Below, piece by piece: positions 1 to 64,000 of a DNA stretch of 64,000 nt. Under the pieces are notes generated by a model. It ran no database searches. It worked only from the letters and a program-made list of their open reading frames with translations, and was not told the origin of the DNA. The first letter of the stretch is position 1. The number at the start of each line of letters is the position of its first letter. This DNA is from Cyclonatronum proteinivorum (GTDB lineage Bacteria > Bacteroidota > Rhodothermia > Balneolales > Cyclonatronaceae). The stretch lies in NCBI RefSeq assembly GCF_003353065.1, contig NZ_CP027806.1, positions 4,174,501 to 4,238,500 of the forward strand, given 5' to 3'. Both the position numbers and the translations under genes were made by a program.

Positions 1-281
1 TGAATCATGTACACGTGTGCCGGGATGAACAGCACCATCAGTCCGATGATACCGTACGAAGCAAGCCGCGCATATTTCGACATCAACAAGCCGGCACCTA
101 ACACTACCTCCGCGGCACCAGCTGCCAGGTTCAACGCCGATGGTGCAGGGAACCAGCCGGGCATCATCGGGTAATAAAAATCCGGATTAATAAAATGGTA
201 GAGTCCAGCGACAATAAAGCCAGCCCCAAAAAATATCCGGAAAGGATTCTGAAACCGGGTAAGTACTTCCTGTACGCGCAT
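1..281 (-). CDS. DoxX-like membrane protein, C-terminus cut by window edge
   Basis: An ATG at 281 on the minus strand opens a frame that runs off the left edge. The first ~93 residues read MRVQEVLTRFQNPFRIFFGAG..., followed by hydrophobic segments and a short polar loop with FINPDFYYPMMPGWFP, the layout of small DoxX/DoxD-type four-helix membrane proteins. A second overlapping frame on the same strand (start 346) has no family features and is a shadow. Function in this family is poorly defined (redox-associated membrane protein). Family call is moderate because the C-terminus is missing. Confidence 0.6.
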   Translation of the reverse strand, partial: MRVQEVLTRFQNPFRIFFGAGFIVAGLYHFINPDFYYPMMPGWFPAPSALNLAAGAAEVVLGAGLLMSKYARLASYGIIGLMVLFIPAHVYMI

Positions 282-382
282 GTTTTTTTCGATGGATGGG
301 TGTTCGGATGTTCAGCCCAAATAACCTCAAAGCTGCTGAAGAGCAAAAGTTTAGGACGGCCGGTTTAGTTCCGCGGATTTCG

Positions 383-390
383 TACCTTTG
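383..390 (+). promoter_or_regulatory. Possible Bacteroidota-type -7 element
   Basis: TACCTTTG matches the TAnnTTTG -7 consensus of Bacteroidota sigma factors and lies 42 bases before the ATG at 432. A TTTA about 15 bases upstream is a weak match to the -33 TTTG box at short spacing, so this is a candidate only. Confidence 0.3.
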
Positions 391-431
391 GCGTTCCTTA
401 ATTTTTAAAAACCTGTTGATTCGATTTTAAG

Positions 432-1058
432 ATGGATTCCGTTTTTGTGTATGAACTCATCGGCTATGTAGCTTCCGTGCTTGTCGCCGTTTCCCTGATG
501 ATGAGCCGCATCGTGCCGCTGCGCATCGTGAACATGATTGGCGCCGCTACCTTTGCTGTTTATGGCTACCTGATCGGGTCATGGCCGGTTGCCGGCATGA
601 ATGCCTTCATTGTGCTCATTAATGTGTACTACCTCACCCAAATTTACCGCAGCAGCGAGTTTTTCCGCATCCTGCCCATAGACAAACCCGACGCCTACCT
701 GAGCGCCTTTCTCAAGTTTTATCAGGAGGATATCGCGACCTTTTATCCCGATTTTAAAGATGAAGCCGAAGCAAGCGATCACGGCTACTTCGTGCTGCGC
801 AACATGGCGCCCGCCGGACTCATCCTGGGGCGGGTCGAAAACGGCTGTTTCCACGTCTCCCTCGATTACGCGACTCCGCAGTACCGTGATTTCAAAGTTG
901 CCGCACACCTGTGGCGCGAAAACCGGCAGCACTTCACCGATGAAGGCATCACCGAAATCCGCTCCAGAACCCGCGACCCGCACTATGCCGCCTACCTCCG
1001 CAAAATCGGCTTTGAGCCTCTGCCCGGAGAAGAGCAGGTTTACGGCATGCGGATGTAG
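432..1058 (+). CDS. YgjV-like inner membrane protein with GNAT-like C-terminal part
   Basis: 208 residues. Residues 1-75 carry hydrophobic helices (YELIGYVASVLVAVSLMMS, VNMIGAATFAVYGYLIG, MNAFIVLINVYYLTQIY) that resemble the YgjV/Imp family. The rest is soluble, and its end (CFHVSLDYATPQYRDFKVAAHLW...TRDPHYAAYLRKIGFEPLPGEEQVYGM) looks like the last strands and helix of a GNAT acetyltransferase fold. The family names are recognition from pattern and no catalytic residue is provable here. The gene stands alone between a divergent DoxX-like gene and a small-protein operon. Function unknown; possibly a membrane-tethered acyltransferase-like protein. Confidence 0.65.
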   Translation: MDSVFVYELIGYVASVLVAVSLMMSRIVPLRIVNMIGAATFAVYGYLIGSWPVAGMNAFIVLINVYYLTQIYRSSEFFRILPIDKPDAYLSAFLKFYQEDIATFYPDFKDEAEASDHGYFVLRNMAPAGLILGRVENGCFHVSLDYATPQYRDFKVAAHLWRENRQHFTDEGITEIRSRTRDPHYAAYLRKIGFEPLPGEEQVYGMRM

Positions 1059-1212
1059 CAATACATTTATTCGGCATCAGATACTTAAACCAATTTGGTT
1101 TTAATTTACCGTAGCAGCTGCATTATTTGCTTCTCTGTTTTTTTCTTTCGTATTTACTCTAATATATTGCCACTAGTCAGTCAATCCGTAAACCGACATA
1201 CCTTATTTTGAT

Positions 1213-1467
1213 ATGAAAATGCGCAATAAAAAAGATTTCTTCGAAGGAATGGGTTCTGCTCTTGATTTAAAAGGAAGTGCCCATTTCAACGAATATAAAG
1301 AGTATCCCGGTGCAAAAGCATCCATCAGCAACTATTGGCACAATACAGGCTCATACATTAATACAGCTTTTGAAGCAGCTAAAATCAAATCAAACATAAG
1401 GGTGGCGAATCCTTCACAAAAGCCCCCCACACAGGCTGTCTCTGTTAACCTGGAGACGAATGGTTAA
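1213..1467 (+). CDS. Small hypothetical protein
   Basis: 84 residues (MKMRNKKDFFEGMGSALDLKG...), soluble, without a recognisable domain, signal peptide or membrane segment. It lies only 11 bases before the DUF2335 gene and is lower in GC than the genes on either side, so the two probably form one transcript and may have arrived together. Function not assignable. Confidence 0.5.
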   Translation: MKMRNKKDFFEGMGSALDLKGSAHFNEYKEYPGAKASISNYWHNTGSYINTAFEAAKIKSNIRVANPSQKPPTQAVSVNLETNG

Positions 1468-1478
1468 GATCTTTTTGT

Positions 1479-1980
1479 ATGTCTGACAAAGATCAACACG
1501 AATCAGATGCTGATGTTTCCTTAAATAAGCTGGAAAAGGAACTACTCAAAAAAGATCCAGAGCTCTTAGAGAAACTAACAAGAGAGCAACGGGTTGAACT
1601 TCTTTCCCATCTCAAGCAAATAATTCGGATTGAAGTAACCCAGAGTTCATCAAGCAGCTTTTCCGGGGCCTTTTCCTCCTCCTGATGTGCTTGAACAGTA
1701 CATCCGCCTTGCTCCCGATTTTGCTGAACTTATCAAAAAAATGTCTCTTGATGAGCAGAAACATGCTCATGACAGAGACTCCAGAATTATCGATGAATCA
1801 TTTAAGCTCAAGAAAAGAGGACAGACTTTTGCGCTCACCATTGCATTATTCGCACTAACAGGAGGCGTCATCTGTATCCTCAGCGGCTTTGAAGTAGCTG
1901 GCACAATTGTGAGTGGGGTGGGATTATCCGGCTTGGTTTCCGAGTTTTTGGACAGGAGAAAAACGCATCCCAACACCTAA
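1479..1980 (+). pseudogene. DUF2335 predicted membrane protein split by a one-base frameshift
   Basis: Two adjacent frames join into one DUF2335 protein. Frame 1 (1479-1685, 68 aa) is acidic and helical and ends SSSFSGAFSSS-stop. Frame 2 (from about 1666 to 1980) reads GPFPPPDVLEQYIRLAPDFA, then an RRGQ-like KKRGQTFAL and two membrane helices (FALTIALFALTGGVICIL, VAGTIVSGVGLSGLVSEFL). Removing one G from the run at 1665-1668 gives SGPFPPPDVLEQY, the conserved family signature placed just before the membrane-proximal part. The cause is a real frameshift, a sequencing error in a homopolymer, or programmed slippage; mutation or error is most likely. Read as separate genes, the second would have to start at GTG 1687, which cuts the signature off. 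Confidence 0.7.
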
Positions 1981-2068
1981 TAAAGAGCTATTACTTTTCT
2001 GCCGGTAATTAAAACAAAAAGTTATATTCGTACACCCATACGAACTACTAACTTCCAAGCTTGTCCCC

Positions 2069-2398
2069 ATGCCTGAAACCACACCTACCCCAAAGCCCGG
2101 CTACTTCCGCTTCATGGGGAGCACCTACCCGAACAACCGTAAGGCCTTCGTACTGCTTGCCGGCTTCATTCAACTGGGCGTTATCTGGCCGCTCTACGCT
2201 TTTTTTTCAGACGCGGAGCCGTTCATCCTCGGACTCCCGCTTTCTTTTGCGTGGCTCACCCTCATGCTCATTCTGGCCTTCGCGGGCATGGTTTACCTCT
2301 ACGTGACCGATAACGCCCGACTCGACCGCGAATACAACGAGCGCGTAAAACAGCAGCATCTCGCTGAAACCCGCAACGAAACCGGAGCATCCGCCTGA
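2069..2398 (+). CDS. Small two-helix membrane protein, probable symporter partner subunit
   Basis: 109 residues with two membrane helices (AFVLLAGFIQLGVIWPLYAFF and PLSFAWLTLMLILAFAGMVYLYV) and a charged C-terminal tail. Its stop overlaps the start of the symporter in TGATG, so the two are translationally coupled. Small two-helix proteins of this type (DUF3311/DUF485-like) are commonly encoded just before sodium:solute symporters and are thought to assist them. The partner role is inferred from position and shape. Confidence 0.7.
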   Translation: MPETTPTPKPGYFRFMGSTYPNNRKAFVLLAGFIQLGVIWPLYAFFSDAEPFILGLPLSFAWLTLMLILAFAGMVYLYVTDNARLDREYNERVKQQHLAETRNETGASA

Positions 2399-3876
2399 TG
2401 GAAACCGGTACCATTATTCTGATCGTCGTTGGGGTCTATCTGCTCATTTCGCTGGCAACCGGCATCATCCCCGGGCTGCGGATTTCCAAAAGCGTTGACG
2501 GCTATGTGGCCGGCGACCGCAGTATGAATGTGATGCTGCTCTATTTTGTGATGGGCGCCTCCATTTTCTCGGCCTTTGCCTTCCTCGGCGGACCCGGCTG
2601 GGCCTACTCACGGGGCGCGGCGGCCTTCTACATTATCGGATTTGGCGTGACCGGCATCATCCCGCTCTACTTTTTTGGTCCCCGTGCCTGGCGCCTCGGC
2701 AAAAAGTACGGCTACGTAACGCAGGCCGAACTCCTGTCCGACCGTTTCGACAGCCGCATGATGTCGGTGCTGCTTGCCATCCTCAGTGTAGTTGTCTTCA
2801 TCCCGTACCTCACCATTCAGATGAAAGGCGCCGGTTTCGTCCTGAACGTGATTTCCGAAGGCCGCATCCCCGAGTGGGCCGGGGCTGGCTTCACCTACCT
2901 GATTGTGCTGATTTACGTCTATTTCAGCGGGGTGATGGGCGTCGGATGGTCGAATGCGTTTCAGGGCCTGTTCATGATGGTACTTGCCTGGGTGCTCGGG
3001 CTGTATCTTCCGTACGTGCTGTATGGCGGCGTCGGCCCCATGTTTGAAGCCCTTCTTGAAGCAGGCAAAGGTGCCATGCTGGCCGCACCGGGCCTGGCAG
3101 GTGATGGCAGTCCCTGGCACTGGGGCGCTTTCAGCTCGGCGGTGCTGGTCTCGGCCATCGGCTTCTCGGTTTGGCCGCACTTCTTCATGCGCAGCTTCGC
3201 CGCCAAAAGCGAGCGCTCCCTCCGCCTCAGCATCGTACTCTACCCGACCTTTCAGATTTTCCTGATTCCCATTCTCATTATCGGTTTCTCAGCCATCCTT
3301 ATTTTTCCGGGTGTCACACCCGCCGACAGCATTCTGCCGCACATCCTTATGCAGCTCGAACTACCGGCCATCGTGATTGGCCTGTTCTGTGCCGGCACGC
3401 TCGCGGCCTCGATGTCCTCCGGCGACGCCATCCTGCACTCCGCTGCCTCCGTTGGCGTACGGGACGGCATCTCCAAAGCCACGGCCAGGCCCATCTCCGA
3501 CACCACCGAGCGCCTGCTCATCCGCGTACTCGTGATCGTGATCGGCCTCATTTCCTACTACTTCGCCGTTGCCTCAGACGTCTCCCTCGTCGCCCTGCTG
3601 CTCGCATCCTACGGGGGTGTCGCGCAGATTTTCCCGGTCGTATTCGCCATGTTCTACTGGAAACGCGCTACCAAAGCGGGCGCCCTCAGCGGACTCTTCG
3701 GCGGGATGCTCGTCAACGTCTTCTACCTCCTCAATCCCGCCCTCAAACCCTGGGACCTGCACGAAGGCGTCTACGGCCTCGCGGTCAACATCCTGCTCCT
3801 GATTATCGTGAGCCGGCTCACCCGCCCTGATGATCCCAAACGGGTTCAGAAATTCATGGAAAAACCACTCGTGTGA
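2398..3876 (+). CDS. Sodium:solute symporter (SSS family)
   Basis: 492 residues with about 13 hydrophobic segments, the usual size and topology of the SSS family. Visible hallmarks are the N-terminal DGYVAGDRSMNVMLLYFVMGAS, the helix FLGGPGWAYSRGAA, and CAGTLAASMSSGDAILHSAASVGVRDG, the conserved Na+-site region with adjacent small and hydroxyl residues. It imports an organic solute with Na+ across the inner membrane; the substrate cannot be read from sequence. It is coupled to the small membrane protein upstream. The stretch after its stop contains no further gene on this strand. Confidence 0.85.
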   Translation: METGTIILIVVGVYLLISLATGIIPGLRISKSVDGYVAGDRSMNVMLLYFVMGASIFSAFAFLGGPGWAYSRGAAAFYIIGFGVTGIIPLYFFGPRAWRLGKKYGYVTQAELLSDRFDSRMMSVLLAILSVVVFIPYLTIQMKGAGFVLNVISEGRIPEWAGAGFTYLIVLIYVYFSGVMGVGWSNAFQGLFMMVLAWVLGLYLPYVLYGGVGPMFEALLEAGKGAMLAAPGLAGDGSPWHWGAFSSAVLVSAIGFSVWPHFFMRSFAAKSERSLRLSIVLYPTFQIFLIPILIIGFSAILIFPGVTPADSILPHILMQLELPAIVIGLFCAGTLAASMSSGDAILHSAASVGVRDGISKATARPISDTTERLLIRVLVIVIGLISYYFAVASDVSLVALLLASYGGVAQIFPVVFAMFYWKRATKAGALSGLFGGMLVNVFYLLNPALKPWDLHEGVYGLAVNILLLIIVSRLTRPDDPKRVQKFMEKPLV

Positions 3877-3929
3877 GACGCATGGAGTAGTTCTCACCTG
3901 AATCCCGGCAACCTGAGCATGCCCCCGGT

Positions 3930-4016
3930 TTTATTTTTTTGGGTGAACTCCGTGAACATCACGGTCTTTCGTGCTTGTCAGAAATCCCAAATCAGCTCAT
4001 TGTCCCTTGCTTTTTG
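3930..4016 (+). repeat. Dispersed repeat family 1, copy A
   Basis: A T-rich lead, then GAACTCCGTGAACATCACGG, CTTTCGTG, a variable ~10 bases, ATCCCAAATC, and CCCTTGCTTTTTG. The centre CCGTGA-ACA-TCACGG is a perfect hairpin. The same block recurs near 16.6, 43.6, 50.4 and 57.2 kb, always in this orientation. This copy sits between the convergent symporter and rhomboid genes. Confidence 0.85.
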
Positions 4017-4189
4017 ATTTTGGCGCGCCTCGCTTACATCAGCTCAGTGTCCTGATCTGCATTACTGAACAGAAGCACTTTTTATGGAGACAGACATATA
4101 AAAATACGCTGCTCCCATAGCAGGAATGAAAGCCTGGTCGGTGCGAAATATCTCCATCCTTTTGATACGGGTTTATTTGTAATTCAGGC

Positions 4190-4292
4190 CTCGGAGATAT
4201 ACCGCCCCTTCAGGGCTCAAATCGGGGGCTGTGCCGGGTCACAGGGTTTGCACCCTGTGCTATGGTATACCGCGCCTTCAGCGCTAAGTCCG
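4190..4292. repeat. Palindromic intergenic repeat (CCTTCAGGGCT type)
   Basis: Two direct copies of ATACCGCsCCTTCAGsGCT (about 4198 and 4267) flank a perfect hairpin, CACAGGGT-TTGC-ACCCTGTG (4240-4259). This resembles a class of intergenic repeats common in Bacteroidota and some other phyla. The rest of the gene-free stretch 4017-4400 shows nothing else recognisable. Confidence 0.6.
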
Positions 4293-4400
4293 AAAGAAGA
4301 CCTGAGCCGCAATTTTGATTCATTCATTACGGGCAAATTCAGATCCGCCTTCCTAACGCGGGCAATGGCAGAAAGGCAAGCTATCCTAATGTAATCTATC

Positions 4401-4997
4401 CTAAATAATCCCGAGCAAGGTCAGAAGGTGATCTATGCCGCGGGGCACGATGATCATCACATAGAGCAGGCCGGTAACGGCACCGGCGATATGGGCTTCA
4501 TGATTGATCTGATCGTTGGCTTTTTTGTGCGCCCAAAAGCTGTAGCCGATAAAGACCGCGCCAAACACAGCCGCCGGAATGCCGATCGGGATAAAGAACA
4601 GATAAATCGGCGCCATCGGGAAAAAGTAAATAAACACAAACAGCACGGCGCCTACCGCGCCTGAAGCACCCAGGCTTGCAAACTTTGGGTTATCGCGATG
4701 CCTGAACAAACTCGGGATATTAGACAAAACGAGCCCTGCGAGATACAGTCCTATAAAATAGCCGGCTCCCAGCGTCCGCTCCACAACCGGACCGAAGAAG
4801 AACAGCGTAATCATGTTGAAAAGCAGGTGCGTGAGATTGGCATGCAAAAAACCGGCACTCAAAAGCTGATACCAGCGGTCCTGACGAAAAACATAATACG
4901 GACGCAACATCCCCCAGGCCTGCGCCTGCGGATTTACGTTCCAGGCATACCAGGTGATGGCACTGGTGATAACGATGATGATTAGGGTAAGCGTCAC
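4401..4997 (-). CDS. Rhomboid family intramembrane serine protease
   Basis: 198 residues with six predicted membrane helices. The catalytic serine is in SLGASGAVGAVLF (GASG motif) and the catalytic histidine in NHEAHIAGAVTGLLY; the conserved HLLFNM of helix 2 (HxxxN) is also present. All residues needed for activity are visible. The enzyme cleaves substrates within the membrane; substrates are unknown. It is a monocistronic minus-strand gene, convergent with the symporter. Confidence 0.9.
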   Translation of the reverse strand: MTLTLIIIVITSAITWYAWNVNPQAQAWGMLRPYYVFRQDRWYQLLSAGFLHANLTHLLFNMITLFFFGPVVERTLGAGYFIGLYLAGLVLSNIPSLFRHRDNPKFASLGASGAVGAVLFVFIYFFPMAPIYLFFIPIGIPAAVFGAVFIGYSFWAHKKANDQINHEAHIAGAVTGLLYVMIIVPRGIDHLLTLLGII

Positions 4998-5300
4998 AGC
5001 AAATTTCTGATTGAACCAAGTGATTTCCGTAGCGCTGAAGTAAACTTCAAAACCGGAATTATAATTTGGCGGGATTCCCCGATGAAGTCAACACGAACCA
5101 TTTAGCATTTAACACTTTCAGAGATTTTTTGATTGGCGGACATATCAGGGGCCGGGTAAATCTATCCTCAAAAGAAAAAATCATCCTTTACTCTTTTTGT
5201 TACTTCGTATCTCCCGACATAGTATGAAATACAACTTACCATTGATTTTTGTAGTTTGGCGCTGATTAAGCATATACATCAACCCCAAAACACATTCATC

Positions 5301-5762
5301 ATGGATTGGAAAATATATTTAGCCGGAGAAATTCACTCCAACTGGCGCGAAGAACTCACCGAAACCATTCAAAGCCGCGGCATTGAAGCCTCTTTTTTTG
5401 GTCCGGTAACCGATCACCCTGCGAGCGACGACTGCGGGGTCCATATTCTGGGTGCCGAGGAACAGGCCTTCTGGAAAGACCGAAAAGGCGCCGGACTCAA
5501 CGCCATACGCACGCGCACCCTACTGGAACAAGCCGATATCGTCATCGTGCGGTTTGGTGAAAAATACCGGCAATGGAATGCCGCTTTCGATGCCGGTTAT
5601 GCTGCAGCCCTGGGCAAACCTCTCATTATTGTACAGCCCCCTGAATTTGATCACGCTCTGAAGGAAGTCAACGAAGCCGCCAACGCCGTTGCCCGTACCA
5701 ACGAACAGGTTGCAGACATCCTCACGTATGTGTGTACCGGCAAACTCATGAACTTCCGCTGA
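5301..5762 (+). CDS. YtoQ family protein
   Basis: 153 residues from the ATG at 5301 (MDWKIYLAGEIHSNWREEL). An upstream in-frame ATG at 5256 adds 15 residues that do not look conserved. Hallmarks are the N-terminal YLAGEIHS, FFGPVTDHPASDDCG, and RTRTLLEQADIVIVRFGEKYRQWNAAFDAGYA, a nucleoside 2-deoxyribosyltransferase-like fold. YtoQ proteins are uncharacterised; a nucleotide-related activity is a guess from the fold. It stops two bases before the convergent S26-type gene. Confidence 0.75.
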   Translation: MDWKIYLAGEIHSNWREELTETIQSRGIEASFFGPVTDHPASDDCGVHILGAEEQAFWKDRKGAGLNAIRTRTLLEQADIVIVRFGEKYRQWNAAFDAGYAAALGKPLIIVQPPEFDHALKEVNEAANAVARTNEQVADILTYVCTGKLMNFR

Positions 5763-5763
5763 T

Positions 5764-6267
5764 TCAGCTCTTGCTGACTTTCCTCGCAAGGTTTCCGGCC
5801 CGGCGCAGCAACTGACTAAACCGCAACCTAAGCTGCGCAAAAAAATGAGGTACAGGATAAAGCCGCACCATCCGTTTACCGTATCGTATGGCCTCCGGTG
5901 TACGGAGCGGCTTTTCCTCCCCGTCCCGCACACGCGCAACAACCCTGCCTGCTACGATATCAGGTGTGAGCATTTCATCCTTCGACAGACCGGAATCGCC
6001 AATAGAAAGACCTCTGATGTGTTCCCCGCTCCCGGTCACTTGATGCAGCCGGTGTGCAATCAGGTTCTGATTGCGCCGGAAAACAACAATATCACCCGGC
6101 TCAAGCGTCTCAAGGGTAGCCGGCTCCACTTCGAGCTGATCACCGTTTAGCAAATAAGGATACATGCTTTGCCCCCCGGCCTTGATCCGTACATGATACC
6201 CCCGCTTAAGCAGCTTTTCAGAAACAGCTACAAGATCTCCGACGGTTCTACTGACGGTGGGCTTCAT
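5764..6267 (-). CDS. S24/S26 (signal-peptidase-like) peptidase
   Basis: About 167 residues from the ATG at 6267 (MKPTVSRTVGDLV); an in-frame ATG at 6318 would add 17 residues. GGQSMYPYLLNGDQLEVEP carries the SM(x)P catalytic-serine box, PGDIVVFRRNQNLIAHRL is box C/D with histidine where many bacterial enzymes have lysine, and IGDSG follows, as in the S26B (SipW-like) branch. No strong N-terminal membrane helix is seen, unlike normal signal peptidases. It overlaps the end of the kinase-like gene, so they are one operon; similar compact peptidases occur beside RiPP or PqqD-type genes. Substrate unknown. Confidence 0.7.
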   Translation of the reverse strand: MKPTVSRTVGDLVAVSEKLLKRGYHVRIKAGGQSMYPYLLNGDQLEVEPATLETLEPGDIVVFRRNQNLIAHRLHQVTGSGEHIRGLSIGDSGLSKDEMLTPDIVAGRVVARVRDGEEKPLRTPEAIRYGKRMVRLYPVPHFFAQLRLRFSQLLRRAGNLARKVSKS

Positions 6268-7138
6268 GCTCGCGAATAAAGTCAATAACACCCGGTTCAG
6301 GCAGATTACCGAACTCATACACCGGGGTTTCGGAAAGCATATCGGTCACCGTCCGCAGGTGATGCTGCAGAAAATCGCGGTCAAAACCCTGCAGAATGCA
6401 GTTGCTTAGTACACGCGTTACGGCTTCTGCACTACGTAATTTTCTCAGACTATATTCCGGCGCCTGACGCAGCAGGTACACGGCATGCAGCGGCACCGAA
6501 GCAGGCACCTGCGGATACACCATGGGCGTGTTGTGGACAATCCACCGGCCTTCCTCATTTTTACGGATCAGCAGCCGGTCGTCATTAATCAGCTTGTACC
6601 CTGCCTGATACCAGGTATTGGAAATCGTGGACTTACCCACACCAGATACCCCGGTAAACACCCGGCCTTTGTCGCCGTCACAAACGGCTGAAGCATGTAC
6701 AAACAACATCGGATGGCTTAAGGTCTGATAGTACAAAATCAAAGAAAGCAGCGGAAACGATACCGGAGCCACAGAGCGCTGCTCATCTTCAGGTGGAAAA
6801 TTCAGCGGGTAGCACGCAAAGCGTGTGAAATGTTTATCCGTTACGGTTACAAACTGCTGATCGTCTGGACTAAAATGCTGATAGGTACGAATAACAAAAC
6901 CCTCTTCATGCTTTGCAACCGACCACAGCGACTGACCGTCGAGATTTCCATCGCAGATGGACGGAAGATCATTCAGAAAGGAAAGATCACCGGGTAAAGA
7001 TTCATGCACATGAATATGGACATCATGCCTTTGCTCCGGTTCAATCAGATAAGGCTGCAGGCAGTTTCCAGGCTCCCGCTGCATGCGGCCTTCCGCTGTA
7101 AGTTTATAAACCACATCCGCTACTCTAAAAAAATGCAT
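6248..7138 (-). CDS. HPr kinase/phosphorylase-like (HprK-related) protein
   Basis: 296 residues from the ATG at 7138; a TTG two codons upstream is the alternative start. A P-loop is visible (FTGVSGVGKSTISN), preceded by LFVHASAVC and followed by LINDDRLLIRK, the C-terminal HprK/P nucleotide-binding layout; the N-terminal half is unrelated to classical HprK. HprK-like kinases of this type are found next to PqqD-like genes in RiPP clusters, including lasso-peptide clusters where they phosphorylate the peptide. Here the partner PqqD gene is divergent, 227 bases away. No cyclase or transglutaminase-type gene accompanies it. Confidence 0.75.
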   Translation of the reverse strand: MHFFRVADVVYKLTAEGRMQREPGNCLQPYLIEPEQRHDVHIHVHESLPGDLSFLNDLPSICDGNLDGQSLWSVAKHEEGFVIRTYQHFSPDDQQFVTVTDKHFTRFACYPLNFPPEDEQRSVAPVSFPLLSLILYYQTLSHPMLFVHASAVCDGDKGRVFTGVSGVGKSTISNTWYQAGYKLINDDRLLIRKNEEGRWIVHNTPMVYPQVPASVPLHAVYLLRQAPEYSLRKLRSAEAVTRVLSNCILQGFDRDFLQHHLRTVTDMLSETPVYEFGNLPEPGVIDFIREHEAHRQ

Positions 7139-7242
7139 ACCCAAAAATTGATCCCGTCTTTTTGTTTTTGTTTCTTTAGTTTTAGTACCTATTGTGTTTG
7201 CGCTGCCAATATAACACCTTCCTAAACTGAAAGCCTGCTTAA

Positions 7243-7368
7243 ATGCCCGATCTCGCTATGCTATGCCATTATTTTTTAAGACGAGGTAAAACAGATTTGT
7301 TTATATTGCGAAATTACTTAATTAGTTCAGCCTTACCTGCAACAAAACCTCCAATTTTTGAAGTATGA
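7243..7368 (+). CDS. 41-residue ORF overlapping the PqqD start, possible leader or precursor
   Basis: ATG at 7243 opens MPDLAMLCHYFLRRGKTDLF... and stops at the TGA of the ATGA that also starts the PqqD gene, so the two would be translationally coupled. The peptide has one Cys and a PATKPP stretch near its end. It is the only short frame in the divergent gap of the kinase/PqqD pair. That it is translated, or is a RiPP precursor, is speculation from position. Confidence 0.25.
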   Translation: MPDLAMLCHYFLRRGKTDLFILRNYLISSALPATKPPIFEV

Positions 7369-7661
7369 GCCACCCTAAAATTAGTGATATTATTAAGCAA
7401 AGGCCGAACTTTGCGTCTGAGCCCGTAAATGGTGAACGAATACTCGTGCCGGTTCGGGGGCGGATGGCCGAATTCAATACCATGCTAACCCTTAACCCTT
7501 CAGCTTCTGTACTTTGGGAAGCTATCAATGAACAGACAACTATTGAATCGCTTGTTGAAGCACTTACCAATAAGTATGAGGTAGATCGCGAAACAGCCCG
7601 TGCCGATGTAAATGAGTTTATTGATGAACTTCATACCTTTATGACAAGCGTTCCAAATTAA
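7365..7661 (+). CDS. PqqD family peptide chaperone (RRE-like)
   Basis: 98 residues, the normal length for a PqqD. ILVPVRGRMAEFNTMLTLNPSASVLWEAINEQTTIESLVEALTNKYEVDRETARADVNEFIDEL shows the winged-helix fold with the conserved LNPSAxxLWE and the acidic Dv.eFi.eL end. PqqD proteins bind leader peptides and present them to modifying enzymes. Neighbours are an HprK-like kinase and S26-type peptidase on the opposite strand and a secreted protease 27 bases downstream. No PqqE-type radical SAM enzyme is in the window. Confidence 0.85.
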   Translation: MSHPKISDIIKQRPNFASEPVNGERILVPVRGRMAEFNTMLTLNPSASVLWEAINEQTTIESLVEALTNKYEVDRETARADVNEFIDELHTFMTSVPN

Positions 7662-7688
7662 TTTGTTCTGTTTCATTGCTGCAACCGT

Positions 7689-10202
7689 ATGTTCGCACAC
7701 CATTCTAAATTTTTCGGACGTATTTTCAGAGGCCAATCCCTATGGATTGGCCTTGTTTTTTGGGGATGCTGTACTTTCATTTTATCCACGGCAGGTTCTG
7801 TAGCATGGGGACAGGGACTACATGCTACTTCCCATCAAGCTTCCGGTTTTTGGCAAACCATCATCGCCCAAGCAGGACTTAAGGACGACGCACATCCGGC
7901 GAATAAACCTTTGGAATACAGGCCCCGTTGCTTTACGGCAACCCTCACTGCTGCCCACAGAGGAGAACATCCGCACGTAAAGCAGATTCCGAATCCGCTC
8001 CGTGAACAGCTCAACTTTGCCGGCGAAAACAGCTATCAGTCGCCCGGCGGCGGATTTATAATCTGGTACGATCTCAGCGGCGAACATGCCGTGCCGCCTC
8101 AGGATGAATCCGGAACCGGCATACCCGACTGGATTGAGCACATCGCCCTCGCTGCCGATTCCGCACAAACCTACTTCAGCAGCCTTGGCTTCCACGACCC
8201 GGTAAGCGCACAGCCCTACAACATCTACCTGCGCAACCTCGGCTTTTACGGCTTTACGAGCATTCAGGAAAGCGAGCCCTTCAGCGTAATCGACACAACT
8301 TTCGACTGGATTTCCGGCAACGATGCCGACGATCCGCAGGCCGGGGCTGCCCGCGTAACCGTTGCGCACGAGCTCTATCACGCCATTCAGTTCCGCTACA
8401 ACAACTGGAGCGGTCCGACCGGCGCTACAGCCTGGCTCGAAATGGACGCCCTCAGCGCCGAGCATCAGGTCTTTCCGGAAGTCCGCGAATACCTGCACTT
8501 TATCGGAGATGACTCCATCTTCCGGCTTCCAGGTCAGGGCACGCCCGTCGCTTACGCCCATGCCACCTGGATACTGTACTTTCTGGAAGCCGTTTCCCCC
8601 GACTTCATGCGCCACGTCTGGGAACGCATTGCGCTGCAACCCGACAGCACAATGGAAGCCGCGATCGCCGCAGAACTTGAAAGCCGCGGCCTCGACTACA
8701 CGACTGAAATCACCCGCCTGCATTTGTGGCATCTCGCCTCGGGGAGCTGGAGTCAGCCCGGCTTCGGCTTCGCGGATGCGGCCCGCTACCCCACTTCCTT
8801 CAAACGCAGTCAGCGCAGCACCCTGCCCGATGCCCCCTACCCGCTCTGGAACATCGCCCCAAACGCGGCAAGCTACTACGCGCTTGTACCCCAGCATTCC
8901 CCCGAGGGGACCGCGCTCGCAGCCTTCTTCGCTGACCGCCCCCAAAGCGGGTGGGGACTCATAGCCTACTTTGGTGACGGCGGGGTCGAAACCTACCTGC
9001 CCGAACGTGCGCATGGTTTGCAGCCGGTACTTGCCAACCCCGGCTGGGATTGGGGTGCCATCGAGCGGCTCGGGATGGTTGTCATCAACAGCGATCCGGC
9101 ACAAACAGCCATACATCAGCTGTTATTGGGCAGTGAAGACAGCATAGAGCAGATCCGCTACGGCGATGTAACCGGCACAGGCTTCATTTCCGAATCCGAT
9201 GCCCTCCGCGTACTCGAGGAAGTGAGCGGAGCCTCCGAAACTCGTCTCGGCTTTGCGCAGGCCTACGCCGCAGAAGTAAACGGCAGCGGCATCCTCTCCG
9301 CCTTCGACGCCGGACGCATCTACCGGCGCTCCTCCGGCTTCAGCATGCCCTTCCCCGCCGACCTCAACGAAACCGGCTTCGGTCCTGACCTGCCCCGCTT
9401 TTTCCCTGGCAAAGATCCTGCCGGGGCTTCGTTAACGCAGCATTCAGGGGGGGCTTTTTTATCGATGGATGGCATCACGCCCTCATCCGGCAGCGTAGAT
9501 GATATTACCATCAGCCTGACCGGCGAACCACTCTACCGCGGACAGGAAGCCCAGGTTGATATTGTGGTAAGCGGACTTCCGGAACCGGCCCTGTCGGCCG
9601 AGCTTACCTTCTTTTACCCCGCCAACCTGCTGCAATTCACCGGCATCATTGCCGGGAACTCCGGTTTCGGGGAGCTGCTGCAGGCATGGCATCAGCCCGA
9701 GCCCGGCATGGTACAGCTGGCCTGGGCATCGAATCAGTTCACCGGTGACGGCCTCATCGGCAGCCTCGTTTTTCAGATTGAAGAAGCGGGCATTGCCGAA
9801 ATATTTCCGGCACAGGCCATCATAAATGAAATCGAAGGTACATACGAGCTGCTGCCCTTCAGCTTCGAAGCCGACCCCAACGATCCGGTCAGCCTCCCGC
9901 CGGCAACCACCGAACAGCCGGCTTCCTTCGCCCTGCTTCCACCCTGGCCCAACCCCTTCAACCCCGGCACCAACATCCGCTTTGACCTTCCGGAAACCAC
10001 GGAAGTAAGCCTACGCGTGTACGACAGCCTCGGCCGCCAAACCGCAACCCTCCTCCAAAACAGCCCGATGTCCCCCGGCACACACACCCTCAGCTGGGAC
10101 GCCGGGCAGTTCGCTTCCGGTATATATATCGTAGTCCTGACCTACCAAACCCCCGCCGGACAAACCGGCCGCCTAAGCCGCACGATAACGCTGCTGAAAT
10201 AG
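7689..10202 (+). CDS. Secreted putative metalloprotease (MXAN_6640-like) with T9SS sorting domain
   Basis: 837 residues. A signal peptide follows the basic start (LWIGLVFWGCCTFILSTAGSVAWG). At about residue 227, VAHELYHAIQF is an HExxH zinc motif in a region like the MXAN_6640 family of putative metalloproteases. Residues ~490-545 (RYGDVTGTGFISESDALRVL... AAEVNGSGILSAFDAGRI) look like two dockerin-type calcium loops, followed by a cohesin-like beta region (~600-680). The end (PWPNPFNPGTNIRFDL... LRVYDSLGRQ... GIYIVVL) is a classic type A T9SS C-terminal domain, so the protein is exported by the type IX system. It lies 27 bases after PqqD, which may be chance or may couple it to the RiPP-like genes. 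Confidence 0.8.
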   Translation: MFAHHSKFFGRIFRGQSLWIGLVFWGCCTFILSTAGSVAWGQGLHATSHQASGFWQTIIAQAGLKDDAHPANKPLEYRPRCFTATLTAAHRGEHPHVKQIPNPLREQLNFAGENSYQSPGGGFIIWYDLSGEHAVPPQDESGTGIPDWIEHIALAADSAQTYFSSLGFHDPVSAQPYNIYLRNLGFYGFTSIQESEPFSVIDTTFDWISGNDADDPQAGAARVTVAHELYHAIQFRYNNWSGPTGATAWLEMDALSAEHQVFPEVREYLHFIGDDSIFRLPGQGTPVAYAHATWILYFLEAVSPDFMRHVWERIALQPDSTMEAAIAAELESRGLDYTTEITRLHLWHLASGSWSQPGFGFADAARYPTSFKRSQRSTLPDAPYPLWNIAPNAASYYALVPQHSPEGTALAAFFADRPQSGWGLIAYFGDGGVETYLPERAHGLQPVLANPGWDWGAIERLGMVVINSDPAQTAIHQLLLGSEDSIEQIRYGDVTGTGFISESDALRVLEEVSGASETRLGFAQAYAAEVNGSGILSAFDAGRIYRRSSGFSMPFPADLNETGFGPDLPRFFPGKDPAGASLTQHSGGAFLSMDGITPSSGSVDDITISLTGEPLYRGQEAQVDIVVSGLPEPALSAELTFFYPANLLQFTGIIAGNSGFGELLQAWHQPEPGMVQLAWASNQFTGDGLIGSLVFQIEEAGIAEIFPAQAIINEIEGTYELLPFSFEADPNDPVSLPPATTEQPASFALLPPWPNPFNPGTNIRFDLPETTEVSLRVYDSLGRQTATLLQNSPMSPGTHTLSWDAGQFASGIYIVVLTYQTPAGQTGRLSRTITLLK

Positions 10203-10339
10203 GACCTTTGTTCGCATTTCATGTGTCCGTTATATGGGGTATCAGCACCAAATTGCACGGCAACAGCCGCATGGAATGCGGGAATCATCCGCAGTTTGTT
10301 CGCGGTCATTTATACATTCGGATTGAATCGCGCATTATG

Positions 10340-10815
10340 CTATTTCCCCGCATCGTTCGGGCGACCCTTGTGGTCGCCTCTGAATGCTGGAATGACCCGA
10401 TACCCAAAATTCGGCCCGAATATTTGAATTCGCCGTTCGTTAGCGGCCATTTATACATCCAAATCATACCGCACATTTTGCCATTTCCCCGCATCGTAGG
10501 GGCGACCCTTGTGGTCGCCCCGGATGCTGGAATGAACCCGTACACAAAATGCGACCTTAATGCCCGAATGCGCTGTTTGTTAGTGGGCATTCATTCATCC
10601 GGGTTCAATTTCACATCCGCGCATTTCCCGCATCCGGGGCGACCACGAGGGTCGCCCCTACGCGTCGACCCCAATACCGGAACAACCCCATACCTAAATT
10701 CGGCCCGAATGCGCGAATCACACGCCGTTTGTTCGCGGCCATTCATACATCCGGGTTTAAATTTCATATCTGCGCATTTCCCGCATCCGGGGCGACCACG
10801 AGGGTCGCCCCTACA
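10340..10815. repeat. REP palindrome array, left side of the RAYT gene (4 units)
   Basis: Four palindromic cores of the form GGGGCGACC-nnnnn-GGTCGCCCC lie at 10359-10378, 10499-10521, 10636-10658 and 10789-10811, about 140 bases apart. The first two read one way (loop CTTGT) and the last two the other (ACGAG). Between cores the sequence is also similar: cAAATTCGGCCCGAATg, TTTGTTCGCGGCCATT, CATACATCCGG and CATTTCCCGCATC recur. This is a BIME-like composite. Apparent frames across it (such as 10208-10825) are repeat artefacts. Confidence 0.85.
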
Positions 10816-10864
10816 TTGTTTTTGATGCAATTCACCTTACGGGCCCGATTGCAAACACATGGGA

Positions 10865-11470
10865 TTATTCCGGCATATTTAACCTGTCCTGGGCCCATTT
10901 TTCGGGGTTGGTGATGATATATCCGGAAATATGACGGTACGCCGTTTCATTGCGGATGACGTGTTCCCAATAACTGCGTTGCCACAACCGGCCGTCGAAT
11001 TGCGGCCAGTTTCGGGTTTTCACGCCTTCAATATATTTTACCGTTGTGATGGATTTGAATGCTCCGACGATTTGCCCCAACTTTTTGGTACCGGGGGATT
11101 TTTCTTTTTGAAACCCGTTTTCCTGATATGGCTTTGGAACCTGGCATTCCTGCAAATCTGCGCCACCCGGCAGGCTCCAGTCCCCGTTTTCGTCTCCTTT
11201 TTCAATTTCTATGATGGCGTGAAAATGATTGGGCATGACCACAAATTCATGTAATCGGATATCCAAAAACCGCATGGGCAACTTTTCCCACTCGGCCTGT
11301 ACCATGCGCCCGGCCTCGTTCAGCTCAAGTTTGTTCCGACGAATACGGGTAAACAAACACAGCCGATCCTGCACACAAAACGTCACGAAATACAAACCCG
11401 ATTGTGAATAATCAAAACCCCGCAACCGGATAGATCTGCGTTTGTGATTTTTTGAATCATATCGATTCAT
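10865..11470 (-). CDS. REP-associated tyrosine transposase (RAYT, Y1_Tnp/IS200-like)
   Basis: 201 residues. The N-terminus RSIRLRGFDYSQSGLYFVTFCVQDR is typical of RAYTs. VVMPNHFHAIIEIE gives the HUH metal-binding motif and HVIRNETAYRHISGYIITNPEKW holds the candidate catalytic tyrosine followed by the NPEKW end found in this family. RAYTs are single-copy, domesticated relatives of IS200/IS605 transposases that process REP palindromes. Four REP units lie downstream and three upstream, consistent with an active or recently active RAYT/REP pair. All catalytic residues seem present. Confidence 0.9.
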   Translation of the reverse strand: MNRYDSKNHKRRSIRLRGFDYSQSGLYFVTFCVQDRLCLFTRIRRNKLELNEAGRMVQAEWEKLPMRFLDIRLHEFVVMPNHFHAIIEIEKGDENGDWSLPGGADLQECQVPKPYQENGFQKEKSPGTKKLGQIVGAFKSITTVKYIEGVKTRNWPQFDGRLWQRSYWEHVIRNETAYRHISGYIITNPEKWAQDRLNMPE

Positions 11471-11584
11471 TTTCTTTCATTTCTGACTGATGATAACTGT
11501 TTGGGTTATGTCAGGTTTGGTGCTGTTTGGATGGGATTATAATTCAACGCGCCGAAAAATACCAGCCTGATTTTTTATTCGGTA

Positions 11585-12000
11585 TTCGTGAGCGCCAATA
11601 ATTCCCAAACAACCCCATACCCAAATTTCGACCCGAATACCCGAATTCGCCGTTTTTTCGCGGCTATTCATATATCCGGATCGAATCGCGCATTTTGCCA
11701 TTTCCCTGCCCCGTACGGGCGACCCTCGTGGTCGCCCCGCCCCGGATGCCGGAATGGCCTCATACCCAGAATTCGACCCGAATGCGCCGTTTGTTCGCGG
11801 TAATTCATACACCTGAATTTAATTCCGCATTCCGGCGCATTTCCCGTATCCGGGGCGACCACGAGGGTCGCCCCTACGTGTTCGTCCGAATGCCGGGGCA
11901 AACACCCGGTTTTTTTCCTGGCAATTCATACATCCAAATTTAATTCCGCATTCCGGCGCGTTTCCCGCATCGGGGGCGACCACGAGGGTCGCCCCTACGT
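11585..12000. repeat. REP palindrome array, right side of the RAYT gene (3 units)
   Basis: Three cores with the same GGGCGACC/GGTCGCCC stems lie at 11717-11738, 11852-11874 and 11973-11995, spaced 135 and 121 bases. The first is inverted relative to the other two. The interspersed CCCGAATaCGCGAATTCGCC-like and TTCATACATCCG blocks match those on the other side of the RAYT gene. Confidence 0.85.
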
Positions 12001-12091
12001 GTCGTCGGTTCGTCCGCGTTTTTTGCCCATGTCTGCCTGCTATCCTGTATCTTGTTTTGCTTTCTTTCCATCACACGGAACCAACAAAACA

Positions 12092-12124
12092 CGCATCACG
12101 CATCACGCATCACGAAACACGAAA
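12092..12124 (+). repeat. Short tandem repeat ACGCATC
   Basis: Three tandem copies of the heptamer ACGCATC followed by two degenerate copies (ACGAAAC, ACGAAAA), just before the ATG of the PLD-helicase gene. Low-complexity; it argues that the coding start is downstream at 12148. Confidence 0.6.
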
Positions 12125-12147
12125 ACTCCGAAACCAAAACGATATCA

Positions 12148-15100
12148 ATGTCCGGGCCTGATCTTTTTTCTTCTGCGAACCTGCCGGAGCAGGAACATTA
12201 TCCCATGAATCAGCAGGGGATGGATACCCTGCGGTTTATTCGGGCAGATATTAAAGAATCGGCTGAATATGTGATTATTACCGGATATTCATCTCTGGAC
12301 TTCATCGTGCAGCTGCTGGGCGGGAAGCTGGATGCGCGGGACGGAATCAAAATTGTGCTGGGGAATGAACCGGTGTTGCAACAGATCCGCAGCCGGGAGG
12401 CGCAGTACGGGCAGCACGGCATCAGCTTGCCTGAGCAGATCCGGCAGTACTGGCTCTCACAGGGGATTTCCGTTCTGCTCAACGGACCCGTGCTCCGCCT
12501 GATCGAGAAAATACGCTTCGGAAAAGTTCACTTTTTCATCCATCCCAACCTGCACGCCAAGATTTACAAGGGCGATCAGCATGTGATGGTCGGATCGAGC
12601 AATTTTTCGGCTACAGGCCTTCGGACACAGGGCGAGGCCAATGTACGGCGGAGCTGGGGTGCGGACGGCTTCGCCGAAATCGGGCAGATGGCCGACTACT
12701 ACCTCAACCGCGCAGAACCCTGGAACGACGAACTCATCGCCCTGCTCGAGCAGCTGCTCCGTAACGTGAGCTGGCAGGAAGCTCTCGCCCGGGCCGTCGC
12801 CCTGATCACCGAAGGCAGCTGGATCAGCGATTTCCCCGAGCGCTGGCAGCAGCAGCAACAAACGCAGCTCTGGCCCACACAGCGGCAGGCCATCGCACAG
12901 GCGCTGTACCTGCTCGAACGACAGGGCAGCGTGCTGGTCGCCGACCCCACCGGTTCCGGCAAAACCCGCATGGGCGCGCACCTGCTCGAAGCCCTGCTCA
13001 ACCGCCTCTGGTTCCGGAGCCGGCAGCGGGGCCTGCAATATCAGATCATCTGCCCGCCCCTGGTCACCGATACCTGGGTGCGCGAGCTGAGCACCCTCGA
13101 AAGCACCATAGCGGAGCCGGTTTCACACGGCATGCTCAGCAGCAACGATCCCGTGAACCGCGAAACAACCCTCGGCAAAATCAGGCGCGCCAACATTCTG
13201 GTGGTGGATGAAGCACACAACTACCTCAACAAAACCTCGACCCGCAGTCAGAATATCGTGCTGAACCGTGCCGATCACATGATGCTCTTCACCGCTACGC
13301 CCCTGAACCGCCGCGCCGACGACCTGCTGCGCCTGGTCGAAATTCTCGGGCTCGACAACCTCAGCGAGGAAGCCTGGCAAACCTACAGTGCGCTGCAAAA
13401 AAGCCGCGATCAGCGCTCGCAGCAGGCCCTCGACCGCCTGCGCACCTACGTGCATCAGTTCATGGTCCGCCGCACCAAACGCGAGCTGAACGAAGCCATC
13501 AGCCGCAACCCCGACGCCTACCGGGATGCCCATGGTGCCCTCTGCCGCTATCCCAAAAGCATTTCCAAAACGTACAAAACCGGCGAAACCGCAGACGACA
13601 TCCGCCTTGCCGGTGAAATCGAGGTCCTTATGGCGAGCCTCAAAGGCATCCCCTTTCTCACCAACCTGAGCGCGGAACCCTTCGACCTCGAAAGCACCGA
13701 ACGACAGGAACAGTTCCTGCAAAAACGGCTGCGTGCGGCACCGGCCCTCATGCAGTGGAACTTGCGCAACATGCTGCGCTCAAGCCGGGCGGCCCTCATC
13801 GAACACCTGCTCGGCACCAAAGCCGCCATGCGCAAATTCGGCCTGAAGGACTTTAAAAATCAAAATACCGGCAATATCCTGAAAAAAGTACGGAGTTTGC
13901 GTCAGACGCCACCGCAGCACAACCTCCGCATTGCCATACCGGACTGGATTCAGCAGCCCGACCTCTGGGCGAAAACCTGCCGGGAGGAAGCCGAAATACT
14001 CGAGCGCATAGCCGACATAGCCCTCCAAATCAGCGACAGCCGCGAAAGCCGCAAGGCACAGCAGCTCGCAGAACTGATTGACCGGCACGGCATGATGCTC
14101 GCTTTCGACTCCGCCCTCATCACCCTGCAGCTCATCAAACAGAAACTCAACGCGCTCGGCTACGCCCGCAAAAGCATGATTGTGACCGGCAGCACGGGCA
14201 AGACCAAGAAAATCCTCAAACGAAACTTCGCGCTCGATGCCAAAGACATCCAAATGGCCGCCCTGTGCAGCGATGCCCTTTCCGAAGGCGTGAACCTGCA
14301 GCGCGCCTCGGCCGTCCTCTTCCTCGACATGCCCTCCGTCATCCGCATTGCCGAACAGCGCATCGGTCGCGTGGACCGCATGGACAGCCCGCACCGCGAG
14401 GTCACCGTGTACTGGCCCGACGACGCCCCCGTGTTCCGGCTGCGCACCGACCGCAGCTTCTTCTTCCGCCATCAGCTCGTGCATGAGCTCATCGGCAGCA
14501 ACATTACCCCACCGGAAAAGCTGTTAGACGAATACAGCCGCGACAGCGAAGAGACCCTCGATGCCGAAACCCTCATCCACAGCTTTGAGGAAAATCAGCG
14601 CACAGAACAATCTTGGGAAGGCTTCGAAGACGCCTTTACCCTCATCCGGCGGCTCGTTAGCGGGGAGCGGCCGCTCATCGGGGCCGACATTTTCGAACAG
14701 GCCCGGAAAGCCCCGCTCAGCGACGGTCCGTGGATCAGCATCGTCGAAACCACGCGCCCCTTCCTTTTCATGGCCGTGCGCGGGAGTCAGCAAACCGCCC
14801 CCTACTGGCTGCTGCGCCGCAAGTCCGAGAAGTCCGCCGCGGATTCCGAATCCGGAACCACACGCTCAGCCGATCCGGGCGGCTGGCTGGAGACCGAACA
14901 GGACCTGAATCAGATTGCGCCCTTCCTCCGCAAGGTGCTGCCCGAAAGCAGCCCGGCTGACTACGACCAAGCCGCGGAGCGCCTGCTGGCCGAAAACATC
15001 GCCTGGCTCGACACGCACGAACGCGAAACCCTGCCCAACAAAAAGCGCAACGCCCTCACACAGCTCGAAACCCTCGTCAAAAAATGGGACCGCATGCTCT

Positions 15101-15666
15101 CCAAAGGCCGGATCTCCGCTCAAGCCCGGCCCATGCCGACCGACACCGCCGCTTCAATACCTGATCCGAACCCCACTCCGGATCAGCCGACCAAGGCCGA
15201 TACGCCACATACCGCCTCCCCCAAAAAGAAGCAAAAACAGACCATTATCGTTGATGAAGACTTCAGCCGACAGGTCAGAAAACTCCGGCGCCTGTTCGAC
15301 CACAAGCCCGCCGCACAGGCCGCTTCCCTGCTGAAAGCCGCCTCCGGCACAGCGCCCGACACCGGTTTCAGCACGGATACGGCCCAAACCGAGCAACCCG
15401 ACTGGTACGAACTCGCCAACCGCTGGCTCGACCTCGCGCAGCCGCGCCTCATCGAATGGCTCGAAAACGAGCGCCGCCGCCGCAAATACCGCGAAATCCG
15501 CCTCAGCAACATCACCCCGCACCTCACCGAAAACCCGCCCACAGCCGCACAACTCCGCACCCTCACCGAACAACTCCCCCGCGTAGAACCCGCCCGAAAC
15601 CGCATCATAGCCGTCATCGCAGGCCGCCTCCCAAGGCCCCAAAAGCCGCTTATGACAGATGATTGA
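12148..15666 (+). CDS. PLD nuclease-SF2 helicase fusion, candidate defence protein
   Basis: About 1172 residues from the ATG at 12148 (MSGPDLFSSANLPEQEHYP); an in-frame ATG at 12052 adds 32 residues read through the tandem repeat and is unlikely. Residues ~20-160 form a phospholipase D/NgoFVII-type nuclease domain with one HxK motif (HAKIYKGDQHVMVGSSNFS). The helicase core follows: Walker A DPTGSGKT (~265), VVDEAHN (~352), LFTATPLN (~381), and C-terminal lobe SEGVNLQRAS...EQRIGRVDRM (~713-745), resembling SNF2/HepA-like SF2 enzymes. The last ~350 residues are charged and unrecognised. The architecture (one PLD half-site plus ATP motor) suits a dimeric nuclease-translocase. It lies between a RAYT/REP locus and a broken restriction system, so a defence role is inferred, not shown. 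Confidence 0.75.
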   Translation: MSGPDLFSSANLPEQEHYPMNQQGMDTLRFIRADIKESAEYVIITGYSSLDFIVQLLGGKLDARDGIKIVLGNEPVLQQIRSREAQYGQHGISLPEQIRQYWLSQGISVLLNGPVLRLIEKIRFGKVHFFIHPNLHAKIYKGDQHVMVGSSNFSATGLRTQGEANVRRSWGADGFAEIGQMADYYLNRAEPWNDELIALLEQLLRNVSWQEALARAVALITEGSWISDFPERWQQQQQTQLWPTQRQAIAQALYLLERQGSVLVADPTGSGKTRMGAHLLEALLNRLWFRSRQRGLQYQIICPPLVTDTWVRELSTLESTIAEPVSHGMLSSNDPVNRETTLGKIRRANILVVDEAHNYLNKTSTRSQNIVLNRADHMMLFTATPLNRRADDLLRLVEILGLDNLSEEAWQTYSALQKSRDQRSQQALDRLRTYVHQFMVRRTKRELNEAISRNPDAYRDAHGALCRYPKSISKTYKTGETADDIRLAGEIEVLMASLKGIPFLTNLSAEPFDLESTERQEQFLQKRLRAAPALMQWNLRNMLRSSRAALIEHLLGTKAAMRKFGLKDFKNQNTGNILKKVRSLRQTPPQHNLRIAIPDWIQQPDLWAKTCREEAEILERIADIALQISDSRESRKAQQLAELIDRHGMMLAFDSALITLQLIKQKLNALGYARKSMIVTGSTGKTKKILKRNFALDAKDIQMAALCSDALSEGVNLQRASAVLFLDMPSVIRIAEQRIGRVDRMDSPHREVTVYWPDDAPVFRLRTDRSFFFRHQLVHELIGSNITPPEKLLDEYSRDSEETLDAETLIHSFEENQRTEQSWEGFEDAFTLIRRLVSGERPLIGADIFEQARKAPLSDGPWISIVETTRPFLFMAVRGSQQTAPYWLLRRKSEKSAADSESGTTRSADPGGWLETEQDLNQIAPFLRKVLPESSPADYDQAAERLLAENIAWLDTHERETLPNKKRNALTQLETLVKKWDRMLSKGRISAQARPMPTDTAASIPDPNPTPDQPTKADTPHTASPKKKQKQTIIVDEDFSRQVRKLRRLFDHKPAAQAASLLKAASGTAPDTGFSTDTAQTEQPDWYELANRWLDLAQPRLIEWLENERRRRKYREIRLSNITPHLTENPPTAAQLRTLTEQLPRVEPARNRIIAVIAGRLPRPQKPLMTDD

Positions 15667-15750
15667 GATGGAGACTGAATAGTGGAAAAGGCAAAAAAAA
15701 AGCAGCTGCCTTATTCAGACAACTGCTATCAATGAAAACCATCACTCAGA

Positions 15751-16227
15751 TTACTCTGCAGTCAAAGCCTGCCACTCTTCTGTCGATACCATGAAGATGA
15801 AAACTTCATCTTCGCCAAGTTCAAGATTTACCGGTATGATATTATTGGCACGAAGTGCTTCCATGTGCGCCGTCAGATCCTCAGGCGAAAGTGAGTATGC
15901 AGCACCTGAAGCAAGATCAACAACTACACCAAGCAGACCCCAAGAGAACAAGTTACCAACGATTGTTGTCGCAAAATCAAAGTTTCTTGTAATCTCAAAT
16001 GTTACGCTCTCATAGCCGTCTCTGGTAAACTCAACCTGATGATTGCTATTTCTCTGCAAAGATAAGGTCTGAGGTGTAACACCCCGATTAACACCATTTA
16101 TTGTAATTGTAGCACCAGCAGGGTTAGAGTTAAGATTTATGTCTCTTGTCGAGCCTTTAAAAATTGTGCCACAACCAATCATTGTTACAGCAAAAAATAA
16201 AATAAGTACTGAGTTAATTAGCTTCAT
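15751..16227 (-). CDS. PEGA-domain lipoprotein
   Basis: 158 residues with a lipoprotein signal peptide (MKLINSVLILFFAVTMIGC, lipobox MIGC). Residues ~33-75 (NSNPAGATITINGVNRGVTPQTLSLQRNSNHQVEFTRDGYESV) form a PEGA-type beta domain, and a hydrophobic stretch NLFSWGLLGVVVDLASG follows. PEGA domains are surface or envelope modules of unknown binding function. It is convergent with the PLD-helicase gene, 84 bases apart, and has lower GC than that gene. Confidence 0.8.
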   Translation of the reverse strand: MKLINSVLILFFAVTMIGCGTIFKGSTRDINLNSNPAGATITINGVNRGVTPQTLSLQRNSNHQVEFTRDGYESVTFEITRNFDFATTIVGNLFSWGLLGVVVDLASGAAYSLSPEDLTAHMEALRANNIIPVNLELGEDEVFIFMVSTEEWQALTAE

Positions 16228-16581
16228 GCTTTAGCTTACTTAAGTTAAGATTTATGGGAGTAAAAATTTACTTCAAGCCATAACTCAAAACAATAGATTA
16301 GGGAAATTTTTTTTCACATTTCCAAAACATCTAAAAGTCAATGGCTTACATATTCGACCATACATCCTCTTTTTGATCTGATCACAGCTGCACCTGCAAG
16401 CTGACCCCATAAGTAAAGCATGTCAGGGCATACACCTTCACGTCAAAACATGGATGGATATTTCTAACCTACTGCTTTTACACATTAACGCACAGGCCTA
16501 AACAGCATGCACCCTGAAACGACCTATTCCCATCGTTTTCAGCACGGTATGCTCGAGCTCATGCATGGGTTGCATTTCCGG

Positions 16582-16674
16582 CTTTTTCTTTTTTTGGGGG
16601 AAACTCCGTGAACATCACGGTCTTTCGTGACAGCCCGGAAGATCCCAAATCAAAGAGGGGTCCCTTGCTTTTTG
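16582..16674 (+). repeat. Dispersed repeat family 1, copy B
   Basis: T-rich lead, GGAAACTCCGTGAACATC and the full CCGTGA-ACA-TCACGG hairpin, TCTTTCGTGACAG, ATCCCAAATCAAAGA, TCCCTTGCTTTTTG. It lies in the 636-base gap between divergent genes. The AT-rich part 16228-16580 of that gap holds nothing recognisable. Confidence 0.85.
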
Positions 16675-16863
16675 GGGGAGGTAAGAAGCACCGAGCCCGG
16701 AACAAACAGGAAGCGGTTCCGCACCATCATCCGGCATACCGGATTCTCTGCGCGCCACCCGAACCAATTTCTCTTTTACACCGCAAGCTGTATATTCATA
16801 AACAGCGCCGGCGCCATCCCCATCTCTCTTCCACCTCCATCCGTGTATTAACTTTTTTGCAGC

Positions 16864-17715
16864 GTGCTGTTCGATACCCAAACGATTGATCTTGACCTGT
16901 CGCGGGACTACCCCGGGGTTTTTGAAACTTTGCTGCGCGATCACACGACGCAGAAAAATATATTCTGGGCTACGCACAATTACAGGGACTTAGGCGAGAG
17001 GTACAGCTTTAAGGCGCCGATTTTGCCGGAGCTGATTTCAGGGGATAAAAACCGGATCATCATCCCGAGGGTGCAGAAGGATGATTTTGCGCAGCAGGTG
17101 CGGGTGAAGGAGATGGCCGAGGTGTTTACGCCTTCCTGGGTGTGTAATGCGCAGAACAACCTGATTGATGAGGCCTGGTTCGGCAGGTCCGGAGTGTTTA
17201 ACACGGAAATCATCGGGGCGGACGGGAAGCGGGGCTGGGTCACCAATCCGGAGCCGGTGTCGTTTCCGGAGGGGAAAACCTGGCTCGATTATGTGCAGGA
17301 TACCCGGCTCGAAATTACTTGCGGGGAGGCGCCTTACATCACGAGCCGCTACGATACAACGACCGGCGACTTCATCAGCATAGCGGAGCGCATCGGGCTG
17401 CTGGACCGCAAGCTCCGGGTCATCAATGAAAATGTGCACAACTCTACCGATTGGCTGAAGGCCGCGCAGCTTGCCTATAAGAGCACCTACGCTTACGAAT
17501 GGCAGGGCGACAGCCTGCTGATTGCCCGGGAATCCATGCTGAAAACTTTTTTTGAAAACTTCGAAGCCAAGTTCAGCCGCAAGCCTTTTGAGCGCTCGCT
17601 CAAATATATCGCCTACATCATTTCCTGGAATGTGTGGCAGATGGATGGCCTCAAAGCCGTCATTCCGGACAGTTGCGGGATTACGGAAACCGTGACCGAA
17701 AACTTTTTCGGCTAA
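16864..17715 (+). CDS. Restriction-modification small subunit (methylase-like, SAM motif)
   Basis: 283 residues from a GTG at 16864. VKEMAEVFTPSWVCNAQNNLID at ~80 is a motif X-like entry of N6-adenine methylases, and DTRLEITCGEAPYITSRYD at ~147 is the SAM-binding motif I (LExxCGxAP). YAYEWQGDSLLIARESML at ~212 could be motif III/IV surroundings, but there is no NPPY or DPPY catalytic motif. The NPPY lies in the separate large gene downstream, so this is the first member of a two-gene Eco57I-type system. The gene looks full-length. Its partner is truncated, so the system is probably dead for restriction. Confidence 0.65.
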   Translation: MLFDTQTIDLDLSRDYPGVFETLLRDHTTQKNIFWATHNYRDLGERYSFKAPILPELISGDKNRIIIPRVQKDDFAQQVRVKEMAEVFTPSWVCNAQNNLIDEAWFGRSGVFNTEIIGADGKRGWVTNPEPVSFPEGKTWLDYVQDTRLEITCGEAPYITSRYDTTTGDFISIAERIGLLDRKLRVINENVHNSTDWLKAAQLAYKSTYAYEWQGDSLLIARESMLKTFFENFEAKFSRKPFERSLKYIAYIISWNVWQMDGLKAVIPDSCGITETVTENFFG

Positions 17716-17920
17716 TACCACTCAACGCATCCCTTACGTTCCGGAGTTAAATTTGACTAATTTCTTCCAGTTGATTTCGCCAACAAGCTTGTATTGCAAA
17801 CCATGTATTCACAACTAATTATTAATTAATATAATCCAATATTTAAAGCTATTTTGATAGATACTATATGAGCTTCAAAGACAAATCCTTTTTGTATTTA
17901 TTTCAGAATTCCCAAATAGC

Positions 17921-18097
17921 TTATTTTTTAATCTTTTCAAGAATCGCCATTTCAATTGCTTCAAACCAATTTATTTTTTCGGCAATGAGGTTTTCTATTT
18001 GACTTACTTCATGAGGCTTAAGTTCACGACCTATGACTTCACTAGCCACAGTTTGAACATCCTCAACATTTAATGTATAGACCACTTTTTTATTCAT
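17921..18097 (-). CDS. Small hypothetical protein downstream of the HNH nuclease
   Basis: 58 residues, MNKKVVYTLNVEDVQTVASE..., soluble and helical, ending in ILEKIKK. It starts 12 bases after the HNH gene stop on the same strand, so it is the third gene of the methylase remnant-HNH-small protein operon. It shares the AT-rich composition of the insert. No known domain is recognised. A role accompanying the nuclease, such as inhibitor or specificity partner, is possible only by position. Confidence 0.55.
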   Translation of the reverse strand: MNKKVVYTLNVEDVQTVASEVIGRELKPHEVSQIENLIAEKINWFEAIEMAILEKIKK

Positions 18098-18108
18098 TAT
18101 CTTTTTCT

Positions 18109-19026
18109 TTATTTAAAAATATTTTCTCTGTGCCATCTTATGGCATTTATATCAGGCCACAAATTTTTGTTCACAGGTAATTCAATTACTTTGTTTTCTA
18201 ATTGACTCATTAAGTCAAAATTCCAAACTCTTCCCATATCATTTGGTAACTCAGAAATTCGAGTAGAAGCTAATATTTTGTAATCTCTATCTAAACTTAA
18301 CCAACCTACATCAAAAGTCCAATGATGAAATCTACATAGCGAAAGACCATTCCAAATATCATCTTTTCCGAATGAACTATGAGGAATAATGTGCGCGGCT
18401 TCAACTTCCCAAACATTTTTATTTGGCGCTTTTAATTTTAGCCCACAAATTGCACACTTATAACCGTAACTTTCTATCACTGCTCTCCGAAAACCCCTTT
18501 CTCTTATACTTTGCGTTGTTGTCTTTATTGAGCTCTGCTTTTTTCTAAATGGTAAATAATCTTTTGGTTTCTCGTTTATTAAAAGTTTTCTCGTTATATT
18601 TTCAACTTCATATGATATAATTGGAAGTGTATCTTTTTGCGAACTTGGAATGCCGACGATACGCAGAGCTTCGTCAAACCCTTCTTCTGTTAACATCCAT
18701 TCCCTTCTGTTTGTCAATTGATATGTTTTTGAAGGCCTCGTAATCATTTTTTCTTTTGCCAAATTACTTGCTGCTCTAAACAGAAGCCTGTGCCACAGAT
18801 TTGACTTTTTAACCCTGTTTTCTTTACGATATATTGTCTCCAAGTAGGCTTCTCTCTGTTCGTAACTTAGATTGAAACTATTAGCTACTTCATCAACTAT
18901 ATCTTCACCAACAGTAAATTCCTTTATTACACCATTGTGTTTTATAAGTGTTTCTAGAAGATGCTTTTCAACCTGATGGCGAGGTGGCATCTTATATTTT
19001 TCAAGCATTTCACCCTCGTAGCTCAT
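18109..19026 (-). CDS. HNH restriction-type endonuclease with winged-helix N-terminus
   Basis: 305 residues. Residues ~10-120 look like an Mrr_N-type winged helix. The C-terminal HNH domain has paired cysteines (CAICGLKL), the histidine in VEAAHIIPHSSFG, the asparagine in IWNGLSLC and the HH in RFHHWTFDVGWLSLD, so the active site looks intact. The start overlaps the stop of the methylase remnant in ATGA, as in normal type II R-M operons. Strongly AT-rich compared with the flanks. With its methylase gone it may be inactive in the cell, protected by another methylase, or restricted to foreign DNA. Confidence 0.8.
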   Translation of the reverse strand: MSYEGEMLEKYKMPPRHQVEKHLLETLIKHNGVIKEFTVGEDIVDEVANSFNLSYEQREAYLETIYRKENRVKKSNLWHRLLFRAASNLAKEKMITRPSKTYQLTNRREWMLTEEGFDEALRIVGIPSSQKDTLPIISYEVENITRKLLINEKPKDYLPFRKKQSSIKTTTQSIRERGFRRAVIESYGYKCAICGLKLKAPNKNVWEVEAAHIIPHSSFGKDDIWNGLSLCRFHHWTFDVGWLSLDRDYKILASTRISELPNDMGRVWNFDLMSQLENKVIELPVNKNLWPDINAIRWHRENIFK

Positions 19027-19238
19027 TTAAATTCCTTAATTTTCAAACAATATTTTTTCCAAAGCCACTTCCAATTTACCTGCTCGTCTGGATGTATTCC
19101 CCCATAGGTATTTTTCCGTTGATCTGCGTAAGGGGGAGAAGTAAAAATTAAATCGACACAGTTTGATGGTATTTCTTTTAACACATCTTTAGAGTCGCCT
19201 AAATAAAGGTCAGCTCGTATTTCCATCTTAAAAATCAA
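19023..19238 (-). pseudogene. DNA methyltransferase remnant (TSPPY type)
   Basis: 71 residues: RADLYLGDSKDVLKEIPSNC then VDLIFTSPPYADQRKNTYGG, the N-terminus of a beta-class site-specific DNA methylase with its catalytic TSPPY. After GGIHPDEQV, where another 200 or more residues are expected, it goes to NWKWLWKKYCLKIKEFK and stops. The stop overlaps the HNH start (ATGA), suggesting the 3' end is original and the middle has been deleted, but this cannot be proven. The SAM-binding FxGxG region is absent, so it cannot methylate. Confidence 0.75.
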
Positions 19239-19390
19239 TAGTTGGTTTTGGAGTTTATTTAAATATTTGAATTAAATAATTTTATTCACGTTAGCTTCGA
19301 AAGTTTATGGAAAACCAATGATTTCTTGGCGTTAGTGTTACCACACCTTTAAACTTAAGGTAGGGAAAAAACCGGTACTATTCTGCATAA

Positions 19391-22306
19391 AACGCTTTTT
19401 ATAAAACGGAATTCGGTTACTCACCTCGTAGGCACATCTTCACCTTCGACCTCGGCAAGCTGATCCCGAACTACGCGGATGAGGAGCTTGCCTTCAATTT
19501 CCGGGAGTTCTTTCGGGTAGATGAGGGCGGCAGCTTCATCCATGAAAAGGATGTGCGCTCGTTTCTGAACCTGATCTGCCGCGAGGATTCGGAGAGCCAT
19601 TACCCTTACGCGACTTCGGAAAACCGCGAAAATTTCAGGCACTCGCTTTGGATGGTGCCGGGTGTGAAGGAGGCCAAAGCGCTGAGCAGGCTGCTGAAGG
19701 CGCATCCGGTTTTCGGGCAATTTGAAATTGTGAACGTTGCGGGCGATGGCGATGAGGAAGAGAAAAAAGAGGACGCCCTGCAAAAAGTGGAGCAGGCCAT
19801 CTCCGATAAGCCGCACGAAACCTACACCATCACCCTCTCCTGCGGCAGGCTCACGACCGGCGTTTCGGTGAAAGCCTGGACCGCCGTCTTCATGCTGTCC
19901 GGCTCCTACAACACCTCGGCCTCGGCTTACATGCAGACCATCTTCCGCGTGCAGACCCCGGCGACCATCAACGGGAAGATGAAGGAGGAATGCTTTGTCT
20001 TTGATTTTGCGCCCGACCGTACCCTGAAGGTTGTAGCCGAAGCCGCTAAAATTTCATCCAAGGCCGGAACAACAAGCGATCAGGACCGGAAAATCATCGG
20101 GGATTTCCTGAATTTCTGCCCGATCATTTCGGTGCAGGGCACGCAGATGCGCAGCTACAATGTGGAGAACATGCTCGAGCAGCTCAAAAAAGTGTATATC
20201 GAGAAAGTGGTGCGCAACGGTTTTGAGGATGAATATCTCTACAATACGCACGAGCTGATGAAGCTCGATGAGGTCGAGCTGGAAGATTTCATTAAGCTGA
20301 AAAAAATCATCGGCAGCACGAAAGCGATGCCGAAGAGCGGGGATATTGACCTCAACAAGCAGGGCTTTGATAAGGAGGAGTACGAACAGTTAGAGCGGGC
20401 CAAAAAGAAGAAACAGCGGGAGCTTACCGAGGAGGAAAAAGCCCTGCTCGAAGCGGCCAAAGAGAAAAAGAAAAACCGGGATACGGCCATCTCCATCCTC
20501 AGGGGGATTTCCATCCGGATGCCGCTGCTGCTGTACGGCGCGGAGGTTTCCAATGAAGACCGGGAACTGACAATTGAGAATTTTACGGAGCTCGTTGATG
20601 ATCAGTCGTGGAAGGAATTCATGCCGAAAGATGTGACCAAGAAGGTCTTCCTGAAGTTCAAAAAATACTATGATCCGGATGTGTTTCGGGCGGCGGGCAA
20701 GCGGATCCGGGCGATGGCGCGCGCGGCGGATTCGCTGAAGCCGGAAGACCGCATTGAGCGCATCACTGCCCTGTTTGCGACCTTCCGGAACCCCGATAAG
20801 GAAACCGTGCTGACCCCGTGGCGGGTCGTGAACATGCACCTCGGGGACTGCCTCGGCGGCTATGTGTTTTTGGATGAAAGCCGCGAAAAGACGCTCGTAG
20901 AGCCGCGCTTTGTTTCGCAGGGAGAGGTCACCCGCGAGGTCTTTTCACCGGAGGGCTACATTCTGGAAATCAACTCCAAATCCGGCCTCTACCCGCTCTA
21001 CATGGCCTACAGCATCTTCCGGAATGAGCTGGAGAAGCGGCACCCCGGACAGGATGTGCGCACGCTGGAATTGGATCAGCTCCTCAGTGCCTGGGATAAG
21101 GTCGTGAAGGAAAACATTTTTGTGATCTGCAAAACCCCGATGGCCAAAGCCATCACCAAACGAACCCTCGTGGGCTTCAGACAGGCCGAAGTGAACACCC
21201 GCTATTTTGAAGATTTGGTCCATCAAATCACGGACAAACCGGAACAGTTTATGAAGAAAGTACAAAACGGCAAAACCTACTGGAAAGCCAACACGGAAAC
21301 AACGATGACGTTTAATGCGATTGTGGGGAACCCGCCATATCAGGTTTCTGCTGAAAGCGGGAATCGGAGTATCCCCGTCTATAATCATTTTATTGATATT
21401 TCTAAGAAATTTGACCCCAAGAATCTCAGCCTCATTGTTCCGTCAAGGTGGATGTCAGGTGGATTGGGATTGTCTGATTTCAGGCAATCCATGCTTGAAG
21501 ACAGGAGGATTTCCAACATCACCGATTATCCGGACTCAGGACAGATTTTTCCAGGTGTGGAAGTGAAAGGCGGGATTTGCTATTTCTTGTGGGATAATGA
21601 TTTTGACGGAAAATGCAGCGTCACAACTATTCGCGGCGAGAATGTTTACGGCCCAATCAAAAGAGAGCTGAACAAATATGATATTTTAGTACGCGACAGT
21701 ATCTCCGTGACAATTTTAGACAAGATATTGGCTCAGGAAGAAGAGTCCATTATCAACATCCTTTCCGTTGACAAGGAGTTTGGATGGACATCGAATTTTA
21801 AAGACTTTCAGACCAAAAAAATTGATGGTCATATCCCGCTGTATTACATAGTCAAAGGGAAAAGAAAACTGGGGTGGATTAGCAGAGAAGAAGTCACAAA
21901 AAGTGTGGAGCTTATTGATACCTGCAAAGTAATGATACCGGCTGCGGGGTCTGATGGCGGGAAAAGAATCCCGGACATCGTACTTGGCAAACCTCTGATT
22001 GCGAGTAAGCCCTCTGTCTGTACACAGTCTTACCTTTTCTTTTATGTTGACGATATGGAAAAGGCAACAAATATTGAAAAGTATCTGAAGACAAAGTTTC
22101 TGAGATTTCTGGTATCCCTCAGAAAAATGACCCAACACGCAACACGATCAACATACACCTGGGTCCCTCTCCAGAACTTCACTACCGAATCAGACATCAA
22201 CTGGGATGCACCCATTCCGAAAATAGATCAGCAACTATACCAAAAATACGGCCTCAACCCGGAAGAGATTGCATTTATTGAAGGTATGATAAAGCGGATG
22301 GAATAG
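19391..22306 (+). pseudogene. Eco57I-type R-M large subunit lacking its helicase N-terminus
   Basis: The frame is open from 19391 with no ATG; family-like sequence begins near 19430 (RHIFTFDLGKLIPNYADEELAFNFRELF-like), and the first usable start is a GTG at 19553 (917 aa). The N-terminal part is the second RecA lobe of an SF2 helicase (TITLSCGRLTTGVSV, YMQTIFRVQTP). The methylase with NAIVGNPPYQVS lies at ~587-600 counted from the GTG, followed by an Eco57I-like target-recognition region. Walker A and the DEAD/H box that should precede are missing. The 1.7 kb between this frame and the small subunit is AT-rich foreign DNA. The NPPY half may still be translated from 19553. Confidence 0.75.
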
Positions 22307-22365
22307 GGATGCGAGGTGGTTTATTGGAAATGTGTTTTGGCGTGAAACTGGACTACAGGTGTTAC

Positions 22366-22453
22366 ATAACGGCTTGGCGTTTGTGCTGCGGGGCGACCAA
22401 GCCAGAATTTAAGCAACCAGCGCTCACCCGTCAGCACGAAACGCTTGTTATAG
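22366..22453 (-). repeat. attC-like inverted repeat (site a)
   Basis: An 88-base imperfect palindrome: the left arm ATAACGGCTTGGCGTTTGTG pairs with the right arm, whose reverse complement begins CTATAACAAGCGTTTCGTG; both arms end in GTGCTG. Arms end in TAAC/GTTA boxes and one arm carries extra unpaired bases, as integron attC sites do. On the minus strand it lies directly downstream of the gene 22534-23496. The GTTRRRY consensus is only partly met. It closely matches site c at 61305. Confidence 0.6.
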
Positions 22454-22533
22454 GGTGGACTCGGAACGTGTTTTTCGTCATACCAGTTTGTAGCTACTCA
22501 TCTAGTAATTTGGCGAGTTCAAAGCTCATGGTT

Positions 22534-23496
22534 TTATTCAATACACCGAAGTGCCCTACGTATAAAATTTTGATTAGTGATATTAAAGTCTGATTGCCTG
22601 TAATGATTTTCAAATCTTATCTTAGCAATAGAATAACGCCTCAGTTTTTGCAAATCAGGCTTACTTAATTCAAAGTTTGCATGGACATGTACGTAAAGTG
22701 TTTCATTTGGACCAGCAGTACGCAGAGCCTCAACCCTGTAGGTGCCTATATGAACACCGTCTCCAGATCTTGGATCAGATGCACTTACAGGTTGTCCCCG
22801 GTAGTCTATTTTAATCACATCTTCATTTTCGAGTAACAGCCACAGAGACGCTCTGCCATCAATTTGCGGAAGATTGGCTTCTCTGCGGGCTCGAATGTCA
22901 GGCGCAATGTTTTTACTATATCTCAATGTAACATATTCATTTTGATTCACTGTTGTAAATGAAAGGCCAAATTGATTGTTAATTGTTTGTACAGGGGTTC
23001 TTATAGTTCTGATTTTGGTAAAAGGATCCTGCGAAATACTCAAATTCTGACAATCATTGGTAAGCGTATAATTTCCATAAAGATGTCCTGAAAATCCGCC
23101 CATCGTAGCTTGTTCAACCATCTCGAGACTTAGTTCGTATTCAGTGCCAATCTTTTTAAAATTCCCACGTCCTTTATTATCCCAGCCATCAACAAAATCA
23201 AACTCCAGAATTCCTTCGTTTGTTATTCTGGCTCTGGATGTCTCGCTGATAATTTGACCCGGTGGATCCCTGACAACCATGAAATCTATGAAAAGTTCAT
23301 TTCCATTAGAAAAGACTTTCACCCTTGCAGCCATATATCCATGATAAAGTGTGTTTCCGTTACCGTCAACTTGATTCCAGGTCTCCTCAAGAGAATACGA
23401 ACCATGAAACCCAGTTTCTTGCAGAGAATTCTTCGTAAGGTTTATATTACAAAGAAACCCAAGTAGTAGTATTGTGTTAAATACAATCATCGCCAA
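22534..23496 (-). CDS. Hypothetical secreted protein (cassette-type gene)
   Basis: 320 residues with an N-terminal hydrophobic segment (MAMIVFNTILLLGFLCNINL) that looks like a signal peptide, then a polar, beta-rich body (FHGSYSLEETWNQ, LYGNYTLTND) without a known domain. It is AT-rich and followed by attC-like site a, so it fits a one-gene integron cassette. Function not assignable. Confidence 0.6.
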   Translation of the reverse strand: MAMIVFNTILLLGFLCNINLTKNSLQETGFHGSYSLEETWNQVDGNGNTLYHGYMAARVKVFSNGNELFIDFMVVRDPPGQIISETSRARITNEGILEFDFVDGWDNKGRGNFKKIGTEYELSLEMVEQATMGGFSGHLYGNYTLTNDCQNLSISQDPFTKIRTIRTPVQTINNQFGLSFTTVNQNEYVTLRYSKNIAPDIRARREANLPQIDGRASLWLLLENEDVIKIDYRGQPVSASDPRSGDGVHIGTYRVEALRTAGPNETLYVHVHANFELSKPDLQKLRRYSIAKIRFENHYRQSDFNITNQNFIRRALRCIE

Positions 23497-23533
23497 TAAT
23501 GTTTTGAATTTAGGTTATTGTAAAATTTTTTTT

Positions 23534-24274
23534 CTACTTTGTTTTTCTAAGATAGTCTAATACGAATTTTGCATTATTACTTACAAAGCTCACTTGTTTG
23601 TCTGTAACTTGCTCACCATGTATTGCATAATTGCAAATCGATAGAATTTCTCTAAGTATACCATGAAAATTATTGTCGATTATTTGATACTTCGTAAGAT
23701 CTTGAATTAATCTCATAATTGGTTGGTGTCGCAACTGTTGGTCAAAAACATTTTCATCAAATCGGTTTTCCCATATTCGTCTTAGTTGAGTTTCAATATT
23801 ATATCGAACTTTAAACATGGTCAAATTGTCCTCTGGAACATCAATTCTGCTGGTCAATTGTTGATCAATGATAACTCCGTGTTCTTGAAGTCTTGCTTTT
23901 ACCATTCTATCAATTTCATCTTCAAGTTCTGGCAGTTTACTGTCAGGCGGTGGCGGTCCATATTGTCCATAAGCTTGGATTGTTTGGGTAAGAGTTTGGT
24001 TTTGGGTATTTCTTATCTCATTTTTAATGTCACCAAATTTTATTTTAATGTCCGTCTTCAAGTCCTCAATTTCCTTTTTAAGTTTGAGTCCAAAAAATTC
24101 AATCTCTGAAAAAATAGGAACTAACATTAACGCAACAAAAATCAAAAAAATAAAAACGTCCGCTGGAACAGATTTACCCATCGAGATAGCTTCAAATCTT
24201 TTAAAAAAGATTATTCCTGTCAATAGCAGAAGAATTATCCACCAAGTTATTTTAAACCAATTCGGTAATTTCAT
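23534..24274 (-). CDS. Hypothetical membrane protein with coiled coil
   Basis: 246 residues. Two N-terminal membrane helices (WWIILLLLTGIIFF and ADVFIFLIFVALMLVPIF) precede a charged helical segment (LKLKKEIEDLKTDIKIKFGDIKNEIRN) likely to form a coiled coil, a linker with Gly-Pro-Pro-Pro, and a helical C-terminal domain (ICNYAIHGEQVTDKQVSFV). The HGEQ end resembles uncharacterised HEPN/DUF4145-like helical ends in shape only. AT-rich. Same strand as the next gene, 37 bases upstream of it. Confidence 0.55.
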   Translation of the reverse strand: MKLPNWFKITWWIILLLLTGIIFFKRFEAISMGKSVPADVFIFLIFVALMLVPIFSEIEFFGLKLKKEIEDLKTDIKIKFGDIKNEIRNTQNQTLTQTIQAYGQYGPPPPDSKLPELEDEIDRMVKARLQEHGVIIDQQLTSRIDVPEDNLTMFKVRYNIETQLRRIWENRFDENVFDQQLRHQPIMRLIQDLTKYQIIDNNFHGILREILSICNYAIHGEQVTDKQVSFVSNNAKFVLDYLRKTK

Positions 24275-24312
24275 ATCTATCTCGTTTAAGCTTTTTGCTA
24301 TCCCACCCTATA

Positions 24313-24790
24313 ACTACTTATTGAGCGACTGACAATATAATCCCCCAAGTCGTATAAGTAAAGAATTATCTACTTATGCGACTCACGGGTACGCATTAAG
24401 TACCTAAAAAGGCAGTTAATGACTATTCAGATCATCCAATTTTCTGAATTGTATAAGGAAATACTTATACAACTTGGGTAAAATGAGTTCAAAACTTGCT
24501 GCTGTTGCGATGCATGCCTAAACGATCCCATAAGCTCCCTTTATCTTGGCACTGCTTCAAGCCCCGGCGTGGACTCCTTTCATTTTTCTTGCAAATCTTT
24601 GTTCATTAGGTCCATCGACTCTGTTTCCGGGTTTTCATCATAATGCCTGAATGCAAACCCGTGTATAGCTTGTGCCTGAATGGAGGCTTTGATTTGCAAG
24701 CCCGCATCCATCCTCTTTGTCTGCCGGGTCAATCGATTGGTGGTTTCCTGTCCAACGCGGGTACAGGTTCGGAGTTGACTCAATCGGGAA
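24313..24790 (-). repeat. Cassette-associated dispersed repeat, copy M1
   Basis: The first ~165 bases hold inverted ends (CCCCCAAGTCGTATAAGTA ... ACTTATACAACTTGGG), so this part can fold like a MITE. The next ~310 bases match copy M2 (28064-28520) and, on the minus strand, preserve a short reading frame ending DAGLQIKASIQAQA ... ENPETESMDLMNKDLQEK. Copy M3 (57641-57801) is an inverted partial copy. No complete gene is present in 24275-24901 otherwise. Confidence 0.7.
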
Positions 24791-24901
24791 GGGTTACAGG
24801 GCGCGGGGCTAGATCGGTAATATTTGCTACGAACTCTTCATCCTTATCATTAGATATTATCCACTTAGTAATTAGTTAAACTGCCCTATAAACCGGATAA
24901 A

Positions 24902-25738
24902 TCAACCAGCCAATAGCGCAGATGCAATTAATGTTGCAATCAAAAAAGCCATAGCAATAAGTATTTTAAGCTCGAACTCTTTTGATATTTTTTTTACAAC
25001 TTTATAAACTTTTCCATCCCGAACCTTGACTTGATATTTATCTTCATTTACTTCTACCAAATAAACTCCTTCACCCACACCAACAACTTCATCCCCGGAC
25101 TGCGGAGCTTTATACCGCTGCCATATTTTGATATTTGCATATTCAATGAGTTTTTCAGGCTTTCAGGTTCGACCTTTTTTCACACTGTATCTAACAGTGC
25201 CGTTTTGCTCTAAATAAACTCCATCAGCAAGAGTTCCATCACCAGCTGTTATTTGAAAATCTCCAAAGGAACCATTTGCTCTTTCAAGATAGGCTTCTCT
25301 ACCATCCGACAGCTTAATTAAATGCATGTTATTTTGAGTAATATACTTATTCCTCAGATACAGCTTAGCATCGGTATCAGGCACCTTGTTCTCATTGCAC
25401 AGCAGAAGGTAGTCATTACCGGAATCCGTTTTGCGCCCATCTATTTTAAGAGCGAGCACCGCCTGATCAAGAAACTAGTGCCGGAACAGCTTTTTGCTGT
25501 TCCCATAATCAATAATCAGCGCCTTGGCCTCCGGCAGGTACTCCCATTTACCGTCAATGACATCACCTTCATTCGAAAGGTGTACCCGCCCATCCCGCCG
25601 GAATATCAGCTTTTGAAACGGTGCATTCTTGTCATGTGAAACAACCCAGGGCTTATCAACCAAAAACGAAGCATGATCAAGCTCTGCACTATATTTTTTT
25701 AGGCGGGGTAAGAGATCGCGGAGATGGTGGGTCATCAA
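24902..25738 (-). pseudogene. Hypothetical gene interrupted by two in-frame stops
   Basis: One continuous 279-codon frame starts at 25738 (MMTHHLRDLLPRLKKYSAELD). It reads WVVSHDKNAPFQKLIFRRDG and WEYLPEAKALIIDYGNSKKLFRH, TAG at 25475-25477, FLDQAVLALKIDGRKTDSG and ADGVYLEQNGTVRYSVKKGRT, TGA at 25163-25165, then KPEKLIEYANIKIWQRY and a C-terminal membrane helix ILIAMAFLIATLIASALL. Because the sense stays coherent across both stops, the gene was intact recently. Single C-to-T changes (CAG to TAG, CGA to TGA) could explain both. Family not recognised beyond hypothetical Bacteroidota proteins. Confidence 0.75.
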
Positions 25739-25857
25739 TTCTATAACTGAATAATTGGATTGAATTAGTTAATGCAGTAAATTAAGTGTTTTCAATATAA
25801 AAGATTATTTTGAAAGACTATCTAACGTATTATTAATTAATTGAAATTAATTGAGTC

Positions 25858-26964
25858 ATGAAACTCTTATTTTATGCAAAAGCGATTCTTCTCTGTTTGA
25901 TACTTGTGGGCTGTGCATCAACAAGTTCTATCCCGGCAGATAAGGTAACAGAAGTCAGAATAACAAAATCCGATTTTAGCCCTGTCTACACTACAATTGA
26001 GTTGGACAATGACATATTGATTAAAGTTCAGCCTGTTGACCCATCATTCTTAAATAGGCTTACTTATATAGCTGCTATTGAAACAGGTGATACTGAAACA
26101 CTATTTGTTCTCAACCTTTCGAATATGATTAATAACGAAACTCTTTCCCGGAGAGAACAGGAGTCTATAGATCGGCTAATTCGCGTTTCAGATAGTATTC
26201 AGAATCAATATTCAAGTTTATTTGATAGCCAATTATTGAATGGTATTGTCGAAGCTCATGCACAACAACTTAGTTTCCCATCTCAATCAAACACTCGGAG
26301 CACAAGAACGAACAATGAGTTTCCTGCTACTTATAATCCTTTTTTTGTCAATAGCAGATTTCTGACAACTATACAACTTAGCTTTATAAATAACGGAAAT
26401 ACGACAAAGCGATTTAACAGTGAAGACTTTTCAGTTATATATGGCAACAACTTCTTTAAACCTCATACTCATGAGTATTTTGAGACAAGATTAAATAATC
26501 TTAGGCAAATTGATAATGTCTATAATTTCAATATGCCCGAACAAATACTTTTAGGACCAGGTCAGCAAATTACGCGCTACATAGGTGTTCAGCCTATTTC
26601 AGGGCAAACAAAAGAATTTTCTGTACAATTTTCGACTAATGATGATTTTCACAATGCAGCTTTTGAAATTAGTAGAGAATCAGAATTAACTCAGATTGTT
26701 GAAAAAGGTTTTCGAGTAGACAACAATGTTTTTGGCACAAACTACATATTTTATTCTATTATTATAAACAACGAAAACGTAATTCCAGTTGAGAGTTCTA
26801 TTTTCCATGTCTTTGAAAATAATTTAATAGATGACACTTATTTATGCAATATCTTCCACAGAAGACCCGGAGCAACACTATCCAGAGACAGATTAACAAT
26901 TGTTTCTTGCAGACGAATTGATCTCACGGAATACAGAAATAGACCAATACCACTTCGACAGTAA
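25858..26964 (+). CDS. Hypothetical lipoprotein
   Basis: 368 residues with a clear lipoprotein signal (MKLLFYAKAILLCLILVGC, lipobox LVGC) and an AT-rich coding sequence. The body is polar, with several beta-like stretches (FLTTIQLSFINNGNTTKRFNSEDFSVIYGNNF), as in extracellular immunoglobulin-like domains, but no family is recognised. It is the only plus-strand gene in this cassette-like cluster and ends at a strong hairpin shared with the Fic gene. Confidence 0.6.
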   Translation: MKLLFYAKAILLCLILVGCASTSSIPADKVTEVRITKSDFSPVYTTIELDNDILIKVQPVDPSFLNRLTYIAAIETGDTETLFVLNLSNMINNETLSRREQESIDRLIRVSDSIQNQYSSLFDSQLLNGIVEAHAQQLSFPSQSNTRSTRTNNEFPATYNPFFVNSRFLTTIQLSFINNGNTTKRFNSEDFSVIYGNNFFKPHTHEYFETRLNNLRQIDNVYNFNMPEQILLGPGQQITRYIGVQPISGQTKEFSVQFSTNDDFHNAAFEISRESELTQIVEKGFRVDNNVFGTNYIFYSIIINNENVIPVESSIFHVFENNLIDDTYLCNIFHRRPGATLSRDRLTIVSCRRIDLTEYRNRPIPLRQ

Positions 26965-26980
26965 AGACTATTTAGACGTT

Positions 26981-27012
26981 AAGCCTCTCTTTTGTATTCC
27001 AAAGAGAGGCTT
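26981..27012. terminator. Bidirectional hairpin terminator
   Basis: AAGCCTCTCTTT and AAAGAGAGGCTT form a perfect 12-bp stem with an 8-base loop between two convergent genes. The hairpin reaches into the last codon of the Fic gene. Confidence 0.75.
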
Positions 27013-27625
27013 AATTAGCCTTGTCATTCGTATCAATTAACTCAAAAATCAACGCTGTCAAAGTCTTTACGTCACTTTCAATGGTTCCTTGCATATAGCG
27101 TTCGTAAACACTTTTGTTATCTGCCGGGTTAAGGTTCAGTGACAAGCCTTTTTCTAAAGCCAATAGTCTGGAAAGTTCTCTTTGAGCTCGTCCGTTTCCG
27201 TCTCTAAATGGGTGTAAATAGTTAACGGTATCTAAGATTTCCGCCAATTTTTCGCAAATTAGTTTTTTGTTGTCTTTCGGAATTTTCCTGAACTCAGCAA
27301 TTAATTGGTCAATATATCTGAAAGCGTTGTCAAAGTGTGAAGTCGGGAAGAACTGTTTGCCGTCTTTACTGATTTCAACGGTACGTTTTTTCCCAGCCCA
27401 AATATATATGTCCTGGAATAAATGTTTGTGAATCTGAAAAAGGCTGTCAACACCTTTGATTTTAATGGGGTTTTCATACAGCTCTTGAAGGCGTTTTGTT
27501 ACCACACTACTTTCAACAAAGAGCAATGTCTCAGGGTCTGTGATATCCAATAAATTTCTTAAAAGTCCTGTATCAGGATCAGTGTAGCTAAAGTCAGGGT
27601 CTATATATCTGTAAGCATCAGACAT
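27011..27625 (-). CDS. Fic/DOC family AMPylating toxin
   Basis: About 204 residues from the ATG at 27625, which overlaps the antitoxin stop by eight bases. The Fic active-site loop HPFRDGNGRAQRELSRLLA is complete (HPFxxGNGRxxR), and the flap region KKRTVEISKDGKQFFPTSHFDNAF precedes it. Family members transfer AMP (or other NMP groups) to protein hydroxyls such as those of type II topoisomerases. It forms a class I Fic module with the small upstream gene. Likely a toxin-antitoxin cassette. Confidence 0.9.
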   Translation of the reverse strand: MSDAYRYIDPDFSYTDPDTGLLRNLLDITDPETLLFVESSVVTKRLQELYENPIKIKGVDSLFQIHKHLFQDIYIWAGKKRTVEISKDGKQFFPTSHFDNAFRYIDQLIAEFRKIPKDNKKLICEKLAEILDTVNYLHPFRDGNGRAQRELSRLLALEKGLSLNLNPADNKSVYERYMQGTIESDVKTLTALIFELIDTNDKAN

Positions 27626-27839
27626 AAGCTTTTTCCTGGGCGAATGCCACAAGTTCAGCTAAGGTTATTTTCCCTGTCACATAGTCCCTTATGATTTCAA
27701 TTCCTTTTGGAGTAGGTTTAAACCCTTCAAACATATTACTTCCCAAAGCGCTTGCTGTACTTTCAAGCGTTTTAAGGTCCGAAAACTTAACGCCCATTAT
27801 GGTCAGATTTTCCCGGTCTATTTCTATCGTATTAAACAT
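27618..27839 (-). CDS. Fic antitoxin (class I inhibitor with SxxxEG motif)
   Basis: 73 residues from the ATG at 27839 (MFNTIEIDRENLTIMG); a longer frame from 27923 has an unlikely Cys-rich N-terminus. LGSNMFEGFKPTPKG contains SNMFEG, an exact match to the (S/T)xxxE(G/N) inhibitory helix whose glutamate blocks ATP positioning in Fic enzymes. The end IIRDYVTGKITLAELVAFAQ resembles the second half of VbhA-type antitoxins. It overlaps fic. Confidence 0.85.
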   Translation of the reverse strand: MFNTIEIDRENLTIMGVKFSDLKTLESTASALGSNMFEGFKPTPKGIEIIRDYVTGKITLAELVAFAQEKAYV

Positions 27840-28063
27840 ATTTTGTGTTTTAATTCTTTTGAGTTTACAAAAAATACAGATCCATTCGTTTGCTTTCAGA
27901 CGCAATAAAATTATGTATCTCAACTTTTAGTTCACAAAAAATGCGTTTTACAAGCGAGCATAGAGGTATATGCGAACCATTGTTGTTGAATATACATGAT
28001 GGTGTTTTTAAACCGAAACTTGATTTTTTCAGCAATACCATGATATTAAGGAACTAATAAAAA

Positions 28064-28520
28064 ACCAAGTCAGGTCGCTCAGACAAAGAAATATCTGCTT
28101 AAGCGGGGCACAGGTACGCATTATGTACCTGAAAAGGGTGCTTAAAAGCGTGTTCGTTTTTGGGGTTGTGCTTCGTCGAATATGGAGAAACTTATACAAC
28201 TTCGGTTAAATACGTTTGCAAGCTTGCTACCTTGTTCAATTACATCCTTAAAGAACCCTATAATCCCCAAAAACACCGCACTGCCCCAATCCCCGCCGTG
28301 CTCTCGTTTCATTTTTCCTACAAGTCCTTGTTCAATAGGTCCATTGCCTCTGTTTCCGGGTTTTCCATATACTGCCGTAAAGTAAATTCGGGTGCAGCTT
28401 GTACCGGAATGCAGGCTTTGGTTTGCAGGCCCGCATCCCACCTCCCTTTCTTCAGGCCAACCGTTTGTTAATCGCCCTTTTATCGCGAGTGCGGGTTGTT
28501 CTTCTAAAGGAGCAAACAAT
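28064..28520 (-). repeat. Cassette-associated dispersed repeat, copy M2
   Basis: Shares with M1 the blocks GGTACGCATTAwGTACCT, AACTTATACAACTT, the stretch with TCTGTTTCCGGGTTTTC and GCAGGCCCGCATCC-like text. On the minus strand the conserved peptide reads WDAGLQTKACIPVQAA ... TLRQYMENPETEAMDLLNKDL, in a frame different from the long minus ORF over this repeat. The region 27840-28614 shows no intact gene. Confidence 0.7.
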
Positions 28521-28614
28521 TAAGCCGCGAGTGCACGGGGTCAAAAAAGCTTTGGCAACTCAGCGGCGCGGCAGCGTATTTGAGTGTAAGCAACCAAACA
28601 GCACACTTTAGCAT

Positions 28615-29790
28615 TTAAAATTTAGGTACCAATACTTCACCACCCGAGGCAAGGGTTCTTATCAATTGCGTTAGCTGATTGCCATTAGGAAGTGATACAT
28701 ACACATGTGGAAAGGTTTCCTGCTCGTATTTCCCCCTTTTGTATGACAGCCTGCCATCGGGAGCGTAAAGCACATTAGAATGATAGACGAAGTCGCGTAA
28801 GAACCTGTTTACGCGCTGATTATTTACATCAACCAATACCCGGTAGCTGCTGTTATCGCTGATAAATCCAAAATTATGCACATTCAGATAATCCCCGTTG
28901 GGGTACACGGATACCGAGCGGTCATGCACTGGCAAAGGGCCAATGATTCCGGGAAAACTGCCATGATCATCCGGCTCAAAAACCCTTCCCTTAATCAACC
29001 GCGCTACATCTGAGCCGTCCGGAGAAATTGAAGACAGATAAAAGCGTTCATCAAAAATTTCCACAAAAAACAAGCGGTTGCCTTTCCCTGACCATTTAAG
29101 ATTGCTGAAAAGCAGTAATCCATCTGTAATGGTAGTCACAGCACCCGTTGAAACATCAACAATATTTCCAAGCGCTGAATCTCCAACATCAAAAGACTGA
29201 TATTCCATAAAACTAATATGGGTTCCGTCAGACGACCATTCCGGATATAAAATGGAGGATTTTTCGAGAATTTCGTCTACCTGCATGGTTTCCACAGACA
29301 GAATACGCATCGTAGTTTTTTCAACTCCCGGTGCGCGGTTCGTTATAAGTAAGTTGTTCTCATTTGGTGACCATGCCATGGTAAATGAATGATAAACAAT
29401 ATCGTCCACATCCGTTTTCAATTCTATATTGTCCTTTAAATCATAGATTGCAATCTTTTGAACATGTTCGATTGCGCCTTCCGGCGAATTGTCTCTAAGG
29501 TACGCTATGTACCGGCCGTCATGAGACGCTTTTATCTCGTAAAAACCAAACACCGAATCCGCCAAAACCTCTCTGTTTTCAGTATCCGGCAGCTTATACC
29601 GGTAAATTTGGGCCCTGCGCGGACCAAACTCACCGAAATCCATAACGACCAAATCCCAATTCCTCAGCTCGTTTTCAACCTGATAACTATAATTACCCAT
29701 CCCCGGAAAACCCATATTACTGAGAGGATTATCAGAACATCCCGCAGCGATAAGTATCGCAACTAATAAAAGACTGAAGAATTTTTTCAT
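28615..29790 (-). CDS. Lipoprotein with WD40/TolB-like beta-propeller
   Basis: 391 residues. Lipobox IAAGC after MKKFFSLLLVAIL. Repeated propeller blades are visible: KASHDGRYIAYLRD, MAWSPNENNLLITNR, PEWSSDGTHISFMEY, LKWSGKGNRLFFVE, SSISPDGSDVARLI, each with the S.DG..i.f pattern of TolB/PD40 repeats. It is probably an envelope protein binding an unknown partner. The GC is higher than the neighbouring cassettes. Not part of a tol operon here. Confidence 0.75.
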   Translation of the reverse strand: MKKFFSLLLVAILIAAGCSDNPLSNMGFPGMGNYSYQVENELRNWDLVVMDFGEFGPRRAQIYRYKLPDTENREVLADSVFGFYEIKASHDGRYIAYLRDNSPEGAIEHVQKIAIYDLKDNIELKTDVDDIVYHSFTMAWSPNENNLLITNRAPGVEKTTMRILSVETMQVDEILEKSSILYPEWSSDGTHISFMEYQSFDVGDSALGNIVDVSTGAVTTITDGLLLFSNLKWSGKGNRLFFVEIFDERFYLSSISPDGSDVARLIKGRVFEPDDHGSFPGIIGPLPVHDRSVSVYPNGDYLNVHNFGFISDNSSYRVLVDVNNQRVNRFLRDFVYHSNVLYAPDGRLSYKRGKYEQETFPHVYVSLPNGNQLTQLIRTLASGGEVLVPKF

Positions 29791-29978
29791 GGTGATAAAT
29801 CCGGCTGTGGTGTATCGATGCAGGAATGAAGGGGGTTTTAGAAGCCGTAAGACGGATTGGTGTTTAGGCGGCTATAGCTATGGGAAGAATAAAAAACTCA
29901 ACTTAGGGAATTAGCGGCCAAAACCAAACAACAACAAGCAGCCACTTTACGCCTGAAAAGCCATGTTATAACCACGAT

Positions 29979-30269
29979 TTACGAACGTTTTACCCAGTAA
30001 TTTGGCTTGCGCCGCAGGTGCATTATTGCCAAAATGACAATCTGATTATTATAAATTCGATATACAACGCCAAACGGGAAGCCCTTCAATAAAACCCGAC
30101 GTGCGTATGCATTTAACAACGTCCCGGATTCCGGGTAAGCCGAAATTAAACTCAGCGTACTATCGATTTCATATAGAAACTTTGATCCCAAGCCATGATC
30201 TTTCTGCTCATAATAGGCGACACTTTCGAACATTTCTTTCTGTGCAGCCGGTTGAAATGTTACCCGCAT
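29979..30269 (-). CDS. RelE/ParE-type toxin
   Basis: 96 residues: MRVTFQPAAQKEMFESVAYYEQKDHGLGSKFLYEID ... RRVLLKGFPFGVVYRIYNNQIVILAIMHLRRKPNYW, the RelE/ParE superfamily fold with the LxxFPfgvvYri core and the basic HLRRKPNYW end. It directly abuts the antitoxin gene upstream. RelE members cut mRNA at the ribosome and ParE members poison gyrase; which applies cannot be told. Confidence 0.85.
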   Translation of the reverse strand: MRVTFQPAAQKEMFESVAYYEQKDHGLGSKFLYEIDSTLSLISAYPESGTLLNAYARRVLLKGFPFGVVYRIYNNQIVILAIMHLRRKPNYWVKRS

Positions 30270-30500
30270 TTAAGATAAAAGGCTTCGGGCTTTAGCCATG
30301 ACTTCTGTGGCAGGAATTAATTCGACTTCCCCTGATTCAAATTCACTATTACGACGTTCAATCTCCTGTAGCCATGCCTGCTCCACACCGATTTCCTTGC
30401 GCTTTTCTAAACTGTCAAGAAGTCTTGATGCAAGTCGAGCACGCTGCTTGTCACTAAGTCTTAGCGCCGAGGTTTCGATTTCTTTAAATGTGTTTGCCAT
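30270..30500 (-). CDS. Addiction-module antitoxin (TIGR02574-like)
   Basis: 76 residues: ETSALRLSDKQRARLASRLLDSLE and EQAWLQEIERRNSEFESGEVELIPATEVMAKARSLL match the addiction module component family (L..eR..LA..Ll.SL ... W..Ei.rR..e...G.v..ip..ev). It ends at the base before the toxin start, giving an antitoxin-first operon. Confidence 0.85.
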   Translation of the reverse strand: MANTFKEIETSALRLSDKQRARLASRLLDSLEKRKEIGVEQAWLQEIERRNSEFESGEVELIPATEVMAKARSLLS

Positions 30501-30687
30501 AAGTGATATTTAAGGTCTGTTAGTAATCTATCAAAAAGCGGACATATTTGGAAGTCAGACTTTAGTGCTTGAAATTACAAGAATTGTGAATGCAGAAAGT
30601 ACACTGCCTAAAAATTCCGCTTATATGAACCCTTCAAGGCCAATTCCACAGGTATCTTGACCATCGCTATAAATGTGGGCTTCGTAT

Positions 30688-30778
30688 ATATAACGGTTTT
30701 GCAAATAAGCGTGGCTAAGACCCTGAACATAAGCAACTCACCGCAAACACGTCCGCTTGATTTGCTTTGTTAGCACAC
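30688..30778 (-). repeat. attC-like inverted repeat (site b)
   Basis: Left arm TATAACGGTTTTGCAAATAA plus GCG pairs with right arm CGCTTGATTTGCTTTGTTAG. The arms share TAAC, GCAAAT and AAGCG with a few unpaired bases on one side, the asymmetric layout of attC hairpins. It lies on the minus strand just downstream of the Panacea-type unit. Confidence 0.6.
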
Positions 30779-30789
30779 GGGACTGTCGA

Positions 30790-30981
30790 TTATGACAGAG
30801 AGGAAGGCTTTTTCGTAGTGATTTCCCCGTTGGGAAGCTGATAATAAATTTTGCCGTTCTTGGAATAGACATTGGGAAGACCCATCTTCCTGTTTTCTTC
30901 CTGGGCTTTTCTCACACCACGATTACCCAAGCGGGTAAGCTCAGCTGCAAAATCTTTGGTATGTATATTATTTTTGCTCAT
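30790..30981 (-). CDS. Small basic protein paired with Panacea-domain gene
   Basis: 63 residues: MSKNNIHTKDFAAELTRLG ... RKAQEENRKMGLPNVYSKNGKIYYQLPNGEITTK. Similar small proteins with AxEENRkLGiPNvYSkNGKIYYeLPdG are widespread in Bacteroidota and often lie beside toxin-antitoxin genes. It follows the DUF4065 gene by 61 bases on the same strand. It could be the toxin partner of the Panacea antitoxin or an independent antitoxin; undecided. Confidence 0.6.
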   Translation of the reverse strand: MSKNNIHTKDFAAELTRLGNRGVRKAQEENRKMGLPNVYSKNGKIYYQLPNGEITTKKPSSLS

Positions 30982-31042
30982 GCTTTTCTTTTAGATTTTT
31001 AAACGTCGATCCCTTTTTTGTCAGCGGAAAAATAGCAATGTG

Positions 31043-31645
31043 CTATGAGACCGGTTCGCAATGCCATGACTCAAAGGCAATTTCATTCAGCTGCTTTTTA
31101 GCCGTTTTTACCCCTTCAAGATATTCTTCTAAACTTGAATATTCGGGCACGTAGTCTTTTTTCATATCAAAAGTAAACGAATAGTGACCAGCCGTTTTCG
31201 GGGGATAGTACTTTTGAGCAGTCTTGTTGTTAAGCGGAAAATTCCAGGCAAAAGGCTGCTGTTGATAAAATGCCGTAAGTTCCTGATCCGGTATTCGTCC
31301 CCCCTCTTTGACATATTTTTTCCAGGGATTTTCCAAATGTGTTGTTTTTGATAGTTCTATAGCTGATAACACGGCATAACTTTCCAGGATAAAATGAATT
31401 TCCGCTGCAGGCTTAGCGCTGATGAAATCCATATCAGTAATCGGTTCCCGGCCGAAATGCTTGTATTTGTAGTAAATATCCGGCTCAACAGGTCCGTGTT
31501 GCCAGGCTTCAAAATTGGCTTCAAATGATTTTTTACCCGCGACCAACTGCCAAACATAGCAATAGTAGAGCAGCTTTTGAAGCTTCATTGGCGTTGTGCC
31601 TTCGTAATGTTGCACGATGTAAATTGAAAGCGTGAATTTATCCAT
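31043..31645 (-). CDS. Panacea/SocA-like (DUF4065) antitoxin-type protein
   Basis: 200 residues. PMKLQKLLYYCYVWQLVAG and FEANFEAWQHGPVEPDIYYKY are the hallmark KLqKLlYy ... W.hGPV of DUF4065/Panacea domains (SocA, GepA). These proteins act as versatile antitoxins, in the SocAB case by handing the toxin to a protease. The tail after residue 130 (PFAWNFPLNNKTAQKYYPPKT...) is not recognised. Followed by the 63-residue gene and attC-like site b. Confidence 0.8.
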   Translation of the reverse strand: MDKFTLSIYIVQHYEGTTPMKLQKLLYYCYVWQLVAGKKSFEANFEAWQHGPVEPDIYYKYKHFGREPITDMDFISAKPAAEIHFILESYAVLSAIELSKTTHLENPWKKYVKEGGRIPDQELTAFYQQQPFAWNFPLNNKTAQKYYPPKTAGHYSFTFDMKKDYVPEYSSLEEYLEGVKTAKKQLNEIAFESWHCEPVS

Positions 31646-31796
31646 TACATAACCGGGTTAGATCCTAACATGTAAGCAAAATAAGATATATAGGGCTGAT
31701 TTCATATCTGCACTACCATATCCTTACGAACCTGTCCGCCCAACGGGCCGTTTCGGGTTACGGAATCTCGTCTGACACCCAATTTTTCCTGTTTGT

Positions 31797-31865
31797 TTTA
31801 ACACTTGTGCCTAAATGGTGCCGGCTTTAGTCTGTAAGCCCGCTTCATTATCCTTCCTGTGTTGC
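31797..31865 (-). repeat. Fragment of the cassette-associated repeat (M4)
   Basis: CTTGTGCCTAAATGGTGCCG, then GTAAGCCCGCTTCATTATCC, matches the interior of M1 (CTTGTGCCTGAATGGAGGC ... GCAAGCCCGCATCCATCC); the minus strand again encodes EAGLQTKAG. It is part of the gene-free stretch 31646-32076. Confidence 0.55.
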
Positions 31866-31926
31866 ACTTTTCGCACACACGCCCCAATGAATTAGAACTG
31901 CGAAATGAAGATGAGAGCCAAACCCG

Positions 31927-31960
31927 AACCCTCCAAAGGTTTCAGAACCTTTGGAGGGTT
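31927..31960. repeat. Perfect 34-base palindrome
   Basis: AACCCTCCAAAGGT-TTCAGA-ACCTTTGGAGGGTT forms a perfect 14-bp stem with a 6-base loop. This palindrome resembles a common intergenic repeat of Bacteroidota genomes. No T-tract follows, so it is not a standard terminator. Confidence 0.7.
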
Positions 31961-32076
31961 GGTGGGGGAAATCGTTTGAATTCGTTGAAGTCCGTCCATT
32001 ACGGGTTCTGCCAGGGGAGGAAAGCGAAAATTACAAGTGAGCCTATAATCGAAAGGAGACAGATTTCTCCGGAATA

Positions 32077-32191
32077 TCAATTGCATTCATGATTATCCTG
32101 TTCTAATATTTTTCGGGCACGATTAAAAAAATGCTGAATCTTCATCAATTCCATATACCAGAATATTCGTATCAATCAAAACTTTACTCAT
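32077..32191 (-). pseudogene. VapC-like PIN toxin remnant
   Basis: ATG at 32191 overlaps the antitoxin end and reads MSKVLIDTNILVYGIDEDS, the first PIN motif with its catalytic aspartate. A run of seven Ts then breaks the frame; removing one T gives FFNRARKILEQDNHE before a stop. The rest of a PIN domain (about 90 residues) is gone. A decayed toxin. Confidence 0.75.
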
Positions 32192-32363
32192 AGGCTAATG
32201 CGCGTATGTTTTTTCTATCAAGTTTTCCTTCTAATTTTAAAGAAAGAATCTTTCCGGAAGACATCTTCGCTTTTTTTAAGGAAGTAAGGTATTGATATAC
32301 TTTTTCAAGCTCATCTTCGGAAAGCTTATCTATATCTTTTTTAACTTTTTCTTTAGTGATCAT
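32184..32363 (-). CDS. Antitoxin of the decayed VapBC pair
   Basis: 59 residues: MITKEKVKKDIDKLSEDELEKVYQYLTSLKK ... SLKLEGKLDRKNIRALAYE, a helical short antitoxin of the type found with PIN toxins; the stop overlaps the vapC start. The frame is intact although its toxin is broken, so it may persist as a solitary antitoxin. Confidence 0.65.
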   Translation of the reverse strand: MITKEKVKKDIDKLSEDELEKVYQYLTSLKKAKMSSGKILSLKLEGKLDRKNIRALAYE

Positions 32364-32528
32364 AGATTCAATGCATTAGATTAATCTGTCAGTTTAGCTT
32401 ATTTAGTGAGGGAACCATTGTCATAAATGAACGCTATTTAAGGTTAGATAACAGATCATTGAGTCTGCCACAATATACTTTCTTCGGTCAACTATGCAAA
32501 ACAACACCTGCATAATGCCCCCAATCCC

Positions 32529-33515
32529 CTAACCGCGCTCTTCAACCATCATCGCTACCGGGTAATGGTCGCTGTAACCGGTTTGGGGATTATACACGCC
32601 TGAAGCAGGTCTGCCGAAGCGGATGGGGTCGGGGTACATGCCGCCGCTTACCATTTCGGGGAATTTTTCGACCCGCGCATAGCTGCCGTCGCTGAAGGTG
32701 CTCAGGCGTATCGGGGCGTTGGCGAGCAGCATGCCGCGCGATACCAGCAGCTGATCTAACACCACCGGGAAGTTGTTGAAGTAAAAGGTGCCGTCTGCCG
32801 CGCCGAGCACCGGCCACATCAGGTTGTAGAGGCGCGGAATGCGGGCGTTTCGCACGCGGGTCAATGAGTTGGAGGACAGCGCGTAGTCGGTCAGCGCGCG
32901 GTTAAACGGCTCATCGTTGAAATCCCCCATCACGATGACCGGAATATTGGGGGTGCGGATCTCAAATATGCGTTCCATCCAGTAGCTGAGCGTTTCGGCG
33001 GCCATAATGCGGTACGGTTCTGAACCATACTCCCCGCCCCGGCGCGAAGGCCAATGATTGCCGATCACAAGCAGCGGATGATTGCCCGGCTTGGTCTTCA
33101 GGTTAATCTGAAGCAGGTCGCGGGTTGCGCTGCGCTTGAGCACTTCGAAATGGAAGAGGCCTTCAAACGTAAACAGATCAGCGTCATAAATGAAGGCTAC
33201 ATCAATGCCGCGGTTGTCATTGCCGGGATGATGGGCGGCCGTGTACTGCCGGCCCGCGGCCCTGAGCTTGCCGATCAGCTTATCAATCACGGCCTTGCTC
33301 TCCACTTCGCACAGGCCGATGAGGTCAGGACCAGCGCTGCCGTTCATTTTCAGGATGATGTGCGCGAGCTGATTCAGCTTTTGGTCGAGTACGGCTTCCG
33401 TCCAGCCTTCGAGTACGCGCCGCAGCCGCGACTGCAGGTAATCCGGCCGGTCCGGACAGTCTTCGGTGTCAAACAGGTTTTCAACATTCCACCAGGCGAA
33501 ATAGTAGGTTTTCAT
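32529..33515 (-). CDS. Endonuclease/exonuclease/phosphatase family protein
   Basis: 328 residues. The EEP fold motifs appear in order: FAWWNVENLFD (metal-binding Asn), IGLCEVES (catalytic Glu), RGIDVAFIYD, IGNHWPSRRGG, VIVMGDFNDEP and the final TGYSDHYPVAMM (Asp-His). All catalytic positions look intact. No signal peptide is seen, so a cytoplasmic phosphodiesterase or phosphatase is likely; the substrate is unknown. GC-rich housekeeping-type gene divergent from tyrA. Confidence 0.85.
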   Translation of the reverse strand: MKTYYFAWWNVENLFDTEDCPDRPDYLQSRLRRVLEGWTEAVLDQKLNQLAHIILKMNGSAGPDLIGLCEVESKAVIDKLIGKLRAAGRQYTAAHHPGNDNRGIDVAFIYDADLFTFEGLFHFEVLKRSATRDLLQINLKTKPGNHPLLVIGNHWPSRRGGEYGSEPYRIMAAETLSYWMERIFEIRTPNIPVIVMGDFNDEPFNRALTDYALSSNSLTRVRNARIPRLYNLMWPVLGAADGTFYFNNFPVVLDQLLVSRGMLLANAPIRLSTFSDGSYARVEKFPEMVSGGMYPDPIRFGRPASGVYNPQTGYSDHYPVAMMVEERG

Positions 33516-33703
33516 AGCGGCTGTTCCTCAGCGATTGGGTAATAAGAAGGATGTTATGCCTGCGCATAATAAGCTGCAATATAGGGATTTAGATACCCAT
33601 CCTAACGATACGTTCCAACGGCGTCTCAAAAAATGCTATCTTCTGCCCTTCAAAACATCTGAGGACAAAATGTGCACGATAGGCGTGCAAATCAAAGCGT
33701 GTT

Positions 33704-34828
33704 ATGAGTACATCCCTTGAAGAGCTTCGCAAAAGGCTCGATACCATTGACGAATCCGTCCTGCGGCTGCTGGCCGAACGGCAGGACATCATCCGGCAGG
33801 TTGCCGAAACCAAGCGCAAAACCGGGGTGCCGGTGTATGTTGCCGGGCGGGAGCAGGAAAAAACCGACCGCTTTCGCGAGCAGGCCGCACAGCTCGGCAT
33901 TTCCCCCGACTGGGCGGAGGATTTTTTACGCATGATGATGAGCGCCTCCCGCGCCAATCAGTCGGAAGCGACCTTCCCAAGCGCGACGCCGGAACCGAAA
34001 ACTTGGCTGATTGTCGGCGGCGAAGGCGGCATGGGGCGGCTGTATGCGGAACTGATCCGGAAAAGCGGGCATCAGGTACGCACGCTCGACCGCAACGATT
34101 GGCTCAAGGCCCGCGCGCTCACCGAAGGCGCCGATGTCGTTCTCGTGACCGTGCCCATCAACCTCACCGGAGATGTCATTACGCGCATTGCCCGATTTAT
34201 GTCGCCGGAGCAGCTCCTATGCGATTTCACGAGCATCAAGGCCGAGTATGTGAACCTCATGCTGCAGGCGCACGACGGACCGGTTGTCGGGCTGCACCCC
34301 ATGCACGGGCCCGATGTACGGCAGGTTTCGCGTCAGCTGATGGTCGTCTGCGAGGGACGTCAGCCGGAAGCCGCGGAATGGCTCATCCGGCAGTTTGAGC
34401 TTTGGGGCATGCGCATCAAGCGGGCCGACGCGGACATGCACGACCGCGCCATGCATTTGGTGCAGGGCCTGCGGCACTTTGTTGCCTTGCTGCATGCTTC
34501 CTTCATGAACCGCCTCGACCTGCGTCCGGAAGACATGCTTGACTACAGCAGCCCCATCTACCGGGCCGAGCTGATGATGACCGGCCGCATTTTCGCACAG
34601 GATGCACGCCTCTATGCCGATATTGTGTTTTCGGATGCCGAACGCATTCGCATGCTCACCGATTTCCTCGGTCATCACACGGCCCTCGCCGAAATGGTGC
34701 GCACAGGCGACAAGGAACGGTTTATTCGTGAGTTCGAAACGGCAACCGATTTCTTCGGCGCATTCGGCGCGCAGGCCCTCAAAGAAAGCGGCTACCTCAT
34801 AAACCGCCTCGCCGACCGCTTCGGCTAA
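33704..34828 (+). CDS. tyrA: Bifunctional chorismate mutase/prephenate dehydrogenase (T-protein)
   Basis: 374 residues, essentially the size of the enterobacterial T-protein. Residues 1-90 are an AroQ-type chorismate mutase (LEELRKRLDTIDESVLRLLAERQDIIRQVAETKR). The dehydrogenase follows: NAD-binding WLIVGGEGGMGRLYAELI, VTVPINLT, VGLHPMHGPDV, DMHDRAMHLVQGLRHF, SSPIYRAELMMTGRIFAQDARLYADI. It converts chorismate to prephenate and then to 4-hydroxyphenylpyruvate in tyrosine synthesis. This fused form is best known from gammaproteobacteria. Repeat IR-L begins right after the stop. Confidence 0.92.
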   Translation: MSTSLEELRKRLDTIDESVLRLLAERQDIIRQVAETKRKTGVPVYVAGREQEKTDRFREQAAQLGISPDWAEDFLRMMMSASRANQSEATFPSATPEPKTWLIVGGEGGMGRLYAELIRKSGHQVRTLDRNDWLKARALTEGADVVLVTVPINLTGDVITRIARFMSPEQLLCDFTSIKAEYVNLMLQAHDGPVVGLHPMHGPDVRQVSRQLMVVCEGRQPEAAEWLIRQFELWGMRIKRADADMHDRAMHLVQGLRHFVALLHASFMNRLDLRPEDMLDYSSPIYRAELMMTGRIFAQDARLYADIVFSDAERIRMLTDFLGHHTALAEMVRTGDKERFIREFETATDFFGAFGAQALKESGYLINRLADRFG

Positions 34829-34830
34829 GC

Positions 34831-34970
34831 CGCATTATTCACAATTAAACAGGATTAATTTCCCAAATATTAGTTTTAATTGGGCTTAACGAAAAACACT
34901 TATAGCCCAAATTTGGGTGTGGTGTAAAGGCTGCGCACCGAGCGCAGCGATTCCCGCGCAGCGAAATTTC
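34831..34970 (+). repeat. Long inverted repeat, left copy (IR-L)
   Basis: Starts GCATTATTCACAATTAAACA and contains AATTTGGGTGTGGTGTAAA and CTGCGCACCGAGCG. The same series recurs as reverse complement at 38882-39013, with divergence in the middle. The two copies bound the GCS2-CBS, SpmB and SpmA genes. Confidence 0.8.
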
Positions 34971-35003
34971 CCCGCTGGCGGCGTTGAAGCTGAAAACTCA
35001 GCC

Positions 35004-36908
35004 TCAGCCCCGCTTCTTCCTCTCAATCCTCCGCTGACGCGCCCGGATTTTCGCTGCGTCCTTATCGGTGATGAGGCCCGCGAGCAGGCCTTCGGTCACG
35101 ACCGGCAGGCAGCTCAGTTTGTTGCGCTCCATGAGGTCGAGCACGGCCTCGATTTCCATACTTGCCGAAATCGTGAGCGGATCGGGCTGCATTACATCGG
35201 CAGCAGTCGCATAGGGCTGATCGGGATGAGCGTGAAACCAGGCCGTGAGTCCGGCCTTGGTGATGAGGCCGAGCAGGCGGCCCTCGTTGTCCTCAACCGG
35301 CAGATGACGAATGTTGCGCCAGTCCATGATGCGCAGCACCATATCCGCCAGATCGTGTTCCTGCACGGTGATGAGGTCGGTCGTCATCGCATTGCCGGCG
35401 ATTTCATACCGCATGCGGATGCCTTCCAGCTCCTCGGTTTTGGCCGGCTCCCAGCGGCTAACGACCTTGCCGGATTGCTGCCGTTTGTGCAGGATGGCCG
35501 TGAGCGCGGTACAGGCTTCGTCCCGGCTCAGGTCTTTGCGGAGGGCGCGGAACCCGTGCAGCATCCAGCGCGAGCCGGTATTGTAGTTTGCGGTGCGCTT
35601 CAGCACTATGCTCAGCCATTTAAAGCGCTCCTCTTCCGGAATGCCCGCTTTCTCCAGGCCCTCATCCGCGATGGGAATCAGCTTGTCCATGACCAGCCGC
35701 TTGGCGCCGATGTATTCGCCTTCCCACCACATGATGCTACCAATCCCCCACATGGCCGCCTTTTGAAAGTTTTCTTTGGCGTGCTCAAAGGGCATGATTT
35801 GCGCAATATCTTCGTAGCGATCCGGCATGCCGTGCATGAGTCCTGTCCAAAGGGCGAGGTTGGCGATTTCGTCCTCGGGGGTCGGACCGGAAGGGATATA
35901 GCGGTTTTCAATGCGCAGATGCGGCACGCCGCCGCCTACCCCGTAGCAGGGCCGGTTCCACTTGTACACGGTGCCGTTGTGCAGGGTGAGGGCAGGCAGT
36001 TTCGGAATGCCGCCCTCCTTCAGAATATCCAGCGAGCTCTTCTCAATATCGGTTGAAAACAAAATGGTGTGCCGGGCAATATCGCTTTTGTACACATCCG
36101 TCGGCTCCGAAATCCAGCGGTTGCCAAAGGTGACGCGTTGCTGCCGTTCGCGCATGTTGAAGCCCTTGCTCCGGGTATCGATGCTTTGCTGAAACAGCGG
36201 GATACGGGTTTCCGCCCAGAGCTGCCGCCCGATCAGCAGGGGCGAGTTCACGCAAACCGACAGCAGCGGACCCGCGATGGCCTGCGCCCAGTTGTACCGC
36301 GCCACGAAATCCGCCGGATCAACCTGATAGTGCATCTGAAAGCTTGTGTTGCAGGCCTCAAACAGAATGTTGCGGTGCTTGATGATGAGTTCATCCACGC
36401 CTGAAAGGTTCAGCTCAAAATCCCCGCCACGCAGTTTTTTGAGCATGGCATCGAGGGTGCGGTAGCGCTCCCGGGGCGTGAGGTAATCAATCTGCACACA
36501 GCGGTAATCAATGGAGGGCAGGATGCCGGCAAGCACCACCTTTTCGCCGTGCAGCGCCGCCGCCCGCTCCGCTTTCCCCAGCAGCTCGCGCAGCTGTGCC
36601 GCCATATCGTTAAGCGTACCGGCCCGGAGCTCCATCGGATCCAGATTGATTTCAAGGTTGTAGCGGGCGAGCTCGGTCGTGAAATGGGGATCATCGATGG
36701 ATTGCAGCACCCGCAGGTTGTTGCGGGAGGGCTTGTAGAAACTGTTAACCAGACAGAACTCCTGTTCCGCCCCGAGACGTGTGATGCCGCTTTCAATCAT
36801 CCCGGCATCGAGCATGTGCTGCAGGGCCTGCACGTCATCAATCAGATGGCGCAGAAAAACTTTCCGGGCTTCCGGGTCTGTTGCGATTGAAATACTCTGA
36901 ATCCCCAT
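35004..36908 (-). CDS. GCS2-type carboxylate-amine ligase fused to a CBS pair
   Basis: 634 residues. The N-terminal ~480 residues resemble glutamate-cysteine ligase-like enzymes: RLGAEQEFCLV (substrate-site glutamates), ELARYNLEINLDP, FEACNTSFQMHYQV and RIENRYIPSGPTP. Residues ~500-620 hold two CBS motifs (MTTDLITVQEHDLADMVLRIMDWRNIRHLPVEDNEGRLLGLIT and VMQPDPLTISASMEIEAVLDLMERNKLSCLPVV ... GLITDKD). The likely reaction is ATP-dependent amide-bond formation with glutamate; CBS domains suggest regulation by adenine nucleotides. The fusion is unusual relative to classical GshA. The start follows a GGAGG-like site. Confidence 0.75.
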   Translation of the reverse strand: MGIQSISIATDPEARKVFLRHLIDDVQALQHMLDAGMIESGITRLGAEQEFCLVNSFYKPSRNNLRVLQSIDDPHFTTELARYNLEINLDPMELRAGTLNDMAAQLRELLGKAERAAALHGEKVVLAGILPSIDYRCVQIDYLTPRERYRTLDAMLKKLRGGDFELNLSGVDELIIKHRNILFEACNTSFQMHYQVDPADFVARYNWAQAIAGPLLSVCVNSPLLIGRQLWAETRIPLFQQSIDTRSKGFNMRERQQRVTFGNRWISEPTDVYKSDIARHTILFSTDIEKSSLDILKEGGIPKLPALTLHNGTVYKWNRPCYGVGGGVPHLRIENRYIPSGPTPEDEIANLALWTGLMHGMPDRYEDIAQIMPFEHAKENFQKAAMWGIGSIMWWEGEYIGAKRLVMDKLIPIADEGLEKAGIPEEERFKWLSIVLKRTANYNTGSRWMLHGFRALRKDLSRDEACTALTAILHKRQQSGKVVSRWEPAKTEELEGIRMRYEIAGNAMTTDLITVQEHDLADMVLRIMDWRNIRHLPVEDNEGRLLGLITKAGLTAWFHAHPDQPYATAADVMQPDPLTISASMEIEAVLDLMERNKLSCLPVVTEGLLAGLITDKDAAKIRARQRRIERKKRG

Positions 36909-37070
36909 GATATGCCCTCCGCAGGCCTTCGTTTACAGGTGTAATTGGTTAGCGCGCTTTTTTGGTTACAAGAGCCACATATTTTAATAACGGAATTATG
37001 AAGGAAAAATAAAACAGCCGCATGCCTGCAAAGGGTTGTTTTCTGAAGCGCATGTGCTGAACAGTTTCCC

Positions 37071-37592
37071 TCAAGCAAACAGCCAGTAGCAAACCGCAAC
37101 GGAGGCAATCACGCCTGCGAAATCGGCGATGAGGCCGGCCTGCACCGCATAGCGCACCTTACGGATGCCCACGGCGCCGAAGTACACGGCAAGCACGTAA
37201 AAGGTCGTCTCGGTTGAGCCGAACATGGTTCCGGCGACCTTCACCACGAAGGAATCTTCCCCGTAGGCCGCAATGAGATCGGCCATCACGCCTACCGAGC
37301 CGCTGCCGGTAAGCGGACGCATAATCGCCATTGGCAGCACCTCCGCCGGAAAGCCAACCAGCGCCAGCACCGGATCAAGCAGATGGATGAGCATTTCCAT
37401 CGCGCCGCTCGCCCGGAACATGCCAATGGCAAACAAAATGGCAACGAGATACGGAATGATGCGCACCCCAATCTGAAATCCTTCCTTGGCGCCATCCACA
37501 AAAACTTCATAGACCTGCACTTTTTTGATCAGGCCGTACAGCGGAATGGCTACGATGATGAGGGGTAAAACAAGAATACTGAGAATCTGCAT
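37071..37592 (-). CDS. spmB: SpmB-like nucleoside recognition (Gate) protein
   Basis: 173 residues from the ATG at 37592 (MQILSILVLPLIIVAIPLYGL); the longer frame upstream of this start is an artefact over the end of spmA. Hydrophobic segments include MRPLTGSGSVGVMADLI and AGTMFGSTETTFYVLAVYFGAVG, hallmarks of SpmB. SpmA/SpmB occur far outside sporulating bacteria and their role there is unknown. It follows spmA by 32 bases. Confidence 0.85.
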   Translation of the reverse strand: MQILSILVLPLIIVAIPLYGLIKKVQVYEVFVDGAKEGFQIGVRIIPYLVAILFAIGMFRASGAMEMLIHLLDPVLALVGFPAEVLPMAIMRPLTGSGSVGVMADLIAAYGEDSFVVKVAGTMFGSTETTFYVLAVYFGAVGIRKVRYAVQAGLIADFAGVIASVAVCYWLFA

Positions 37593-37624
37593 GGGTTCTT
37601 TTTTTCGGGTGAGGCGGGTGGAAA

Positions 37625-38599
37625 TCAGGATTGGGTTGGCGCAGGGGCAGGTGCAGCTTTGTCGGGCTGTACCGCCGGCGGTTCTGGAAACTTGCGGGCG
37701 TAGTAGGAGGCCGCCGTAACGCCCACAACCAGCGAAATCGCCGTCGTGATGAGGATGCTGTAAAACAGCTCTGCGACGCCTACGCCCAGGAGCGCAATCA
37801 GCGTAACCGGGGGCACGAGCTGCACGCTCGCGGTATTCATCGTCAGGAACATACACATCGCATTGGTCGCGCTTTCCTTATCGGGGTTCAGTTTCTGAAG
37901 CTCTTCCATTGCTTTAATCCCCAGCGGGGTTGCCGCGTTGCCCAGCCCCAGCATATTGGCCGAAAGGTTCAGGCTGATGGCGCCCAGTGCCGGGTGATCT
38001 TTGGGCACGTTCGGGAACAGGAAACCCAGTACCGGATTGACCACTTTCACCAGTTTATAAATGAGGCCGCTCTCTTCGGCAATTTTCATCAGTCCCAGCC
38101 AGAGAGCCATGATGCCGATCAGCCCGATGGCCAGGGTAACGGCAAACTCCGCCATGTCGAAGGCCGCCTGCGTGATGCTGCGCATTTTAACCAGATGCAC
38201 TTCGGGCAGGGTGATCACCGCGGTAGCCGCCGCAGCGCCCGCTTCCTTTTCGTGGGTAAGCACCAGCGCCCGAAGCTGCGTGAGGTCGCGCGCGTCCTGA
38301 TGCTCCGCTACGTGACGCCAGTGTTCCGGCAGGCTTTCCGTCACCGGTATGATGAGCTCGGCCTTATCTTCTCCGGGAAACCATTCTGCCCGATAGACTT
38401 CCCCGGAGGCGTCAGGCCCTTCCGTGATGCGGAACTGCACCGAAGCCCGCCGCTGCAGGTCGGTGTTTTCGGGGATGACGAGCGCGACGCCGATCTCGGC
38501 CCCGTTTTGGAATTCATCGGTAACATAGTCCCGAAGATCGGAAGTGACCGCAAAAAGCAGGCTAAAAATGATGAGCCCGGCCCAGATGTAATTCAGCAT
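37625..38599 (-). CDS. spmA: SpmA-like nucleoside recognition (Gate) protein
   Basis: 324 residues from the ATG at 38599 (MLNYIWAGLIIFSLLFAVTSD). Membrane segments hold LWLGLMKIAEESGLI, LNLSANMLGLGNAATPLGIKAMEELQ and MFLTMNTASVQLVPPVTLIAL, the Gate-domain motifs of SpmA. A periplasmic or cytoplasmic loop of ~130 residues (~30-160) is inserted near the N-terminus. First gene of the spmA-spmB pair. Confidence 0.85.
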   Translation of the reverse strand: MLNYIWAGLIIFSLLFAVTSDLRDYVTDEFQNGAEIGVALVIPENTDLQRRASVQFRITEGPDASGEVYRAEWFPGEDKAELIIPVTESLPEHWRHVAEHQDARDLTQLRALVLTHEKEAGAAAATAVITLPEVHLVKMRSITQAAFDMAEFAVTLAIGLIGIMALWLGLMKIAEESGLIYKLVKVVNPVLGFLFPNVPKDHPALGAISLNLSANMLGLGNAATPLGIKAMEELQKLNPDKESATNAMCMFLTMNTASVQLVPPVTLIALLGVGVAELFYSILITTAISLVVGVTAASYYARKFPEPPAVQPDKAAPAPAPTQS

Positions 38600-38751
38600 G
38601 AAAGAATCGACTTTTGGATGGTAGTAAGCTGTGGTGATCTGCGCAATTATGATACAGAACCCACAGCCATTGCCCAAGACCAAAAGTCAGCTTCGGCATC
38701 TGAATATGTGCACTTCCCCCAAATTTCTCTTCGCTGCCAGGCCGGATAAAT

Positions 38752-38797
38752 AAAAAAAGCGCCATGCCCGGGGGGCCTTTACCCGGGGCATGACGCT
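38752..38797 (-). terminator. Rho-independent terminator on the minus strand
   Basis: On the minus strand a GC-rich stem, GCGTCATGCCCCGGG / CCCGGGCATGGCGC, is followed by seven Ts. It is oriented to end transcription of the outer-membrane gene at 39015-39896, but repeat IR-R lies between that stop codon and this hairpin. Confidence 0.8.
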
Positions 38798-38881
38798 TCA
38801 AATTTGGTGCGAGCTGTGAAAAAGCCGTCTGAAATTAGGCCGAATGCTTCATCATACGGGTTAACCCGCATTATACACCAA

Positions 38882-39013
38882 GAAATTTTCTTGCGGGGGA
38901 GTCGCTTCGCTCGGTGCGCAGTATTTACACTACACCCGATTTGGATTACCGATGTTTTCGCTAAGACAACTGACGCTTAGCAAATAAATACTGTTTAATT
39001 GTGAATAATGCGG
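38882..39013 (-). repeat. Long inverted repeat, right copy (IR-R)
   Basis: Read on the minus strand it starts CCGCATTATTCACAATTAAA and contains AATCGGGTGTAGTGTAAATA and CTGCGCACCGAGCGAAGCGA, matching IR-L at 34831. It separates a gene stop codon (39015) from its probable terminator (38752-38797), which suggests that it was inserted. Confidence 0.8.
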
Positions 39014-39014
39014 G

Positions 39015-39896
39015 TTAAAAGGTAGCCGTAAGACCTATACTCAGCGCATGTTGCGTTTGCTTAAGGCCGATATTATTCCTGCGCTCATACGTCAGGTAGT
39101 GAAAATCATAGTTCAGATTCAGGGCCATGCTGTCGCTGAGCCTGTAGGCTGCGCCGGGGGTTATCCGAATAGAAAAGTGATCTTCCGCGCTAACAACGGA
39201 CGTTCCGGTCACCGTGCGGAGCGAGGCGTCCCAGCGCCCTTCTGTTTCAATGCCCAGGTTTAGACCGATCACCGCTTTACCAGGGTTATCGCTGACATCC
39301 AGCTTGGTACGCACGACCGGGATGTCTGCGAGATCGAGCTCAAAATCAAGCTCAGAGCGGATACTGCCAAACCGGAAGGCCACCGACGGCTCCGCGTAGT
39401 ACCGGACGCCCCCGCGCATTTCAGATTCCCAAACACGGTACAAAACCCCGACATCAACGGAGAGCGAGCTGCCGCTTGCTAAAATGCCGGCCGAAACGGG
39501 GGTGCCGGCAGGTACAGGCACCGGAGGGTTGAACTGTGTATTGATAACATTTGCCAAAACCGGCGGCAGCGGATAATTACGGGCTGTACGGGAGTCTTCG
39601 GCGTAGGTAAAGCTCAAATCCACAAAATAGCCCCAGTCGTTTCTGCGGCCCTCCAGCCGAAAACCGCCGGAAAACGCCTGATCCAGCGAGAGAAAATCTC
39701 CAAGTCCAAGGTCAAAAGTCTCGGTGATATTCAGGACCGTCACTTCCGACTCCATGCTGAACGGAATGTGGAGGTTAGGGGAAACGGTAAACTGCCAGGT
39801 GCCGGCATGTTGTGCGCGGGCCGTGTGTGTAAATGCTGCGCTTAAGCATAGCAGGAATAAGGTGACTGAAGCAAGGCGGGTAAATAGTTTTTTCAT
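39015..39896 (-). CDS. Outer-membrane beta-barrel protein
   Basis: 293 residues with a signal peptide (MKKLFTRLASVTLFLLCLSAAFTHTARA). The mature part alternates hydrophobic and polar residues (GGFRLEGRRNDWGYFVDLSFTYAEDS, AVIGLNLGIETEGRWDASLRT, MALNLNYDFHYLTYERRN) and ends in an aromatic-terminated strand, HALSIGLTATF, the signal for barrel assembly. Shape suggests an 8-12-strand barrel; cargo unknown. Monocistronic. Confidence 0.8.
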   Translation of the reverse strand: MKKLFTRLASVTLFLLCLSAAFTHTARAQHAGTWQFTVSPNLHIPFSMESEVTVLNITETFDLGLGDFLSLDQAFSGGFRLEGRRNDWGYFVDLSFTYAEDSRTARNYPLPPVLANVINTQFNPPVPVPAGTPVSAGILASGSSLSVDVGVLYRVWESEMRGGVRYYAEPSVAFRFGSIRSELDFELDLADIPVVRTKLDVSDNPGKAVIGLNLGIETEGRWDASLRTVTGTSVVSAEDHFSIRITPGAAYRLSDSMALNLNYDFHYLTYERRNNIGLKQTQHALSIGLTATF

Positions 39897-40069
39897 GTGA
39901 AGCGTCTGTTAGATGATCATTGGTAAGAGGTCAAATATAAACTGATGTTTGGGAATAAACCGAAGAAAAAACAGTTCCTATCATTCCCCCTGATTCTGTA
40001 GTTCCTGCCCTTATCGTCCTGATGGATATCGGCTGACTCTGAAGACAGATTCTGCCTGATCTCACAACA

Positions 40070-40696
40070 TCACGCTTCAAAAATAACCACTATTTCCGCG
40101 GCACGGCCTTCCCCAATACCCGCGACGGCCCAGTTGAAGACATTGTTGGCCGCGTGCAGCACGCGCTCGGTCGTGCCGGCCCGCATCATGGTGAGGGCCA
40201 GCTCGGTGCCCGGAAAGTAGCGGTCGCCCCAGCTGTTGATATCCGTGGGCCGGTAGTAGATGTCAAAGACAAGGGTGCCGTTTTCCACCGTTCGGGTGAA
40301 GTCGGCTTTGTAGGTTTCATCACGCAGCGGGTTCGGGCTTTCGGAAGCCTGTTCCGGTAAAATGGCGAAATGGTAGCCCGGACCTTCAAAACCCGTTGCA
40401 TTCGGCCCGTGCAGACCGGTTTGTCTCGGACCGCCGCCCAGCAGCGTAAACGCCTGACCTTCTTCGGAAGCAGGCAAATGCCTGAATTCAAGTCTCAAAA
40501 ATGCCATGCCTTCCGGCAGCTCTTCCCCGGAAAGCGTTCGCGTCTACAGCACATCATCCTGAAAAGATTCCCCAAGAAAAACAAGCCCCGTGCTTCGGAT
40601 GTCCACATCCGGCGCCCGAGCCGGTAAAAAGCGCATCCCCAAAAACAGCAGCGCACAGGCCGCGACCACAATTGAAATAAAGTACCCTCTAATCAA
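40070..40696 (-). pseudogene. Hypothetical membrane-anchored gene with an in-frame TAG
   Basis: One frame of 209 codons runs from a TTG at 40696 to 40070. An N-terminal membrane anchor (LIRGYFISIVVAACALLFLGM) leads to VDIRSTGLVFLGESFQDDVL, TAG at 40544-40546, then TRTLSGEELPEGMAFLRLEF and a soluble domain (FPGTELALTMMRAGTTERVL). Restoring CAG (Gln) at the stop gives a coherent protein. The 145-residue part from ATG 40507 could still be made, but without its anchor. No family is recognised. Confidence 0.65.
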
Positions 40697-40782
40697 ATTT
40701 TCGGCTTTACCGACAAGTTGGATTCAAATTGGTTTTTCACCTTTTCCGAAAATAGCAAAAGAACGCCCGCGAAACTGCCTAA

Positions 40783-40824
40783 TAAAAACAAGGCGGCTGC
40801 CCCAAAACCGGATCAGCCGCCTTG
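40783..40824 (-). terminator. Rho-independent terminator of katG
   Basis: CAAGGCGGCTG and CAGCCGCCTTG pair as an 11-bp stem with a short loop. On the minus strand the stem is followed by TTTTTATT, 42 bases after the katG stop. Confidence 0.85.
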
Positions 40825-40865
40825 CGGAACAGATGACATCAGCCTGAGAGGCTGTTTACTGCGAA

Positions 40866-43211
<2,346 letters not shown>

Positions 43212-43536
43212 TTATCTATATTCAGTCTAAATATAACCTTGGCAGCACATCCCCCAAAGAAAAAATGAACGAAAACAACACATCTGAAATCCGGAAATTA
43301 AGGGGCGCAGGAACCACACATTTTATAGATTTACCGCTAAACAACTAATCGATAGCAATTCCGGATTGCACCCCTGCACGCTTCCAACCCCCAACATCCA
43401 TTCGTAGCCCTCCTATAATCTTCAAAGGAAGCGGCGCTATATATGCTATCGCAGGCGTGTTAAGTGCTTGCACGGCAGAGGCCCGCTTGTAAACGCTGTG
43501 TAAACCGTCCACCGGCTTTGGAGCTGTTCGTGCCTG

Positions 43537-43623
43537 TTTTTTTTGGAGGAAACTCCGTGAACATCACGGTCTTTCGTGACAGATTGTGACATCCCAAATC
43601 AAAGATGAATCCCTTGCTTTTTG
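43537..43623 (+). repeat. Dispersed repeat family 1, copy C
   Basis: T-tract, GGAGGAAACTCCGTGAACAT with the perfect CCGTGA-ACA-TCACGG hairpin, TCTTTCGTGACAG, ATCCCAAATCAAAGATGAAT, CCCTTGCTTTTTG. It lies just past the tamB stop codon (43645). The remainder of 43212-43536 shows nothing recognisable. Confidence 0.9.
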
Positions 43624-43644
43624 TCCGGCGCAGATCCGGCTTTC

Positions 43645-46600
43645 TCAGTAATCCAGCCGCCAGAGGATGTCAATGCCCGTGCGGAAGTCGTCGCTGCCGG
43701 TGATGATCAGCTCGAGGTTCCGGCGCAGCAGGTATTCGATGATGACCTGACTGTTCGGGTCGCTGCCCAGTTCCTGCACGAGCGCTACGAACAGGCGGTC
43801 GGACAAAAACTTACCGGCCTTAACCCGCGTGCCGCCCCCGCTTTGGTTCGAAGTTTCGATTTCCACCACATCTACCCCAAGGCGGTCGGCGGCGAGGCTT
43901 TGCAGGCGATCGAGCAGCAGATCAAGGGCTGCGTCAGCAACCTGATCCGTCGCACTTGCCCCGCCCGATACGCCTTGTTCCCAGCTTTGAAGCGCATGGA
44001 AGGGCCGCCCGAACAGGGTGTAGCTGATGATATCCTGCAGCTCCATTTCCGGCTCACTCGAAAAACTAAACTCAGGCTGATCCACATCCCCGGTAATGCT
44101 GTAGCGAATCAGGATGTCATCTTCCCGGCGCACCCGGTAGATGAGCTGAATATCAAACTCGGGATTGTCCGCCGGACCGCTGAATACAATCTGTCCTTCT
44201 TCCAGCTCAAAACGGCGTCCCAGCGTCGTCGCCACGCCGCGGACCGTTTCGATAAGGCCGAACACTTCAAGATCGTTGAAAGGTGCTTTCACCACATCGA
44301 GGTCACCTTCCAGACCCAGTTCCAATTCCGGATTGGAGCGGTTACGGATGGAAAAACGCCGCGTTACGACCACGTTAAACTCCATTTCAAGGGCGTCAAA
44401 AAAGTCCTGTGCGAAGGTATCCGGTTCGTCTTCATCATCAAGCACAACCTGTTCCACCTGCCGCTCCCCGAAATTATCGAGATAGATGTAGCCCCGCTCT
44501 ACGGTTACGCCCCCGGTGAGCACCGGCGCTTCCAGGGTGCCTTCAAGACGGGCGTTCATGGAAACAAAGGCGTCCAGATCGCGGGTGTTGTATGCCCGAA
44601 AGTTGCGCATATTCACATCCACCGAAAACACATCGGGCTGAAAGTCGGCAAGGGTTACATAGCCGGAAGCGGTTAGTGACCCCGAGCTTTCTGCCCTGAA
44701 TTCCCGCACACGCAGCCGGTCCGGACTCAGCTCGGTATCGGCGGTAATGCGGCTGACCACGATGTTGTTTTCTACCAGCTGAAAGCGCCCGTCCGTAATG
44801 CGGACGGTACCGTTGGGCTCAGGCGCAGCAGCCGTTCCGGTAACGAGAATATCGGCATTCAGGCGCCCCCTGAGACCGCGAATGACTTCCGGGTCCAGAA
44901 AGTCGCTGAAGGCTGCGAGATCAAAATCGCGGGTGCGTGCTTCAATCTGAATGCCTTCATTTCCTTCCGGCTCTTCCACAGTCAAACTGCGCATATCCAC
45001 ATAAAACGGCACGGTTCCGCTGAATTCGGCAGCAACCTGACCCAGTGAGCGCAGCTCAGACGTCACGGCCAGCTCGGCTTTCTCATTGTTGTACTCAGCT
45101 TCCACAAAGAAATTTTCGATGGCTACCCCTGAAGCGCGGGCTTCATTCAACGCCATACGTACCGTCAGCCCCGGCGCGCCCGCTGTACCGGACAGAGCGG
45201 ATTCAAGGCTGAATCTGCCGCGCAACCCGGCAAGTCCGTTGCGGTCCATAAACGTGCGGTATTTTTCAAGGTTTTGATCCGGCACAATCAGGTAGCCTTC
45301 CACAATCTCATCATAAAAACTATCCGGGAAATCTTCTTTATCGCCCAGGCGGAAGGGCAGGCTGAATTGGGCTTCCATAAGGCGGGTATCGCTAAGATCA
45401 AGCGCGCTGTTAATTTCCATGCGCTCGTTGAGAATATTCGTGCTTAGGGTGAAGCGGTCGAATGCCAGCCCGTCATAGCGAATATCTGTCACTTCGGTGT
45501 CGGCTTCGAGCTGCAGCAGCTGATCGTCAATCAGCAGGCTGACCTGACCGGAAAACATGAGGTCGGCCAGGCGTTCATCCATCAGGGCTTCCTGTACGGC
45601 GCCGAGATCGAGCCGCTCGGCCTTCAGCTCAAGCCCGGTCCGCAAGTTGGGCCCGGAAAACGCCTGAAGCGAAAGCGCGGCTCCGTTATCGGAACCCATG
45701 CGCAGCTCATCCATCCGGAACGTCTGATCCCGGCCTTCACCGCTGAGTTCAAGCCCGAATGCGGTTTCAAGCAACAGCTCGAAGCCGTCTTCAAGCAGAT
45801 CCAGCCGCTCGGTACGGTACGTGATGGTATCAGCTATGCGGAACTGCCCTTCGTGGAACAGCCCGAAATCGGAGGTACGCAGGATATTGAGGCGCACATC
45901 ACCGGTCGTTTCTTCGGCAGCTGCGCGGGTCGTGTTTTGCAGGGTGATATCGGCGAGCTGCATTTCATTCCAGGCCGGCTGCAAAATGCCGAGCGTCAGC
46001 TCCAGCTCCGGTTCTTCGATCAGCCTGACTTTCAGACTGCCTTCAGCTTCCTGAACCGTGAATTCATCCATACGAAACCGATCGAACAGCAAGCTTGCTT
46101 CAAAAACAGAAACACCCCCGTCAGGCCTGATGACACCCGCAATGCGGCCATTGCCCTGAAGCTCTTCCGCACCCAGAAAACCGGCAAAAGCCTGAATGTT
46201 GGAAATTTCCAGGTCGAGATCGAGACGGTTGTCGGGATCGGTGAAATCATCGAGGCGCTGTCGGGCGGTGAGGCTGCCGCTCAGGAAGCGGCTGTCAATT
46301 TCGCCATCGCGCAGGTGCAGAATGCCGTCTTCGATTTCGGCCAGAAAGTCGAAGCGGTCGAAAGGTTCACCGAGCACACGGCTGTTGCTGAGGGAGGTTT
46401 CCAGGCGCAGCACCAGCTCATCCATGCTAATGCCGCGGCCTTCGAGCTGTGCGCGACCATTCAGGAAGGTAGGCACGTCTTCAAGCTTGGCAATCACGGC
46501 GGTATCGAGTTCATCAAAGACAAGCCCAAACTGCCAGGCCGGCACCGGCTCCTGCCATTCGGTGACATCCCCATCCAGCTCAATGCGGCCGCCGGGAGAC

Positions 46601-48162
46601 TCTACGAGCAGCCGGAGTCCGGCTTGGGTACCGGTAATGCTTGCGTTCAGGCGGATGTCGCCCAGCTGATAGTAGGTGAGCACCCGCGGCTGGTCAAGCG
46701 CCAGTGCCAGCTTCCAGGGCCGGCTACCAGGCTCGAAGCCTTCCCCCGACACAGCCAGCGTGCCGCTGATGCTGCCATCGAGTTCATCATCCTGCACAAA
46801 ATAACCGGGGTTGAGTGCGCGAAAGCGGGCGTCCATCTGCCACTGCGGACGCTCTTCCCAAAGCTGTGCCAGCCGGAAATCCGCTTCTGCCCGCTGCCTG
46901 TCTTCAAAACGGAGGCTCGTGCGACCTGTGAGCACATCCCCCGATAAAGCCAGCGCCGCTTCAAAACCGCGCAGCCCGATTTGTTCGAACCGGGCTTCCG
47001 TCAGGTTGAGCCGGATGTCTGCGGTAGATGCTTCAAAGCGGGTGAGCGGGATTTCGCCGTCGATTTCAGCGGTCAGGATGCCGGCCGTTGCGTCGAGGGT
47101 GCTGTCCATGGCGAGGTCCGGGAGGTTGAGCTCGGCCAGCTCGAGGCGCAGGCTGCGGAGAAGGGGTTCCGGCTCGACGGCAAGGCGGGCGTTCAGGTCG
47201 AGACGCAGCAGACCCGGCGCATGTAGTCGGATGCCGGTCTCGAAATCGCGCAGGCTGCCGCCGGCGGCGAAGTGGAGCGAAGCCGTATCGAAAGCGGGAA
47301 TTTCATCGATGTAGGCAAGCAGGTCGGCCCGGCTGATGCGGCCTGTGGTAAGTTCGGCTTCCAGATCGGTGCTTTCGGTGTCGAAAGCGGCTTCGGCTTC
47401 GAGCAGCGAGCGGCCCGTAGAGAGTACAAGCCGGTCTAAGGTGATGCGCTCATCGTCGAGACTTGCGGCGGTTTCAAAGCGGATGGGTTCCGGCAGGCGG
47501 CCTTCGCGCAGCAGCAGCGAAAGTTCGTGCAGGTCCGCACTTACGGATGCTTCGCTGTAGGTGAGCGTGGCCCGTGCCAGCAGGTCTTCGACACGCAGCC
47601 GCTCGTCGGGCAGCAGCAGCGGGGCGGTGATATCCAGGCTGGTGCGGCGCAGTTCGAAATCGGTAAGCTGTAGGGTGAAGCCAAACGGCTCGTCGCTTTC
47701 GGGCTCGTCCGGGTCAGGCTCCGGTACGAGCGTCATCAGGTTCCAGCTTGAATCGGGCAGCTGTTCGGCCCGGACATCGAGGCCGCTGAGGTGCATGCGC
47801 GGGATCTCGATGGTGCGGCGCAGCAGCGGACGCAGCTTGTAATCCACTTCAAGGGTGTCGAGACGAATGGCCGGTTCGGTTTCCCCGCTGAGCGTCAGTC
47901 GCGCCCCGTACAACCGGATGCCGCTGAGCAGGTCGCCTTCCATGCGGTCGAGCTGAAAATCTGCCCCCGTGGTCCCGCTCACGATTTCCACAGCCTGTGC
48001 GCGAATCAGCTCAAAAACCCAGTCTGATTTCAGCGCCATCCGCAGCGCTATGCCAAGCAGCAGCAGGCTCAGCAACAGAATCCAAGGCCAGCGACGCCGC
48101 TTTTTTACAGGCTTGGGCGCTTGTGTTGGTTGAGATGCGTCATTCTTCATAAAAAATAGCAT
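43645..48162 (-). CDS. tamB: TamB-like translocation/assembly protein
   Basis: 1505 residues, in the normal range for TamB. A basic N-terminus and one signal-anchor helix (KKRRRWPWILLLSLLLLGIALRMALK) precede a long beta-rich repeat region, and the last ~350 residues form the DUF490/TamB domain (NADILVTGTAAAPEPNGTVRITDGRF, SNPELELGLEGDLDVVKAPFNDLEVFGLIE, YTLFGRPF). Inner-membrane-anchored TamB spans the periplasm to its Omp85 partner and works in outer-membrane biogenesis or lipid transport. It overlaps the tamA stop as TAATG. Confidence 0.93.
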   Translation of the reverse strand: MLFFMKNDASQPTQAPKPVKKRRRWPWILLLSLLLLGIALRMALKSDWVFELIRAQAVEIVSGTTGADFQLDRMEGDLLSGIRLYGARLTLSGETEPAIRLDTLEVDYKLRPLLRRTIEIPRMHLSGLDVRAEQLPDSSWNLMTLVPEPDPDEPESDEPFGFTLQLTDFELRRTSLDITAPLLLPDERLRVEDLLARATLTYSEASVSADLHELSLLLREGRLPEPIRFETAASLDDERITLDRLVLSTGRSLLEAEAAFDTESTDLEAELTTGRISRADLLAYIDEIPAFDTASLHFAAGGSLRDFETGIRLHAPGLLRLDLNARLAVEPEPLLRSLRLELAELNLPDLAMDSTLDATAGILTAEIDGEIPLTRFEASTADIRLNLTEARFEQIGLRGFEAALALSGDVLTGRTSLRFEDRQRAEADFRLAQLWEERPQWQMDARFRALNPGYFVQDDELDGSISGTLAVSGEGFEPGSRPWKLALALDQPRVLTYYQLGDIRLNASITGTQAGLRLLVESPGGRIELDGDVTEWQEPVPAWQFGLVFDELDTAVIAKLEDVPTFLNGRAQLEGRGISMDELVLRLETSLSNSRVLGEPFDRFDFLAEIEDGILHLRDGEIDSRFLSGSLTARQRLDDFTDPDNRLDLDLEISNIQAFAGFLGAEELQGNGRIAGVIRPDGGVSVFEASLLFDRFRMDEFTVQEAEGSLKVRLIEEPELELTLGILQPAWNEMQLADITLQNTTRAAAEETTGDVRLNILRTSDFGLFHEGQFRIADTITYRTERLDLLEDGFELLLETAFGLELSGEGRDQTFRMDELRMGSDNGAALSLQAFSGPNLRTGLELKAERLDLGAVQEALMDERLADLMFSGQVSLLIDDQLLQLEADTEVTDIRYDGLAFDRFTLSTNILNERMEINSALDLSDTRLMEAQFSLPFRLGDKEDFPDSFYDEIVEGYLIVPDQNLEKYRTFMDRNGLAGLRGRFSLESALSGTAGAPGLTVRMALNEARASGVAIENFFVEAEYNNEKAELAVTSELRSLGQVAAEFSGTVPFYVDMRSLTVEEPEGNEGIQIEARTRDFDLAAFSDFLDPEVIRGLRGRLNADILVTGTAAAPEPNGTVRITDGRFQLVENNIVVSRITADTELSPDRLRVREFRAESSGSLTASGYVTLADFQPDVFSVDVNMRNFRAYNTRDLDAFVSMNARLEGTLEAPVLTGGVTVERGYIYLDNFGERQVEQVVLDDEDEPDTFAQDFFDALEMEFNVVVTRRFSIRNRSNPELELGLEGDLDVVKAPFNDLEVFGLIETVRGVATTLGRRFELEEGQIVFSGPADNPEFDIQLIYRVRREDDILIRYSITGDVDQPEFSFSSEPEMELQDIISYTLFGRPFHALQSWEQGVSGGASATDQVADAALDLLLDRLQSLAADRLGVDVVEIETSNQSGGGTRVKAGKFLSDRLFVALVQELGSDPNSQVIIEYLLRRNLELIITGSDDFRTGIDILWRLDY

Positions 48163-50258
48163 TAAAAAGCCTGTCCGATACTGAAGTGCAGGGCCCAGCG
48201 GTTCACGCCGCCGCGGTCCTGACCATTGAAACGATTGAGATCTTCATCGCTGGGATTCAGCTTCCAGCCGATGTCGAGCCGGATCGGGCCGATGGGCGAC
48301 ATGTACCGGATGCCGCCGCCCGCGCCATACTGAAAATCGCGCGGGTCAAATTCGTTGTAGTTCAGCCAGACCTGACCGCCGTCGAGAAAGCCTGCCAGCT
48401 GCACGTTGCGCAGAAAGCCCGGCAAGCCCTGCCGTAGCTCGGTGTTGAACATCAGCACGGCCTGCCCGCCCAAGGGCAGATACTGCCGGAACTCGCCTTC
48501 GCTGTTAAACACCGGACGCTTCGGGCCCAGCTGCCGCCGCGAATAGCCGCGCACCGAGTTGGCGCCGCCCGCATAAAAGCGGATGTTGGCCGGAGTATCA
48601 AAAGGGTCGCGGGAAAGCAGCAGGCCGGAGTCGGCGCGCAGGGCGAGCTGTGTGGTGGAGCTGAAATCGATGAAGCGGCGCACATCCAGCGAAAACCGCT
48701 GGTAGGTGAGCGATCCCGTACCGAAAAGGCCGGAGAATTCCGCATTCGGGCGCACGGCCCAGCCCCGGCTGATGTCGCCCGAAGATTCGTTGTACAGGGC
48801 CGATAAACGAAGGGATGAAATATTGAACACCTGCGTGCTGTCGGTGCGCGCACGGCCGCCATCCTTGAGCCGCTCGTCGTTGCGGCTTAGCTCATAGCTC
48901 ACACTCCCGACCAGAAACTGACTGAAATAATAGGTGATGTTATTGTTGATCCCGTAGCGGTAGATCAGGTAGTTATCTTCATCTTTCCGGAGCGCAAAGG
49001 GCGTGATGGCCAGGTTCGAGCGGGGGTTCACAAAACCGGGAATCAGGTATTCCAGGTTGCCCCGCTGTTCAATAAAGGAAGCCCGCGAAGATATCGTGAA
49101 GCGATGCCCGTTGCCCAGCGGGTTCCGGTGCGTCCAGGTGACCTGACCCCGCAACAGCTCTTCATTGCCAAAACCGGCCTGCACCTTAACCGACCGCAGC
49201 GCCTGTTCCCGAATCCGGATGCGGATATCGACCTCCTCGCCCGGCTCCTGATCAGGCACGCTGATGGTTACCAGTCGCATGAGCGGGTGCCGGAACAGCA
49301 GTTGCTGCGCGTCCCGCATTTTTCGCAGGCTGTACACATCCCCCGGCCGGATGGCCGACTGAAACCGGATCAGGTCTTCGGGCACGCTCAACTCGCCTTC
49401 CACAAAAATATCGCGGAAAGTCGCAATTTGTTTGGGCTCCATGATCACCCGCACATCGGCCTTGCGTCGCAGGGTGTCCACATCCGCCTCAATGCGGGTA
49501 CGGGCAAAAGCGAAGCCGGAATTGCGCAGCGCCGTCAGGTAAGCCGATTCGATATCGGGATGTTTCACCGCTTCGTACCGGCGGCTGACCTGCAGCGGAT
49601 TGTTGTTTTCAGCCCGCTGGAAATCACGCATTTGCCGGATTTCCTCAATTTTCTCCTCGTCCGTGTTTTCGAAAATGAGCTCAAGCGAATGCACGCGGGT
49701 CGGCTCCCCTTCATCCACAAAAAACGTAACGAGCCGCTGATGATCGCGGCGTCCTTCCTGAATATCGAAGGTCACTGCCACATCATAAAAACCCCGGCGA
49801 CGGTAAAACCGCTCAATACGGATGGCGTCGCGCCGCACTTCATTCAGGGAATAATCAAACTCATCCGGCCGCCAGAACTGCATGCGCCTGAAAAAAGCCG
49901 GCGCTTCGGTAGCAATAATGTTCATCAGCACCATATCCGGAAAGGTCTCATTCCCCCTGATTCTAACCCGCCGCACCTGCGGTCTCCGGTCTGAACCGTT
50001 GTCGATGGCCGGAAACACCGACCTTTCCACAGCATAGGTTCGTTCGCCGGTAGAGAAAGATTCAGCCGCAAGTGTTTGTCCGGCATGAACAAACAAAAGA
50101 AACAGTACAGCTAAAAAAGAAGCAGTGATATGGGTACGCAAACAAAAAAAATTAACCGGGATGACCGCTCGGTGAAAATGATAGAATAGAAACGGAGATA
50201 AGGCTGAAGCTAAGGGCAACGCAGCCGGGGCACGCATAGTGGGTCTAAAATACGGCAT
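48162..50258 (-). CDS. tamA: TamA-like Omp85 family outer-membrane protein
   Basis: 698 residues. A signal peptide (SFLAVLFLLFVHAGQTLAA) sits inside a longer N-terminus, so the true start may be downstream of 50258. POTRA domains follow (VRIRGNETFPDMVLMNIIATEAPAFF, RIERFYRRRGFYDVAVTFDI, FVEGELSVPEDLIRFQ), then a C-terminal 16-strand Bac_surface_Ag barrel (ANIRFYAGGANSVRGYSRRQLGPK, with the VRGY motif of loop 6) that ends HFSIGQAF. Partner of TamB, with which it is translationally coupled. Confidence 0.92.
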   Translation of the reverse strand: MPYFRPTMRAPAALPLASALSPFLFYHFHRAVIPVNFFCLRTHITASFLAVLFLLFVHAGQTLAAESFSTGERTYAVERSVFPAIDNGSDRRPQVRRVRIRGNETFPDMVLMNIIATEAPAFFRRMQFWRPDEFDYSLNEVRRDAIRIERFYRRRGFYDVAVTFDIQEGRRDHQRLVTFFVDEGEPTRVHSLELIFENTDEEKIEEIRQMRDFQRAENNNPLQVSRRYEAVKHPDIESAYLTALRNSGFAFARTRIEADVDTLRRKADVRVIMEPKQIATFRDIFVEGELSVPEDLIRFQSAIRPGDVYSLRKMRDAQQLLFRHPLMRLVTISVPDQEPGEEVDIRIRIREQALRSVKVQAGFGNEELLRGQVTWTHRNPLGNGHRFTISSRASFIEQRGNLEYLIPGFVNPRSNLAITPFALRKDEDNYLIYRYGINNNITYYFSQFLVGSVSYELSRNDERLKDGGRARTDSTQVFNISSLRLSALYNESSGDISRGWAVRPNAEFSGLFGTGSLTYQRFSLDVRRFIDFSSTTQLALRADSGLLLSRDPFDTPANIRFYAGGANSVRGYSRRQLGPKRPVFNSEGEFRQYLPLGGQAVLMFNTELRQGLPGFLRNVQLAGFLDGGQVWLNYNEFDPRDFQYGAGGGIRYMSPIGPIRLDIGWKLNPSDEDLNRFNGQDRGGVNRWALHFSIGQAF

Positions 50259-50369
50259 TTACCTAAAAATTTGCGTTCCAGATTCTACACCCGCCCGAGT
50301 CACCCCCGGCACCATATCTCAGAAACAAAAAACCAGCCCTGCACCCAAGGCGGCGGCCATGTCGCAGCC

Positions 50370-50458
50370 TTTTTATTTTTTGGGGAAACTCCGTGGGCAT
50401 CACTGTTTTTCGTGACAGCTCATAAACCCCAAATCAAAGATGAATCCCGTGGTTTTTG
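50370..50458 (+). repeat. Dispersed repeat family 1, copy D (degenerate)
   Basis: T-rich lead, GGGGAAACTCCGTGGGCATC, TTTTTCGTGACAG, CCCAAATCAAAGATGAATCC, GTTTTTG. The hairpin arm has three changes (CCGTGG / CACTG), so this copy has decayed at the palindrome but not in the outer blocks. Confidence 0.8.
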
Positions 50459-50599
50459 GGTTGGGGAAATCGGATTACACCTGCAAAACCCGAAATGACG
50501 GGATGGATGACGGAATAATCCCGTAGCCCGAATTCGAATGCCGGAACCGCACATTTGCCGGTTTTTAATCGGGGTCGCCATCATTAATTCGGGTATTTC

Positions 50600-50655
50600 C
50601 CGCATTGGGGGGCGACCACGAGGGGGGGCGACCACGAGGGTCGCCCCTACGAGGG
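50600..50655. repeat. Solitary REP unit with nested half copy
   Basis: A full core GGGGCGACC-ACGAG-GGTCGCCCC lies at 50625-50647, preceded by a truncated second copy (GGGGCGACCACGAGGG from 50607). It is the same family as the units around the RAYT gene at 10.9 kb. Confidence 0.8.
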
Positions 50656-50757
50656 GCACGGATGCCGGAATAACCCCGTACCCGAATTCCATCGCAAATG
50701 CTGGAATCAGCATTCGGGCATTTCCCGCATGCGCGATAACGAAACATCCAAATACAC

Positions 50758-50787
50758 CGCCCGCGATGGGGGCGGGCGTTTTTTTGT
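50758..50787 (+). terminator. Terminator-like hairpin before the 5-oxoprolinase gene
   Basis: CGCCCGC / GCGGGCG stem with a 7-base loop followed by seven Ts, on the plus strand about 83 bases before the ATG at 50870. There is no plus-strand gene upstream, so it either ends stray transcription from the repeats or acts as a leader attenuator. Confidence 0.5.
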
Positions 50788-50869
50788 TTTTGCAAATATC
50801 CCGCTGCATCCCGCGAAAGGTTTTTATTTTGGTGCCATTCACGCAACTCCCATCAACATTTTTTTGATT

Positions 50870-53800
50870 ATGACCCGAACCGCCGAGACCCTGCCCCTGC
50901 TGTGTATTGATAAGGGCGGCACGTTTACCGATTGCCTTTTCCGGAAAAGCGGCGGTGCGTTGGTGCGCTTCAAGCTGCTGAGTTCGGGGGAGTGGCGGGT
51001 TGCGTGTACAAACGGGGCGAAGCCGGATGAGCTTGCATTGCGGCTTTCGGAAACAGAGCGTGCGCAGGTAAAGCTTGGCGGACTCCAAGGGTTTCAGGCG
51101 CGGGTCGCGGGTGACGGCGGAGATGTGCTGTGCCGGGTGACCGAAGCCTGCCCCGACACAGGCCTGCTGCGCTGTGATGCGCCGCTTCCGGCGGATGTGC
51201 GCTCAGTTTCGCTGTTCACCGGTGAAGATGCGCCGGTTGTGGCCGCGCGCCTGCTGACCGGCACGCCCGCCGGAGAGCCGCTGCCGCCCCTGCACTGGCG
51301 CCTTGCCGGAACACAGACAACAAACGCCCTGCTCGAAGGGCGTCACGCCCCGACCGCCCTGATTCTGAGCGAAGGCTTCGCCGACCTGCTCCGCATCGGC
51401 AATCAGCAGCGGCCCGATATTTTCGCCCTCAAAGTTGAACAGCCCGCGCCGCTGTACCGCGCCGTGGCGACCGTGCCGGGCCTGATCAGCGCCTCCGGCG
51501 AGGTCCTTGAAAAGCTGCAAGCCGCAGACCTTGAACCGCTGCTCGCCCGCTGGAAAGCCGATGGCATTGAAGCCGTAGCAGTGTGCCTGCGCAATGCGTG
51601 GAAAAATCCGGGGCATGAACAGCAGCTCGGGGTGCTCATCAGAGAAGCGGGCTTTGCGCACGTGGTACTTTCCAGCGAAACGGCACCGCTCATCCATTAC
51701 CTCGACCGCAGCCGGACGACCCTCATCAACGCGCTGCTTTCACCTGTGCTCGCACAGTGGCGGCGTGACCTCACGCAAGCCGCGCCGGACGGCCTCCGCT
51801 ACGCCATGAGCAGCGCCGGGGGCCTCCTGCCCTTCGCGACCTTCAAGCCGGTGGACAGCCTGCTGAGCGGTCCCGCAGCGGGCGTGACCGGGGCAGCAGC
51901 AAGCGGAAAAGCCGCGGGCTTCGACACCCTGCTCACCTTCGACATGGGCGGCACGAGCACGGATGTCGCGCGCATTGCCGGGCGACCGGGTCTTCGGTTC
52001 TCGCACCGTGTGGGCGATGCCGAGGTGATGGCGCCTGCCGCCGATATAGAAACGGTCGCTGCCGGGGGCGGCTCCATTTGCCGCTTCGACGGCTACCGGC
52101 TACAGGTCGGCCCCGAAAGCGCGGGTGCCGATCCGGGTCCCGCCGCCTACGGACGCGGCGGCCCGCTCACCCTCACGGATATCAACCTGCTGGCCGGACG
52201 CATCCCCGCTTCGGATTTCAGCATCCCGCTGGATCTCGCGGCATCCGAGCGGCAGTTCGAAGCGCTGCGGCGAGAGATGGCGACAAGCCCGGGCGTACTG
52301 CCGCAGCGCGAAACCCTGATTCGCGACCTGCTCGATATCGCCAACGAGCGCATGGCCGGGGCGATCCGCGCGGTGTCCGTGCAGCGCGGGTACCGGGCAT
52401 CTGAGCACGCGCTGGTGTCCTTCGGGGGCGCGGGTGGTCAGCATGCCTGCGAACTGGCTGCGTTGCTGGGCATCCGGCAGGTGCTGTTTCCGGGCTTTGC
52501 CTCCGTGCTGAGCGCCTACGGACTGATGCACGCACAGCGCGAAGAAATCGCCGAACAACAGCTGCTGCTGCCGTTTGAACGCTGGGTTGCGGAGGCCGCG
52601 GACATCATCCAAACCTTGCATCAGGAACTGCGCGACCGTTTTTCGGATGATGAAAACGCGCGGACAGAACTGAGCCTGGTATTGCAGCTCCGTCTTACGG
52701 GTCAGGAGGAAAGCCTGCCGGTCACGATGCCGCTTGAGGCGTATGAAGCGGGTCGGGCACGCGAGGAATTTGCGCAGGCCTGGCTCGCGCGCTACGGCAT
52801 GCCCCTTCGCGATGATGCCCAACTCGAAGCAGCTTCGGTGCGGCTTATCGCCCGACTCCCCAAAGAAACGCCTTCCGAACACATCCATCAAAACAAAACT
52901 TCGCAAAGCGGGGAGGGAGTCACAGCATATCCGCAGCGAAAGGTGCAGGTCCTCACCGGTAAACACACGCAGGCCGTGCCGCTGTTGTCGCGGGAAGCGC
53001 TCGCAGGTCGGCTGAACCCGCTGCCCGGACCCGCCCTGATTTCCGGCGGGGCGACGACAGTTTACCTTGCCCCGGGCTGGTCGGCGGTGCTCGATGCGAA
53101 CGGTACCCTGATTGCAGAACGGTCAGCGGACGATACACGGCATCACGCCCCTGAGTCGGATGCCTCGCGGCTGTCGTCGGCGCGGCTGGAGCTGGCGGGG
53201 AACCGGCTGCAAAGTATCGCCAACGAAATGGGCGAGGTGCTGCAGCGCAGCTCGGTTTCGGTGAACATCCGCGAACGCCTGGATTTTTCCTGCGCGGTTT
53301 TTGATGCGTCAGGTTACCTCGTGGCGAATGCGGCGCACATCCCCGTGCACCTCGGCGCGCTCGGCCTCTGTGTGCGCGGCCTCATGGCCCGGCTGGAGAT
53401 GAAGCCGGATTCGGTGTACATCACCAATCACCCGGCTTTTGGGGGCTCACACCTGCCGGATGTGACGGTGGTGAGTCCGTTTTTCGCGGAAGGCAGGCTT
53501 CAGGCGCTGGTCGCCAACCGCGCCCATCATGCGGAAATCGGGGGCACGCGTCCCGGCTCGATGTCGCCCGATGCCGCACATCTCGGCGAGGAGGGCTGTG
53601 TGATTCCGCCGCTGTGCATTGTGGAGGGAAGTCAGCCGCGCTTCGAAGCCCTGCGGGCGTGCCTGACCGATGGTCCGTGGCCGACGCGTGCCCTGCGCGA
53701 AAATCTGGGCGATATCGAATCCGCTATTGCCGCCAACCGGCGCGGACTTCAGCGGCTTGCTGACTGGACCGCGCGGCACGGCACTGAAGACCTGCGCGAG

Positions 53801-54706
53801 AGCATGCAGCTCATTCTCGATTACGGGGAAATCCGGACGCGCGAAATGCTCGCCAAGAGCGGACTTTCCGAAGTCCGCGCGGAGGAGCTGTTAGACGACG
53901 GCACGCCGCTTCGGGTGAAGGCCGCGCTGCGCGACGGGCTGCTGCATCTGGATTTCAGCGGCAGCGGGGCGGTACATCCCGGCAACCTGAACGCGACCCC
54001 CGCCATCGTGAGCAGCGTAGTGATGTACGTGCTGCGGGTGCTGCTGTCCGAGCCGGTGCCCCTCAATAAAGGCCTGATGCGTGCGGTGCGCCTGCACCTG
54101 CCGCCGGGCACGCTGCTGAACCCGGATTTTGGGGAAGCGCCCGAAGCCTGTCCCGCCGTGTTTGGCGGCAATACCGAGGTGAGTCAGCGCCTGACCGACA
54201 CCCTGCTGAAAGCCTTCGGAAAAGCCGCCTGCTCGCAGGGCACGATGAACAACCTGCTGTTCGGCAACGCGCGCTTCGGCTTCTACGAAACCCTGGGCGG
54301 CGGCACCGGCGCGGGGGAAGGCTTCGCGGGCGCGGACGCGGTGCACCATCACATGACCAACACGCGGATCACCGACGCCGAGGTGCTCGAAAGCCGGTAC
54401 CAGGTGCGGGTCACGCGGCTGGAGATCCGGCAGGACTCAGGTGGGACCGGAAAGTGGCGCGGCGGCGACGGCATGATTCGCGAGCTCGAATTTCTGGAAC
54501 CGGTCAGCCTCACCCTGCTCAGCGAACACCGGAAACAGCAACCTTACGGACTTGCCGGGGGCGAAGCCGGTGCGTCGGGGCGTCAGCTCATCATCCGCGC
54601 GGATGGCAGCACGGAAACCCTCGCGGGGCAGGCTAAAGTACAGCTAAAAGCCGGTGACCGCTTCCGGATTGAAACGCCGGGCGGCGGCGGATTTGGCGCC
54701 GGATGA
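50870..54706 (+). CDS. Fused 5-oxoprolinase / hydantoinase A-B protein
   Basis: About 1278 residues from the ATG at 50870 ([24 protein letters not shown]); upstream codons from 50729 cross repeat and terminator sequence. The N-terminal HyuA half has [33 protein letters not shown] and [10 protein letters not shown]; the HyuB half starts near residue 770 ([30 protein letters not shown]-like, [31 protein letters not shown]). It is the size of eukaryote-type 5-oxoprolinases that open 5-oxoproline to glutamate with ATP; a hydantoin substrate is the alternative. Single gene, no PxpABC genes nearby. Confidence 0.88.
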
Positions 54707-54807
54707 TGGTAATTTCTGCACCACACTACCACCTGCACCACAGTTTTGTACAATGTATTTTTCCCTATCTTAAAAGCAAATAATCTATCTTTTAAGCCTA
54801 AAAGCCG

Positions 54808-57021
54808 ATGAAACTCTCTGACTGTAGGGTTACACTAACTTATTGGGTTGCAGCAACTTGTTTGTTGTGCATATTGGCCGCCTGTAGCAGCGAGCGTAAC
54901 ACGAATGATCATCCTGACACAGCAGAAGCGCAGGTTATCGCGCAGCTGAACTCCATTCTCACGGCCTTCCTCGATGCTAACGATGAGGCATTTCAAAGCA
55001 CGGCCTTCGATTTGGTCAGAGAAATCAGAGAAGGGCATTCGGGTAATGAGGTGATTGCCGCATACAGCTATCTGACGGAAGGTTTTTTAAATCAAGAGCT
55101 TTCAAGGTTTCCGCTTGTTTATGAGAATATGAACCAAGCCTATGAGCTTGGTATGGCTTTGCAGGTACGGGATGTTGTCATTCGTGCAGCAGCACCGCTG
55201 ATTAACGCAGCCTTTGTAATTTCCCGTGAAACAGAAAGCGAACAAATTGCTGAAGAAGTGACTGCCCTTGCCGCACAGCCACCCCATGACCCCTATCTGA
55301 TACACCTGGCACTTCTAAGCAACGGCTTTCACCATTTTATTTCGGAGGACTTCACCGCTGCGCTTCCACCCCTTATGCAGGCCGCTGATTTTTTTGAAAA
55401 AAACGGCGATACCCGATTATGGCTAAAAACCAACAACTCCATTGCAATGTCGCTGCAACGGGTTGGCCGGCCGCAGGAAGCCCTCGAACGATTCGAACAA
55501 AATCTTGCTGCTTATTATGCTAGCGGAAACCGGATCGCCGTGAGCAGAACGCTAAATAATCTTTCGATTTCTCTTTCATATATGGGCGAAAAGCAAAAGG
55601 CGATTGACTCACTAAAGGTCGCCCTTGAAATTAATGAGCAGGCAGGGCTTGAGTTTAATGCGCTTCAGGTACAATATAATATTGGCGCATATCTGCGCGT
55701 CTTACAACAATATGATGAGTCCGAGTATTATCTGCGTGAAAGCCTCGACCGTAGTAAACGTATGAATCTTTCAATGGGGGTGCTCTATAACAGCCTTGGC
55801 CTGGCCCGTACGCTGATTTGGCGGGATTCAACACAGGTCAACATTCCCGAGGTAAGGTCTCTGATGCGGCAAACTGCTGATTCGGCCCCGAATCTTGCCG
55901 GGACGGATCTGTACATGGACTATTCAGAGGCGATGTTCCGGCTTGAGCAGATATCCGGCAATTTTGAAGAAGCCCTGCGCTGGCACATTATCTATCAGCA
56001 GCAGTACAGCAGAATCACAAGCACGGAGCGTCAGGTAGCCATTGAAGAGCTGATGTTCGCCAACCGGCTCGAACGTTCCGAAGCCGAAATTGCGCACCTC
56101 AGCGAAGTGATTAAATTAAAAGAACGGGCACAGCGCAACCTGTTCGCAGGTTTGGGGGTGCTTGGCCTTCTGCTGCTTGGCGCCGGCGGGGCAGGCTATT
56201 ATTTCAGGCAGCTCAGCAGCCGAATCAGTGCCCTCTACAATGTTCAAAAACTTCAGAATGCGGAAATTGCCAAGCAAAATGAAGAACTCAAGCGACTCAC
56301 GGAAGAAAGATTCCGCCTCACCAAAGTGATTATTCATGATTTGCGTAACCCCATTGGCGCTATTGATGCAACCCTTGAAATGCTGGAGGATTACCCGAAC
56401 GAAGAATTAGATCAGTTCAAAATGTTCATGCAGGTTTCTGTTGAAAAAATGAGCCATATTGTGAACGGCCTGCTAAAGGTGTATCAGGCAGAGTCTTTGG
56501 AGATAGGGGACAAGCTCAGGGAAACGGATATTAAGCCCCTGCTTGACCTTCAGGTGCAGGAATTTTCCATTCTCGCCGCACATAAGCAACAAAAGCTGAT
56601 TGCAGAAATTGAACCGCTCCGTGCGGTAAGCCATGCCGACACCCTGAACACCATTGTTTCCAACCTGCTTTCAAATGCCATCAAGTACACCCCACACGGG
56701 AAATCGGTCCTGCTGCGCGCGCAGCCTGCGCCCGGCGGTTGGCAGCTGACGGTGAGAGATCAGGGACCCGGTTTCCGGGAAGCGGACAAAGAAAAAATGT
56801 TCACCCTCTTCGGACGCCTCTCCGGCAGACCGACCGGAGACGAAGAAAGCACCGGCATTGGCCTCTATGCTGTAAAAACAGCCGCTGATAAGCTCGGCGC
56901 AACGCTTACCGTGAACTGGGATTACAAAGACGGGGCCGAACTCAGCTGCTTCTTCCCGCTGCTTGAAACTACAGCGCTAAATCCAAAGCAGCAGCCAAAT
57001 GAGCTGACTACAGAAACCTGA
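54808..57021 (+). CDS. TPR sensor histidine kinase (lipoprotein-like N-terminus)
   Basis: 737 residues. The signal VAATCLLCILAAC has a lipobox-like end. Residues ~40-400 hold TPR repeats (LWLKTNNSIAMSLQRVGRPQEALERFE, SRTLNNLSISLSYMGEKQKAIDSLK), followed by a coiled coil and one membrane helix (NLFAGLGVLGLLLLGAGGAGYYF, ~445). The kinase has H-box VIIHDLRNPIGAID (~510), N-box NTIVSNLLSNAIKYTPHGKS, G1 VRDQGPGF and G2 EESTGIGLYAVK. It would sense periplasmic signals through the TPR region. No response regulator is adjacent. If the lipobox were used, the membrane helix would give an unusual topology, so a plain signal peptide is equally likely. Confidence 0.85.
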   Translation: MKLSDCRVTLTYWVAATCLLCILAACSSERNTNDHPDTAEAQVIAQLNSILTAFLDANDEAFQSTAFDLVREIREGHSGNEVIAAYSYLTEGFLNQELSRFPLVYENMNQAYELGMALQVRDVVIRAAAPLINAAFVISRETESEQIAEEVTALAAQPPHDPYLIHLALLSNGFHHFISEDFTAALPPLMQAADFFEKNGDTRLWLKTNNSIAMSLQRVGRPQEALERFEQNLAAYYASGNRIAVSRTLNNLSISLSYMGEKQKAIDSLKVALEINEQAGLEFNALQVQYNIGAYLRVLQQYDESEYYLRESLDRSKRMNLSMGVLYNSLGLARTLIWRDSTQVNIPEVRSLMRQTADSAPNLAGTDLYMDYSEAMFRLEQISGNFEEALRWHIIYQQQYSRITSTERQVAIEELMFANRLERSEAEIAHLSEVIKLKERAQRNLFAGLGVLGLLLLGAGGAGYYFRQLSSRISALYNVQKLQNAEIAKQNEELKRLTEERFRLTKVIIHDLRNPIGAIDATLEMLEDYPNEELDQFKMFMQVSVEKMSHIVNGLLKVYQAESLEIGDKLRETDIKPLLDLQVQEFSILAAHKQQKLIAEIEPLRAVSHADTLNTIVSNLLSNAIKYTPHGKSVLLRAQPAPGGWQLTVRDQGPGFREADKEKMFTLFGRLSGRPTGDEESTGIGLYAVKTAADKLGATLTVNWDYKDGAELSCFFPLLETTALNPKQQPNELTTET

Positions 57022-57212
57022 TAGGATAAACAAGCCCTGTGTTCCACCCTCCGGCCACACAGGCCACCGCGTACGCATACCCCCCCATGCAAAACAGCGC
57101 CCACGACATCGAATAACTCCCCGCCACCACCCAACACCGCGGCGCCCCCGCCTCGATAGCTTTGTGACCAGAGACTGAAGCCCTGCAACCAAGGTCATCA
57201 TCAGGTTGAAGC

Positions 57213-57300
57213 TTTCTTTTTTTGGGTAAAACTCCGTGAACATCAATGGCGCAAAGGCAGCGCAAACACCCCAAACCTAAGATGAATCCCTTGCTTTTTG
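57213..57300 (+). repeat. Dispersed repeat family 1, copy E (half changed)
   Basis: Starts TTTTTTTGGGTAAAACTCCG and keeps CCGTGAACATCA, but the second arm and CTTTCGTGACAG are replaced by unrelated sequence. The right block CCCAAACCTAAGATGAATCC, CTTGCTTTTTG is intact. It shows the two outer blocks are retained independently of the hairpin. Region 57022-57212 and 57301-57640 shows no gene. Confidence 0.75.
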
Positions 57301-57640
57301 TGACCGAGCACGAAACTCGCCTGGTATACTTGAACAGAATCTTGAAGGTTCCCATGGCAGAAAACACGGCTACCGGATTTCACGGTCAAATTTGCCAATC
57401 CGGAAAGTAAAGCGTGCGCTATTCCGGTTGTTAATCAAAAGATTGAGACAGTCCTTCGCATGTTCTCAATTCAGCCCGGCTGATTGTAGCTTGATTTCAA
57501 ACTGATAAAATCCCTCACTCAGTACACATAAATCTTTTCAGTGCTGTGGGCATATCCCAGGGTTCTGATTTCGTTTCTGAGCTGCTTAAGCAGTTTAGAT
57601 TTTGCTGACTAAAGTTTAACCTGAGGGTTTTTCAGGAGTG

Positions 57641-57801
57641 AAGTCGTATAAGTATTTCCATATACGATTCCGCAATAGCCAAATCCTTACAAGTAATTAA
57701 ATGCCATTTTGGGTACTTAATACGTACCCAGACGTCGCATAAGTAGATAATTCTTTACTTATACTACTTGGGGGTGTATATTGTCAGTTGCTCAATAAGT
57801 A
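57641..57801 (+). repeat. Cassette-associated repeat, inverted partial copy M3
   Basis: AAGTCGTATAAGTATTTCC ... TACTTATACTACTTGGGGG, the reverse of the M1 hairpin part at 24313-24480, including GTACTTAATaCGTACCC and TAGATAATTCTTTACTTATA. IS1380 insertion at 57802 cuts it; the remainder (GTTATACCTCATCCC) continues at 60588. Confidence 0.75.
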
Positions 57802-57908
57802 CCTTAATCCGTGAGCAATCCGGCCCATTCATAGCCTAAAACGTTTGTATTACTAGCTTTAGCGATTCTGCGTATTTTCACCCAACTGGTGAACCCTCAT
57901 ATAATCGT

Positions 57909-59273
57909 TTGAGCATGTCAAAAATACAATTTGAGCTTACCTCTACACCAATTACCTCTCATGCAGGTCTGGCTTTTATTGGTCAGGCCCTTGATGATCC
58001 CGTGCTGGCCAATGACATCAATGGCCTTTGTTCGCTGCCCCGCAACAAGAATTATATTTCCACCCTTGATACCATTAAGGCCATGATTGGGCTGTTGTCG
58101 GTCGGTAAACCTCAGTTTGACGCTATAGCTGAATATCGTGCCGATCCCGTATTTGCCACTGCCTTGGGAATAAAAAAGACCCCCTCACCGGAAACCCTGC
58201 GCCAGCGTCTTGAGCAATGCCCGGAGTCATTGAATAATGTCTTTCGTGAGTTCAACACCCGCCTGCTGGCAGCTCATCCGCACCTGCTGACCGAAGATCT
58301 GCACGGGCAGACCTGGGCGGTGATTCACTGTGATGTCTCACCCATGGATAACTCCAACAGCCACAAAGAAGGCGTAGACTGGACATACAAACAGTTTGAA
58401 GGCTATGCGCCCATGCTTGGCTACATCGGTCCGTATGGTTTGATGATAAACAACGAGCTGCGCAACGGCTCGGCGCACAGCAACACACCCGGCACCGATG
58501 CGTGGTTCAAGCAGACCATGGATATGGCTGAGCGTATGACCAGCCACAAGCGGCTTGTGGTGACCGACTCGGGCAACGATAGTGGCGTCAATGTCAGGTT
58601 ATTTATGCGCCAGAAGGATACTGATTTTGTTGTGAAGTGCAACCTACGCAATCAGGATCCGCAGGAGTGGCTGGATCTGGCTGTGAAGCAAAACGGCGGA
58701 GCCGATGGCGAGTACGTAGATATAGGCGCACGGGCATGGTACGGACAAAAGCAAGTACAGATTCCCGGACATAGTGACACCCCTGATGATCCGAAGACTT
58801 GCCGGATTGTGTTCCGGGTTACCAAGCGGTTTGCCCGCACGGACGGGCAGTATATGTTTCCGGCTATGATCACCGTCGATGCGTATTGGACGAGCCTGGA
58901 CTGGACCCCGGAGCAGATACATGAGTTCTACAAGCAGCGGGGTACCAGCGAGCAGTACCACAGTGAACTCAAGACAGATATGGATGTAGAGCGACTCCCC
59001 TCGGGTAAATTCAGGGTCAACCAGCACGTGCTGGATATGAGCATGATAGCCTTTAATTTATTGCGACTGGCGGGGCAAGGCATGCTAAAAACAGGTCTGG
59101 TGCCGGGGCGAAAAGCCAGGAGCAAACGGCTTCGGCTGCGCACCGTCATCCAGAACCTGATGTATATGGCGGGACGGCTGGTTCAACATGCACGCAAAAC
59201 CATCATCCGCATTTTTGAGGGTCACGGCTGGGCGGCGCCTGTCATGGCGCTCAAACTTTTACCTCGCGGGTAG
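57909..59273 (+). CDS. IS1380 family transposase
   Basis: 454 residues, full-length for the family. Catalytic region: VIHCDVSPMDNSNSHKEGV (first Asp), RLVVTDSGNDSGVN (second Asp region) and YKQRGTSEQYHSELKTDMDVERLPSGKF, the Y-x2-R-x3-E-like motif with E around EQYHSELK. No stop or frameshift. Mobile-element transposase in the cytoplasm acting on the ends at 57802 and 60581. The nested insertion lies downstream of the gene, so the gene itself is intact. Confidence 0.92.
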   Translation: MSMSKIQFELTSTPITSHAGLAFIGQALDDPVLANDINGLCSLPRNKNYISTLDTIKAMIGLLSVGKPQFDAIAEYRADPVFATALGIKKTPSPETLRQRLEQCPESLNNVFREFNTRLLAAHPHLLTEDLHGQTWAVIHCDVSPMDNSNSHKEGVDWTYKQFEGYAPMLGYIGPYGLMINNELRNGSAHSNTPGTDAWFKQTMDMAERMTSHKRLVVTDSGNDSGVNVRLFMRQKDTDFVVKCNLRNQDPQEWLDLAVKQNGGADGEYVDIGARAWYGQKQVQIPGHSDTPDDPKTCRIVFRVTKRFARTDGQYMFPAMITVDAYWTSLDWTPEQIHEFYKQRGTSEQYHSELKTDMDVERLPSGKFRVNQHVLDMSMIAFNLLRLAGQGMLKTGLVPGRKARSKRLRLRTVIQNLMYMAGRLVQHARKTIIRIFEGHGWAAPVMALKLLPRG

Positions 59274-59482
59274 CACAGCATACAGCTTGGGATAGAAAAC
59301 AGACGGCAAAACAGCAAGTGAAACAAAGCCCATGCAGGCATTGAGGCATTGGTATGCATTGTAGCGCCAAAACAAGAGCAAAAACGGTGCTCGAAGAGGT
59401 CTTACGGGGATTGAATTGATCGTAATGAACGACTTTGGTGAGCTACAGCAAGCTAAATGATCCAGATTTCTAACAGCTATTG

Positions 59483-60525
59483 ACCTGAGTTCGATTAATA
59501 ATTAGGCTAAAGTTGATCGACAAATTGTTGAAAAAGCACAATTTATATGTCGGATAAGTCACAACAAATTGCTATATTAAGTCTACCAATAACAACAACA
59601 TAGCAAAATAAGTCATGACATTATCCGACAATAAAATTACCGAAATATACTGCCTGGTTGACAACTTCTGCATCGGCTTTCATCGCTCAATGGCCAAGCA
59701 TATGCTTGGAAATACCCCCAAGCGAAAGCCAAATCTGTCTACCAGCGAGGTGATCACAATTATGATTCTGTTTCATCACAGTGGATATCGCACCATCAAG
59801 TGCTTCTATACTCAATATGTCAAGGTACACATGTGTCATCTTTTCCCCAAGACCGTTTCATATAATCGCTTCGTTGAGCTTATGGCTGGTGCCAATTTGC
59901 CGCTGGCATTATTTGTCAAAGAGTGCTGTATGGGAAAGTGCACCGGTATCTCATTCATAGATTCCACTCCGCTGCGTGTGTGCAAAAACAAGCGTATATC
60001 CAACCATAAAGTCTTCAAGGGCATTGGCCAGTTGGGTAAATCTTCAATAGGATTTTTCTTCGGATTTAAACTTCATCTGGCTGTCAATGATAAGGGAGAA
60101 TTGCTCAACTTCCTGATTAGTCCGGGAAATATGGACGACCGTGATCCCCTTAAAAATCCTAACTTTATCAAAGCTTTTACAGGAAAAATGTATGCAGATA
60201 AAGGCTATATCTCAGCGGCACTGTCCAGGATTTTGTTTGATGACGGCATTCATCTGATTACCCAAATACGCAAGAATATGAAAAATTGCCTGATGAGTCT
60301 TAATGACAAAATCCTGTTGCGAAAGAGATCTGTTATTGAGACCATAAATGATGAACTCAAAAACATGTGTCAAATTGAACATTCCCGTCATCGCTCTTTC
60401 GCTAACTTTTTGTCTAACCTGCTGTCGGGATTAGCTGCCTATTCCTTCTTTCCCAAAAAGCCCGCCATAAAGTATGAATCCGTTCATACTAACCAATTAA
60501 GCATGATTTAAAATCGAACTCAGGT
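59483..60525 (+). mobile_element. IS982-type insertion sequence nested in the IS1380 element
   Basis: Terminal inverted repeats ACCTGAGTTCGATT (59483-59496) and AATCGAACTCAGGT (60512-60525) are perfect over 14 bases, and TATTG is duplicated on both sides (59478-59482, 60526-60530). Length 1043 bp, typical of IS982. It sits in the 3' non-coding end of the IS1380 element. Confidence 0.92.
59615..60511 (+). CDS. IS982 family transposase
   Basis: 298 residues. SFIDSTPLRVCKNKRI (DDE first Asp), GFKLHLAVNDKGELL, MYADKGYISAALS (second Asp) and KRSVIETINDELKNMCQIEHSRHRS (catalytic Glu with the IEHSRHRS tail) are the IS982 signatures. Uninterrupted. It is the only gene in this element. Confidence 0.92.
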   Translation: MTLSDNKITEIYCLVDNFCIGFHRSMAKHMLGNTPKRKPNLSTSEVITIMILFHHSGYRTIKCFYTQYVKVHMCHLFPKTVSYNRFVELMAGANLPLALFVKECCMGKCTGISFIDSTPLRVCKNKRISNHKVFKGIGQLGKSSIGFFFGFKLHLAVNDKGELLNFLISPGNMDDRDPLKNPNFIKAFTGKMYADKGYISAALSRILFDDGIHLITQIRKNMKNCLMSLNDKILLRKRSVIETINDELKNMCQIEHSRHRSFANFLSNLLSGLAAYSFFPKKPAIKYESVHTNQLSMI

Positions 60526-60665
60526 TATTGGTAATATTGACCGGAGAATATCAGGCAAAGAAAATTGCTCACGGATTTAGGTAAGTAGTTATACCTCATC
60601 CCCTTTCAACAGCATTCTTTTAAACCGTGCTTTTATAAAGTTCACATTATTGTTAACTTGCAACA

Positions 60666-61022
60666 GTGCGTGAAATCAAATTTTATATAACCCCATCTGG
60701 TAAAAGTCCGGTCGCTGATTTTTTGGATTCGCTCACTTCAAAACAAGTGAAGAAAGTTACCTGGGTTTTGAACTTGATTGAGAATACGAATCGGGTTCCC
60801 AGGGAGTATTTCAAAAAGTTAGCTGGCACTTCCGGTATCTGGGAAGTTCGGGTTCAATCCGGATCAAATATTTTCAGACTTCTTGGTTTTATGGACTATG
60901 GAAAATTTGTAGTTCTTACTAATGGTTTTGTGAAAAAATCACATAAAACGCCTAAAAATGAAATCGAAATTGCAGAAAACCGAAAATCCGATTATCTGTT
61001 TAGAAAAGGAGAATCAACATGA
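60666..61022 (+). CDS. HigB-like toxin (RelE superfamily, Gp49 type)
   Basis: 118 residues from a GTG at 60666. [79 protein letters not shown] is the phage-derived Gp49/HigB fold, including the KKsxKTPkxEIe.A basic motif used for mRNA cleavage on ribosomes. It overlaps the antitoxin start in ATGA. It starts about 80 bases after the IS1380 element. Confidence 0.88.
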
Positions 61023-61309
61023 GTGATTTACAAGCATACATCCGTAAACGAAAGCAATCAGATCCTGACTTTGCTGTAGATTATGAGACTGGTTATCAAC
61101 AATTCAGGATAGGCGTAATGTTAAAACTGGCCCGTGAAGATGCCGGTTTAACTCAGGAAGAGGTTGCAAAAAAACTTAATACCAAAAAATCAGCGATTTC
61201 CAGAATTGAGAATCACGCAGAGGATATACGGTTGTCAACTTTGGAAAAATACGCTCGTGCTTTTGGGAAAACGTTAAAATTAGAGTTGCAAGAGACACCC
61301 GAGGTATAA
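61019..61309 (+). CDS. HigA-like XRE antitoxin
   Basis: 96 residues. [60 protein letters not shown] is a complete helix-turn-helix XRE domain. It likely neutralises the upstream toxin and represses the operon. The toxin-first order is the HigBA arrangement. The attC-like site c begins at the end of its coding sequence. Confidence 0.9.
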
Positions 61310-61392
61310 CAACGGTTTCGTGCTGACCGGTTCGGCTCTTGTTGAACTTCAACGTTGATCGCCCGGCAGCACAAACCGTGGGCCGTTATTGC
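61305..61392 (+). repeat. attC-like inverted repeat (site c)
   Basis: Left arm TATAACAACGGTTTCGTGCT plus GACCGG; right arm CCGGCAGCACAAACCGTGGG plus CCGTTATTG. Arms pair through AACGGTTTcGTGCTG-CCGG with an asymmetric unpaired GGCC-like run on one side. Nearly the same arms occur, reversed, in site a. It follows the higBA cassette. Confidence 0.65.
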
Positions 61393-61410
61393 ACATTAAA
61401 CTCAACAGCT

Positions 61411-61839
61411 ATGAAAAAGATAATTTTAGTTTTCAGCATCGTATTTGTTTTCATGAGTGGTTGCCAAATTTTGAGTTCTGATAGCACGAGCTCTCCAGAA
61501 ATTAAAATCGAACCATCTCCTGTCATTACCGGTCAGGAAGTCACAGTGACTATAAGTCATTCAAAGGAATTTATAATGCCCTATTGTGGCGGAATTACTT
61601 ATGAAATTGAAAAATTAGAATCAGAGAATTGGGTAGTAATTGATGGTCAGTATGGGCCTTGTAACGGCATGATATTACCAGAAACCTCTATTTCGGAATC
61701 CATCAGTATTAACTTTATAATTGATGAAGTGGGTGTTTATAGGTTCGTTTCATCATTTAAATACAATCCAAAGGATGAATTTAAATCTATTTACTCGAAT
61801 AACTTTGAAGTAGCTTCGATGGGTATCATGCCTTTGTAA
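61411..61839 (+). CDS. Hypothetical lipoprotein
   Basis: 142 residues from the ATG at 61411 (MKKIILVFSIVFVFMSGC, lipobox MSGC); an in-frame ATG at 61339 reads through the attC-like site and is unlikely. The mature part (IKIEPSPVITGQEVTVTISH, GVYRFVSSFKYNP) looks like one immunoglobulin-like beta domain with two cysteines. One-gene cassette between sites c and d. Function unknown. Confidence 0.65.
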   Translation: MKKIILVFSIVFVFMSGCQILSSDSTSSPEIKIEPSPVITGQEVTVTISHSKEFIMPYCGGITYEIEKLESENWVVIDGQYGPCNGMILPETSISESISINFIIDEVGVYRFVSSFKYNPKDEFKSIYSNNFEVASMGIMPL

Positions 61840-61841
61840 TG

Positions 61842-61969
61842 TGCACTAACAAGCGCATTTACAGGGGAAGCGGACGTGCCGTTGGTTTCCAAGGTTGCTT
61901 GTTTTGACATTTCAATCGTTTATTTACCCATCATCTCCGCGCCCGTTATGCGCCGGGGCGTTATGGTGC
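61842..61969 (+). repeat. attC-like inverted repeat (site d)
   Basis: Starts GCACTAACAAGCGCATTTAC and ends GCGCCGGGGCGTTATGGTGC. The outer GCAC..TAAC / GTTA..GTGC boxes and inner AGCGCA / TGCGCC arms pair, with a long loop. The ends resemble the TAACAA ... GGCGTTA ends of known attC/VCR sites. It follows the lipoprotein cassette. Confidence 0.6.
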
Positions 61970-62055
61970 TTATTTTAATTCACTACTCCCCCCCCCCTTT
62001 AAAGACCATGAGGAGTTGATTATCGTTAAATAAAAAAATTCATTACATTTCAAAA

Positions 62056-62298
62056 ATGAAGACGCTAACAATAAACATACCGAATACCGCAGATATCGAT
62101 GACAAAGAGGCAAAAATGTCATTGGCGTCAAAATTATATGAAAGAGGGAAACTTACACTCGGGCAAGCTGCTGAACTTGCCGGCTATCCGAAAGAGACTT
62201 TCATGGAATTGCTTGCTGATTACAATGTACCATTGATCAACTATCCTGCGGATGAACTTGACGAAGATATAGACAATGCCCAACGTTATAGTATCTGA
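62056..62298 (+). CDS. UPF0175 family antitoxin
   Basis: 80 residues: MSLASKLYERGKLTLGQAAELAGYPKETFMELLADYNVPLINYPADELDEDI matches UPF0175 (LA..LYe.GkLSlgqAAelAg.sr..F.elL...gi....y...el..D). It overlaps the toxin gene by 23 bases. A small DNA-binding or toxin-neutralising protein. Confidence 0.88.
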   Translation: MKTLTINIPNTADIDDKEAKMSLASKLYERGKLTLGQAAELAGYPKETFMELLADYNVPLINYPADELDEDIDNAQRYSI

Positions 62299-62731
62299 TA
62301 CGAGTTGTCTCATTTTATTCTACAAAATCGGAGAGTTTGATCTTCTGAAAAAGGTTTTCGGCAAACTTCAAATCACAAAGACGGTTCAAAAAGAATTCAA
62401 TCAATCGATTCCGGATTGGATTGAGATTGTTGAGCCAAATACAGATTTACAGAAAGGATTAATAAGCAATTTGGACAAAGGAGAAGCCTCAGCTATAGCA
62501 TTGGCTTCAGAGCATGATAATTCTCTTTTGATCATTGATGAAATCAAAGGCAGGAAAGTAGCTAAAGAAATGGGTATTTCTGTTACCGGTTCACTTGGTG
62601 TGCTGATTGCAGCCAAAAACAGAGGGCATATTCAGAATGTCAAACCTTTCATAGATAAAATCCAGCAAACAAATTTTCGTATTTCGAAAGAATTGATTGA
62701 ACGGCTTCTTGAAAATGTTAATGAACCCTGA
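62276..62731 (+). CDS. PIN-like toxin (DUF3368)
   Basis: 151 residues: VIVSDTSCLILFYKIGEFDLLKKVFG (first Asp), LDKGEASAIALASEH (Glu of the GEaeAI motif), LLIIDEIKGRKVAKEMGISVTGSLGVLIAAKNRGHI (D..gR..A...g...tGtlGvL..AK..G.i). This is the full DUF3368 PIN-fold RNase pattern. Paired with UPF0175 as a VapBC-like module. Confidence 0.88.
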   Translation: MPNVIVSDTSCLILFYKIGEFDLLKKVFGKLQITKTVQKEFNQSIPDWIEIVEPNTDLQKGLISNLDKGEASAIALASEHDNSLLIIDEIKGRKVAKEMGISVTGSLGVLIAAKNRGHIQNVKPFIDKIQQTNFRISKELIERLLENVNEP

Positions 62732-62897
62732 TAAGGGTCGTTTGCAGCCATAGCCAGCGTTTCAATCGGATTTTACCGCCCAAGGCTGGCAATAAAAATT
62801 TTAAGAGTTGCGGTATCTCTTGTTTTTCCACTTTATTAGCCATGTTTTTCCTGTTGACCTGCCCAAGTTTCTTGCAGAGCGTTTTAGTTGGGTACCC

Positions 62898-62935
62898 GGC
62901 AGCACAAACGCCAAACCGTCATTTGCACCATCCAT
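62898..62935 (+). repeat. Half of an attC-like site (site e)
   Basis: CCGGCAGCACAAACGCCAAA plus CCGTCATTTGCAC matches the right arms of sites a and c (GCAGCACAAACGCCAAGCCGTTAT and CCGGCAGCACAAACCGTGGGCCGTTATTGCAC). A convincing left arm upstream (62735-62800) was not found. It would close the UPF0175/DUF3368 cassette. No intact gene lies in 62732-63285. Confidence 0.4.
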
Positions 62936-63212
62936 CCTGCCAAATTCAATATTTCGTTTTTGGCATGCGCTCCATTTGAAAGTATTCCGAAATTGAAGCA
63001 CTTAATGCTATTAAAAAAGCGTAGCAATGGATTTTTTAGAAGTCCAAAAGCATTACCGAACGCAGCTCTGATTCTGATAACTATCTGCCTCAACCTGAAT
63101 GCTCTGTCCGAACCGACTCCGGAGGTATTATCCATCGTTAAAACCAATCATCTGTTAATCACACTCTCCCGGATTAGTGCGCTCCAACTATCAGTAAACG
63201 CATCCCAAATAC

Positions 63213-63256
63213 AAAGCCGCCCCGTTTTCCTTTTCGCAAAACGGGGCGGCTTTTTT
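63213..63256. terminator. Strong hairpin terminator
   Basis: AAAGCCGCCCCGTTTT / AAAACGGGGCGGCTTTT forms a 16-bp stem with a ~9-base loop and a T-run on the plus side. It lies 30 bases past the korB stop on the minus strand and can also end plus-strand cassette transcripts. Confidence 0.85.
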
Positions 63257-63285
63257 ATTGCAGTGCAGAAATGAGGAACTCGGTT

Positions 63286-64000
63286 TTACTTCACCACCCA
63301 GGTTTCATCCCCGGCAAGCAGGGCGTCCAAGTCTCCTTTGCCTTTTTGGGCAAGCGCCTGATCGGCCTGTTGATTGAAGAGCTCATCATAAGCGGGACGC
63401 TCGTTGTCCAGGAAAACGCCGAACGGGCGCGGGAGGCGGTCTTCGTGCCGGTTGTCTTCGAAGAAGCGTGCCAGCAGGTAGGCTTTGTAGGCGTCCTTCT
63501 CGTCGTGAATCCACAGGTCGCTTTCGCTCCACTGTCCATCATCGAGGCGTACCAGCTGCGGACGCGTGCCTTCGAGCCTGATCCCCTTCTCCCCTTCTTT
63601 CCCGAAAACCAGCGGCTTGCCGTGCTCCAGATACAGGGCTGTGTCGCTGCGACGCCGTTTGTCGGTGTACACTTCAAACGCCCCGTCGTTGAACACAATG
63701 CAGTTCTGATAAATCTCCAGCAGGGCCGCGCCTTTGTGGCCGTGCGTACGCCTGAGCATTTCGTTGAGGTGTTTCGGGTCGCGGTCCATCGCACGGGCGA
63801 AGAATCCGGCATCGGCCCCCATCGCAAGGGCGGCAGGGTTGAACGGATGATCGAGAGAGCCCATTGGCGTCGATTTGGTGACCATGCCTTCATGGGAAGT
63901 CGGCGAATACTGTCCTTTGGTCAGACCATAAATTTCGTTGTTGAACAGCAAGATGTTCAGGTCCACATTCCGGCGCAGCACGTGAATCAGATGGTTTCCG
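63286..64000 (-). CDS. korB: 2-oxoacid:ferredoxin oxidoreductase beta subunit, N-terminus cut by window edge
   Basis: The frame runs through the right edge (GNHLIHVLRRNVDLN... at 64000). FNNEIYGLTKGQYSPTS is the end of the thiamine-diphosphate-binding region of KorB-type subunits (GLTGGQ-like), and FNPAALAMGADAGFFARAMDRD, LLEIYQNCIVFNDGAF follow. It decarboxylates a 2-oxoacid, probably 2-oxoglutarate, to the acyl-CoA with ferredoxin reduction, in a complex with the alpha subunit. The alpha gene would be upstream, outside the window. Confidence 0.85.
   Translation of the reverse strand, partial: GNHLIHVLRRNVDLNILLFNNEIYGLTKGQYSPTSHEGMVTKSTPMGSLDHPFNPAALAMGADAGFFARAMDRDPKHLNEMLRRTHGHKGAALLEIYQNCIVFNDGAFEVYTDKRRRSDTALYLEHGKPLVFGKEGEKGIRLEGTRPQLVRLDDGQWSESDLWIHDEKDAYKAYLLARFFEDNRHEDRLPRPFGVFLDNERPAYDELFNQQADQALAQKGKGDLDALLAGDETWVVK

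Follow-up and report, generated by a model that had tools for sequence, protein, structure and literature searches.

We find that three neighbouring genes, for a signal-peptidase-like peptidase, an HprK-like kinase and a PqqD-type protein, probably form the maturation core of a RiPP system resembling the Linear Polyphosphorylated Peptides (LPP), with dispersed precursors that would be supplied in trans and ride with cargo of the type IX secretion system (T9SS). This reading builds on the observed genes and their conserved residues, on a family of short precursor-like ORFs, and on the co-occurrence of that family with the cassette and its adjacency to T9SS genes. The window, i.e. the whole stretch of 64,000 nucleotides analysed here (G000:C1:4174501-4238500), belongs to a genome, G000, that is a single contig of 4.29 Mb. 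The features concerned are:

5764..6318, minus strand: SipW/archaeal-type signal-peptidase-like leader peptidase; ORF confirmed; S51, H89, D108
6248..7144, minus strand: HprK-like putative peptide kinase; ORF confirmed; H150/K171/D188-D189
7145..7364, no strand: divergent intergenic region, holding most of a non-conserved 41-residue frame
7365..7661, plus strand: PqqD-type RiPP recognition element (RRE); ORF confirmed; N44, Y71, D81, F85
7689..10202, plus strand: T9SS-sorted MXAN_6640-like putative metalloprotease, the linked cargo gene, 27 nt behind the RRE gene
G000:C1:1980824-1980961, outside the window: candidate precursor of the window genome, 45 aa, 36 nt downstream of the gene for a T9SS cargo protein of 1176 aa

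The arrangement given in the preliminary description, overlapping peptidase and kinase genes on the minus strand and a divergent PqqD gene, was confirmed at the level of the ORFs. The kinase probably begins at ATG 7138 instead, and the peptidase at ATG 6267, the latter based on alignment with the related locus L006 (see below); the overlap would then shrink to 20 nt. The peptidase matched PF00717 (28.6 bits, cut-off 23.3) and, below the cut-off of 51.85, the archaeal-type signal peptidase I model TIGR02228 (42.6 bits, E 5.6e-11); its Ser, His and Asp were kept in 10 of 10 aligned sequences. Because no transmembrane segment was predicted (highest 19-residue hydropathy 1.35), the enzyme is probably soluble and cytoplasmic. 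The kinase is a distant relative of HprK (PF07475, E 4e-4; TIGR04355, E 8e-9; both below cut-off), and its H/K/DD motif was kept in all 11 aligned kinases, placed as in the lasso peptide kinases. Residues of the Ser/His/Asp kind are reported to be needed by mutation in LppS (PMC13381572), as are those of the H/K/DD kind in lasso kinases; the mapping of the window residues onto both was made in the present analysis. We are unsure which Asp of the window peptidase equals LppS D93, since D108 lies 19 residues after its His and D93 25 after that of LppS, with D114 as the alternative. Predicted structures were weak, that of the kinase unusable (pLDDT 34.9) and that of the peptidase too weak (60.1).

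The PqqD protein matched PF05402 well above the cut-off (67 bits versus 23.4) and was the only PqqD match in the genome. Its N44, Y71, D81 and F85 align with LppB N33, Y60, D70 and F74, of which N33, D70 and F74 are described as contacting the leader, in the Tyr pocket, in PDB 9x8z (PMC13381572; we matched the numbering of the paper to that of the PDB chain). These three positions are N, D and F in 14, 14 and 13 of 14 RREs, window included, and the position of Y60 is Phe in ten of the 14. In the Trp-type RRE of paeninodin, Gly and Gln occupy the first two of the three places; as judged from these residues, the window pocket is of the Tyr type, not the paeninodin Trp type.

The LPP RiPPs (LppA/LppB/LppK/LppS/LppN/LppD) were published in May 2026 (Popov et al., PMC13381572) and are stated there to be restricted to Bacillota; the string 'bacteroid' does not occur in the main text of that paper. 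The window set resembles them in its SipW-like Ser-His-Asp leader peptidase, its discrete Tyr-type RRE, its HprK-like HKDD kinase and the lack of a recognised cyclase, and most of its relatives add a nucleotidyltransferase (NTase) of the NTP_transf_5 type. It differs from them in its phylum, Bacteroidota, in its candidate precursors, most of which are encoded in trans and downstream of T9SS cargo genes (see below), and in that neither an MsbA-like exporter nor an NTase was recognised at the window locus. An HprK-like kinase, an RRE and the NTase (PsmN) family also recur in the phospho-lasso systems of paeninodin and pseudomycoidin, the NTase of the latter being reported to transfer hexose (PMC9266682). 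In contrast to these systems, the 15 window ORFs scanned between 432 and 15666 included no recognised macrolactam synthetase/cyclase or B2 peptidase, the type of the RRE pocket differs from that of paeninodin, and the conserved Ser of the candidate precursors described below would lie early in the presumed core and not C-terminally. Likewise, the HprK-related kinase A/B and SynChlorMet (ScmC/ScmD) families of NCBIfam pair a kinase with a PqqD-type protein, but the window genes matched TIGR04355, TIGR04352, TIGR04249 and TIGR04248 weakly, all far below cut-off, and no radical SAM enzyme was seen among the window genes scanned. The earlier impression of a RiPP-like set with its cyclase missing holds. 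The modification it was thought to serve, of a different and undescribed peptide, proved half right: the peptide is probably a different one, a short YxxP precursor, but the core is that of LPP and so not wholly undescribed.

Synteny of the trio, which the preliminary description had proposed to check, was kept in one of five congeners (G005) and not in the other four (G001-G004). Identity between window and G005 is 80% for the kinase, 71% for PqqD and 61% for the peptidase. In both genomes the trio is flanked by YtoQ and the gene of a T9SS-sorted protein, to which the PqqD gene is spaced by 27 nt in the window and 30 nt in G005. In G001-G004, rhomboid and YtoQ adjoin without the trio between them and the kinase was not found; the trio is thus patchily distributed in the genus, its genes having been acquired or lost together. 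The same comparison disposed of a 41-residue ORF (7243-7368) said to be translationally coupled to PqqD: the aligned G005 DNA holds no counterpart frame and no ATGA overlap, although the genes flanking the region are well conserved. As a precursor it was rejected on this ground and for its lack of the leader motif of the candidate precursors; on this comparison it is a mere frame, not a gene.

A scan of genome contigs returned one relative, locus L006 of a Flavobacteriales MAG, in which PqqD, kinase and peptidase stand in a row with an NTP_transf_5-like gene adjoining. Profile searches covered 394 genomes from the phylum, as well as 395 from the class to which G389 belongs (Bacteroidia, inferred from L006). 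Members of the kinase subfamily, all at E ≤ 1e-50, were G000 and G005, followed by G529 (probably the same genome as L006), G583, G604, G431, G581, G504, G609, G739 and G637; the copy in G631 is broken by a contig end (E 1e-21), and a kinase search of plasmids gave no match. All four genes (peptidase, kinase, RRE and NTase), scored with models built in the present analysis, were found in 7 of 10 related Bacteroidota loci. The G609 locus has no recognisable peptidase, G637 has kinase and peptidase together with the RRE ∼30 kb away, and G631 retains PqqD and part of the kinase. Gene order and strand vary among the ten loci, so the linkage looks selected. The NTase gene is present in eight of them. 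No match to the NTase model was obtained in the window; its role seems optional here, because G000 has one unlinked copy and none was found in G005. An exporter model gave no match in the window, in the 20 kb upstream or in 29 kb of G005; it was made from two ABC genes, that of L038 (checked with Pfam) and that of L041 (assigned by position and size only).

More distant kinases with similar partners occur in exopolysaccharide and radical SAM loci. These were rejected as the home of the trio, since the kinase tree places the window with G005 and L006, apart from them (support 98/96); the peptidase and PqqD trees are unsure owing to long branches. Three loci of the window's phylum, L038, L041 and L135 (genomes G389, G060 and G728), hold all five LPP core genes, for peptidase, RRE, NTase, ABC exporter and HprK-like kinase, side by side, the set of L135 being called by our own models and the exporter of L041 from position and size only. 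At L038 the five genes adjoin Wza- and Wzc-type export genes (Pfam). No precursor was seen at these three loci, and their gene content argues against a restriction of LPP to Bacillota. At L040, SynChlorMet-like, the kinase match and a radical SAM domain fall in a single frame, which is flanked by genes for PqqD, an S24/S26 peptidase, NTP_transf_5 and more radical SAM proteins; L042, L044 and L045 have kinase frames of similar length with PqqD and peptidase. A distant kinase-peptidase-PqqD trio also stands by 2-oxoacid:ferredoxin oxidoreductase genes and a sigma-70 factor at L036 and L134 (G422, G593), the neighbourhood being read from Pfam at L036 and only from likeness of ORFs at L134.

Candidate precursors were found as 34 short ORFs in 11 genomes; their consensus is YxKPxVxKVxIDNEISxVMMS, followed by a variable tail. 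They were first detected in an all-versus-all comparison of short ORFs around the cassettes, which gave YxxPxV starts in L125, L126, L129 and L130. A motif scan then revealed such a peptide in the congener G003, 192 nt upstream of a tandem pair of PqqD genes, and a DNA pattern raised the number in this genome to four. We built a leader profile (A6; 26 positions, ten rows from G003, G604, G504, G609 and G583) and ran it on 44 chosen genomes, obtaining 31 precursors at E ≤ 1e-4 in nine genomes, together with full-length weak matches, one in G000 (E 0.0136) and two in G005 (0.54 and 0.87). With G000 and G005 counted on context, precursors are present in 10 of 12 genomes with the kinase versus 1 of 32 without. 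When the five genomes that supplied rows were excluded, the counts at E ≤ 0.02 were 5 of 8 kinase genomes (6 with G005 on context) versus none of 31 kinase-free ones, and at E ≤ 1e-4 they were 4 of 8 versus none of the 31. When the threshold is relaxed to E ≤ 1, some match appears in 13 of these 31 kinase-free genomes, over at most 16 of the 26 positions. The exceptions are G581 and G631, with a kinase and no precursor found, and G003, which has precursors, RREs and an NTase, yet no kinase found (genome 89% complete). Some precursors adjoin an RRE or peptidase gene (G003, G604, G583, G637, G504), and none of ten tested matched any Pfam or NCBIfam model.

Aligned by YxxP, 31 of the 34 precursors, i.e. 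all except two broken by contig ends and G604:C67, have D(+11) throughout and Ser (29) or Thr (2) at +20; Y and P were the alignment rule, and V/I/L is kept at +5. G604:C67 has Leu in place of the Tyr and Ser in place of D(+11), and E(+13)-I(+14) is missing from the one G000 and both G005 peptides. Compared with the LPP leader, YxxPxVLxHQxIxFETxxS, the candidates keep Y, P, V/I/L(+5) and the following Ser, after the expected cut, but not HQ or FET, with IDNEIS...MMS in place of HQxIxFETxxS. Codon variation is concentrated at position 3 in ten peptides of family f65 (431/945 versus 274/1890 at positions 1 and 2) and in four of G003 (76/126 versus 35/252), with a weaker bias in the three of G000/G005 (41/63 and 45/126). 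Most f65 tails end in NPLxWxx, and those of the genus are Pro-rich. The four precursors in tandem at L125:10319-10779 are just 25-27 residues long and stop no more than two residues past the conserved Ser/Thr (zero to two), which would leave a core of only three to five residues.

The candidate of the window genome (MEKKSYEKPEVRVTSFDNVTSAVLMSPPPGPLGNPVTLPPPPAQS) lies 2.2 Mb from the trio. With a model made from six G003 peptides alone it ranked 1 of 3574 segments examined (E 3e-4; next 0.95), and the two G005 ORFs ranked first and second of 1923; a VLMS identical to that of G003 was also noted. At the window locus itself, neither the [YW]xxPx motif nor conservation with G005 disclosed a convincing precursor. 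A DNA pattern of the LPP leader gave 0 matches in G000 with one mismatch allowed, and the genus pattern gave 4 exact matches in six genomes, all in G003. With one mismatch the latter matched 4 times each in G000 and G005 (reversed controls 2 and 1) and 10 times in the five genomes other than G003 (15 in reversed controls); none of these matches was an ORF later found in G000 or G005.

For 25 of the 32 precursors with a visible upstream region (it is not visible for two of the 34), a T9SS-tail gene or gene end immediately precedes the precursor on its strand, three of these calls (G003:C364, G609 and G604:C24) resting on our own tail model or on reading only. The remaining seven, without such a gene upstream, are G005:C31, G431:C12:98609, G637:C10 and four in G583. 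The G000 ORF and one of the two G005 ORFs share the position 3′ of a T9SS gene. Of the 23 upstream proteins scanned with PF18962, 22 were matched at E ≤ 1e-3, and 12 of these exceeded the curated cut-off. With tail models, tails were found in 21 of 22 upstream genes that lie on the precursor's strand and encode 100 aa or more, versus 12 of the 330 remaining genes at these loci (Fisher p ∼2e-24). In this comparison the models were trained partly on the tested tails, genes from the same genome count separately although they are not independent, and precursors that lack an upstream gene of this kind (most of the seven) or lie outside the given loci (G583, G504) are left out. The linked cargo bodies are unrelated (M36 protease, DUF285, GLUG, Ig-like). 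Two further tails of the subclass carried by peptide-preceding cargo genes of f65 occur in cargo genes adjoining linked ones (L189, L195). Among the papers listed by literature searches combining T9SS with RiPP or PqqD, none was seen to link them.

Given that PqqD runs into the metalloprotease gene at close spacing in both window and G005, the trio might directly modify this neighbouring T9SS protein. We consider this very unlikely: tblastn found no relative of the protease at the ten other cassette loci, its first 120 residues contain one YxxP, at residue 116, far from a leader position and followed by Gly where V/I/L is expected, and short YxxP peptides fitting the RRE exist. The early hint at T9SS was well placed in that precursors mostly lie behind T9SS cargo genes, but the protease more probably accompanies the locus as a partner than serves as its substrate. 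It is also improbable, if less so, that the trio is real while the ORFs of G000 and G005 match by chance, the substrate being an unrelated peptide or protein. The weak E-values of the first search, the failure to find a precursor at the locus and the DNA patterns that missed these ORFs speak for such chance; the first rank of the G000 ORF with a model from another species, the position of this ORF and one of the G005 pair 3′ of T9SS genes and the VLMS shared with G003 speak against it.

RRE, kinase and, in relatives, NTase are common to phospholasso clusters, and the trio could on that count be the remnant of a paeninodin-like lasso cluster that lost its cyclase and B2 peptidase. A Tyr-type pocket, an SpI-like peptidase with its key residues kept and the absence of a recognised cyclase among the neighbours scanned make this origin extremely unlikely. 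More weight, though still well short of even chances, goes to the possibility that the T9SS adjacency arose when a 3′ unit of sorting tail and peptide was duplicated, with no functional tie between the peptide and export. Linked tails are indeed alike, at 50% mutual identity versus 30% to other T9SS tails in f65 and 66% versus 45% in the genus. However, the adjacency recurs across several families whose tails differ and whose cargo bodies are unrelated, and the persistence of such a unit would itself call for an explanation.

We therefore favour an LPP-like system with trans precursors, which by analogy with LPP may work as follows. The PqqD protein would bind a short precursor by its YxxPx(V/I/L) leader and present it to the soluble Ser-His-Asp peptidase, which would cut a few residues before the conserved Ser (Y+20), perhaps after +17. 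The HprK-like kinase would phosphorylate this Ser and, where present, the NTP_transf_5 protein would probably decorate the phosphate. If the cut falls after +17, the Ser becomes core residue 3, like S3 of LppA, at which that peptide is reported to be phosphorylated (PMC13381572). Precursors would mostly be supplied in trans, scattered and mostly 3′ of T9SS cargo genes with one serving cassette per genome, their spacing suggesting co-transcription with the cargo; in the window genome the precursor would be the 45-aa ORF. As a best guess, the modified peptide would act together with the adjacent cargo, as a generic accessory or surface tag. The wider proposal that Bacteroidota run a trans system of peptide phosphorylation, probably with glycosylation, whose products are co-expressed with individual T9SS cargo and act on or with it, e.g. 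as a surface tag or anchor, is put forward tentatively, at somewhat less than even chances.

If true, this would functionally link RiPP chemistry to protein secretion. The tie between the dispersed candidate precursors and T9SS cargo genes offers a testable connection between a phosphopeptide pathway and a major secretion system. The present findings also extend a RiPP family stated to be confined to Bacillota towards Bacteroidota and supply likely precursors. The system is LPP-like and in that respect of a known kind; new is the genomic arrangement, a trans cassette with precursors behind T9SS cargo genes.

Three further observations concern the rest of the window. A gene at 1479-1980 is split over two frames, whereas G005 has it whole (166 aa); this suggests that a frameshift lies near 1685. 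Between 10208 and 12000, short stretches recur in translated frames around a weak match to an IS200-type (Y1) transposase, perhaps a REP-associated element, and 12052-15666 encodes a large SNF2-type helicase with a weak PLD-like match, possibly a defence gene.
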